Notes under the pieces: model-generated
What the model was told of the DNA's origin: nothing
Database searches by the model: none
What the model saw: the letters and a program-made list of their open reading frames with translations, nothing else
Assembly (NCBI GenBank): GCA_943736015.1
Contig: OX031056.1
Coordinates: 71,699,277-71,763,276, forward strand
DNA from: Tridacna crocea
Lineage: Eukaryota; Mollusca; Bivalvia; Cardiida; Cardiidae
Reading direction: 5' to 3'
Length of the DNA stretch: 64,000 nucleotides
Translations under genes and position numbers: made by a program
Part shown: one piece after another, positions 1 to 64,000 of the stretch
Numbering within the stretch: position 1 is the first letter of the stretch
Layout: each line of letters opens with the position of its first letter

Positions 1-174
1 CGGTCATGTCTTTTTAAAACCCTCGAGAAGTATGTTTTCAAAAACAAAGCCAAGCAGAAGATAATGCCGGTGACTAGCACTTTCTGCTTTTCTCACAATA
101 TTTTCTCTTTTCCTTTCAATAAGACAGAACTTTACTATTTTCGAAAGGCAGAATGGTCCTCAACTATGCATAAA

Positions 175-208
175 TTTTAGATAGATAGGTAGATAGATAG
201 ATAGATAT
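175..208 (+). repeat. GATA microsatellite
   Basis: Imperfect (AGAT)n run. Confidence 0.85.
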
Positions 209-368
209 GGCGAAATGCTTCGACCAATGTCGGTCTGCGCAGACCTTGTATCCGAGATGGGTCGATACTTTTTGCAGATGCCTGAAGCTCCCTTTTTCCA
301 CAGAGCATTGCTCCTTGCCCCTTGATATCTGTTTACTGACCCGCAGCATAAATATCATTCCTCTTCTT

Positions 369-594
369 CACTCTTCAACAAAGAATCCTTGGTTTTTACG
401 AGCCTGAAATAAAGGCCTTTTGAAAACATTGTGGGCAAAGGAGAAAATGCTGGTAACCAGCATTTTCTCCTTTGCCAACATTGTTTTCTACCCTGCTGAG
501 AACAAATTTCAAATTTTGAGTTCTGTTTATTTTGTCGTCTGCAAGCGCTTTCAATTTGGACGAGTCTAAAATTTTGTCGTTCGGTAAAGGTTGA
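369..594. mobile_element. piggyBac-like palindromic MITE (degenerate ends)
   Basis: Central hairpin GGAGAAAATGCTGGTAACCA and mirror; flanking arms GCCTTTTGAAAACATTGTGG and TTTCAATTTGGACGAGTC fit the family. Terminal TTAA is not clean. Confidence 0.7.
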
Positions 595-2140
595 AGAATC
601 CTTTCAACGCAAATGTGGGCTGTTTCGGTATGGATAAAAGGAAAGCTGTATAAAATGCGCTGTCTGATGTGTAAACTATGATGTGTTCCATTTTTTTCCC
701 CAGAGAATCTAATCCGTGGAATTTATTGTTAATCAAAGTTTGATGTTGTTTCACGTCGTTTTTAACCTTATTTCAGTTATATCATAGCAACAGCTTACGT
801 ATTCGTGCTGAGTTACAGCAATTCAAGGCTAGGGTTTTGTAGGTTTTTTTTTTTTTAAAGACAATCCTACGAAAAGCTCAGTGCTTCCGGTGAGACTAGA
901 AATAAAGGTCTCTTTGGACCTTTTCACATCCCGTCTCCCACCACACACACACACACAAAAAAAAATCAAATAAAAAGACGATTTCCCCTGACAATATTGA
1001 ACATGTTTAAACCCGGCCGGAACTGGTTGCAATGGCGTGACACTTATAATAAGGAGATGCACAAGACCATTTCCTGTCTCTGACCCTATCTCCGAAGTTT
1101 GCAATGAATTTTATTTTCGGTGTAGATGAATGTGCTGGGTTTTGGTCCGGTTTGAGTGTTGATGTGTTCTAGTTAATGAAAAGTAACTTGCAATTGATGG
1201 ACACATTCATTTTGCAGGCTGTAACAGCGATACGGTTTGGTGCATGTCTCCCCCAGGTAGGGGTTGGAGACAAAGATTACAGACCGTGCACTCTTCTAAT
1301 ACTGGAGACAACTTGATTGATTGTATGGCGTTTATTGCCATTTTCGAAAGTATTTCAGTTATATCGCTGAGTCCAGTGTATCAAACCATGTTTTCCCGGA
1401 TTTTCTTTTGCCAGTACTCCGCACATTTTTTTTTACAAACCACTGGCTGATTTCCCTTATAATAATCGTCGAAACAATGACCAGAGATAATTCAGGAATG
1501 AATTAATGCAGTTGAACTGCAGAATTAAGATAACATTGGCATTATTAAAGTAAACGCAACGAGAGAAAAAACGCTTACTTGCTGAAATAAAATGATAATT
1601 ATCCCACGATGGCGTATATCCTCTAATACCGACCGAAAAATTTACGAAACTGCGAGCTATAGAAATATATATGTTGTAGTCCAAACTGGAATCCAGGCAG
1701 ATCCGGAATCTGCCTAGACCAAACTGAAATTTGTCTATAACAAATCAGGATTCCGGTTTAGCTTTGCAGCTCTACAATCTGCCTAAACCAAATTTTAATA
1801 ATTTCTCGTTGAATACTGGGCGTCTACATATGAATCATCTGAATTTTAAACGTAAACCCCAAAATAAAGTTTTAGTCAAAAATTCAGAGTAAATATAAAT
1901 TTGAATGTTTTGTACTAATAAAAAAGGAGGAAAAAAGAGCGATTGTGGAAAAATCATATAAAATGCATTAAATAAAAATACTTCTCAATTGTAAACATAA
2001 TTAAATCAATGTATTTTTTTTTTAAAAGTATAAGAAAAACGTGAATGCAGTTTGGTCTACACAACATTTGAATTCTAATTTGGTCTAGGCAGATTCCGGA
2101 TCTGCCTAGATTCCAATCTGGCCTACGACATATATATATG
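595..2140. other. No gene recognised
   Basis: AT-rich. Only short homopolymers and a CA run (about 942-960) stand out. TCTGCCTAGACCAAACTGAA-type words recur at 1700-1800 and 2050-2125, a small degenerate repeat. Confidence 0.6.
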
Positions 2141-2142
2141 TG

Positions 2143-2383
2143 AAAAACTTCCACTTTTCTACTTTTCGACCTAGCATTCTAACGCGAAAAGTGGAAGTTA
2201 GTGCTTCCTAATTTCTACTTTTCTAGGCAAACGTGAAGTCGAAAAGTGGAAAGTTTTATGACAATTGTCAGGTCAAAAACTTCAACTTTTCGACTTTTCG
2301 AGGTAACTTTTTTGCTAGAAAAGTGGAAGTTACTGTGCCTAATTTCTACTTTTCGAGTTCCTCGTAGGTCGAAAAGTGGATGG
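2143..2383. repeat. Array of inverted CGAAAAGTGGAAGT motifs
   Basis: At least four alternating copies of ACTTCCACTTTTC and its complement CGAAAAGTGGAAGT with TTTCTACTTTTCGA between them. It can fold into several hairpins. Confidence 0.85.
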
Positions 2384-2611
2384 CGGAAACAGGATTCCGT
2401 AGTCTTTGCATTTTATGGTTGGGTGCACACACAAAATACAGAACAGAATAGAACAATGTTTTTTTTTTGCAACAAGTACACCTTTGTACATAGTCCATGA
2501 AAATACAAAAAAAAAATAATAAAAATGAAAAATCACCAGATACAAGGCGAGCATGACGTAAAAATGACATGTACTAAAGTACATTTTAGTACGTGCTATC
2601 GGCAAAGCGTT

Positions 2612-3139
2612 AAAGGTGGCCCTTCAGATTTTGAGACAAAAATACAAAAAAAAAATCATCATTTTACTCCCAAAGTCTTACAATTTTCATTCATGAAACC
2701 CCAGTAGTCGAAAACCATCCGACAAGAAGAGAAATTAGAGATTTACGACGGCCCAGGTCGACACCGACGGGAACCCGTTCTATTTTTACACTGAGCAACT
2801 CGCTTATTTACATACCGGAAATACACAGACGAAGCTTCAAACATAGCGTTCGAAGAAGACATGAAAAATAATTACATGTTTGTTATAGTCTGGAATTTAA
2901 GTGTCATTAGTCACGTGCCAGTCACTTAACATTCCCACAATGCTTTTTTTTTTTTTTGCTCGAAATCTAAAAATAGCTTAAGAGGCTACGTAGCCTTTTA
3001 AGGGAATACCATAAAAAAATATATTTTTTTAAATTTTACAGTTCTTAATGATTGATGATTTGTATTGTTTTTTCATATAAATTTCAGTGATATATATAGC
3101 TTTTAATTTGGTGAGATGCGAAAATTCTTATACCCGCCT
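2612..3139 (-). mobile_element. E2F-motif TTAA element (copy 1)
   Basis: Minus orientation, TTAA at both ends (AAAGGTGGCCC and CCGCCTTTAA). Contains the AGGCTACGTAGCCT palindrome, CATTCCCACAATGC and CACGTG. The E2F-like site is damaged by a poly-T expansion. Confidence 0.8.
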
Positions 3140-3411
3140 TTAAATACGTCTCACATGTAATACACTTTATTTGCCAGCACTGAAATATATACTTTAAGTC
3201 TTGCCTACTGGCTAGCAAAATGCCGATAGAAAAGTGTCGAACATGCAGACAATGTGTAAAGTGTCGGACAAATAAATAAAAAAAAGCATGATGGTAGTGT
3301 CAAAAACAAAATGTAACAGCATATGCAGCGGTTCGACTAAAGTCATCTTACTAAACTTTCTTGCAGCTAATTTGAGTGTTTGATGACATTTTTGCATTTC
3401 TTGGTGAAAGG

Positions 3412-3740
3412 TCTGTGATGGGGCATCAATTAGGGAACCAGGAAGCCTTTCAAACGATGTGTATGCTGAAAGAAGGCTGTGTTAATGGGGCAGTAGCTGC
3501 AAGTTTTAATGTGTCCCAGTGAGTAATCTCAAGAGCCTGGAATCATTTCCCGTGGTCGATGGGTGACCTCGGGCGGGGACTATATTTGAAACGGGGTCGT
3601 TATCTAAAAATGTTAATAAAGATCATTTTGATACATCTTCGAGAAAGTACAACGACTGACACAAGTGACAAAGGGCACCGCATGCGGGTGCAAACATTCT
3701 AATACGGATGCTCTTTCCGTGAAAAGATTGAGTCGAAAAA
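3412..3740 (+). pseudogene. Possible relic of a transposase DNA-binding region
   Basis: With stops and frameshifts the plus strand reads LGNQEAFQTMCMLKEGCVNG, AVAASFNVSQ-stop-VISRAW and TTTDTSDKGHRMRVQTF. The pattern recalls the paired HTH N-terminus of Tc1/mariner transposases. Weak, by eye only. Confidence 0.25.
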
Positions 3741-3893
3741 AAAAAAACCAGGAATAAATGTGTCAAAAAATGTTGAGAATCACTAACCTTTCTGGTCAAG
3801 GTTTCCTATTTGTAAGTAAACAACTAGCCACAGTGTGAGGTTGGTATGAGATATATGTGAACATTTTCTCCACCATACTCTTAAAAAGGATGT

Positions 3894-4121
3894 TTAACCT
3901 TTTTCCAAACAAGCCCTTGTTTTTACGTGTCTGCAGTACAAGTCTTTTGAAAACACTGAGGGAAAAGTAGAAATTGCTCGTAACGAGCAATTTCTGCTTT
4001 TCCCACAGTGTTTTATGCCCGTTTGGATAATTTTCTGCCATTGTAATGAAAGTTGAAATTGTCGTCTGCAAACTCTTTCAGTTTGGAAGAGTCTGAAATT
4101 TGTCATTTGAGAAAGGGTTAA
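3894..4121. mobile_element. piggyBac-like palindromic MITE
   Basis: Bounded by TTAA. Starts CCTTTTTCCAAACAAGCC and ends GAGAAAGGG. Central hairpin GTAGAAATTGCTCGTAACGA in a slightly different loop variant. Confidence 0.75.
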
Positions 4122-4317
4122 ACATGTGCAAAAAGTGTGAACCCATGTCAGCCTGCGAGGACGATATGTTTCGAAACTTTTTACGATGGGCCAATTTTCT
4201 GCATGTGAAAGGGTCATTCTACACCATGATTCAGTCGGTTGTAAGGAAACCAATTTCATGATTCCGAAGTTTTGTTAGGACTTATTTGGTATGATGCATA
4301 ACGGAGGTGCATTAACT

Positions 4318-4606
4318 CTTTAACGACAAAATGTTAGACTGGCCCAAATTGAAAGCACCTGCAGACGACAAAATAAACGTAACTGAAAAACTGAAATTTG
4401 TTTCCAGCCGGGTAGAAAATATTGTGGGAAAAGGAGAAAATGCTGGTAAACTGATTTTTACGACCCTTAGATAGAAGCCTTTTGAAATCATTGTGGGAAA
4501 AGGAGAAAATGCTGATAACCAGCATTTTCTCCTTTTCCCACAATGATTTCAAAAGGCTTCTATCTAAGGGTCGTAAAAATCAGGGATTGTTTGGTAAAGG
4601 GTTAAA
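4318..4606. mobile_element. piggyBac-like MITE with a duplicated arm forming a 133-bp palindrome
   Basis: Family ends TTAACTCTTTAACGAC and GTTTGGTAAAGGGTTAA. At 4451-4583 one arm has been copied in inverse, making a near-perfect 66-bp-arm palindrome centred on 4517. Confidence 0.8.
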
Positions 4607-5420
4607 CCCTTTTTGCCAGCGCTTATATTATTTCTCATGACGATGACGCACACTGCAGCAAGCCAGCAACGCAGATGCGACAAATGGGCTGTAAAGTTCC
4701 TCGACTTTTCCCTAGGAAGCAGTCCACACAGTCGGTCAGCAACAAACGACTTCAGAGTCAAGAAGCATCATACATGTTGAGACCCATTCGTTAGTGAAAG
4801 ATTAAACTTACACATTTAAATCATAATATTATGTGAAACAAAAGGGGTTAACGTAGAATCTTTCAAATACTCTCTAACGACCTGCTCAAAATTCATGATA
4901 CGAAGCGGTTTGTTACCAAGGAAACTTATTAAGTTTTGCTTGGAGAAATCAATGTTGAGGGCAACAAGAGAGACATGTGCAAGGTTGGCACCCTTTCGAT
5001 ATGTATTGCTGGCATACATATCCTATCTTTTGATACATGTGGACATAAACATACCAGGTCCTCTCAAAAGACGGGGAAATTCCGACCTCTACATGTCTTC
5101 CATGTTTTCTGGTGACAAAAAGCGGTTCCTAATACTGGTCACATGCACCAGCTCATTGCAGTATTAAGTCGGCCATGTTGGCGCCTCCATACTTTTTGTA
5201 GCCCAAAGTACACATTTAAAGAGGGGAATAATCTCTTTCACCGAGTTTCATCCACAGAAATCAAAAATTTCCTTCTCATAATCTCACTGCTGCAGTCGCT
5301 CAAACTTGTAAACTCTCAAAAAAATCTTCGCCATTTACATCGGCTTTCTCAAGATTTAAATGCACTTACACCACTTAATACACTGAATCTGTGATTAGGG
5401 CGCAAATTTCGTTCAGCTGC

Positions 5421-5659
5421 CGCTGTAATGCAGAGAAATGACCCCATTACAAAATGACCCCCGGGTCATTTCTCGACGTAGAGGAATGACCCATGAGTCA
5501 TTTTTCGACGTAGAAAAATGACCCGGGTCATTATTCTACGTCGAGAAATGACCCGGGGTCATTTCTCGACGTAGAGAAGTGACCCATGGTTCATTATTTT
5601 ACGTCGAGAAATGACCGTAGGTCATTTTGTAATGGGGGTCATTTCTCTGCATTACACCG
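5421..5659. repeat. Foldback element built of alternating palindromes (copy 1)
   Basis: Ends TGTAATGCAGAGAAATGAC and its mirror. Inside, TGACCCGGGTCA-type palindromes alternate with CGACGTAGA-type ones about every 28 bp. Confidence 0.88.
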
Positions 5660-5860
5660 CCATCTTGTGTCATGTGACGCTGTTTGGAACGAGAAATTAG
5701 ATTGGTCGATACCTACTGACAGTCGCGCATTCAACCAATGAAAGTTCTTACAGCTGCTGACATCTTTTGTCACGTGACACAAGTACGAGAAATGTCATAG
5801 GTTGATATGCGCGACTGTTCAGGTTGAATGCGCAAACCTTTACCAATGGCGAAACTGCAT
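5645..5860. promoter_or_regulatory. Motif-rich, promoter-like stretch
   Basis: Right of a foldback element: CCGCCATCTTG (YY1-like), TCATGTGAC, two CCAAT-type boxes (ATTGGTCG, CCAATGAAAG), and the palindrome GTCACGTGAC (E-box). No gene was found on either side, so this may be repeat DNA. Confidence 0.3.
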
Positions 5861-6191
5861 TAGCCAAACTGCATTAGCCATTGAGAAACCGTTGTGTTTC
5901 TTCTGATACAAAAAAATATATTAGCTCTCAGTTGTAGAAAATGATAAGAAAATAACTGTTAGCGTAAAAAAAAATACGTTTTTCTTTGGTATTTAGGTGA
6001 GAGTAACGTGCTCTATGAAGTTAAATCCGTTATTTACAACTTTTAGTCATCGGGTGATGGGAGTCAAGCTACGGACCCCTATACGTGGGACAAGTACTGC
6101 TCAGCTCTTCAAAACAGCTATCATCGTCAGTGAATACTTAACTTGTATCGATCGTTTCGCAAGCAATAATTCAATGGGTTCAGAGTTTTTT

Positions 6192-6216
6192 GACAGACAG
6201 ACAGACAGACAGACAT
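6192..6216 (+). repeat. GACA microsatellite
   Basis: (GACA)5 followed by TACAGAG. Confidence 0.85.
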
Positions 6217-8083
6217 ACAGAGAAGGATAGAGATTTAAAATTTCCATACCTTTTGAAGACAGCTTTTCGTTACACAAGTGTATCCAGTATGTAGTTCTAC
6301 CCCCCTCTTTGAGTGACAAGCTAGAAGATACAAATAAATAGTCGTAAATATAATACCGAAAATAACGAGACGTTTATTTATCTGGCAAACTGCAATTGCT
6401 GTGGGAACGTTTATTTGGTTTGGGGATTCAGAACTTGTCACGTGATCAACTGGTTTTATTGATTTGTCGGTTAACCCGAAGTTCCGCCCCCTACGTTTAA
6501 GTCAGCAAGTCGTTTAATATAACTGGTCCCCGTTGTACAATATACAAATAGCTAACATAACTTAACATAAAATCTCTTCGTTACACGCAAGTATTAATTT
6601 ATACAATACAATATGGGGGAAATAATACACAAAAGGCTGTGACATAAAAACTAATGGCGTTCCGGGTAAAAAAGAGGAGTCATATGTAGAGAGCAAAATT
6701 AAGAAAGGTAAATTAATTAAACCTAGACGCACTTATTGTACTGTCTGCAAACGCTCTCAAATTGAACAAGTTTAATATTTCATTGTTTGTTAAGGAGTCA
6801 GAATGGTTATTTTCATTTAAACCCTTTAGCTGCTAAACGCGAGTCGATGAGCTTTTGCAGATAGTGCAGATCTAGATCAGACTGCACAGAACGTGCGGTC
6901 TGATCTTCGAACTATACTGTCCGATTAGGAGATATTATTCCCCGAGACATAACTTTTAAACAGAGATATTTGGATTATTATCGTGTTATTTACATGACAT
7001 GTTTTCTTTTGTCATCAGTGTAAATATTTATATATAAAATCGAACCAATTTTTGTCCAGTGAAATGCATATTTCAAACAATCACTGGCATGGATTTTATT
7101 CCGCATTTCTATTGGGTCGGTAATTTTTTACCGACATCAGCATTTGTACCATCTTGGATCATATGGCTCACGAGTGCAGTCTGATCACTCTTCTGTACTC
7201 TACTTAATACACCCACATGCTTTTTATAATCGAGAGGCAAAGATAACTCCTTATTATGGAAAACGGGTATGGTATGCATGAATGCTTTTATGGCAAGGGA
7301 GTTAATCGAATTTTGTCTTTATGTTGGCAATCTTGATCTACCCAACATCATTACTTACTGTTTCATGTTGGTATTGTTTGTGAATCAGAGGTTTGTAGTA
7401 CTGAATCATTTTATAATAATGATATGTATTGGTGGCATGTGTTGCTGCTTCATTATATACAAACTCCAAGGCGAAATCTTTGTAATCTTGTAATCGTTTA
7501 ACGCTTTACCAGATGACAAAATTTTACTTTTTTTCGGCTTGAGAGTATTTGTAGATGTCAATCGTTTATGGCTCATATGGTGCAATTTTTCTTTGTTTGG
7601 GTTGTGAGTATATTGAAAAAAGGTGAAAATGCTATTACCAGTATTTTCTCCTTCTCCCTCAATGTTATCATAATGTAATCAAAAGGCGTCTTTTCCAGTG
7701 TCGTTAACTTTCGGCATTGTGCGACAAAAGTACTTATAGACTGTTGACTAGCAACTGTGATATTTGCTAATTCTTAGATCGCTTACCATGGCTTGATTTT
7801 GTATCTATCGCAAGAAAACTGATTTTTTCGGATAGTACATATATAGAAAATTGGTTGTGCGTAGCGTTTGGTCTGATTTTGGATCTACTCTATATGTTAC
7901 CTTGAGAAGCATTTACTCGAAGTAACCTTGGGGTGGTTTGGCCATATTATTGATTAGATAAGTGTAAATCGAAATCGGATTGTGCAGAGCAATCATTCCG
8001 ATCTTCGATCGTAGATTACTTTTGTGATGTCTTTTTAAACTCAAACTAGCAAAACATTGATTTATCTTTCTGTCTTTTTAATA

Positions 8084-8540
8084 GTTAGCTTTCAACTGTT
8101 ACCATGGCTTTGTGTGTGTGTATTATGAGAACATTAATCGTCTGATTATCTGTTTGTCTGTCTGTCCGTCCGTTCGTCTGACCATCTGTCAGTCTGTCTG
8201 TCTGTCTGCCTGCCAGTCTGTCTGTCAGGTTGGGTTAATAGTTTTGATATGTATTTGACCTATTCTATCAGTCTATCTGTATGTTTATCGATTGATCAGT
8301 TGATTTATCATGTTATTTTGTCTAGTTTTTACACTGATTACCAATTACCATAGCTTTGTTTGTGTGTATTACGAGAACATTGTCCATCTGATTGTCCGTC
8401 CGTCCGTCTGTCTGTATGTCTGTAAGCTTGGTTAGGTATGGTATGCATTCGATCTATTCTATCAGTCTATTTGGAAATATATGTCATCTAAACAGCTGAT
8501 TTGATACTATTTCTTGCTACTTTGTTTTTCGGAGTACATA
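8084..8540 (+). repeat. Imperfect tandem duplication with TCTG microsatellite
   Basis: ACCATGGCTTTGTGTGTGTG at 8101 recurs as ACCATAGCTTTGTTTGTGTG at 8348, each followed by GAGAACATT, a (TCTG)n/(TCCG)n run and TTCTATCAGTCTAT. Confidence 0.8.
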
Positions 8541-9072
8541 TAATGATGAAGATATATTTCCTCTAGAACTTTGATAATCCCATCCTTATTGTAACACTTG
8601 TAATAGCGTTATGTCATGCATTCCATTGTTTGTTCGTTCATAGATATCCATTGTCTGCATACTTGTAACCAACTCATAAACTGTGTTTTAATTTAGACCA
8701 TTCTAGTTTGTTTTACAGATTATGTTTTGTGTGTTTTGCCATTTTTCCTACATTTATCAGCTGTGTTTATCATTTTTTTCTTGTACATCTTTATTTTTTC
8801 TTTTCATTGGTGTGGAGTGTCTGGTGATAATTGTTGAATTAATAGATAGTGTACCTGTGGAAGCGTGTAAGAAACGTGGATCTGGACATGTGTTGTATGG
8901 CTACATGCTGTTCCTGCACTTAGTATGTGCGGTAACATGATACAATGTAGTTTTCAAAGGTTTACTTGTAGCCAGCCAACACACTGTTCACTTCTTCATT
9001 TCCACATGACTATTATGCTATTTTTTCTATTCCCATTACTCAGTTTTCACAAACATTAAACAGTCAGAAACT

Positions 9073-10816
9073 TTGACCGGATACATAATACACTTGAACG
9101 CGAAACGCTTAGTGACCAGCAATCGTTGTAAAAAGAATGTAGAATTTTCCAGGCTGATGTTTTACTGTACTTTTTCTTGTTTGTTGCCTTCGTCAGTCGT
9201 AATTATACTTTTGATATTAAAATCAGGCGATGTCCATCCGAATCCTGGTCCACCACCTATCGAAAGCTCAGATAGTTGTTCTAGTTCATTTGATCTGTAC
9301 AATTTTCTCAACCTTCCTAATCATCTCTCAACTATCCATTATAATGTCCAAAGTATCGCAAATAAGCTTGATACTTTGATTGCTGAGTTCTCATATTTTG
9401 ATATTATGTCTTTTTCTGAGACTTGGTTACATAATGAAGTTTCTTCAAATGAATTACTTTTTCCGTCTTTCCATCCACCCGAACGCAAAGATCGAGCTGA
9501 TAATAGATACGGAGGAGTTATTCTATATGTCTACTTGAGTGACAGAAAACAGTTTATTAGGTATAACAATGAATTTTCTTCGCCACGAATTCTAACTAGC
9601 GGGGTCCCTCAGGGTTCTATTTTAGGACCATTACTCTTTTTAATTTACATAAATGACATAGGCTTGCACGTCGGTAACTCAAATTTAGACCTTTATGCGG
9701 ACGATTCGACCTTGTATACATCCGGAACAAACCTTATAGAAATACAAGCTAATCTCCAGAATAGTCTAGAATGTATACTGAGTTGGTGCACTGCTAACAA
9801 TATGCTTGTAAACCCAACTAAAACAAAATGTATGCTTATAGGACCTAAATATAAATTAAGATCTACTAATCTAGATTTAAATGTTAATGATTTTTGCATT
9901 GAAAACGTTGAATCTCATAAAATATTAGGTGTATATGTTGATAAGCATTTATCCTGGAATTTTCATATTGATAAAACTATTTCTAAGATTAACAGTAAGA
10001 TAACATTGCTAAAAAGAATTTCCATGTATCTCACATTTGAAATGAAACAGTTATTTTACAACTCTTACATACTCCCTATCTTTGACTACTGTTGTACAGT
10101 ATGGTGGAAGAACACCAAATGTAAATCCGCTAAGCTAACCGTCCTCCAGAAAAGAATCGCTCGTATTATTCTAGGGGTTACCCCAAGAACACCGTCGAAA
10201 AATCTTTTTTCCCAACTTAATTGGTTAACGTGCGATAATAGATGTAAGTATCACACCGGCGTTTTAATTTACAGATGTCGTAATAACCTATCGCCTAGAT
10301 ATATGAGTGACATTATTTCGTTTTCGAGTAACACAAATTATAATTTAAGGTCATCTGCTCGTAGTGACATCGTAAACTCTAGATTTAATACATCGTACAA
10401 GAAACGGGCATTTTCGTATTTCAGCATGGATGTGTGGAATGAAATTCCTACTTCCATCAGAGAAGCGAAATCAATAATTAGCTTCAAAAAACAGTTCAAA
10501 CAACATTTATTGAACGTACAGTCCTCGTTATAGTTACATTATCATACATCTATACGAAAAAACGTGTGTCTGTCCGTATAACTCATATTCCAACATTATT
10601 TTGCTATTAATTCATCTTCTGTATTTTCAAACACTACAATCATCAGTATCACCAACCATTATCATCTTTATTATTATTATTATCCTATTTATTATCGTTA
10701 CTATCGTTGTTCCACTCATCTTGAAGGCAACATTGTAAAAAAGACTTTGAAATATGTCTTAATGTTTTAACCTTCACTAAATAAAGATATTATTATTATT
10801 ATTATTATTATTATAA
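9073..10816 (+). mobile_element. LINE 1: internally deleted APE-type non-LTR retrotransposon (EN start fused to RT)
   Basis: ORF 9073-10533 (486 aa). Residues 26-50 are hydrophobic and are followed by GDVHPNPGP at 52-60, a 2A-like motif. The start of an APE endonuclease follows (HYNVQSIANK, FSETWLH). At about residue 153 (nt 9532) the sequence jumps in frame into the RT (YLSDRKQF, GVPQGSILGPLLF at 177-189, YADD at 208-211) and the LINE C-terminal region. The rest of EN and the RT fingers are missing, so the element cannot be autonomous. The 3' UTR ends in AAATAAAGAT plus an ATT repeat. Jockey/CR1-like; clade not assigned. Confidence 0.9.
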
Positions 10817-10825
10817 TAATTTGTC
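10788..10825 (+). repeat. ATT-repeat tail of LINE 1 joined to the 5' end of LINE 2
   Basis: An (ATT)n run follows AAATAAAGAT, typical of microsatellite-tailed LINEs. Endonuclease coding sequence of the second LINE starts immediately after it, so the junction is between tail and a 5' truncation. Confidence 0.8.
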
Positions 10826-13800
10826 TTACATCCGAAGGCACGATCTCGAACTTAATCGTCTTGAATGTATTTGGATTCAGATTAAGTCTAGTAATAAAAG
10901 GAATATCCTGTATGGAGTATTCTATAGACCGCCAACCTCTGATTCAGTCTACACCTCACTGATAGAGGACTCTATTGGTCTTGCTATTGATTCAAATATC
11001 TCTGATGTTATTATTACAGGGGACTTTAACTTAAACATAATGAATCAAACCCAGTTTCGTAAAGTAGAGGCCCTCTGTAACCAATTTAATATGATTCAAT
11101 GTATAGACGAACCAACACATTTTACAGAAAATTCTCACTCTATAATCGATCTTCTATTTGTTACAAATAAAGACTCAATATTAACAACGGGCGTTGGTGA
11201 ACCTTGTCTGGATCTTACAATGCGGTATCACTGTCCTGTCTTTGGTGTCTTTAATTTTCTTAAACCCAAGGTTAAGAATATACAGCGAACAATTTGGAAG
11301 TATGACCAAGGTAATTATAATCAGCTCAGACATAACTTCTCAACTTTTGATTGGAGCTCTGTACACAATTCTAATATTGACATTTATGCTGACAGTTTAG
11401 CGGATGTCATTACAGAAAATGCGTGTAAGTTTATCCCCAGCAAAAAAGTTTATGTCAACCCCAAAGAACCTCCGTGGTTGACCTGTGAGATTAAAAAGAA
11501 AATACGTCGCCGTAAAAGATTATATAGAAAAGCAAAGAAGTCAAACGATGTCAGCCATTGGTCAAATTTTAGGTCGGCTAGAAATGAAGTCATTGCATTG
11601 ATCCGACAAAATAAAGCACAATATTTCGAACGGTTGGCTTCACAATTGAAATCTGGAACTCTGTCTTCGCGTGGTTGGTGGAAAACTCTAAAGTCGCTCA
11701 TGTGTCCTCATTCGTCAACATCTATCCCTCCTTTGTATGATACTGCCAATGACTCTATGATCATCAATGAGGACGAGAAAGCAAACTTACTTAATTCATA
11801 CTTTGCCAACCAGTCGTGCATAGACGATTCCTTAAGTTTCATTCCAGCTGAAAATCAGGAATTTACAAACAATTCTTTAGATTCTATCAATGTCACGCCG
11901 TCTGAAGTACTAGATGTTCTCAAAACACTTAAGCTTGGTAAGGCATCTGGACCTGACGGCATAAATAACAGAATTCTTATCGAGGCTGCTGGTCAGCTAG
12001 CACCTCACCTGTGTGATCTATTTAATAAATCTTTAAATACAAGTTCTGTTCCATCATCATGGAAAATATCCAATGTGTGTCCAATATATAAATCAGGTGA
12101 TGCATCCCTTCCTTCCAATTATAGGCCCGTTTCACTGTTGAGTAATATTGAAAAGGTTTTAGAAAGAATTATATTTAAACATGTTTACAACTATCTAAAG
12201 GACACCGATTTCTTTACACCTTGGCAATCTGGTTTTATGCCAGGTGACTCAACTGTTAACCAAGTAGCTTGTCTGTATAACCATATTTGTAAAGCTTTGG
12301 ATGATGGTTTGGAATTCAGAGTTTTATTTTTCGATATAAGTAAAGCATTTGACAAAGTTTGGCATGACGGCTTACTCTTTAAGCTTAAGAGAGCAGGGAT
12401 TCGTGGGAAGTTATTATCTTGGTTTTCCAGTTACCTTTCTGCTCGTTATCAAAGGGTTATTTTGCCTGGCGGTGTCTCAACTTTAAGTCTTGTGCAAGCC
12501 GGAGTCCCCCAAGGTTCTATACTTGGACCTCTCTTATTTTTAGTTTACATCAATGATATAGTAGATGATATTCAGGCTAATATTAACCTGTTTGCAGACG
12601 ATACCAGCTTATCAATGATTGTAGACAATCCGGACGAAGTAGGAAGAGTTTTACAATCAGATATCGACAAAATTAATCAGTGGGCTCAGAAGTGGTTGGT
12701 CAAGTTTAATCCATCGAAGTCTGAATCTTTAGTAATTTCTCGTAAACGTTCCAAGCCAAATCACCCAGACCTGTTTATGTCAAATATAGAAATACCCTCT
12801 GTTAACAGTCATAAACACTTGGGATTCTTTCTCTCTAATGACGGTTCTTGGGATATTCACGTTAGTAAATCTATTGAAAAGGCCTGGAAAAGGATTGGGA
12901 TCATGCGGCATCTTAAAACGCGTCTCGATCGTCTTTCTCTTCAAACTATTTACTTTTCATTTGTCAGGCCTATTCTGGAATATGGTGATGTTGTATGGGA
13001 CAACTTTTCTCAGGGTCTGAAAGATCAAATGGATAAAGTTCAAAATGAAGCGGCTCGCATAGTAACAGGCTGCACCAAACTAACTGCTATCCGTGATTTA
13101 TACCAAGAAACTGGATGGGAAACTTTAAGCCAAAGGAGGCGAAAACACAAACTGATTCTCTTTTATAAAATGTTCAACGGTCTGTCTCCTAACTATCTTA
13201 ATGCTCTTGTTCCTCAGACAGTTGGAGAGTCGTCATCTTATAATCTTCGAAGACCAAATAACTTGCGAACCATTGCTTGCAGAACCACTTTGTACAAAAA
13301 TTCATTCTTGCCATCAGTGATAAATGATTGGAATTGTTTATCAGATGAAACAAAAAATGCCGGAACGTTGTTTTCTTTTAAATATCGCTTAAACATTGAT
13401 AAACCGAGGCCAAATAAGCTTTATTTCTTTGGAGATAGAAAAACTCAGATCATACATGCTAGGTTACGTAACAAGTGTAGTTGTCTTAATGAGCATTTGT
13501 ATTTGAAAAATATAGTCCAGTCACCCCTTTGTAGATGCGGCTCTATTGAATCAACACATCATTACTTCTTTGAATGCCCATTCTACAGAGAATTAAGAAT
13601 CAATCTAAATGATGACATAAGTTCAATTACGAGAGTTACTCTTCAAGTCATCTTATATGGTGATGAAGATCTTGATCAACCTGATAACGAAAGAATATTC
13701 GCAGCAGTTCATTCTTATATTAGTCAAAGCAGAAGATTTACTTAGAATAATTATGGCTTTTTCATTCTTTGGATGTGTAAATCCTGCTTCCAAAACTTAT

Positions 13801-14205
13801 TTTAAATGCTTATATTTAAATAAGTAACTGCATGTTCTGTTATTGATAGCATCCAATATCTATTGATATGTGATGGTCATGGAGGAGGTCAATTGTTTGC
13901 GAAAATTTCCTCCCCGTTCCCACAGTGAAACACTCCACACCAATTCAGCTTATAATTCAGCTTATTTTTTAGCTTATTTTCCTGTTCTGTTTTTCTTTCC
14001 CACGGTTTTCTTTCAATAGCAATCAAAATACCATTATGATTTTTTATTACGTTATCAACCTGTAACTGTGTACCTGAAATTTTGGAGAAGAACAATATAA
14101 GCTTAGCTTTCGTTCTGATCCATTTTGTCAATTATTGTTTGTTAATTTGTTGATTTGTCTCTAGATCTTTGTACTTATATGTAATTGATGAATAAAATAT
14201 GTTTA
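10821..14205 (+). mobile_element. LINE 2: 5'-truncated APE-type non-LTR retrotransposon with intact RT
   Basis: The reading frame 10821-13745 is open for 974 codons and starts inside the endonuclease: YRPP (35-38), GDFN (67-70), SIIDLLF, and the catalytic-region H137 (YHCPV). The RT follows: GKASGPDG (373-380), YRPVSLLS, FFDISKAFDKVWH (503-515), GVPQGSILGPLLF (561-573), FADD (591-594). The C-terminal CRCGSIESTHHYFFECPFYR is a CCHC-like motif. The 3' end is taken near AATAAAATATG at 14191. RT is uninterrupted, so the copy looks young. The missing EN N-terminus indicates incomplete reverse transcription. Confidence 0.92.
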
Positions 14206-14220
14206 AACTTAAGAAAGGTA

Positions 14221-14278
14221 AAGATCACAGTGTATAAACGAACTGTACCCAAACCGGATATTGCGAGTAAATTTCAGT
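14221..14278. repeat. Left member of a widely spaced inverted repeat
   Basis: ATAAACGAACTGTACCCAAA and following bases are nearly identical to the complement of 17533-17585, 3.3 kb away. Directly follows LINE 2. Confidence 0.8.
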
Positions 14279-15443
14279 GATGTCCACTTTGCATTAGAGA
14301 CAGCCGAGATAAAAATTGTTGCGTCTTTCATACTGCTGAATGTAAACTATGTGAATCTTTATTTATAGTTTATGCCACACCTGTATTGTTAATACATAAA
14401 CTGCTACATTATCATTCTTAGCTTTAAAACATTGAAATTCTCAATACTCACCGCAGGCTACAGCGTCATTTGCAATAGACCCGATCTTAAATCAGCTTTT
14501 ATCATGTTAAGGCTGGCTGAAACACGTTTTCTGAGTTTGAACCGGTGCAATTAATTAATTAAAAAAGACATTTGCGGCATTGGGCATTTTAAAGTTCGAT
14601 TTTGAACATAAAAAATAAGAATTAATGCCTCTATGTAAAGTAGGTCAACTGTACGTTTCTTGCTGGTGATTCGTACCCTTACTTGCGAGTTTATGAAATC
14701 TATCTGTACGATGTCTTGGGAGTTTTTTCAAATATTCTGCACGGTTCGGGATAACAAATCTGATGCCTGATGGTATAAATCTGTATAAAATGGAGTAATT
14801 CAGATGCCCTTACAGCAAACTGTCAACCACAAGCTTTGGTGATATAAATAAATCATAAAGGAAAAACCTCAAGATCAAAATTTCAGAATTTGACTCACAA
14901 AGAAAAGAAACAATTTCGTATAAAAAAAACTTCAAAAGTATTTCAAATGATTTGAAGCTATGGAACAGGCCTCTGCAACCTAATGATGATACTAAGACAG
15001 TGAGTTTGAAGGCTTGTTTATCTGTCACCATTTAAAAAAAGCCCCATAAAGAAAGACACCAGTGAGGGATGTTCACAAGTTTCTTGAAGAATCTGAGTGT
15101 TTTATGCGAAATACTGTTTTATAGTGGTTATTCCTATTCCTCATAGAAATGAGTCATCAGTAATGACTTAAGAAAATATTGTAAGAATTTGAGAAGAAAT
15201 TATACTCAACTAGCAATTTCTTCCTTTCTCGTTACATGTTCTATTCTTTTTCAAAATTATACTTTTATTAAGAAGATCTGTAAATTTTTCCCTAAATTCT
15301 CCCAAATTGGATGAGTCCAAGATGCAGAATCAGGAAATGGTAATTCCTCTTTTTATCTATTTAAGCAGATGAATCCCTCTTTTTATCTATTAGCAGATGA
15401 ATACGAATTGTGAAATTTTATTGCATGAATTCGTTCTGTTTCT

Positions 15444-15968
15444 AAAAGGTGGGTATATAGGTTTTTCACATCACACAAAATTGAATAATATATATATCAC
15501 TGAAATTAATATGAATAAACAATACGAATTATCAATAATTAAGAATCATAATATTACAAAAAAATAGGGGTGGTATTCCCTTAATAGGCTACGTTGCCCA
15601 TTAGGCTATTTTTAGATTTCGCGCCAAAAAAAAAGCATAGTGGGAATGTTAATTTTAAATAAGTGACTGGCATGTGACTAATGACGCTTAATTCCATAAG
15701 AAACATGTATTTATTTTCCATAATGTCTTCTTCGGACGCTATGTTTGAAGCTTCGTCTGTGTACTTTCCAGTATGTAAATGAGCAAATTGTAAAAAGAGA
15801 CAGTGTGTCCCGTCGGTGTCGACCTTGGCTGTAGTAAATCTCTTATTTCTCTTGTTTTCGGATGGTTTTGGACTACTGGGGTTTAATGAAAGAAATTTAT
15901 ACGGCTTTGGGAGTATTCTTTTTTTATTTTGTAAAATTTTTGTCCCAAAATCTGAAGGGCCTCCTGTA
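15444..15968 (+). mobile_element. E2F-motif TTAA element (copy 2)
   Basis: Starts AAAGGTGGGTATATAG and ends CTGAAGGGCC. Contains TTTCGCGCCAAAA at about 15617 and an ATG-initiated MSSSDAMFEASSVYF reading frame at about 15723. Confidence 0.8.
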
Positions 15969-17532
15969 GTTCATGAAAAGGAAGCAGAATAAAACCGAGT
16001 CTTTTTATACTATTATGTTTGGCTGCTTTTCTCTCAAAAACCTGATCTTCAGTGACTGTTTACAGCCACAAGAATAGATGTTCAATGACCTGTCGCAGCT
16101 GTTACATATCTCCCCGTGTTTCATATTTGATATTGTCTTTTATTCTGGTCTGCCTTGATCACCGATTTCAACACTAACTTATGGAAATAAAATACAGCTC
16201 CACCCATACCCTGCTGTAATAAAAGAGCTGGGCAGTACACTCTGCATGAACTAAAGACGCAAATAAAATGTGACACATAGTCCCTGTGACACGTAATCCT
16301 TCAACAAAACATACAACGAATGGTGTTCAGAAATGGCACTGATAATGACAACAGAACAAAATCATTGTCCCACTTTTATAATATAAAATAGCGTATTTCA
16401 TATGTGGTGGTACGAGGATAAGGTTGTACACATGGTGGGTAGACGAGGGGTCGAATGGCTAGGTTAGAGATTATTCAGTGTCGACCGATTACAGTGCTGA
16501 CAGCACTTTGATTTCTTTTATACGATGGAAGGGTTGCATTATGTTATGGCCACGGTCGGTCACCGTTAGCATTTTTTGTATGCACCCACAGTTTCGATCG
16601 GAATGATTTGAAGCTTACTACAATGAATCTCTATGATGTGTGGTTTTGCATGTGACTTTTCAAATTTGGATCTCTTTAGGGCTCTAGATTTTAACCCATT
16701 TCACTGACAAGCCCCATTTGGCGTATATGCACTGCTGTGCAAAGCTCATATTATTTTTTTGCCAATCAGACAAAGCCGTTTTATTTTGAACGTATACTTA
16801 GAATGATTCACATATAATCACAGCTAATATTTTTTTATTTGTGATATGTATATTAGATTTTATGCAGCATACAAAGTGTTGTGGCAAAGGTTGAAATTGC
16901 TTGTAACGAGGAGTTCCACCTTTTGCCACAAAAATTTCAAAGATTCTTCAGTACAACTGCATTGAAATGACATTGTAAGGAATGAATTGCGAAACAAAGT
17001 TTGTATTGAGCGCTCTAGTAACGTGCGTAATGGATGCTTCGCTCTTGTGTAGGTATAAAGCAATGGAAATCCCTGTATGGTACTCGCAAGAATTTGTTCA
17101 GCCAACTCTCAAGTAATGTACAGATCATTTACTTGATATTTGCAAGAAGGGTACAGTATCAAACCGTTCGCCATGCAGAATTTCCATACATTTTTAGGTA
17201 ATTTTAACTGATTTTGGCGGCATATATTGGCTGTTTTGTGAAGAGCATACACTTAGAAACAAAACTTTGCAAATGGGTATCGGATAAATAGACGGAATTA
17301 TACATGAATTGCCTTGTGAAAACAGCATGTATAGTAGTGAGCAAAAGAAGTGAAGACGAGTTTTGGACTTTATCAGCAATTACACGGCCAAAGATGGTAA
17401 ATGATGTATTTATTTGAAAGATACATTATTTTATTCAATGATGCAAATGTTTGCAAGTTGCATGAAATTCACAACAACCTGTCGATCTCAATTATTCAAA
17501 GGTACCCATCTGTTTTCACCAATCGATTCATG

Positions 17533-17585
17533 GAATTTACTCGCAAGATCCGGTTTGGGTACAGTTCGTTTATATACTGTGAAGA
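17533..17585. repeat. Right member of a widely spaced inverted repeat
   Basis: CCGGTTTGGGTACAGTTCGT complements 14221-14278. Either ends of an old transposon or two dispersed copies in opposite direction. Confidence 0.8.
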
Positions 17586-19684
17586 TGACTTAATGTGACA
17601 CCTGCTATTGCGTTGTCGTGATTTTAAGAGGAGGGCGATATCTCAAATTTCGGGATCCTTTCCAAGTCAACATTGCGAGACATTAAGTAAGCTTTCCTTG
17701 CAAGCAAAAAAAGAAAAGTAGAATTGAACAAGTGGCCTTTATATTTCTCTGCAAAGTATCAAACAACAACGATAACAAAAACGGATTAGTAAGGCGGCGG
17801 ACAACATAGCCCCGATATCAGACTGCAATTACGCGCAGCCTGATTTTTGTCTACTGTGCCCGCAAAAGGAGAGCTTCGCTTCCTTCCGATTTAGTTTCCT
17901 AAAACTGAAATATATGTGACCCGTCACGCAAAAGGGACCTTCTGGGAACTGCGAAAAGTGTCAACAATGGTAAGACTTCGCAAATTGTGCAGGCTGAACA
18001 GAGTTGACATTTTTCGCTTTAATGACATTTTCTGTATGAAAAATGGTCATTTTACCTTGTTATGCAATCATTTTTGATTATTAACTTAAACTGACCTGCA
18101 CTATCGTAGCGAATTGATGTAAAGAATTCCCAGGTGTTCCTTTTTGCGTGATAGGTCACATTTCATCAATATTTCAGTGAAAACCTGTTACCCTGAAAAT
18201 TGGCCTATCTTTTACAGCGATACAGTTTGGTGGTGTATGCCGATTTCTTCGTGAAAATAGGCAACCTTTGTTGATGGTTAGTGCCTGATAGGATGAAAGT
18301 GAGAAACATTTGTGATTATGGGATGGAACTAACGAACGTGTGTGTTGGATAGTGGTTGGACGGATGCGATTTTATGTCAAAAAGGGAATTATGACAACTA
18401 ACAAGTTCGAGTTGCCTTACCCTCGTATGTTCCCTTGTTTATGAGTATGTAAGTCTAGATGTTGGGAATTCTCGAATGCGAAAATTATGTTATGCAGACT
18501 AAGTGGTTAGATATATTAGCACTTAAAACCTGCCTCGTTGGTGAGCTGGCCTTTACAGCATGTGCAAGATTCGTCGCCATTGTTTAAGTTAATCGCAAAT
18601 AAATAAATGTAGGTAAACGGGATATTGTATTGAGTAGAACTTAAATATCACAACATCGCCCAGAGCGTAGCCATTATTCCAAACTCTTCTGTAGCTTTTC
18701 TGCAGCATTTATGTATTATGTAGCTTTTCCGACATTTAACTTTAGAACCTACAAATCCTATGGTGGGTTTGTTTGTGAGTTACATTATATACTTCATGAT
18801 ACCTCAACATGTCTTGAAATTTGAACTAAATTTAATGATATAAGGGGTGTATGTTTTGACCAGGAACAAATTTGAGTTTCGGTTTCGAGTTAAAAGTTTA
18901 ACTCTTCCCAAAGTTTATCAAAACTTACCTTTGGGTCTGGGGGTTACAAAAGTAATGGACATTTCCTTATGTAGAATACGCAGTTTATAGCCAATCTCCA
19001 TAATCCGGCACACGATGAACCTCGCGATTGACATGACAAGTACAAGACTTGCCGGCGAAACGGGTACAAACAATGAAGGTTACCATTTAGTCCCCGTCAA
19101 TCCATCTATAATACATATTATTAAACAAGAGTGATTTAGCTATTTCGATAATCCTGTCCATAGACTCAGAAAATTTGAATTCAACCATTATAACTTTGTT
19201 TCACAAGCTTGTTTTGTATATTAAGATTTTAGAAAATGGCCGTCGTCAAAATATTTTACTTCCTGCTTGTATATACAGAGAAAAATCCCGGATAGACCTA
19301 AAAAGTAGATCAACATTTATAAGTGTCATGTGACGTGCGACATCGACTTTTTATTTTAGCAACGATCAAAACCTCAACACTCAACCTAATTCCAAGCATT
19401 TGCAGACGACAAATTTAATGTGACGTAAAGAATATGTTTTTTCTATAAAAAAAAGTCGAATATGTTGTAGGGTAAGGGGAAACAACGTTTTATCTATTTC
19501 CCACAATGTTTTCAGAAGTTTAATTTCTCAGAGTTGTTAACGCACGAAGTTGTGTGGTTAAGGGATAAAAAAAATCTACGTAGTTCAGTGGTTAAGAAAC
19601 ATGGTTCGAATCCTGGTAGCGCCAGATTCGATCCTCACTCGAGGCCCTGCTTTTTGTAGAAGTTTCCTTATGTCAAACACTCCA

Positions 19685-19866
19685 GGGTTCTTGAGAATAT
19701 TCTTAGTTTTATTCTCCAAAGTTTTCGAAGTTGTAAGTAACACAACTTCTGATTGGCTAAACCATTCGGTTTAGCCAATCAGAAGTTATGTTACTTACAA
19801 ATGTAGAAAATTCTGGAAAATAAGACCAAGAACGTTCATAAGAATGGTTGGTGAATACGGGCCCAG
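19685..19866. mobile_element. CCAAT-palindrome MITE (copy 1)
   Basis: Hairpin centred on ATTGGCTAAACC / GGTTTAGCCAAT, with outer arms GTAAGTAACACAACTTCTG and GGTTGGTGAATACGGGCCC. Confidence 0.85.
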
Positions 19867-20240
19867 GTCTTTAGCCTTGTTCTAGTGAACTCCTGGACAC
19901 ACAATGAAATGAATAAGTAAACTGTCACCCTTATGTAGGAGAAATAGTGTTGAAAGTAACCCCGCCCTGTCACCGTAATATACGTGACAAAATGTGGAAA
20001 GCAGCGTAAAATACTATTCATTTAGTCACTTATACAGTACATTTTTCAAAACTTTACCACACAATCCGGAGTTGAAATGACCCATATGAAAAGGACTTTT
20101 GACAAGTTTCTTGGAAAAGGAGATAATGCTGGTAACAACAGTGTTTTCTACCCTTTCAAATACATTTTTCGTACTTTGTGTAACATTTAATTTGTTGTCT
20201 GCAACTAACTACTTCCAATTTTGACTAGTCTAAACATTGT

Positions 20241-20655
20241 AGGTGGGTATTTAGAATTTTTACATCTCACCAAATTAAAAATATATATATCTTTGAAATT
20301 TATGTGAAAGAATAATACAAATCATCAATAATTAAGACTCATAAAATTACAAAAAAAAATATGGTGTTCCCTTTAAAGGCTACGTAGCCTCTTAAGGTAT
20401 TTTTAGATTTCGCGCCAAAAATCAATAAAGCATTGTGAGAATGTCAGGTGACTGGCACGTGATTAATAACGCTTAAATTCCATTACCTAACAAACATGTA
20501 ATAATTATTTTCCATAATGTCTCCTTCGGACGCTATGTTTGAAGCTTCGTCTGCGTATTCCTGCATGTAAATGAGATAATTGATCATCTGTATAAGGATG
20601 ATTCTTTTGCATTTTTGTTAAATTTTCGTCCCAAAATCTGAAGGGCCACCTTTAA
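20241..20655 (+). mobile_element. E2F-motif TTAA element (copy 3, internally deleted)
   Basis: Same family: GTGGGTATTTAGAATTT, GGCTACGTAGCC, TTTCGCGCCAAAAATC, ending GGGCCACCTTTAA. It lacks the segment after TGTAAATGAG that other copies carry. Confidence 0.8.
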
Positions 20656-20829
20656 TCTCATTTTCTAATCATAGTCTAATCTAGTCGTAAGAGTCTTATT
20701 CTTTCTTTTCACCCTTTTTTCCCATCTCTTATATTTTGTTTGTATTTTTATTGTTTTTATAATGCTAGCCAATTTGGCGGATGAACAATGAAATAATGGT
20801 AGGATGACTAACTTGAGCTTGGACTTACC

Positions 20830-21180
20830 ATACATTGATTTGCGATTTGATTAGTTTAAATGTTACGTTATGTAATGTTCATCCGCCATTCATAAAAAGT
20901 ACGCAGTTACACTATAAATTGTCTCTTTCGTTTATTATTTTCGAATATAGTGTCAATAGTTACCAAACTTTGCAATTGAACGTTCTAGGTACATGTATAT
21001 TGAAATAAAAAAAAAAGATTTTGCACTGTAGTAACTTTCTTGGTGCTTGTATTTATATCTCGCCGCGTAGGAAAACTTTGACATCTCGCTCGACCTTCGG
21101 TCTCTCACGATATCAAATTTTCCTACGCTACTCGAAGCAAAAACAAGTACCACTGGACCAGTACAGTTCCTACAATATAA
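20830..21180 (+). repeat. Dispersed repeat, uninterrupted copy
   Basis: Same family as 45958-46510 without the insertion. Contains a TCTCGCTCGACC hairpin-like segment. Nature unknown. Confidence 0.7.
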
Positions 21181-21254
21181 TATTCCGTATTACTAATATA
21201 TAGATCTGTCGTGAAGTGCGATTTCCTTTTTGTGACCACCTGTTCAAAACAGCT

Positions 21255-21490
21255 TTGTACATCTCATTACCAACCGACAATATTTTAGGCTTGTCCATAT
21301 CAAAAGCATTTGCAGACGATAAAATAAAAGTGACTGAAAATTTGAAATTTATTCTGTGAATGGTAGAAAGCATCTATAGTGAGAAAATGAGAAAATGCTT
21401 GTTACCAGCATTTGATCCTTTTCTCGCATTGTTTTCTAAAGGTTGTTTTCTCAGGGTCGTTAAAAGTAGGGATTGTGTGGTAATGGGTTA
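21255..21490. mobile_element. piggyBac-like palindromic MITE (diverged)
   Basis: CATTACCAACCGACAATATT at the left, hairpin GAGAAAATGCTTGTTACCAG in the middle, GTGTGGTAATGGGTTA at the right. Confidence 0.65.
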
Positions 21491-22189
21491 TCCTTCTGAT
21501 AAAAAAAATCTATCTTATACAAGTAGTTGTAATTCAACACTAACGATTGATAGAAATTTTCGACTAGTGCAAATCGAAAGCGTTTGCGGAAGAAAAATCG
21601 AATATGACTGAAAATATAGGGATTCTATTTGAAAAGATTAAAAAACATTGCGGACACGGGAGAAAACGATTTTATTATTATTTTTCTCTTTTCCCTAGAA
21701 TGTTTACAGATTTCGTTCTCAGTATCGCGTAATAACCGGACTGGGGTTTACAGATCTCTGGTGGAAAGGGCCGGTTTACTTGATTTATTTTTAGAAAAAA
21801 GAAAAAGATTGGAAAATTTTTGAAATAGAAGTACACTTCTTAACTCTTTACAAAACGGTAAAATTTTAGGCTTTTCCAAATTGAAAGCATTTACAGTCGA
21901 CAAATTAAATGTGATCTAAAGGACATAATTTGTTCTTGGTAGGGTAGATAAACATAATGAGAAAATGGAGAAAATACCTTTATTTTTTTTCCTTTTCCTG
22001 CAGTGTCTTGGAAAAAAAAACTTCTTGATTGCCAAAACTCGGCATTATGTATTGAAGGATAAAGTAGCGCATATAATTATGATATGTTCATAGTAGCACT
22101 CTTTGGGCTAAATTGCGTCACTTTATATCCTCAACTAAAAATCTTTCAAGCATGAACGAGTTTAGAGCCCTCCTCCGCCTCAGAAACAT

Positions 22190-22419
22190 TTAACCCTTTA
22201 CCTGATATACCAATTTGATGCTCTTCCATTTCAGCAGCAAATAAAGATATGATGTCAAAAATAAAGACAAATGAGGACACAAATATCTGATTGAGTGGAA
22301 AACATTTTGGGAAAAGGAGAAATTGCTCGTTACGAGCAATTTCTCCTTTTCCCACAATGTTTCTATAAGCTGTCTTTTGTTGATACGTCAAAATGAGTAT
22401 CTATGGAGTAAAGGGTTAA
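22190..22419. mobile_element. piggyBac-like MITE, subfamily B end
   Basis: TTAA at both ends. The right end ATCTATGGAGTAAAGGGTTAA is that of subfamily B. Hairpin core GAAATTGCTCGTTACGAGCA. Confidence 0.82.
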
Positions 22420-22806
22420 AAAGAAATCCAGAAATACCGGTATTTCTAAAGGTTTGATTACATATACACTGAAACGATCTTCTAAACGGCCACTTTTGAG
22501 CTGTAATTTCCTATAATTTTTCGCGTTTTGGAAGCCATTTCATATCGCGTGAGGGCTAATATCTCGGCTTTAATTCCATAAAACTTTAATTCTTTTTTTC
22601 TTTCTGTTATTTTTGTTGCACGCCGTTTTCAAATTTATTTCACTTATATCTCGGAAGCCAGTGCACCTATTCATGCATTTCTGGAGTTTCAGTTACCATT
22701 ACCTCACATAATTTCCTTTTCAAACCTTTGGCTGCTTTCCCACATAAACATCGTCGAGACAATGGTTAATGGTGGTAGTTTGGCGGATTCTAACAATAAA
22801 TAGATA

Positions 22807-23034
22807 TTAACCCTTTACTCCATAGATACTCATTTTTACGCATTGTTGTAGGAGCCTTTGGAAAACATTGAGGCAAAAGGTGAAATTGCTCGTGACGAGC
22901 AACTTCACCTTTTGCCACAATTTATTCTATGCTATCAAAAGGTGTCATATACACATAAGAAACAGCTTCATCCTTGCTGTTATATTGGGTCAATTAGAGG
23001 TACCATAGAAATGCGTTATGGGGTAAAGGGTTAA
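22807..23034. mobile_element. piggyBac-like MITE, subfamily B
   Basis: TTAACCCTTTACTCCATAGA at the left, GGGTAAAGGGTTAA at the right, core GTGAAATTGCTCGTGACGAG. Confidence 0.85.
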
Positions 23035-23163
23035 GGTGGGGCCTTGAATTATAGCCTATTTCGACAGGTGCAAAGCTGGAGAATACATTTTGCCAACGTC
23101 ATAGATTAACCCTTTGGCTGCTAACGCGACTCAATGTGCATATGGTAGATCAAAGTAGACTGC

Positions 23164-23404
23164 CGGTGTAATGCAGAGAAATGACCCTCCCCTACAAAAT
23201 GACCCATGGGTCATTTCTCTACGTAGAGGAATGACCCGGGTCATTGTTCTGCGTAGAGAAATGATTCTCTGGGGTCATTTTTCTACGTAGAATAATAACC
23301 CGGGTCATTCCTCTACGTAGTGAAATGACTTCCTGGGTCATCTCTCTTCTTAAGATAATGACCCGGGTCATTTTGTAGGGGAGTCATTTCTTTGCATTAC
23401 ACCG
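23164..23404. repeat. Foldback element built of alternating palindromes (copy 2)
   Basis: CGGTGTAATGCAGAGAAATG and mirror at the ends; inside, TGACCCGGGTCA and CTACGTAG palindromes alternate. Inserted in a repeat whose other copy at 6826-6920 lacks it. Confidence 0.88.
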
Positions 23405-23561
23405 TCCGGAACGTGCTGTCTGATCTTGGATCTACTCCAATCGATGTGGAGATATCTTTCCCCCATAAAGTAGCATACTTTTGGAATAGCGAGATTTTTT
23501 TTCCTGTTACGAGAGACCACGCCTTCCTGCATGACATTGTCCAGATTTAATAAAAAAAAAA

Positions 23562-24132
23562 GGACTTTCTGCCTAATAAGGCTTTGAGTCATCAATAAAT
23601 GATGACTTTCAGAGGGGTGTGTAACTGGAGACCACTCCTTCCCGCATGGCATTGTCCCGATTTAAATACAATACCTGATTACTGCATCAGGGAGATATCT
23701 CTTTAGCTCAGTGGTTAAGGTATCAAGTGGCTTTTCGTCCGAAAGTTCCGGGGTTCGAATCCCGCCCGGTCCCTTATTTCTGCCATGCATTAATTCATTT
23801 GTTTCTTTGTTACGGACTTTGTTCATAAGATGTAGTCTCGTCCGGGATTTGCCAGTGAGCCATTAATCCCATTTGTTGTCAAAAAACGGACTTTCTGCTT
23901 AATAAGGCTTTGAGTCATCAATAAATGATAATTTAAGAGGGGGTGTGTTACGGGAGATGGCATTGTCCCGATTTAAGTACAATACCTGATTACTGCGTTA
24001 GGGAAATATCTCTTTAGCTCATTGCTTATGGCCTTTCGTCCGGGAGTTCTGGGGTTCGAATCGAATCCCTTATTTCTGCCATGCATTAATTCATTTGTTT
24101 TTTTGTTACGGACTTTGTTCGTAAGATTTTCA
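23562..24132 (+). repeat. 326-bp tandem duplication containing a tRNA-like element
   Basis: GGACTTTCTGC starts each unit at 23562 and 23888. Each includes TTTAGCTCA (A-box side), GGGGTTCGAATC (B-box) and GCCATGCATTAATTCATTTG. Confidence 0.85.
23694..23773 (+). mobile_element. tRNA-derived SINE head (copy 1)
   Basis: A-box-like TAGCTCAGTGGTTAAGG and B-box GGGGTTCGAATCCC with T-arm pairing CGGGGTTCGAATCCCG. The acceptor stem does not close, so it is SINE-like rather than a tRNA gene. Confidence 0.7.
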
Positions 24133-24257
24133 TTGGCTTTAAAATTTTATTTCATTTATTTAGCAGGATAAAGGTTAATAAATTGCGGGGCTGTGGTCAT
24201 GGTCCTTGCCGTCAGTGAGGGCCTTTGTTCTCTTCGACTATTAAAATGGTAAATCTT

Positions 24258-24487
24258 TTAACCCATTACCAAACGACATTATTTTAGACTTGTCCAAAAC
24301 GAAAGCATTTGCAGACGACAAAATAAAAGTGACTGAAAATTTGAAATTTGTTTTGTGACGGGTAGAAAACATCGTGGGAAAAGAAAAAAAATGCTGGTTA
24401 CCAGCATTTTCTCCTTTTTCCACAATGTTTTCTAAAGGCTTCTTTCTCATGGGCGTCAAAAGTAGGGATTGTGTGGTAATGGGTTAA
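24258..24487. mobile_element. piggyBac-like palindromic MITE
   Basis: TTAA at both ends; left CCCATTACCAAACGACATT, right GTGTGGTAATGGG. Core AAATGCTGGTTACCAGCATT. Lies about 0.5 kb upstream of the WDR90 start. Confidence 0.85.
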
Positions 24488-24856
24488 ACGAGAAACTGCT
24501 GACATAAAATCGGCTAACAGCTTTCATCTGGTGGTCATTAGAAAAAAAAAATAAAAATAAATGATTCTCTTCCCGCCACAGCGAATATGTCCAAAGGTTT
24601 TGGTCTTAAAAGTAAATAACGTTATTATGTTAGTACAGAAAAGGTGAGATACGTTCTGCTTTCGAAACCCTAGCCACCAGCGTCATCCTCCTCTTTAGCT
24701 CTGTAGGATTTGTGGCAAAGAAAATCTGGTCACAAACTATATGTTGGTCAACGTGGGAGAAAATAGCTTAGGGATGAAATCCTGTGGCGAACTTACCAGG
24801 GGGCGTTTAAAAATCTCACGGTGTGTGAAATACACGACATCGCTTAGTAAACAAAC

Positions 24857-24910
24857 ATGGCGGCAAACACAAAATTCGGCTTAGCTGTGGAAGAGAATTT
24901 ACATTTCTAA
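24857..24910 (+). other. Possible upstream ORF in the WDR90 5' leader
   Basis: A 17-codon ORF (MAANTKFGLAVEENLHF) starts with ATG in good context (aaacATGG) and stops 58 bp before the WDR90 start codon. If transcription starts upstream it could reduce WDR90 initiation. The transcription start is unknown. Confidence 0.35.
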
Positions 24911-24968
24911 ATCTTGCGTGACATTGATTTTAAGATAGATTTGCTTAGAAAGTAACCTATCTGTCAAC

Positions 24969-24978
24969 ATGGCTCAAT
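24969..24978 (+). CDS. WDR90: WDR90 coding exon 1
   Basis: Ten coding bases, ATG GCT CAA T, followed by the strong donor GTGAGT at 24979. The last T joins TG of exon 2 to make a Leu codon, giving MAQLWQHP. Too small for ORF finders; found by matching the splice phase of exon 2 and the family N-terminus. Confidence 0.85.
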
Positions 24979-27900
24979 GTGAGTATATTTCTGTCTGAAA
25001 ATTAAGAATAATGTATCCTTGATGCATACATTACTGTTTTTTGCAAGCTTCAACATGTCTGACATTGACAAAAATCGAGGGAGAGATTGTAAAACAGAAA
25101 TCAATTTTCACCTTTTGATATTGACTTGCTTCTATCCCAAACAATCCCTGGTTTTTACAACCCTGAGACAGAAGCTTTTAGAAATCATGGTGGGAAAAGA
25201 GGAAAATGTTGGTTACCAGCATTTTCTCCTTTTCCCAACAATGTTTTGTACCCTGCTGGAAATAAATCTCAATTTTTGAGTTACATTTATCACGGCCTAT
25301 ATGCAAGTTACACCATATCTGACTCTAGGCAGAAACCAACGATAAATTTCTGTGATGCACAGCAATTGTTTACAGCTTGGATTGTCAGCCAGTTTTCTTC
25401 TGACCAATGTTTGGCTTCTAATGCAAACCTCTGTGTTTCTTTTTATCAGTTACACCATATATGTCAGTAATTTATCCTTGTGTACACAAAAGACAGATTT
25501 CTGAACCATTCTAATTTTTTTTTATATTTAAAAGCATTTCTGCTCACTGGCTGTAGACTGGCATCTTTAAGTACCTGTACTTAAATTTATCCGACAACGA
25601 AAGAAAATTTTGAAGAAGAATAATTTCTGCTACCTCTACTAAGTAGGATTGAAGGGGTTTTTAGTCGTAGTCTCGAGTGTCAGTATTCCTTGGTGATAAG
25701 GAAATGGCATGATGAAATTAAGAACTGAGACCAGAATATGAGCGAAAAAATTACTTGCCTTCATCCCAACATCTTTTAAAAAAAGCTATCTTTCTCAGGG
25801 TAATAAAAAAGCAGGATTATGTTATTAAATGTTAACTTTTTACCACACGATAAAATTTTGGACTGGTCCAAATTGAAAGCATTTGCAGACGACAAAATAA
25901 AGGTGACTGAAAAATTGAAATTAATTTTGTTCTGAGATGGGTAGAAAACACTGTGGGAAAAGGAGAAAATGCTGGTTACCAGGATTTTCTCCTTTTCCCA
26001 CAGTGTTTTCAAAAGGCTTCTTTCTCAGGGGCATCAAAAGTAGGGATTGTGTGGTAATGGGTTAATAGAATTTATCTCAAATGCCCCCTTACCACAGATG
26101 CCTATGTATCTCATCCCTTTCCATCCAGCCAAGCCCATGTAGCTTAGTTGGTAACATACAGGGCTTGAGGTCATGGGTTGCTGGTTTGATCCCAGGCTCA
26201 GCCGGTCTCTTTCCGAGGATTGATGATAGTCATTGCAACAGGATTCATTCCACTCTCGCTGCTGACCATTATTTCTGATATTGGTATCTGGAAAAGCTGC
26301 TAGTGGCTTGGAGAGAATAGTGTGTGGAGTACTGGTGAAGAAACTTCAGGAAAGCATGGATAGATGCACTGGCCACTTTGATATAACCGAAATAGTGTTT
26401 AACCCTTTCCCTAACGGCAAATTTTGGACCAGAACGAATTCAAAGCATTTTGCAGATGACAAATTACCAGTTGCTAAAAGGATGATTTTTCTATATGACA
26501 GGGTAGAAAACATTGTGGGAAAAGGAGAAAATGCTGGTTACCAGCATTTTCTCCTTTTCTCACATTGTTTTCAAAAGGCTTCTATTCCAGACCCGTAAAA
26601 ACCAGGCATTGTTTGGGAAAGGGTTAAAAGAGCGAGAAACACAACACAATCATTCAACCATGTCCATAATACAGAATCCTCTATTTCAGTGTGGCAACAT
26701 CCCTATGTAAATGTGTTCAAGCATTTCAATATCTCATCATGGAAGAAGGCAACAAAAGAAGGGGATGTTTCATCTGTGATGGTATGTTTGTGTTTGTACT
26801 GCTTGCTTTTTTTCATGCCAAATAGCCAAGTGCTGTATTTTATTTTTAACCCTTCACGAATTGACAAAATTTTGTATTTGTCCAATTTCAGAGTTGTTGC
26901 AGAGGACAAATTAAATGCGGCTTCATTGATGAAGTCAGACTCCATATGGGAAGAAAACACTGTGGAGAAGGAGAAAATGCTGGTAACCAGCATTTTCATT
27001 TTTTCCCACAATGTTTTCAAAGTGCTTCTTTCCAAGCTTCTTTCAGTTGTGTGGTAAAGGGTTAATTCTTTATCATTCAGTGTTAGACCGTGTGCATTTA
27101 AAGGTGGCCCTTCAGATTTTGGGACGAAAATTTTACAAAAATGCAAAGAAATCATCCTTATATTCCCAACGCCTTTTAATTTGCGTTCGCAAAACACCAG
27201 TAGTCAAACACCATCCGACAACACGAGAAATTACAGATTTACTATGGCCCAGGTTGACACCAACGGGAGACACGTTCTATTTCTAGATGATCAGTTCTTT
27301 CATTTACATACAGGAATACACCGACGAAGTTTCAAACCAAGCGTCCGAAGAAGACATTATGGAAAATAATTATTACATGTATGTTATGTAATGGAATTTA
27401 AGCGTTATTAGTCATGTGCCAGTCACTTGACATTCCCACAATGCTTTATTGATTTTTGGCGCGAAATCTAAAAATACCTTAAGAGGCTACATAGCCTTTT
27501 AAGGGAATACCATCAAAAAAGATATTTTTGGTAATTTTATGAGTCTTAATTATTGATGATTTGTATTATTTTTTCATATAAATTTCAGTAATATATATAT
27601 TTTTCAATTTGGTGAGATGTAAAAATTCTAAATACCCACCTTTAACTTTTAAATTGATTCAAATAAGCCAAAGTTCTATGAAAGAGGAGTAAACGTAGTG
27701 GGAAATGGATAAGTTGCCTGTAACAAGCAATTTGCCTTTTAGCACTAATGTTCTCAAAAGGCCCTCAGGGATCAAGCATGTTCCAAGAACTTGCTTTAAT
27801 TCTTTACCACACAATCCCGACTTTTAACAACCCTGAGAAAGAAGCCTTTTGAAAACATCGCGGGAAAAGGAGAAAATGCTGGTAACCAGCATTTCTCCTT

Positions 27901-30900
27901 TCCCCACAATGTTTTCTACCCTCCCCAAACCATTCCAAATTTCAATTTTTCAGTCACATTTATTTTGTCATAGATCTGCAAATGCTTTTAATTTTGACCT
28001 GCCTATAGTTTTGTCATTTGGTAACGGGTAAGACACAATATAGGGAACAGTAGTGTTGCACTTGGGGGTGAAAAATGAAGGTCCCTAAATTGACAAAAGA
28101 AGTAGTTTTTCATTTAGTTCTATGCTTTAAGTTCAAGAAACCAAAATATCTTGTAGATTGCTGTGCACGAAATACATTTTTTGTTAGCAGACAAATTGAC
28201 CTTCTAGAGCTTGTTACGGACACTACACAGGGATATAACATCAATAAAATACTTGAAATTATGTTTTTCTTTTTTTTTTATGTCATACAGTTCAAATTTC
28301 CTCATATTTTTAACTGGTATAAAACAAAAAATACAACCCAAATTGATAATTACATCTCATAATCCTTACATGAAATCTTGCAAAAAATATTGCTGAAAAA
28401 TTGCCATGTTTCAACTCTGCTCAAAAATAAAGTTCTCATCTTTAGACACTATTATTACACAAAACTTGAAGTTTAACTTATAATCAACATACAGAAATAA
28501 AAAAAGTTTTATTAGACTCTGTCTATATCAATTCAAATTTTGAAAACGAAAAAGCTGTAAATTTGGTTACGGACTCTACATGAATAAGACAAAGGCAAAT
28601 CTGTCTATTATCTTGAAATTTGTATTGAACTGTGCTTATTTCAATACTTTATTATGTAATTTATGATTTAATTAAAAAAATCCCTCTATATCAGTAATTT
28701 TTGCGAATACAAATATGAACAATGCAGAAAAAAGAAATGAACTCTTTGACAACTGTTTTCATATGAATGATATCATATTATGTTCTCATACACCTATTTC
28801 TGTTGGAATAAACATGAAAACTATTAGCAAAGGTTCTTTTTTTGGGCACATAATAGTTGTAATATAGATATAAATCTGTTCATGGTCTAGTTACGGACAC
28901 TACGCTTTTTCCTTTAATGGAAATAAACATATTTATAGTCTTTCATCAACTTTTTGGAAATGTCTGTTATTTCTTTGGGCTCAAAAACGAAGTGTAAAAT
29001 GTTCAATTTCACCTCCCGCCTCTGTATCAAGTGGGAAAGTTGTCAGCGAATGGAAAGAAGGTTGTGTAAGTACTGGTGTGAGTAAGCCAGGAAAACATGG
29101 GATGCACTGACTGCCGTGATATAACATAGATGTTGAAAGGGGCATTAAACTCCAATCAACCAGCAAATGAACACCAGACAAAGTAAGTAAAATAGAACAT
29201 TTTGAGTGCAAAACTGTTGTAACTCAAAACCAATCTAAAACCCCAAGTTTAGGGGCACAACTGACTCCTTTATAGGGGTTGTAAGATGTTTTCTTCAGTA
29301 AACAATGTAAATTTAGGTGCCATTGCTCATCATGAGCAATGGCACCTACCGGTAAATTTACATTGTTTACCAAGGAGTCAAATTTGCCTCTAAACTTGGG
29401 TGTTTAAGATGGGTTTTTAGTTACAATAGTTTTGCACTTAGCCCTCGATTTGTAGGCATCTAAATTATGTTTGTGTTAAACAGTATATTGTAATTGATTT
29501 TGGCCTTAACTCATTACCACACGAGAAAATTTTAGACTGGTCGAAATTGAAAGCATTTGCAGACGAAAAAATAAAGGTGACTGAAAAATAGAAATTTGTT
29601 CTGAAAAGGGTAGAAAACACTGTGGCAAAAGGAGAAAATGCTGGTTACCAGCATTTTCTCCTTTTCCCACAGTGTTTTCAAAAGGCTTCTTTCTCAGGGG
29701 CGTCAAAATCAGGGATTGAGTGGTAATGGGTTAAAGTAAGTTTCAATGTCTGGCTTGTAAGTGTTATCAAAATCAATTAAAGAGGCAATAATACTCATTT
29801 TAAGCCAGTTTTAACTCATTTTTTTTTTTATCAAAACATAGTCATTCTTATAGATCTATATCTATGCCAAATATTGCGTCTGATGGTTGCAAGGTTGCTT
29901 AGATTACGCCTGATGGAAAATGCATTTCGAGGACTTGTGGCCTTCAATGTAAACAGACTGGTCGTTTCCGGATTTTGAATTGAAGATTTTCGATATCCGT
30001 TATACAGTCGGGTAGATTGGTATGATGATCATGCATTCTGTAACGTGACTATATTTGACCTTGGCCTTGATGCGGTAAATAAAGGGAAATGGATGTTTCT
30101 CTGTTGCAGCCTCTATTTTTAGATGGAGATTGAGGCCTATATGTAAGTTACACCATATCCAACTTCCGTGAGTCACCGCCATTGTTTACAGCTTCGATCG
30201 TCAGCCAGTTTTCTTCTGGCCAATTTTCGTTTTTTCACACAAACCCCTGTGTTTCTTTTTTCATTTACACGATATATGTCAGTAATTTATCCTTGTATAC
30301 ACAAAGGACAGATTTCTGTACCATTCTATTTTTCTTTTCGAAATTAACAGCGTTTCTGCTCACCGGCTGTAGATAGGCATCTTTAACAAAAGCTATGTTA
30401 TTATTATTTCTGTGTAACTTAATGTCAAAATATTTGATATATACTATGTATTAAATCATGTAGTGTCCGTAACTTTCACACCATTCTTTATTATCATCTG
30501 TGTAAAGAACATGTTCTGGTATTTTATTTGGAATTGTATCCTGTCTGAATAATGGATATTTAAGCTTTGGAAATATGTCTGCCTTTAAGTTACTGACGCT
30601 TATAAAATACTGCAATTATATCTCAATGAATGATATTAAGGGAGAAAACTACCATTTCAACAAAATGTATCTTGAAAATATAAATTGTGCCAATAAAGCT
30701 TTTTCAATTAGTAATGTTACCTACAGAATGTAAAAGACAGCTAAATTTTGTTTTTTTGTGCAGCAAAAGTATAATTTTAGTTCTATAATAATTTGGTTAC
30801 GGACACTACACAATTATTGGTAAAGAAAGATGGGAAATAAACTTAACCTTTATTAACTTATTAGCTGGAGAACTTTGGTGTTTTCTAATGTTGGAACCAT

Positions 30901-33900
30901 ATTAAGCTGATAAAACAAACTGATTTATAATGAATCATTTGAATAGATTTTCTATGACTAAATTATTTACAGTGATGCCACAGTGGAAAAAATGGTGTTT
31001 ATAGATATGATGCATTCAAGGAGATTTACTGTATTACATCACCAATCATGATCCTCAAAATAAACAAGGGATGCTATATTTGATGAAAATGATACATTAG
31101 AACATAATTTGTGATTTTAAGTGGGGCAAAAAAAATGAGGAAAACTGGAGTTTTTTTTAAGGTTACGGACACTACACATTTTTTGTAGAGTCCGTAACCA
31201 TTAAAGTTGGTTAACCGCTTTGTCTTAGGGGAAAGATGTTGTCGAATGTATTTTCTGAAATCTGTGTAGGTCATGAGTGAATAATGAATTGCTGTGGAGT
31301 ATCTTTAGAGACTTATATCCACTGAATTTTACATGGTTACGGACTCTACTATTTTTCTGAAAAGGCATTTTGTACATTTGAAAAAATCATGAAAATTTTT
31401 GTTTGTTAATAACACTTCCAAATGCTTTTCCATGTTGATCAACCTTATCGTAGTTGTAATTCTATAACAAAAAGTACTTAAAAAAGTTGTATTAAGAAGG
31501 TTTTTTCATCCTATAACAAACAAGAGATATTCAAGATTAAATTTGCATAACATGCTACTACATTTACAGTTTTCGTCATATTTTTCATGTTCTTTAACCA
31601 ATTTTAACAAATCAAACATCAAATTAATCTTTGATAATTTTACTAACTGTTGAATATACCTAATAAGCACTTACCAGAATATTTAACAAGTAGTACAAAT
31701 TGAAAAAAGAGTGAAATTCTAAGTGCAACAACATAACGCCAAAAAAGCACCATTTTGGGGGTATGTTTCATGTTATATCTCGGAGGCCTTTTGATCTTAG
31801 GTGCTCAAATTTTGGCTGAGACTTGAACATACACTAACAAATGATTACAGATAGGTTTCACTGATGTAGGACTGGTGTAAATATAAAATAACTTGACATA
31901 ACAACCAATTTTTTCAAATGATCCCTATATTGTGTCTTACCCGTAAAGAGTTAAATGGCACAACTTTGCCTGTTTTGGCTTGCTTGTAGCAATTTAGAAC
32001 ACTTCATCTCAGTTTTGTCAAGCTGATTGTATTTATGATAGGAAGGCAATCTGAAACTGTAACTATCACCTTTAGCTTGCTGAAAAAAAAACACCTCATC
32101 TCAGATTTATCAACCGGATTGTATTTATGATAGGAAGGCAATCTGAAACTAAATGTCACCGCACTTATCTTTTAATGACTTGTTTAAGAGGACAAGATTG
32201 CAGAGTGTAATGATATTTGAGCTGTCACTTAACACCTGATCTCTTTACCACAAAATCCCAACTATTACCCCTTTCCCAAATAATGATGACTTTTTACGAC
32301 CCTTGGAAAGAAGCCTTTGGAAAACATTGTGGGCAAAAGAAAAAATGCTGGTAACCAGTATTTTCTCCTTTTCCAACAATGTTTTCTACCCTAACAATGA
32401 ACAATTGCACCATTTGAGCCACACTGAAATTGTCATCTGCAAATGCTTTTATTGTCTAAATTACTATAATTATCACAAAGGACTTACTGTTGGCGATTCC
32501 AAACGGCGTCTTCGTTAATTATAGTGTAGTCAGACGTTTGTTGGTATTTTGCTACTGCACTTCTTGAACGTCTCGTGTTGAATAAATTCTCTCTTATCGC
32601 GCGGGAACAGGGGTTCTCCTTAGCGATTCAGGGGCCAGGGGTACTAGGGGTATTTTTAGAAGTTTGGGGAATTCCACAACACTCCCCCCCATTTTATAGA
32701 ATCCGGTGGTCTGCTAGCTGAATCCGATCTTATTCAATAGACTCATCACCTAGTATAATCTGGTGGTCCTGGATGGGACACAATCTCAGATTTGCATATG
32801 AAGAATGCAAGTTACCGTTTCTTTAATCACACAAGGGAAGTCGGCGGTCCAAGTACGAACCAGGCTTCAACTTTGCCCTTCCATATATGGTGGATACAGT
32901 ATCCGGCCGTTACGCTCTGTGTGATGCAAAATTTGGGTTACTGGCTCCTGTCTGATGGAAGCGACCAAATTCGCCACGTCCCCTAGGTACACGGGGGTAT
33001 TAATTTTCTGCCCGGCATGCACTGGTAGATAAGGGGAGTCCGTCTCTATCAAAAGACGCTCGATCGGCACCCGACGAACAGCTTCCCTTTGGGATTTTAT
33101 GAAGCGGGCTACTTTTCCGGTATATCCAAAGTGACAATTTGGAAAGGCTTCACTCCATTTTGTTACTTGATTAAGGCCTCCCGAGAAACAGTGAAGGTGG
33201 ATCCGCTGGTCCCTTGGAACGTGTTTTTTTACAGATTCAAAACAATCTTTAAAGGCTTGTTCCGACATATGTTCCTTCTTGTTTCCTCTGATATGCAACA
33301 CTAACACGTGTCTGGGAGAACACAGGGAAAGAAGCTCCTCAAGTTTGGCCCTTTGTCGTTCCCGGTCAGTGTCACTTTCACTATAATCGAGACCAATTTC
33401 TCCAAAAGCCACTACCCTAGGTTGGAGCAATAAACTTTGCAGATGTTGAAGCCTAGGAGGTGTCAAGTCTTTAAGTTTCTTCGGATGAACACCTACAGAT
33501 ATTCTCCATTTGGGATCCGTCCTGTTAGGTACATGTTTGTATCCAGCCGGATCGCAAAATATCATAACACCCCCCGATAACTCTACTGGAACTCTTGGGG
33601 AAACCTCTGCATGGCGATAAATGGCTGATTCTTCCAATTCAGCATAGTTTAGATTCCAGCAAAGGCGGTCCCAGTGGAAATGGCTATCAAAGGCTTTGTT
33701 CTGGTCGTTTCTGGTATCTCTCAAAGTCCTGGGTTTTACCACCCCAACTGGTGAACTAGTTTTTGGCTTGGACGCACAAACCTCTGCATAAGTCAGGGCC
33801 GTGGTCCCAAGTTGCTCTTTAGTTGGTAGGTTGGTTCTTAAGACTTCAGCGTAGGAAGAGTCACTTTCTACTGTGGTTTTTTCCTCAGTATGGCTCTTTT

Positions 33901-36900
33901 CCATTTCTGCCATTGGCTGTACAGCTGAACTCTCTTCTATCTGGTTTGAGGACATACCTGAACTTTCTACGGAAGCTGGGTCCTCATTTACCTTATCCAC
34001 CAGTTCCATTTGAGTCGATGATGGAGACTTCAATAATGACTCTTCATCCAATGGACTTGATATGGTGGACTTTTGTGGACTTGGGGTACCTTCATAATCC
34101 AACTCTGGACTATTGTCCTTTTCCAGGGTCAGCATCATCTCTGTGGTCAAGTTAAACTTCTGCATCGATAATTGACTTGTGCCGACTTCTTTGGATCCTT
34201 GTTTTAAGCAGACTCGTGCACCCACTTTTGATAGAGATTTATTGTCTTTTGGTTGGGTTCGGTCTGTTTGACTAGTTGGATCTTCTTCTGGAATTGGTGA
34301 AAGTCTTCTACTGAATGTAAGGCTCCCCAGTGGTTTATCTTTTTGTGTGTCTTCTTTGTCTCTCGTAGATGGGCTTTTTTCTCTTCTAGGCACCATGGTT
34401 ATCTCCTGTCTCCTGTGGATGGTCTGAGAAGCATCATCCTCCATTTGACTACCATGTTGCCTTCTTTCTTCCTTCTCCTCTTCTCTTGCTCTTCTTCTCC
34501 TCCTCCTCCTTGAAGGGTTTGGCCTGCAGTATCTACGAGATTTTTTATCTTTTTGTTCCTCTGCGATAGGTACTGTCCACCGTTCGCCAAATAGTTTGAA
34601 AATCTCTTCCCTCTGAGCCGTCGACAGAAGACTTATAATAAAGCTCAATGGACACCAATGAATAAGGGCAGCGGGCGAGTTGACTGGTTCCAGAGAAAAT
34701 GTTCTGGGCCTTCTCCACCTGGACTCCCAAGCTAGTGCTTCCATGGCTTGCTGGGTCTCAGATGTAATGTTCGCATCCGTGATATCTGATTCCTCATTCA
34801 CCAGGTCCATGAGATCATTCACTGTGCCCTCTCTTCCGAACAGGAACCTTGACATCATCTCCAAAGCATGTCGTCTCAGGGATTGGAACTGGGAGTTAGC
34901 CAGTTCAGCGGGGGTCTCTCCGTCGTGAAAGAGTCCTGGGATGTGGACCTGCTGTAAGTGTTGCTTTAGTTTTCCGACAGGCGCTCCACATCCTCTAACT
35001 GGACAGACCTTCCTCTTTGATGGCCGACTTCTTTGATGAGGTGATTCTTCTCTGGTTCTCTTTACCCCTCGTTCGCCACCTACCACTCTTTGATTTCCAG
35101 CTATTGTGATAGCTATATCGGGCACAGACTTGTTTCTCCCTGTGTGGATCTGGGGGCCTCTAAAACGTCTCGTTTCTTTCCCGTCTTGGACGTTCTGGGC
35201 GGATTGGTATGGACGTCTAGGGTACTCGGATCGGTCAGGGCTGTGAGATCTATCCAACTGAGAGCGCCGATTGTAGAAAATCATGGATGAAATTCTCTCA
35301 ACTGAAGATCGTCCGGCTGACCTATCCCGGTCTGTTGTTCGGGATGGCGCTTGATGTCTACTACGGTAGTGTCCGGAACTCCTAGAATTAGGTCTCTGGC
35401 TCCCCCGATGTTCAGGTCTTGACCTAATTTGGGCTCCCGGTTCACTACGATGATACTCAGTTGTCAATATTGGTAGCGTTTGGACTCCGGTCAAAGATTG
35501 TTGACACGGGAAGTCTCTTACTTGTTCGGCAGGTATTGGTAGCACTGGAGCTCCGGTCGATTGGGTTCGACACGCTGAGCCCTCAACACTTCTCTTTTCT
35601 GATCCAGCAACAAGGGTGTCGGTCACAGTTCCCGCTGTACCCGGGGCACCTCCTGCTGCATCTCTCCTGATTACAGGTAGGTCAGGATTGTCTTGCAGAC
35701 GGATATCCTGACACATGACCTGTGTTTCTCCACTGTGGTCCGATAATGGCCGTCTCCTGGGCGCAGACCTAAAATTCCTGCCATAAGGGTTTGGAAGGAA
35801 ACGCAGAACCTCTTCCTCTGACATGGCTACTCCGGCACACTCCCGTTGTAAATCCCGGATATAGTTCTGGTCCCTCCTTTCAATGGCATCTTCATATTGG
35901 CCCCTGACAAGTGCTAAGAACCCCTGTGTGTCCAATCTCTGGGGGGTCGACAGGATCTCATATACCAGCTGCCTGGGATCCCGGACTCCTCTCCTATATG
36001 ATTGGTGACTCATTGCTGAAATAAAAATAATTAGTTCGGTCCGGAATTAAGATCTTTCTCACACACCGGACACGCATACTTATCAAGCTTATTTCCTATT
36101 TCGGGGGTAATGTTTACACAGGGACCATGGTACCACTCTAAACAAAAGTCACATTGAATCATGAACTCGCCACTATCTGGTTGTCTGCATAAACAATACC
36201 TTTGTTCTGCACCGCCAGAGTTTCTTTTTTGTTCAGCAGGGACTCAATTAGTTTGGGATCATTTTTTAGTCTTTTTATCCACTGTGGAAGCGATCTGTCA
36301 GTGCACAATTTGATTCGGTCGTGATTCACCACAAAGTCTTTTTCTTTTACCAGGATTCTAAACAGCGCATTCGAAAATTTTTCCACAATAATGCCTGGTC
36401 CTTTCCAAGGAGCTTTAAGTTTGCTGCTCTTTCCTTTTATCGTTGCAGTGTCCAGAATGTACACCGCATCGCCTACTTGGAATGTCTTCACCAGGATCTT
36501 AGTGTCGTAATCCCGTTTCATGATTTTTTGAGCCGCGCCCAGTTTTTCCCTAGCAACTTTATGTGCGTATTCTATGGATCTTTGTAAATCTGCAACATAT
36601 TGCTCCGGGCTGCCATACTTTTGTAGTCTGATTGGATCTGGATACAGCAAATCCACAGGTTGATTGGTTTCTCTCCCGAGCATCAGCTTATTTGCTGTAA
36701 AACCAGTTTGTCGATTCACACAAGATCTAAGGGCTCCAGCTAGTTGTGGTAAAAATTTGTCCCATGAATTCTGGGAGGACACAAAGCAACGCACCGCATC
36801 CATCAAAGTACGGTTATACCGTTCGACCTGTCCATTAGCGGATGGTCGGTACGGTGTGGTCCTTGATTTGTGGATCTTCAAGAGCTTGCAAACCGCTTGA

Positions 36901-39900
36901 AAGAGGTTACTCTCGAAATTTCGTCCTTGATCCGTGTGAATTTGGAAAGGGCATCCAAAACGACTAAAAAATTCCATGACTGCCGCATGTGCTGTAACTT
37001 CAGCAGTCTGAGAGGGCAAAGGTATGCATTCCACCCATTTGGTAAACTGGTCAACCATCATGAGAACATACTCATTCCCTTGTGGGGTCTTCGGTAGTGG
37101 GCCCAGAAAATCTAAATGAACTCGTTCCATGGGGGCACCTGCCTGGTAGTTGGTCATTGGGGCTTTTGCATGTCTGTTTGGTTTTTTATTTCTGTTACAT
37201 ATACTGCAAGCAGCAATGTACCGTTTTACATCCTTGTTTACTGAACGCCACCAGAACTTGTCAATTATCTTAAGCTTAGTTCTTTCAGGGCCTTGATGTC
37301 CCGCAGATGGAAGATCGTGATGTACCTCCAAAATCTTTTGTTTCAAAGATTGGGGCACTACTCTCTGAAAACCTCCGTCTTTCTTCTTTCTATAGAGTAC
37401 ACCTTGTTGGAGACAAAAGTTCTCTTTATCTATCCACATGTACTTAGAACTTGGGCTTTCAAGAAAAAGTTCTGCTTCAGTGGGCTCCTTACCATTTTGA
37501 AAATACTTCAATATGATTGTGAGGTCTCGGTCATCCCTCTGTTCCTTTGCCCAATCAACCATATCGGTCTCCTTCACCTCAGTAATTTCATTCACGCTTG
37601 GAATAAAAAACTCACAACCATCACTTTTGGTCACAAGTTCAATGCTACTGACACTGATTTCTGAGCATTCCGGAGTCTGGTCTGTCAACACTATTTTTCG
37701 TAGCTGCCTCAACTCCCTTTTACTTCGAGCACTTTGTGCCAGAGGTACCACATCATCCACTTTTGTGACAAACTCATCCCAATCTTCATGAGCTTTTGCA
37801 CAATAATGGCATCCCTTGCAGGGCAGGTCCTCTAGCTTCACTCCCAATTTGAAATCTCTGCAACCCATTTCAGGATGAGGTCTCCGGGACATACAATCAG
37901 CATTCAAATGCTTCTTTCCTGGACGATGTGTCACGATCATGTCATACTGACTCAATTCTTCTAACCATCGTGCTATCTGTCCTTGTGGCTCCTTGAAATT
38001 AAGCAACCAGGTTAAGCTACTGTGGTCAGTACGGACTACAAATGGGCGCCCCAACAGATAATGTCTGAACTGTCTGGTAAATCGAATCACTGCTAACAAT
38101 TCTTTTCGAGTGGTACAATATCTCCTTTGCTCAGGAGAGAGTCCAAAACTAGCATAAGCTATGACCCGTTCTTGACCATTCTGTAATTGTGACACTACCG
38201 CACCTATGGCCACATCGGAAGCATCTGTGTCCAAAATGAATGTATCATGTCGGTTGGGCCAAGCCAGAACAGGAGCTTCGGTAAGGGCTTTCTTGATCTG
38301 TTGGAATGCTCTTTCCTGTTCTTTGTTCCATCTGAATCTTTGCTTTCCTGTGATTTCGTATAGAGGAACTGCTAGCCGTGCATAGTCTTTAATAAAACTT
38401 CGATGGTAGTTCAGTAGCCCTAAAAATTGTTCAACATGTTTAGTTGTTGTTGGCTGAGGCCAATTTTTAACATCTTTGATGTTTTGCTCATCAAGTTGAA
38501 GGCCTTCTTCACCTACCCATCGCCCTAGAAATTTCACCTTTGGCTTACACAGCTCACACTTTCTTGGTTTCAGTTTAAGGCCATAATCTCTGAACTTTTT
38601 CAACACATCTTCTAGATTAGCTAGGTGGTCGTCAAAGTTTTTCCCCATCACGATGATATCATCCAGGAAAGCGAGCACTGTGTTCCAATTAAGTCCGCGA
38701 AGCACTAAATTCATTATTCGGCTGTAGGTGGCTGGAGCATTACAGAGTCCGAAACCCATCCGAACAAACTGGAACAAACCATACTTGGTTATGAATGCCG
38801 TCTTTTTTCTATCTGAGTTCTTGATCGGAACTTGCCAGTATGCCGAGTTTGCATCTAATTTTGAAAAACACGTACTTCCGGCAAGAGTATCCATGCACTC
38901 GTCCAGCAAGGGTAGTGGATAGACATCCTTCACGGTGACGGCATTTAATGCCCGGTAGTCAACACACCAACGTACTTGGCCGTCACGTTTCCTTATCAAC
39001 ACTGGGGCTGAAGCCCATTCGGATGTCGATGGCTCAACTACCTTGGCATTCAACATTTTATCCAAGTTTGCCTTCTCTTCATCCACAAAACATACTGGAG
39101 TACGCCTCATTCTCTGTTTAACAGGTCGGGCATCCCCCGTGTCTATTGAATGTTCTATGGCGGTGAAATTTCCCAAGTCAAAGTCGTCTTTGGCAAACAC
39201 ATCTTGATACTCAATCACTACTTTTGTTAATTGAGCTTGTTGAGCTTTTGTCAGATGTTCTTTTGAGTTCTGCAACATTTCTTTCAGATGTTCTGGAACA
39301 AGTTGCTCTTCTTTATTTGGTATAACTTCTGCTGCCTTGGTTGTATCTATAGCAGGTTCTAAGTCTAACTGCTGATTCACGATAGCCACATTCTCTGTCC
39401 TTCCCACTGATTGCTTAGCTTGCAAGGTGACATTACTGTTGGACACATTAACCGCACATATCATGATCGGCTGGTCCTTAGTATGCACAGATCTGGGAAT
39501 TAATACTGGCAAATTATCTTTTGGTTGAAACATGAAATTTTCTGCCTTGGCCTTTGTTTCACACGGCACCAACTTCACAGAGTTCGGGGGTATTATCGTA
39601 CGACGTATTACAACCATTTGGGCATCCGCCTTTGAATCTGTCATTTCCATCTTTATGGATTTACCATTTATAAATAGTGTGTTGCTAACCAACTCTATCT
39701 GGTCACAGTGTTTTTTGAGCAGGTCTAACCCCAATAACATTTCATCTTGAATGGGTGCTACATACACATTTTCACTGCAGATTTTGTTCCCTAAATGTAT
39801 TTCAACAGGTCCCACTACATGACCTTTCATTTTCATTTCTCGACCAGCTGTTTGGAGACTTATATCTTTAATCTTAATAGGTTGGGGATCCAGAAGTTCC

Positions 39901-42900
39901 AACACCTTGTCTGAAATCAGGGTGACTTGAGCTGCAGTATCGACAACAGCTGACACCTTTACCTTATTCACTATAACAGGAATTGTGTATGTTGGACCAG
40001 AACGCAACTGTAATACAACTGGTTCTTCTTCCCCAGTTTCTTCTTTTTGGATGTCTATCTCCTCTGCAGATAAGACCTGGGTATCCCTATGAGACACCTC
40101 TTTGCCTTTATCTTCACCAGCTGTGATGGTAGATTCAAGGACACACGGTTTAATTTCTTGAGCAGGCGGGGTCATTTGAGATAAGGATTGACTCCACTTT
40201 CCTGTATCGTGATAATTCGTGTAATCATCTTGATTTGTATCTACCCTGGTCTCTTCGTTTAATTGCTCTGCATTGGCTACCCCTTGATTGTCCACAGGCT
40301 TAAATTCTTCGAGTTGATATAGGCCAGTGTAACGATCATTCTGGGTCGGGGGAAGGCCTATTGCTCCGACCCATCTTCGTTTAAAGCCTCCTCTGACTCA
40401 TCACTCTCTTCGTCAAGGAGTGGGTCATACACTGCCGACACTTTCTTGGCCTCATTTTTAATTTCGGCTTTACAGTCTGCTTTCCAGTGACCTTCTTTAC
40501 TGCAATTGAAACATGTTTTATTCCTTATCGGTGAACGTGCTCTCCTTTTCACAGCCATCGTCAGAGTAGCCACTGATTCAGTTAATTGAGTCATTTTCTG
40601 TTCCAATTCGTCCATTCTTTGACTTAATCGGGACTCGGATATCGTTTGTCCCACAGGCTCCTGAAAATGAACCTGTTTTTTGGATTCTCTTTCAGAGTTT
40701 GGAGATGGCCTTGCTGCTCGGATCTCTTGATCGAGATCTGGCTCATAAATGCTTCTTATTTCTTTTCTCGATCTACCGTATACTGCCTGGCTGGTGTGTT
40801 GAAACCATCTAACACGATCAATAGCTTCCTCGATAGATTGGGGCCTTTGGTTGATAGCGTAAAGCCCTGCCTCTTTATCCAAACAGCCTTGGCAGAATCT
40901 TAAAACAGCCTGCTTGTAAATCTGATTGTCAGTCAGGTCAGGATATGCCTGCATTGCCATGTTTACTACCCGGTCACTCCATTCAACCAAGCTTTCTTTT
41001 TGATGTTGGGTAGCATATGTGAAATGCATTTGAATTGTTTCTGGCAGGTCTTTAATATCAAATCTCTTGGCCAGTCTATTCACCACTTCGAAATAATCAA
41101 TATATGGGTCTCTTTCCACCAGACGAGAATAAAATTCACTGGCCTTCCCCTCCAAAATCCATGACAACACATCACGTCTTATTGTGGAATTCCAGCCCTC
41201 CCTGTCCGCATAAGTGGCAAATTTTGTGATAAATGCACGCCAATCTGATTTTCCATCATACGTAATTGACTTTGGGATATTGACGGATTTGGTTCTAAGA
41301 TTCCCAAATACATAAGGATCCCTCAATTCCAACTTCATTGGTGAACGCACTTGGTCAAATGCCTGTGGTCCGACACTGTGAGATGGGAATGACCAACTTG
41401 GACGCACAAATTCATTGATTTGGGTCCCTGGATGCTGCCCATATGCAAGTCCATACCTATGATCCTGCATTATTTTCCTATAATCTCCCCTCTGATCTTG
41501 GCGCCAATCATTTCGACTGTCTGAATATGTGCCCTGCCTGGTCGTATAACTGTACGGAGGGGACTGCACCTGTCTGTTCATGGATCCAGGTAGCTCTATC
41601 TGTGGTTCAGGGCGATAGATACGGTCCAATCGGTCACCTGCCGATGACACAGCCTGTGCTTGCCTTTCATGAATAACCTTCAATGTGTTATCCATGAATT
41701 CTTGAGTTCTATCTAGGTCATGTGTTAAATCAGCTTGTGTTTGAGTAGAACTGGACCAGGTTTGTGAATGTGTGGGGACATAGGGTTGAAAGTCTACTCT
41801 GCTCATGGCTAGAGGCAAATCCCTTATTCCCAGAGTCGAGAATTTTTCAGGTGTTATATTTCCGTACGAGTCTCTTATTGCCAGTATTTTCTCAGCAATT
41901 TTGGTTCCTACACCCGGGATTAGCTCCAGATCCCGTGCTGAACAACAATTGATTTTTATCAACTCCATTGTTCACTTATACTTTGAGGCGTGTGAACGCT
42001 TAAGCGAGGAGTATTAAGTTAAAGTTTTCTATTAAAACTGAAAGACTCTACAAATTTGGAATTTGAGGTCTTATCAATCAGGCGTGGTACTTTTGTACAA
42101 ACAGATATTTCCAGCCTAAGTAATTACTGGGTTATAAGGTTGTATGTCGTGTCCGGTGTATATATAGAAACCCAGAAACACAGCAAACTTTTTTGTTTGT
42201 GGTCTCTTGGCTCTAATATTGATGATTCACATCAAGAGACACAAGTAACTTGAAGTTATGGTCTCTGCTGCCAGCCTGTAACCAAGTATTTTAATTAAAA
42301 TGCACAACAATCTATGGTCAAACACTGATTAAATAGATCTAGTAAGGAAAGGTGAATGGAATTAACCTACCACAATTGCTCAAGTTATCAGGGAAGCTAA
42401 TGTCGAAGTGTTTGAAAGATTTTATTAAATGATTTATTTCTTATTTATTTTTTATTATTTTATTAAAGTTGTGACACAATTTCTGAGTAATATTGTTGTG
42501 TTGATTTGCTAATCCAAACTAAACATCCAAAGAATCTTCAGTGTAACCTCAGAAAGCTATTGAAAAAACTAAATGAATTTATTATTGAATTTATTTTTAT
42601 TATTTTTATTAATTTTTAAAAGTTACTAAGTGGATGAATAAGTACTAAGTTATGGAACTGCCAGTCACTAAATCCAAAGTGTTAAGTATTAATTTGTCTG
42701 AAATATAGCCCCAGGGAAATGAGCTTATCTATTTATTATTTATTTATTATTGACTTTATTATTTAATAAAGTGACCTGTGATTGTCAATTTCTCAATGAT
42801 TTATCTCAGCTAAATTTAATAATACAAGCGAAACTAAAGTGTTTGACCACAAATCTAAATACAATACTGAAGGGCTAGTCAAATAAATTAATTTTCAATT

Positions 42901-45900
42901 GCCAAAAGTCTTAAAAGTTTGGAAAAAACAGTGACAGTGACAAGAAATCGTTTCGATTCAGGCAAAGTCTGTGTACTTCCGTGTTTGTTAGCCGTTTCCG
43001 GTCTCGTGAATTAACGCGCGGGAAAATGCGTCTGCGCAAGTTTCTGCGACGATGCCGGAAATAAATTTCTATCCAAAATGGCGAATTTTGACTTGTTGAG
43101 AATTTTGGAGATATTGACAAAAAATTTCAAAATCGCGATCCGTTAATCGAAAGTCGGTAAAAACGTTTCCGAATCCAAGCGAACGATATCACCCGAATCA
43201 CAATTCAGTAAATCAAGCGAAATCGCGAGCAAAACCGATGAAAACCGTTATCGAAATAATGAAGCGTAGCGAGATCGTATCACTGCCCTACTAAATCGAT
43301 AAGATCTTCGACCCTTAACAATCCTTTACATCAACCTTCTACCGCTAATTCAAGCCGCAACGCGTGTATAAAACGCGTAGGCAGAATATTAATACAAAGG
43401 ACGATTTAGGATCTATCAAAACCTGTCAATGTTTCCAGCCTCGAAGGGACTAACTCCGACTGTTCGACAGCTGGCGACACCAAAAAAGCTTTGGAAGTTC
43501 CCAAGTTTTTGCGATGATTCAATGGTTCAAAAAGCCGACAACGCCAATATTGTCTAAATTACTATAATTATCACAAAGGACTTACTGTTGGCGATTCCAA
43601 ACGGCGTCTTCGTTAATTATAGTGTAGTCAGACGTTTGTTGGTATTTTGCTACTGCACTTCTTGAACGTCTCGTGTTGAATAAATTCTCTCTTATCGCGC
43701 GGGAACAGGGGTTCTCCTTAGCGATTCAGGGGCCAGGGGTACTAGGGGTATTTTTAGAAGTTTGGGGAATTCCACAACACTTTTAATTTTGGAGAGGGCT
43801 AAAATTTTGTCATCTGGTAAAGGGTAAAAGACCCTGAGAAAGAAGCCTATTGAAAACATAATGGGAAAAGGAGAAAATGCTGGTAACCAGCATTTTCTCC
43901 TTTTCCCACAATATTTTCTATCCTTTCAATGTCTGAAATCATCATTTCAACAAGATTTTAATTTGTAGTCTGCAGATGCTTTGGATTTAGTCCATTTCAA
44001 AAATTTGTTCCAATTTCCGTCAGATTAAGCCAATGGATTCACAATGTTTACTAATGATAAAGTAAACATACAATACATGTATCTCAAGATCTAAATCTTT
44101 GGAGATAACAAGTTCAGTGCGTTTCAAATCACCTAACAGTCCTGACTTGTAACAATGTCGGGGAAAAAGGCCTTTGAAATGTTGTTGGAAAAGAAAGGAC
44201 CTTTCTCACTGTTTGAGCATAATTATCTAATTTATCATCTGATAATACTTTCAGTTTGGACCAGTCTAAAATTTTGTAATCTGGTAAAGAGTTTTAAAAA
44301 AATAGGATAATTTTAAGTAATGCTTCCTTTCGCCACAATTTTCAAGTCATCTGCAGTAAGATGAAGTAATTTATGTTTTGAAATATACTAGTAAATGCAT
44401 TTATCTCTTTACTAAATGACGTGGGGTATGGACAAAAGCCCACCAGGTGAAAAGCCCACTGGACAAAAGCCCACTAGGTAAAAGGCCCACCAGGTGAAAA
44501 GCCCACTCATACTTAACTCATTACCAAACAACAGAATTCTAGGTTTGTCCAAATCGAAAGCATTAGCCGAGAACAAAATAAAAGTGACTGAAAATTTGAA
44601 GTTTTTTTTGTGAAGGGTAGAAAACATTTTGGGAAAAGGAGAAAATGCTGTTTACCAGCATTTTCTCCTTTTTCCACAAGGTTTTCTAGAGGCCTACTAG
44701 CATTTTCTCCTTTTCTTACAATGATTTTAACATACCTAAAACTTGGGATTGTGCGATAAAGACTTAACTGTTTACCTGACAACAAAATTTTAGACTGGTC
44801 CAAATTGAAAGCACTTGGAGATAACAATTTAAACATAACTAAAGAATTTAAATTTGTTTCTAGCAGGGTAGAAAATATTGTGGGAAAAGAAAAAAATGCT
44901 GCTTACCAGCATTTTATCCTTTTTCCACAATATTTTCCAAAGGCTTTTATTTCAGGGTCATGAAAAAACAGGGATTGTTTGGTAAACTGTTAAATAACCT
45001 TCAATTCTTCATTTTCAGGAAAAATCTATCAAGTCTACAGTTGTGAAAATTGCTGGGTCCATCCCAGCAGGAAACTACATCCAGATGCCGAAAACCACAT
45101 CCCAGTCTTTGGGCCTGACCGGGCGCTACATGTACCTCCTTATCAAACCCATACCCACCAAATACTTTGTGGTACATATTGATGTGGCAACACAGGACAA
45201 CCTGGTTGTGAGGATATCTTTCTCAAATCTGTTCAAGGAGTTCAAATCTACCTCTACGTGGCTACAGTTTCCGTTCATTTGCAAAGCCACAAGAGGGTCT
45301 ATTCATGCTGCTACGGCAAGTACTGGTAAAGGTAAGTGTTTGCCTTTTACCTAGGCGGGCCTCCAATTGTTCATCTTTTCCTTTACTATCATTGGGATGA
45401 TTTCAAAAAGTTTCTTCCTTTGACTCCTGAAAACTTGGAATTGATTGGCAAAGGGTTCATTGAACTATTTTTATCTCTCTCTGAATGCGGGGAGATACTA
45501 GTATATAGATAGTTCTAGTGTCATCGATCAATTTGTCTGTACGTCTGTCCGTCCTGGTTAACAGATATCTTCAACAATCCTGAATGAAAATTGATGAAAT
45601 TTATACATATGTTGCTTACGACAGTCTCGCAATATTTTACTTTTGTTTTTCACCTTTAATGCTGTGTAATGGAAAAAAGGGGTTTAATGTGTAGTTTTAT
45701 TTTTGGACCACTTTTACATGTTTTTACATGCAAGACACAAAATGTCTACTTTCTATCAAAAAAGTCTTTTCTTTGCAGTGGATATCATTTCAATGAAATG
45801 ATTTTTTTTTTATTATATACTAGTACATTTTCAGGCTCCAGTACATGCATTGAAACTGGATGAAATAACACACATGACAGAAAAAAATTATTTATCTAGA

Positions 45901-48900
45901 TGGTGTGAAATACGGTCCCAAATATGGTATGATGAACAATCTGGTAGACATTCTAAGCTTGCATTGATTTGCGATTTGATTGGTCAAGATGTTATGCTGT
46001 AATATTAATCAGCCATTCATAAAAACAGAGTTACTACCATTCACACTGTTAATTGTCTCATTGTGTTTGCTGTTTTCTGTTTTAGGTATATATGGTAAAA
46101 TGGATAGTATGTTGTAGAAACTTTCCTGGTGCTTGCGTTTGGCTTGCATCACGCGAAAAAGAACATTTGGATATTTGCGTAAAGTGTCATCTCCAATCAG
46201 CCTGTGCAGTCCGCGCAGGCTGATCTGAGACAGCACTTTACAACCATATTAGATTTTGTTCTTCAGTCGACTTGGGCAAAATAGAAAATTACATAAAAAC
46301 AGAGAGTTTCATTTTTGATTAGCCTTTGCGGACTGTGCAGGCAGATCTGAGACGACACTATACGCAAATGTCCGAATGCCCCTTTTTGTAAGTTTCAGGC
46401 CGTATACTTCTTGTTGTATGAGAAAATTTTGACATCTCGTTTGATATCAAATTATCTCGAACTGCTCGAATCAAATACAATCCCTATATGAAGTTACCAC
46501 TACATTAATATTATATATTTATTTTACTTATAGAGAATGTTGGACCAGCACCGCTTTCCACACGCTGGACAATTCTGTGCTTGGATTTCAACTACATTTT
46601 GTCGATGTACTTAAACAGAAAATATGCCTATATCAAGGGGTTTCGATTATGTGCTAATATGTTGGTGAAAAACATTTTCACCAGTGATATTCTGTACGAA
46701 CCAGGTAAGGTTATTTTTTATCATGAATTTTTGTGCCATCAAATGAACCTTTTATCAGGGCCCCACCTGGCTGATTGGTGAAGTGAATGACCTTTGACTC
46801 TTTACCAAACAACAGAATTCTAGACCTGTCCAAATTTAAAGCATTTGCAGACGACAAATACAAATTGAGTCATAAAATGAAATTTGTCTCTGAAAGAGTA
46901 GAAAACAATGTGGATAAAGGAGAAAATGCTGATACCAGCATTTTCTCCTTCTCCCATAATGTTTTATAAAGGCTTCTTTCCCTGGGTTGTTAAAAACAGG
47001 AATTGTTTGGTAAAGGGTAAGCCTAGAGGCCCCTGGCTTTACTGACAGTTTTTTTTCTTTCGTAGAAGTGTGCTTGGACAAGATACTTCACAACCCTGGT
47101 CTGGCACTGGTGTGTGTACTTATTGTGGGGTAGAGCATCGGCCTCATAGCCATAAGGTCCCAGGTTCGATACCTGTGAGCGGGTGTCAACTAACAAATTT
47201 TTCATTGGCCCACACATTTTGCACAAGTACTGGTGTATTTCCTATGAAGTAGAATTGAGAGAGATTAGTATAAGTTGTAGGAACTTGTTTCTCAATCGAT
47301 GTAAAATAAATTTGTTTAAACTAATAGCACTGGTGAGACCGAGGGCATACATGAATAAGCAAGCTCTGCTTGTCATGTAAAGTTGTTGGAAAATAGTTTG
47401 TACTTTTCAATAATGACATTATTTACTATACAACAAAGTTTTGACTTATTCAAATTTAAAGCTGAGTCCTGCTAGCTTGGCCTGTAGCATACAGGGCTTA
47501 AAGACAACGGGTCTCTGGTTCGATCCCTGGCTCAGCCAATTTCTTCCAAGGACTGATGATAGTCATGGTTTTTGACGATGGTTATGTGGGAAAGCAGCCA
47601 GTGGCTTGGAAAGAATATTATGCAGAGTCGTGGTAAAAGAACAGGAAAGCATAGATAGGTGCACTGGCCACCATGATTTCATTGAAATAATTTGAAAGCG
47701 TTAATGTTACCATACAAACCTGACTTCTAACAACCCTAAGAGAAAATCCTTTTGAAAACATTGTGGGAAAAGGAGAAAATGCAGGTAACCAGCATTTTCT
47801 CCTTTTTCCACAATGTTTTTCTACCCAACCTGTAACAAATTTCTCCCCGTGGGGTCCCGGGGTTTTTTTACTTTATAGAATAGGACCTCGGCCTTTCTCT
47901 ATGGCATGTCGTAGAAGGCGACTAAAATTAGAGACAAACGGCTGCTTTCCTCGTAATTCGTAGGATTGCAGCAGGCTGGGTAGTTCTTATTCCAAATCCT
48001 ATATTTTTTTTCTTGATGTAAATAGGGTTTGGAATGGGAATCAGTTGGCCTGTGGGACCCCGTGTGGTTTAATCGGGGGTATAAGAATAAACCACTGCAG
48101 TCCCGCGATCGTCACATCTGCCATTTCATCTGGCGGAACAAAAGTGACAGCATGCATGTCGTAAAAGGCGACAAAAGGGGCATCATTTTGTGTTTCATCC
48201 ATTCCTCATTTATCATGTTTGTCTTATGTTGTTGCACATGTATGTTATTTTCACCTCGCATTATTGTTTACTAAGTAAGTGCGCCCAATATGACCTAAGT
48301 TGTCGACGGGCCATAAAACACTATTCATTCATTCATTCATTGTAACAAATTTCAATGCTTTCAATTTGGACAAGTCTACAAGTTTGTCATTTGGTAAAGA
48401 GTGAACACTTTACCAAACGACAAAATTTAAATGTCATAATTGAAAGTAGTTACAGACGACAAAATAAACCATAACTCAACCAATGAAATTTCTTTCTAGC
48501 AGGGTAGAAAACATTGTGGGAACAGGAGAAAATGTGTTTTCTCCTTTTCCTGCAATGTTTTCAAAAGGCTTCTACCTCAGGGCCATAAAAACCAGGGATT
48601 GTTTAGTAAAAGGTTAAAACAAGCACAGCCAAGTATTTGGTACCTGCATGCACTGTTGCTGTTGTTTTTAGGTCTCACTGTTGAACAAGTCAAAAGATCC
48701 GGAGGCCTTGCAGGTGTGTCGCCACTTCCACGAGAGCTTAACTACCCAGTGATGAACGGGGAGAGGTGGCACGATATTTACGATATGATTCGCTTTCCAT
48801 CAGAAGTGACAAACAAACCACATGATGTTTTGGAATCTACAGGATCCAAACCGATCACAAAAGGTATTTACATGCCTTGTATAATTCATCAGTAACTAGT

Positions 48901-51900
48901 TTTAATGACCCTTGGATTTAGGCATTTTGAAAACATTGTGGTAAAAGGAGAACATTTTGGTCACCAGTGGTTTTTTTACCCTCACTGTTTTCTTTTTCAT
49001 CAGAGACGGATGCAATCAATTGAGCTGTACTAACTCTTTACCAAACAACAAAATTTTAAACTGGTCCCAATTGAAAGCACTTGCAGACGACAAAATCAGT
49101 GTAACTCAGAAATTGAAATATGTTTCCAGCAGGGTAGAAAACATTGTGGGAAAAGGAGAAAATGCTGGTTACCAGCATTTTCTCCTTTTTCCCACAATGT
49201 TTTGAAAAGGCTTCTATCTCGGGGTCATAAAAACCAGGGATTGTTTGGTAAAGGTTTAAAATAACCGTCTGGTTCTGTTTGGACATGTCTATATATTTGT
49301 TGTGTGGTAAAGACATCCAGTGAAAGATCATATGTTTATAAAAACAATACATGTACGTGTCATATATGCATTGCAACAATGAGTCATTCTGGCACGTTAC
49401 TAGAATCACCATTCATTCAATGAACTATGTAACCCATTACCACACAATCCCTACTTTTGACGACCCTGAGAAAGAACCTTTAAAAAACATTGTGGGAAAA
49501 GGAGAAAATGCTGGTAACCAGCATTTTCTCCTTTTCGCACAACGTTTCCTACCCTTCACAAAACAAATTGCATATTTTCAGTCACTTTTATTTTGTCCTC
49601 GGCAGATGCTTTCAGTTTGGACCAGCCTAAAATTTTGTCGTTTGGTAATCAGTTAAACCTTCTATCACACAATCCTGGGTCATTATAAACCTTGAAAACA
49701 TTGTGTGAAAAAGAGATAATACTGGAAAGAAGCATTTTCTCATTTCCCCTACAATGTTTTCTTCCATTCCCAAAACACATTCTTAAAAAAATTGAGTCTT
49801 GGGTACTTTAATATGTGCAAATGCTTTCATTTTGGAAAAGTCTAAAATTTTGTTGTCTTAGAGAGGACCAGAAATAAACACTTCTATCCAGAATTGAGAG
49901 AAACAATGAGTCTTTTGTCCTTACTGTCCTACAGCAATTATAGAGGGCAATTTTAACCCTTTATTATACAATCAAGTGAAAAGTATTTATACAACCCTGA
50001 AAAGAAGACTTGAAAACATTGTGGGAAGAAGAGAAAATGCTGTGAACAAGTATTTTCTCCTCTTCCTTTTAAGGTTTATATCCTGCAAGAGATTACTGCT
50101 GTTTTTGCAGACACATGTTGATCTGTTCTCAGCAAGTACTTTCAATTTAGAAAAGTCTTTAATGATTCAGTTTGGTAAAGAGTTAAGAAATAGACTGTGT
50201 ATTATGGCTTCATTATTGCACAAAACATACATTTCCGGGCCACTAGAAGCATGTGTTCACAGGGAAACCAGGCATTTTCGGTAGGCAAGATTTGTTAACT
50301 CTTTACCATACAATCCTGACTTAACCCTTACCCCATAAGACATTTCTATGGTATCTCTAATTGACCCTTAATAACAGCAAGGGTGAAACCGCTTCTTATG
50401 TGAATAATGACACCTTTTGATAGTATAGAAAACATTGTGACAAAAGGTGAAATTGCTCGTCACGAGCAATTTCACCTTTTGCCACAATGTTTTCCAAAGG
50501 CTCCTACAAGCATTGCGTAGAAATGAGTATCTATGGAGTAAAGGGTTAAACGACCCATAGTGAAAACGTAGTGGGAAATGGAGTACATATGCTGGTAATC
50601 AGCATTTTCTCCTTTCTCATACTGTTTTCTACTCTTCTAAAGTCAAGATTCAATTTTTGAGTCACATTTATTTTGTTGTCTGCAAATGCTTTCAATTTGG
50701 ACCAGCCTGAAATTTTTCTGTTGGTGAAGAGTTAATCAGTATATTCATGTGTTGTTAATGCCCATCTTTGTACTTTCATTGTCCTCCTTAGGCTATCGGT
50801 GTAAACAGTTTACGCTGAACATTTGATCCTATCATGACATCCCCATACTTTGTACTTTGATTGTCCTCCTTATTAGGCTAACAGTGTAAACAATTTACGC
50901 TGAACATTTGATCTTGTCATTACATCCCCATACTTTGTTACTTTCATTGTCCTCCTTCTTAGGCTATCAGTGTAAACAATTTACGCTGAACATTTGATCT
51001 TGTCATGACATCCCCATACTTTGTACTTTGATTGTCCTCCTTCTTAGGCTAACAGTGTAAACAATTTACACTGAACATTTGATCTTGTCATTACATCCCC
51101 ATACTTTGTACTTTCATTGTCCTCCTTCTTAGGCTAACAGTGTAAACATTTTACGTCGAACATTTGATCTTATCATGACATCCCCATACTCCAGCCATAA
51201 AGCTGTTGAAACTTATAATGTATTAACTCATTACCAAAAAACAATATGTTAGTCTTGTTTAAATCGAAAGCATTTGCAGAGGACAAAATAGAAGCGACTG
51301 AAAATTTGAAATTTGTTTTGTAGAAAGAAGCCTTTAGAAAACATTGTGGAAAAAGGAGAAAGTGCTGGTAACCAGCATTTTCTCCTTATCCAAGAATGTT
51401 TTCTATCCTTCACAAAACAAATATCAGATTTTCAGACACTTTCTTATTCCAAATCCTATATTTTTTTCTTGATGTAAATAGGGTTTAGAATGGGAATCAA
51501 TTGGCCTGTGGGACCCCGTGTGGTTTAATCGGGGGTATAAGAATAAACCAATGCAGTCCTGCGATCGTCACATCTACCATTTCATCTGGCAGAACAAAAG
51601 TGACAGCATGCATGTCGTAAAAGGCGACAAAAGAGGCATCATTTTGTGTTTCATCCATTCCTCATTTATCATGTTTGTCTTATGTTGTTGCACATGTATG
51701 TTATTTTCACCTAGCATTATTGTTAACTAAGTAAGTGCGCCCAATATGACCTGAGTTGTCTACGGGCCTTAAAACGCTATTCACTACTAGTCTTTGTAAA
51801 GAAAATTGTGATAATTGTACATTTGTTTTTACTTTTTGTGACCTAAAATTGGGACGAAATTTGCAAACACTTGTGTTTGTTTGATGATCCCTACAGAGGG

Positions 51901-54900
51901 AATGAGAATAGTCATTAAAATGTTTTTGACTTGCGCAAATTCATTTTGTGTAATTTAGTTACTTTTATAATTTGCCACTTGTACAATCCTAATTAAGGTC
52001 TAATTTTCACTTTGATATAGTCACTGATTATGACAAGCATTTCTCGTTTTCCCACAATTTAATTTGGACTTGCCTTGATAATTTCAGCTGTACGTCCCAG
52101 TTCAGCAGGACCAAAAACTATTGACACAAGGAAAGTAGATGCAAGCAGATGTGTGTCGGACAGAGTATCCATGATTCACAACGCCACAAAATACTCAAAG
52201 GTGAATACTATCCAGGTTCAGTTATCTTAACCTTTACCACACAATCCCGACTTTTAACACGCCCTGTGAAAGAAGCCCTTTGAAAACAATGTTTTCTACC
52301 CTGCTGGAAACGGTGTTCAATTTTTGAGTTATGTTTATGTTTTCTTCTGCAAGTGCTTTTAATTCGGACCAGTCTAAAATTTTGTCGTTTGGTAAACAGT
52401 TAATTAAATTTAATTAAGATGTTGTCCACTTTCTCAATGAACAAGTGTAAGATTTTGTCATTCTTCGATATACCTTTAAACTAGTGTGAATGATTGTGTT
52501 GAACAATTGCAGCCAAAACGTCATCGAGTCGTGACATCTGAACTGCCATCAGTCGGGGTAGATGATATTGATATCACAGACGGCCGAGAAGGGGACATTC
52601 ACGTGTTCGCTCATGCAGATGATAACCTGGTGGTACATCAAGAAAGCAAACTTTCTAAAGATGTGAGTTGTTGATAAGTCCCGTGTCTGTATTCACCAAC
52701 CATTCTTAAGAACATTCTTAGTCTTATTCTTCAGAAGTTTGTCAATCTGAAAGTAACAGAACTTTTAATTGGCTAAACCATTTGGTTTAGCCAATCAGAA
52801 GTTCTGTTACTTTCACAGTTAGAAAAACTTGAAGAACAAGACAAAGAATGATCTCAAGAATGGTTGGTGAGTACGGACCCTGAAATAGATTCCATATTGA
52901 TCATAAGAATGGACATTGCCTGATCGTTTAATAGAGCACTCACAGTGTGAGCAAGGGGTCTTGGGTTGGAGTCTTGGTCGAGACACAATTTTTCCTGTTT
53001 TGATTTGTTTCTGATTGTAAATAATAGCTATTGTAGATAACCTGAGATGATGCCCAAAATATTAGCTGTATTTTTTGACAAATTTTGAGATCAACCCTTT
53101 ACTGAACAATCCCTGGTTGTTACGACCCCGAGATAGAAGCCTTTTGAAAACATTGTGGGAAAGGGAGAAAATGCTGGTAACCAGCATTTTCTCCTTTTCT
53201 CACAATATTTTCAACCTTTCACAAAACAAATTTCAAATTTTTAGTTACATTTATTTTGTCGTCTGCAAATACTTTTGATTTGGAGAAACCTAAAATTTTG
53301 TCGTTTGGAAATAAGTTAGGTAAGACAACAAATTAGTCTACCAAGAGGAGCACCTAAAGAATTTCCATGATACTGTTATGAACATGTGACACATACAGGC
53401 ACTTGCAAACTCACCCATTTTCTATTTTTAGAGAGGACCGGTTTCCATTGAAGCGTAAAATTGTTAGCTAGTTTGGTCACTCTCAAAAATTATTTTTCCT
53501 GGGTTTTCTGGTTTGAGATATTTGCATGTACGTGCTTTATTGAAAAAAAAATTGCAAGAATAAGAAGGCTAGGAATTTACTATCAAAGAAAGTGTTTGCA
53601 TATAAAAGGGTTTGCGCAAGACTATTGTAAGTGCATGTACCTTGTATATGCACTTACAATAGTCTTGCACTTACCAATTGTCAAATGAATATTTAATATG
53701 AATATTTTCCACTTAGCTCATTGTAGTATAGGCACTGAAAACTTACTGGCGTGTTGGTCAGTTAACCCTTTACCCCATAAGGCATTTCTATGGTATCTAT
53801 AATTGACCCTACATAACAGCAAGGATGAAGCTGTTTCTTAAGTGTATATTACACCTTTTGATAGCATAGAAAACATTGTGGCAAAAGGTGAATTGATCGT
53901 CATGATCAATTTCACCTTTTGCCACAATGTTTTCCAAAGGCTCCTACAAGCAATGTGTAGAAATGAGTATCTATGGAGTAAAGGGTTAAAGTTTAAAGAG
54001 CTAAGAAAATCCTGTAAATCAGTGATGTCAGGGTTTTCCCACAGCATTAAAAAATTTGGGTTATTTCAACCCTGGTCTCTTTAGTTGAGGGTCATTTCTT
54101 CAATTGTGGGGGTCAAAATGAATGGGTCTCTTTGTCTTCAAACAGGAATGACGATACATTCGCCTCTTAACTCCAACCAGGTGGTTACAATTTTCTCCTT
54201 TACCCACATTCTGTCCAAAATTCTTCTTTCTCAGGAGCTGAGTATGTAGTGAACCAAGATAAGCAAAAATGTAAATATAAATCTTGAATCTAATCAAACA
54301 AAAGATAATTGTTTTGATTAAGATGATTTACATAGGGACAGATGCTATGCCATGAAAATTATTCTGTAATCAGTTGATAAAAAAGTTATGATTTCCCCTT
54401 TTTGATAATGTTGTATTACTTCTTCACCAAACCATGCCTGGTTTTCAAGACTCTTGTGAAAGAAGCCTTTTGAAAACATTGTTGGAAAAGGAGAAAATGC
54501 TTGTAACCAGCATTTTCTCCTTTTCCCACAATGTTTTATACTCTTCTATCTTCGTCAAGTTTGAATTTTTGATTCACATTTTGTTTCGTTGTCTGAATTC
54601 GGACAAGTCTAAACTTTTGTCATTTGGTAAAGAGTTAAGTAAAAGATAAGTGGTTCATTATCGCAAAATAATCTGATTATTAATCTGAAGTAACTAAGTG
54701 TTATAATAACCCCATATCAATTTCATGTGTTTGCACAGCTTGGAAAAATAGCTACAGAAAACAATGGTAAAAACACGAATGCGGTGGTAATCACATTTTC
54801 TCCTTTCCTTACAATATTTTTTATCCTTTAAAAACGGAATTCCATGTATTCAATCACACTGAATATGTCATCTGCAGATGCTTTCAATTTGGAAAAGGTC

Positions 54901-57900
54901 TAAAATATTGTCACTTACTAAAGACTTGGGAAAAAGAACAAGTATTTCCCTTTTAAAGTAACAATTAAGGCAAATAGTGAACAAAGAGGATGTTCTATTG
55001 CATTCAAGTTTTTATCATTTCATTTAAATGTAGGGAGACTATTGTGAAGATGATGATTTGTCATTGTACAATTGGTCTTAGTGTTAGTTGCTGACAGAGA
55101 AGCTAATTTCAAAACTGGGTTAAAACCTTCCACATGATTGTGTCTTTTGTTTCCTTTTTGCCTGATTGTAGAATTCTTCTTTGTGCCAGTGACTAACACA
55201 TGGCCCTGCCACACAATAACAGACTGTCACCTTCATAATATTTTCTATACTTTTAAATAAAATAATTTAAATTCAAATTTAACCATTACCACCTGAGATA
55301 GAGGCCTTTAGAAAACATTATGGGAAAAGAAGAAAATGCTGGTTACCAGCATTTTCTCCTTTTCCCACAATGTTTTCTACCCTTCACAAAACAAATTTCA
55401 ATGTTTCAGTTGCTTTTATTTTGTAATATGCAAATACTTTCGATTTGGACAAGGCAAAAAATTTGCTGTTTGGTAATGAGTTAACTGTATTTGACATTTT
55501 GGACTCAACTGGGCCGTTAATTGCACAATGGTTTCTTTCTCTGATATGGCTATTTATTTTTTTCCAGAGTTCTGTGGCCAAAATTAGTGCCCCATCTGTT
55601 ATTACAGCTGTGAAGAAATCCTACAAGGTAAAATGTAATTTTGTAGTACTTGCTGACTAGCCTGTGTAGGGCAGTCAATAGCTTGTAGGACATGAGAATA
55701 GGATGTAACTGGTTTGGAATGTTATCTCGGCCAATTTTTTTCCAAAGGTTGGTGATAGTCATTTGGACAGGGTTTATTCCTCTCTAACCACTGATTGTTC
55801 TTTTGAAGATAGTTACTTGAGGAAGCGGCCAGTGGCTTTTGAAGAATATTGTGTGAAGTACTGGTAACAGAAACTTCAGGAAAGTTTGTATAGTTGCATA
55901 AATGCACTGTCCGCTATGATATTGATGTTGAAAACAGTATAAAACTTGAAACAATTAATCATTCAAGTTATGATCATTGCTTACTCGTATTTGTGTCAAA
56001 AAACTTATACAATGTTTTTTTTTTTTTGATGTTTCAGGTATAAATCCCTCTCTCTTTTTATTACATGACAAACTTTTTACACCCCCAACAATGTAGTGGA
56101 GGGTGATTCTTAATACTGGAATCACCATGGCTGTCTGTCGGTCTTCAAATTTGTCCTCAACAATACTCCAACAGTTTTTCACATGTCGAACTCAAATTTA
56201 CACACAGGGTTTCTATATATAATTATGAAGTTGTGTATGTGTAATTTTCATGACCATGCTGCGATTTGTTATGGAATTATCTCCCCTTGAACTTTTTTCA
56301 TCTCTTACTATTGTACTAAACCATTCTGCATTCTGTAACAAAGACCTTTTTTTTGTGACAAGGAGCTGATAGGGTATAATCATGTTAAGTGATAGCTCTA
56401 GATCATATTGACAGACAAAAATTGAATGTGATGCTAGCAATAGAATTGGACTTTAACTCTTTACCAAATGACAAAATTTTATACTTGTCCAAATTGAAAG
56501 CACTTGCAGACGACAAAATAAACATAACTCAAAATTGAAATTTGTTTCCAGCTGGGTAGAAACATTGTGGGAAAAGGAGAAAATGCTGGTTACCCTTATT
56601 TTCTCCTTTTCCCACTGTTTTCAAAAGGCTTTTATCCCAGGGTCGTAAAAACCAGGGAATGTTTGGTAAAGGGTTAAAAAGGTAGAAGACAATACGAGAG
56701 GAAGGAAAAAATGCAGATAACCAGGGATTATGTGGTAAAGGGTTAAGGATTAATAAACAACTAGGACTGGTAACTCTGTCCCAAACAACCCATTCTTTGA
56801 ACAGCATTTAACCCTTTTACGACCTAGAGATAGACACCTTTTGAAAACATTGTGGGAAAAGGAGAAAATGCTGATAACCAGCAATTTCTCCTTTTCCCAC
56901 AATGTTTTCTTCCCTGCTGGAAACAAATTTCAATTTTTGAGTTACATTTATTTTGTCGCCTGCAAGTGCTTTCAATTTTGACCAGTCTATAATTTTGTCG
57001 TTAGGTAAAGAGTTAAAGTAACAATAAGGCCCAGATGTAAACAAAGCAGGTGTTTGAATACATTTGAATTTATACCATACCATTTCAAAGTATGGAAATT
57101 ATTGTCTGTCATTTCATGGTTGGTCCAAGTGTTAGTTGCGGACATAAAAACTAATTTCAAAACTAGGTTTAAACCTGCAAGGTAACTGTTGCTTTTGTTT
57201 ACCTTTTGCCTAATTTTAAAATTCTTTATTCTGCCAGCTACTAATATATGGCTTGATCACATGATAACAGACTGTCATTTCCACAATATTTTTCATACTT
57301 TTGAATGGTATGATTTAACTCTTTACCACATGACAAAATTTTAGACTGGTCCAAATTGAAAGCATTTGCAGACAACAAAATAGAGGTGACTGAAAAATTG
57401 AAATTTGTTCTGGGAAGGGTAGAAAACACTGTGGGAAAAGGAGAAAATGCTGGTTACCAGCATTTTCTTCTTTTCCTACAGTGTTTTCTAAAGGCTTCTT
57501 TCTCAGGGGCGTCAAAAGTAGGGATTGTGTGGTAATGGGTTAAATGTATTATGAGAGCTGCTGTGTTATTTTGGCCTGTACTGGGCATTGAATCAATGTC
57601 TTCAAATGTTTTTGATTTGGACTAGTGCAAAACTTTGTTGTTTGGTAAAAAGAGTTACAAGAATTTTGTAACAAAAGTATGTTACAGTATCTTACTCTTT
57701 TTCAAACATTATTTTTAAGAGTTAATCAAAAAAGAAGATCATAAACATTGCATTAAATTGTTATGGATTCTGCTGAGTGTCTTGTAGGTGGTTTGAAATC
57801 AAATTATTGGAAAACATGGCAAAACTGTCATAGTTATTTTTATATCTTATATCCTGTTGTGAATTTTTCAGACCCTTGAGCCAGATCCTATCCTAAAACT

Positions 57901-60900
57901 GAAGAGAATTGTGGGTTTTGGTGGCAGTAGCTTCAAAGATGTGGGTATACATATTAATACTTTACTGCGCAAATCCGACTCTTAAAAACCCTAGGAGAAA
58001 AGCCTTTGGAAAACATTGTGGGAAAAGAAAAAAAATGCTGGAAACCAGCATTTTCTCTTTTCCAACATTGTTTCCTATCCCTATCAAATGAAAATTTGCA
58101 CCATTTTGAGTTGCTCTGAAATTGTCATCTGCGCATGCTCTCAATTTTGAGAAGTCCAAAATTCGTCATTTGGTTATCAAATGGGAGGCTTATTAGGCTT
58201 TTAGTGATTTTATAGCATTAATACACCACTTTTGACATAATTTCAGCCATATCAAAGCAACAGCTCAGTTTTTTAGGTGTGTCTTGGGCCTGTATTCCAA
58301 CAATGTTTTCAATGGCCCTCTCTGCCAGGGTTGTTAAAAGTCAGGGCCGGTATTCACCAACCATTCTTGAGAATATTCTTAGTCTTATTCGCCAAGATTT
58401 TCTATATTTGTAAGTAACACAACTTCTGATTGGCCAAACTGAATGGTTTAGCCAGTCAAAAGTTGTGTTACAAACACAATGTAGAAAATTCTGGAGAATG
58501 AGACAAGGAATGTTCTTAAAGGTGGGTATTTAGATTTTTCACATCTCACCAAATTAAAATATATACATACTGAAATTTATATGAAAAAACATACAATCAT
58601 CAATAATTAAGAATCATAGAAATTACAAAAAAAAAGTTTTTGATGGTGTTCCCTTAAAAGGCTACGTAGCCCTACAAAAAAAAAGTTTTTGATAGTGTTC
58701 CCTTAAAAGGCTACGTAGCCTATTAAGGTATTTTTAGATTTCGCGCCAGAAATCAAAAAAGCATTGTGGGAATGTCATGTAACTGGCACGAGACTAATGA
58801 CGCCTAAATTCCAGATATAACAGACATGTAATTATTTTCCATAATGGCTATGTTTGAAGCTTTGTCTGAGTATTTCCAGTTTGTAAATGAGCGAGTTGCT
58901 CATGTAAAAACAGAGCATGTTTCCCATCGGTGTCAATCTGGGCCATAGTAAATCTCTAGTTTCTCTTGTTGGCGGATGGTTTTTGACTACTGGGATATTA
59001 TGAATGAAAATTAAAAGGTTTCGGAGTATAATACTACCTTCACACTTACAGATTTTTCTTATGAGTCCTTACAGATTGCCAGCTCGTAGTCGATCGCAAG
59101 CATCCATATATAACACGTTGACATTCGTTAATTACTCGTCACGACTCTCAGACGTCGGTGTCAATCTGGGCCGTAGTAAATCTCTAATTTCTCTTGTTGG
59201 CGGATGGTTTTTGACTACTGGGATATTATGAATGAAAATTAAAAGGTTTCGGAGTATAATACTACCTTCACACTTACAGATTTTTCTTACGAGTCCTTAT
59301 GGATTGCCAGCTTGTAGTCGATCGCAAGCATCCATATATAACACGTTGACATTCGTTAGTTACTCATCACGACTCTCAGACGCTCATGAGCATCCGTGAA
59401 AGAAGAGACAAAATTTTTGACATGTCAAAAATTTTCTTACGAGTGTCCATGTATAAGAATTTCCGTAATTAACTCGTAAATAACTTGTAATAATCTGTAA
59501 GCATCGTAAACCGGTTGTAACCCTCCGTAAACAACTGGCAGTAATCCGTAAATGTCTCGTAAACAATTTATGATATGTTATGGTTAAGTTACGATTCCTT
59601 TACGGAATGTTACTATTGCTTGAACCGTTTTTAATTGCGTTCAGTACGATTGCTTTACGGATTGATAAGACTTAGTTACAAGCAACTTATGGATATGTAC
59701 GAGTACTTTACGAATACATACGTATACTTGACAATTTAGAAATGATATAAAAGCGTGCAAAATTGACCAGTTCCTTTCAGTTGTTATCAAAACATCACAG
59801 AGGCCTGATCTCTTCGCTATACACCATCTACAACCATGGCTCCAAAGAAAGCCAAAATGCAGCCATTAGAAAAAGGCGAAAGTGTTCATACTCCTTCGAA
59901 TCACTACCGCCACAGCTAGAGCCCGCTGAGACAAAAGACCGCCAGCCTTCCACTGAATCACAGCAGCTGCATCCAAAGAGGGTCCTGCATGTCAGCCAGG
60001 TCCTGCATCAAAATCTTCTGCGTGCTGAACATCTCTCCTGCCTGCGAGTCTCTACTTGCTGCTAGGGATCTTCCCGTACTGCTAGTTGAAGGAGCAAGTG
60101 AAGAAAGTTTTGATATATAATTGCAATCTGTGTCTTTTCGTATGCCATATTGTCTCACTGGATGTCAGCTGTTGAATGATGATACACCAAGAACTGAACG
60201 CATTTTGCTATAAAAAAAAAAGAGGACTCGTAAATACTCCTAACTTACCCTTAACTATTCGTAACAACACGTTAACATGTTGTAATTTACACGTAAATGA
60301 CTAGATTAATCGTAACCGTTCGTTATATACTCGTATCAATTCGTAAACAGTTCGTAAAATGTCGTAGTATGCTCATATCTGTTTGTAATAACTCAGAACA
60401 AATCGTAGATACTTGCCGTAAATACATCGCAACAACTCGTAATAAATCGTAAATGGACATTAATTACTCGTATACCGCTCATAAAAGTGGCAAAATCGTA
60501 ACACTCCGTGTACTTTTACGGATATATGACATCCTTAAGGACTCATGAGAAAAATCTGTAAGTGTGAAGGTGGTATAAGAATGATTTTTTGATATTTTTG
60601 TAAAATTTTCATCCCAAAATCTAAAGGGCCACCTTTAAGAATGGTTGGTAAATATGAGCCCTGGGCTTCACCAGGGTTAGGCTGGGACTCAGAAATGTCT
60701 TTGCTGTAGAGTTCAAGATGAAGAAAAAAAAAAAAGAGATTGTTTCATTAGGTTTTTAGTATTGTCTCTAGATCCAGAAGATTAAGAAAAGAAAACAAAG
60801 GAGGCCCTCCAAAAAGTGAGATAAGACTAGAATAACACACTCCCTCTGTCTCTGTCGCTCTCGGTGTCTGCCTGTCTCTCCGTCTGTCTCTGTCTGTGTC

Positions 60901-63418: not shown

Positions 63419-63808
63419 GTAAGGCAACTTGTCTAATGCTTAGTGTAGCTTTTTAGCTCACCTGAGCACAAAGTGCTCATGGTGAGCTGTTGTGATTGTT
63501 CTGTGTCCAGCCAGGGTCTATCATTCGTTGTCCTGCATCAACTTTTTAGTTGTGTATACTCTAGAGGCCACATTTTCAGTCCGATACTCATGAATCTTGG
63601 TCAGAATATTTGTCTCAATAAAATCTCAGACAGGTTAAAAAATGAGTTATGTCTGATCAAAAACTAGGTCACTAGGTCGAATCTTAGAAAAATCTTGTGT
63701 ACTCTCTAGAGTCCACACTTCCTGTCAAATATTCTTGAAAGTTGGTCTGAATGTTTATCTTCATGATATGTTGAAGACAAAAATTGGCCATTTGGGATAA
63801 AACACCCG

Positions 63809-64000
63809 GGCCCGTATTCACCAACCATTCTTGAGAATGTTCTTAGTCTTATTCACCAAGGGTTTCTAAATTTGTAAGTAACACAACTTCTGATTGGCTA
63901 AACCGAATGGTTTAGCCAATCAGAAGTTGTGTTACTTACAAATGTAGAAAATTCTGGAGAATAAGACATAGAACGTTCTTAAGAATGGTTGGTGAATACG
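63809..64000. mobile_element. CCAAT-palindrome MITE (copy 4, reaches window edge)
   Basis: GGGCCCGTATTCACCAACCA to GGTTGGTGAATACG with a perfect GATTGGCTAAACC centre. The best preserved copy. Confidence 0.9.

What the first reader, a model, noticed from the sequence alone, without database searches (positions are those of the whole stretch)
32867..36013. TatD-type nuclease encoded in the env position of a Ty3/gypsy retrotransposon
The third ORF ends in a complete TatD-like domain (residues 776-1048). All six expected metal ligands are visible: H778, H780, E872, H907, H941, D992. It also has a zinc finger (C337, C342, H352, H357) and an Arg-rich tract, and no membrane segment. The intact frame, in an element with identical LTRs, argues for function. 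A 3'-5' nuclease acting on DNA ends, RNA-DNA hybrids or competing host DNA could help cDNA processing or integration, or counter host defence. That role is inference. TATDN2 of animals is the likely cellular relative.
Basis: partly seen in the sequence, partly recalled or inferred. Interest (0 to 1): 0.93.

Follow-up and report, generated by a model that had tools for sequence, protein, structure and literature searches.

The report
Retrotransposon with its own TatD nuclease
A jumping gene in an animal (probably mollusc) genome carries, where related viruses keep their coat gene, a gene for a DNA/RNA-cutting enzyme whose active site its relatives in molluscs and echinoderms have kept, so the enzyme probably helps this lineage of jumping genes to live in its hosts.

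Summary
Confirmed. ORF3 (32867-36013, minus, 1048 aa) of an 11.3-kb Ty3/gypsy element with identical LTRs ends in a TatD nuclease domain (PF01026, E 7.7e-36). It is no one-off insertion. Of 66 scored integrase copies at least 47% identical to this one, 62 have TatD sequence downstream (34 spanning 200 or more residues); of 50 at 42% or less, none. The zinc-finger-plus-TatD pair recurs in 109 of 249 listed database proteins, named ones mostly from molluscs and echinoderms; all six metal ligands are kept in 101 of 104. Between families TatD shows purifying selection. In trees these TatDs form one clade, sister to cellular TATDN2-like proteins, which include the host's own five-exon gene: old acquisition, not recent capture. 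A splice-acceptor-like tract precedes ORF3 in four families. One family has multiplied ORF3-deleted copies, so ORF3 seems not needed in cis. Best reading: a trans-acting, probably nuclear, TATDN2-like nuclease; substrate untested. Precedents: DEDDy-exonuclease ORF3s of bdelloid rotifers, AlkB in orchid Gypsy. Ten literature searches found no TatD retrotransposon.

The parts
32446..32450 (.). target-site duplication AAAAG (boundary ambiguous by 1 base)
   Evidence: read from the flanks
32451..32681 (-). 3' LTR
   Evidence: 100% identical to 5' LTR (234-base match), trimmed by eye
32682..32695 (-). polypurine tract
32867..36013 (-). ORF3, 1048 aa, zinc finger-helical domain plus TatD nuclease
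32867..33700 (-). TatD nuclease domain, residues 772-1048 with H778, H780, E872, H907, H941, D992
   Evidence: PF01026 E 7.7e-36; ligands in 101 of 104 covering homologues
34490..34510 (-). arginine tract, residues 502-508
34619..35020 (-). conserved zinc finger-helical domain (residues 332-465), C337 C342 H352 H357; no Pfam family or PDB relative found for it
36016..36034 (-). splice-acceptor-like tract ending 2 bases before the ORF3 ATG
   Evidence: inference
36055..36195 (-). PHD finger reading frame, out of frame with pol in this copy, in frame in copy L010
   Evidence: PF00628 E 4.8e-9 in L010 and L030
36159..40295 (-). pol: protease, RT, RNase H, integrase
40358..41968 (-). gag, 536 aa, N-terminal helix-hairpin-helix and CCHC knuckle
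43529..43546 (-). candidate primer-binding site (starts TGGCGTTGTCGGC); tRNA not identified
   Evidence: inference
43549..43779 (-). 5' LTR
43780..43784 (.). target-site duplication AAAAG

Best explanation
ORF3 is a genuine, anciently acquired accessory gene of one Ty3/gypsy lineage: a C2H2-finger protein with a C-terminal TATDN2-like two-metal nuclease. SHOWN from sequence: homology, metal ligands, purifying selection between families, one clade, linkage to one pol lineage, existence of multiplied ORF3-deleted copies. INFERRED: it is made from a spliced subgenomic RNA, as env is, because an acceptor-like tract sits at its start codon; it goes to the nucleus (finger, basic tracts, no membrane segment); it acts in trans, since copies without ORF3 multiplied beside intact ones; its substrate is RNA, or RNA in RNA-DNA hybrids, as reported for TATDN2, rather than integrating DNA ends. 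Its likely benefit is to clear hybrids or to degrade host guide or silencing RNA at element loci. My odds: active metal nuclease 0.85; trans-acting accessory 0.6; RNA/hybrid substrate 0.5; counter-defence benefit 0.35.
For: PF01026 E 7.7e-36. Six ligands in 101 of 104 covering proteins; finger ligands 99 of 99, 99 of 99, 103 of 104, 104 of 105. Linkage: 62 of 66 close integrase copies have TatD downstream, 0 of 50 distant ones; 18 of 20 fetched TatD loci have pol upstream on the same strand. Profile check of five distant-pol loci: no TatD (best E 0.062), against E 1.5e-27 or better in four positive loci. Between families pS 0.73-0.83, pN 0.37-0.49. 23 of 35 near-complete TatD matches lie in stop-free frames of 650 aa or more. 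Other species: Acanthaster P0024 (integrase-PHD-finger-TatD) and Mytilus P0028 (protease plus finger-TatD), each one predicted protein. Tree: element-type clade 100/97, with TATDN2-like proteins 100/99 against bacteria; the host's own gene falls with the cellular group, 98/98. Acceptor-like tract at 11 of 16 examined loci, four families. TATDN2 as RNA exo/endonuclease resolving R-loops: PMC12709183, introduction.
Against: The acceptor ranks only 5th of 378 YAG sites in the element, and no donor stands out; F5, L019 and two F1 copies miss it. Within family F3, pairs of copies give dN/dS 0.37, 0.60 and 4.9 on few changes, as decaying copies would. ORF3-deleted copies outnumber intact ones in family F6 (21 against at least 7), which fits trans-supply but also plain dispensability. 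TatD enzymes also cut DNA and abasic sites (PMC10085689, passages), so an RNA substrate is analogy. In the larger quick tree the split between element-type rows and the rest has support of only 76 with P0060 and 91 without it; P0060 and P0068 were not in the careful trees.
Confidence: 0.5

Rival explanations
1. ORF3 is a DNA 3' end or abasic-site nuclease that processes element cDNA or helps repair after integration, acting on the element's own cDNA.
For: TATDN1, TATDN3 and the E. coli paralogues have AP endonuclease and 3' exonuclease activity on DNA (passages of PMC10085689); the element also carries a PHD finger on integrase.
Against: About 21 copies lacking most of ORF3 exist, 11 of them with an open 1580-aa frame at integrase, so it seems not needed in cis; the nearest cellular kin is TATDN2-like, reported as RNA-acting.
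Confidence: 0.25
2. ORF3 is an accessory for transfer between cells or hosts, like env, and is shed once copies move only inside the germ line; the nuclease frees particles from host nucleic acid or blunts innate sensing in a new cell.
For: env position; F6 loses ORF3 and spreads, like env-less superspreader retroviruses (a title in the reference list of PMC5408684); the lineage occurs in two phyla.
Against: No membrane or fusion segment. No test of horizontal transfer was made.
Confidence: 0.15
3. ORF3 is a passenger with no function.
For: Deleted in many F6 copies.
Against: Six ligands kept in 101 of 104; saturated synonymous but not non-synonymous change; open frames in several families.
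Confidence: 0.05

Closest known systems
Bdelloid rotifer LTR retrotransposons Juno and Vesta with DEDDy-type exonuclease ORF3 (PMC5408684; passages seen)
   Same: An extra nuclease ORF after pol, in env position; ORF3s stated to be expressed from spliced messages; ORF3 more like other elements' ORF3 than like cellular genes.
   Different: Another fold and family (RNase D-like, not TatD); at least two separate acquisitions there, one clade here; here paired with a zinc-finger domain and found in molluscs and echinoderms.
Phalaenopsis Gypsy elements with an AlkB-like m6A demethylase ORF (PMC9289625; abstract, outline and passages)
   Same: Extra ORF with a nucleic-acid enzyme in a Ty3/gypsy lineage; proposed role against host surveillance.
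   Different: Demethylase, plant, recent acquisition, activity shown in vitro.
Cellular TATDN2 (PMC12709183 introduction; PMC10085689 passages)
   Same: Class II HxH TatD with a long N-terminal extension; TATDN2-like proteins are the sister group in the tree.
   Different: The seven cellular TATDN2-like proteins in my tree lack the ORF3 zinc-finger domain (7 of 7) and form their own clade.
Chromoviruses (chromodomain at the end of pol; passage in PMC12440569)
   Same: A possible chromatin-reading module at the end of pol (here a PHD finger).
   Different: PHD instead of chromodomain; extra nuclease ORF.

Membership tests
TatD DNase family (PF01026) | Significant profile match | tested here: met
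   E 7.7e-36, 124 bits against cut-off 27
TatD DNase family (PF01026) | Metal ligands HxH, E, H, H, D | tested here: met
TatD DNase family (PF01026) | TIM-barrel fold | not testable with these tools
   structure prediction job failed, then tool switched off
TatD DNase family (PF01026) | Nuclease activity | not testable with these tools
   needs protein
Cellular TATDN2 clade | Class II HxH motif and long N-terminal extension | tested here: met
   definition
Cellular TATDN2 clade | Falls inside the cellular clade in a tree | tested here: not met
   separate sister clade, 100/97 and 100/98; vertebrate TATDN1, TATDN2 and TATDN3 were not in the tree
Ty3/gypsy LTR retrotransposon | LTRs, TSD, PBS, PPT | tested here: met
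   (PBS only a candidate)
Ty3/gypsy LTR retrotransposon | PR-RT-RNase H-IN order | tested here: met
Ty3/gypsy LTR retrotransposon | Named clade by RT phylogeny | not tested
   no reference RT set fetched
Errantivirus-like env | Membrane-anchored fusion glycoprotein | tested here: not met
   no 19-residue segment above 1.61; Pfam finds TatD only
Bdelloid Juno/Vesta type exonuclease ORF3 | DEDDy exonuclease domain | tested here: not met

The most novel reading that the evidence does not exclude
A whole lineage of animal Ty3/gypsy elements carries a zinc-finger-guided RNA/R-loop nuclease, supplied in trans from a spliced env-like message, that disarms RNA-based host silencing; ORF3-less copies cheat on it, and sea urchins have turned one such nuclease (with one metal ligand changed) into a host gene now annotated as TATDN2.
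Probability: 0.25. Interest if true: 0.92.

Novelty: new variant of a known kind. Interest (0 to 1): 0.8.

Why it matters
Extra enzyme domains in LTR retrotransposons are considered rare (abstract of PMC9289625). Here a nuclease, a zinc-finger domain without a Pfam family and a pol PHD finger mark a retroelement lineage found in two phyla, with natural deletion copies in the same genome. That makes testable what elements gain from a private nuclease. It also warns that some invertebrate genes named TATDN2 or TatD are retroelement-type ORFs, which bears on gene-family counts and on TATDN trees.

Tried and rejected
PF01026 scan of the whole genome: asked eight times, never answered. Viral contigs: seven TatD loci (L032-L038), 27-32% identical over the common domain; taken as ordinary phage or bacterial TatD, not examined further. 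PDB search with the zinc-finger domain: no credible match, best E 0.28. PDB search with the cellular TATDN2-like P0122 listed no TATDN2 chain. Splice donor scan: no clear donor. One-off insertion, env and passenger readings rejected as above. A PHD-finger paper lead (PMC3286476) was only a neighbouring host gene.

Limits: only the best 116 of 2408 integrase candidates were scored, so the 0-of-50 contrast concerns a sample; of the 50, five were checked with profiles. 50 of 117 TatD matches were not downstream of a listed integrase match; these include fragments, an exon of the host gene and copies whose integrase was not scored. Of the 21 ORF3-deleted copies two were read (L030, L031); the other 19 are inferred from the same spacing and match. 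One search listed 120 of 5552 hits. Of 249 proteins plus own loci, 155 rows went towards the first tree (rows with a short TatD match and four in five of the rows after P0153 were left out) and 22 near-duplicates were then dropped, leaving 133; the careful trees used 64 and 58 rows that I chose from those.
Full report
WHAT IS THERE. The minus strand of the window holds an element of about 11.3 kb with identical LTRs and target-site duplication AAAAG. In order: gag (536 aa, CCHC knuckle, N-terminal helix-hairpin-helix PF12836 E 2.5e-6), pol (1378 aa, protease-RT-RNase H-integrase) and ORF3 (1048 aa). ORF3 matches one Pfam family, TatD_DNase, E 7.7e-36. Pol of this copy stops at 36159; directly there, in another frame, lies a PHD finger that copy L010, and L030 of another family, read in frame with integrase (PF00628 E 4.8e-9 in both). 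So this copy's pol is frame-shifted near its end; ORF3 is intact.

IT IS A FIXED PART OF A LINEAGE. The genome (1.05 Gb, 31 contigs, unnamed) has 117 matches to the TatD domain: two further copies at 100% with the full 1059-aa stop-to-stop frame, decayed copies at 95% and 93%, families mostly at 37-50%, and fragments. Of 20 TatD loci fetched at 10 kb, 18 have pol upstream on the same strand; in L016 the pol found is on the other strand and in L018 none is found. All 20 match ORF3 ahead of TatD, 18 of them across the finger itself. Nucleotide comparison groups them into families with members about 93-99.7% identical. Starting from pol, 116 integrase copies were scored (the best of 2408 candidates). 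Of 66 at 47% identity or more, 62 have TatD downstream within 6.5 kb on the same strand: 34 with a span of 200 residues or more, 5 partial, 23 short; 4 have none. Of 50 at 42% or less, none has. To check that this is not lost sensitivity, 4.5 kb downstream of five of those 50 was searched with profiles: best TatD E 0.062, against 1.5e-27 or better for four positive loci. Pol and TatD identities between families run broadly in parallel, with one mild disagreement: family F4 (L021) is nearest to the window by pol (62%) but not by TatD (41%).

IT IS KEPT BY SELECTION. Between families, TatD pS is 0.73-0.83 (saturated) and pN 0.37-0.49; the zinc-finger region shows pS 0.67-0.89 and pN 0.43-0.58. 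Copies inside family F3 give ratios of 0.37, 0.60 and 4.9 on few changes, as decaying copies would; one F4 pair gives 0.13. Of 35 matches spanning 255 residues or more, 31 have no stop in the match and 23 lie in stop-free frames of at least 650 aa.

RELATIVES ELSEWHERE. Three protein searches (the last listed 120 of 5552 hits) gave 249 proteins; 109 match the ORF3 zinc-finger profile at E 0.001 or better, and all 249 the TatD profile. Named sources of finger-TatD proteins are mainly molluscs (Dreissena, Mytilus, Saccostrea, Ruditapes, Argopecten, Pecten, Pinctada, Crassostrea, Elysia, Haliotis) and echinoderms (Diadema, Lytechinus, Strongylocentrotus, Acanthaster). Element context shows in Acanthaster P0024 (integrase, PHD, finger, TatD), Mytilus P0028 (protease, finger, TatD) and unnamed P0071 (PHD, finger, TatD); for the others no context was available. 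All six metal ligands are kept in 101 of 104 finger-TatD proteins that cover them; exceptions P0041, P0042 (H907Y) and P0070 (D992A). Zinc ligands: 99 of 99, 99 of 99, 103 of 104, 104 of 105. The zinc-finger/helical domain found no Pfam family of its own (one of 50 members matches a C2H2 model) and no PDB relative.

ORIGIN. A careful tree of 64 chosen rows gives three groups: element-type TatDs (46 rows, 100/97), cellular TATDN2-like proteins (7 rows, 100/98) and bacterial TatDs (11 rows, 100/99), with the first two together at 100/99 against bacteria. In the larger quick tree of 133 rows the same split appears with support 76, or 91 when the long-branched P0060 is set aside. A search with a bryozoan TATDN2-like protein found the host's own gene: five exons in order over 7.8 kb of contig C7. 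Its TatD domain falls with the cellular group (8 rows, 98/98), not with the element-type rows (39 rows, 100/98). So the element did not capture the host's gene recently; one old acquisition from the TATDN2 stem fits best. Vertebrate TATDN1-3 were not available for the tree, and 'TATDN2-like' for the seven rows rests partly on recalled motifs.

EXPRESSION. A tract ending in CAG lies two bases before the ORF3 ATG. Of 19 loci tried, the PHD motif was found in 16; with a simple rule, 11 of these 16 have such a site before ORF3, in families F1, F3, F4 and F6; F5 (two loci), L019, and L009 and L012 of F1 do not. In the window element it ranks fifth of 378 YAG sites, and no donor stands out. Splicing is therefore a fair inference, not shown; spliced ORF3 messages are stated for LTR retrotransposons in PMC5408684 (passage).

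A NATURAL DELETION EXPERIMENT. In family F6, at least 7 copies carry a near-complete TatD (L029 was read: ORF3 frame 702 aa), and 21 have only a short TatD match 712-785 bases behind integrase. Two of the 21 were read: most of ORF3 is gone and the stretch left matches ORF3 residues about 895-987, without HxH, E872 or D992. L030 and L031 are 98.5% identical over 1972 bases. 11 of the 21 have their integrase match in an open frame of 1580 aa without stops. The integrase-PHD parts of L029 and L030 are nearly identical (31 differences in 1428 bases, 12 of them in the last 78), whereas the longer pieces beyond are 83-88% identical, which suggests recombination, hence co-packaging, between the two kinds. 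ORF3 thus seems not needed in cis. It may act in trans, or be needed only for something other than copying inside the genome.

MECHANISM. I think ORF3 is a trans-acting nuclear nuclease. [quoted passage not shown] TATDN1 and TATDN3 cut DNA and abasic sites (PMC10085689, passages). By kinship I favour RNA or hybrid substrates, at about even odds. Whether the gain is hybrid clearance or counter-defence cannot be told from sequence.

WHAT IS KNOWN. Ten literature searches were made with TatD or TATDN2 combined with retrotransposon, Gypsy, retroelement, transposable element, transpos, reverse transcriptase, integrase and others, and with PHD finger or additional ORF. As far as titles, abstract openings and passages show, none of the listed papers describes a TatD ORF in a retrotransposon; several listings were capped, and the library lacks most subscription journals. 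Kin phenomena are the DEDDy and GDSL ORF3s of bdelloids and the AlkB ORF of orchid Gypsy. Three other papers on LTR elements do not contain the word TatD in their main text: PMC12440569, PMC6238403, PMC8556966. I therefore rate it a new variant of a known kind: accessory enzyme ORFs in LTR retrotransposons, with an enzyme family and domain pairing not seen in what I searched.

Noticed in passing
P0051, P0052, P0054 (Lytechinus, named TATDN2): P0051 sits inside the element-type TatD clade; all three lack the zinc finger and have metal ligand H941 changed to Q; TatD is 97% identical between two species. Possibly a domesticated retroelement nuclease.
   Followed up: partly
L042 (2466-3632 minus), L043 (1274-2671 plus): Two distant-pol elements of the same genome carry another env-position ORF: C2H2-like fingers with a basic tail, no TatD. 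A finger-only ORF3 may be the older state.
   Followed up: partly
window 36055-36195 and pol ends of other copies: PHD finger behind integrase in F1, F3, F4, F5, F6 and L019 by motif, confirmed by Pfam in L010 and L030; a possible counterpart of the chromodomain.
   Followed up: partly
window 41855-41962: Helix-hairpin-helix motif at the N terminus of Gag; the same Gag end is matched in families F4 and F5.
   Followed up: no
P0002, P0005, P0006, P0008, P0010, P0083, P0105: These ORFs are filed under bacterial MAGs (Sedimenticola, Thiodiazotropha), probably host DNA in symbiont bins.
   Followed up: no
G000:C5:464634-485602: Three TatD fragments (residues 178-269 of the query) spaced about 10 kb apart, a possible tandem array.
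   Followed up: no
giant squid genome paper PMC6962438: A TATDN2 gene is named in the Hox cluster figure legend among non-Hox genes; it may be such a retroelement ORF (passage).
   Followed up: no
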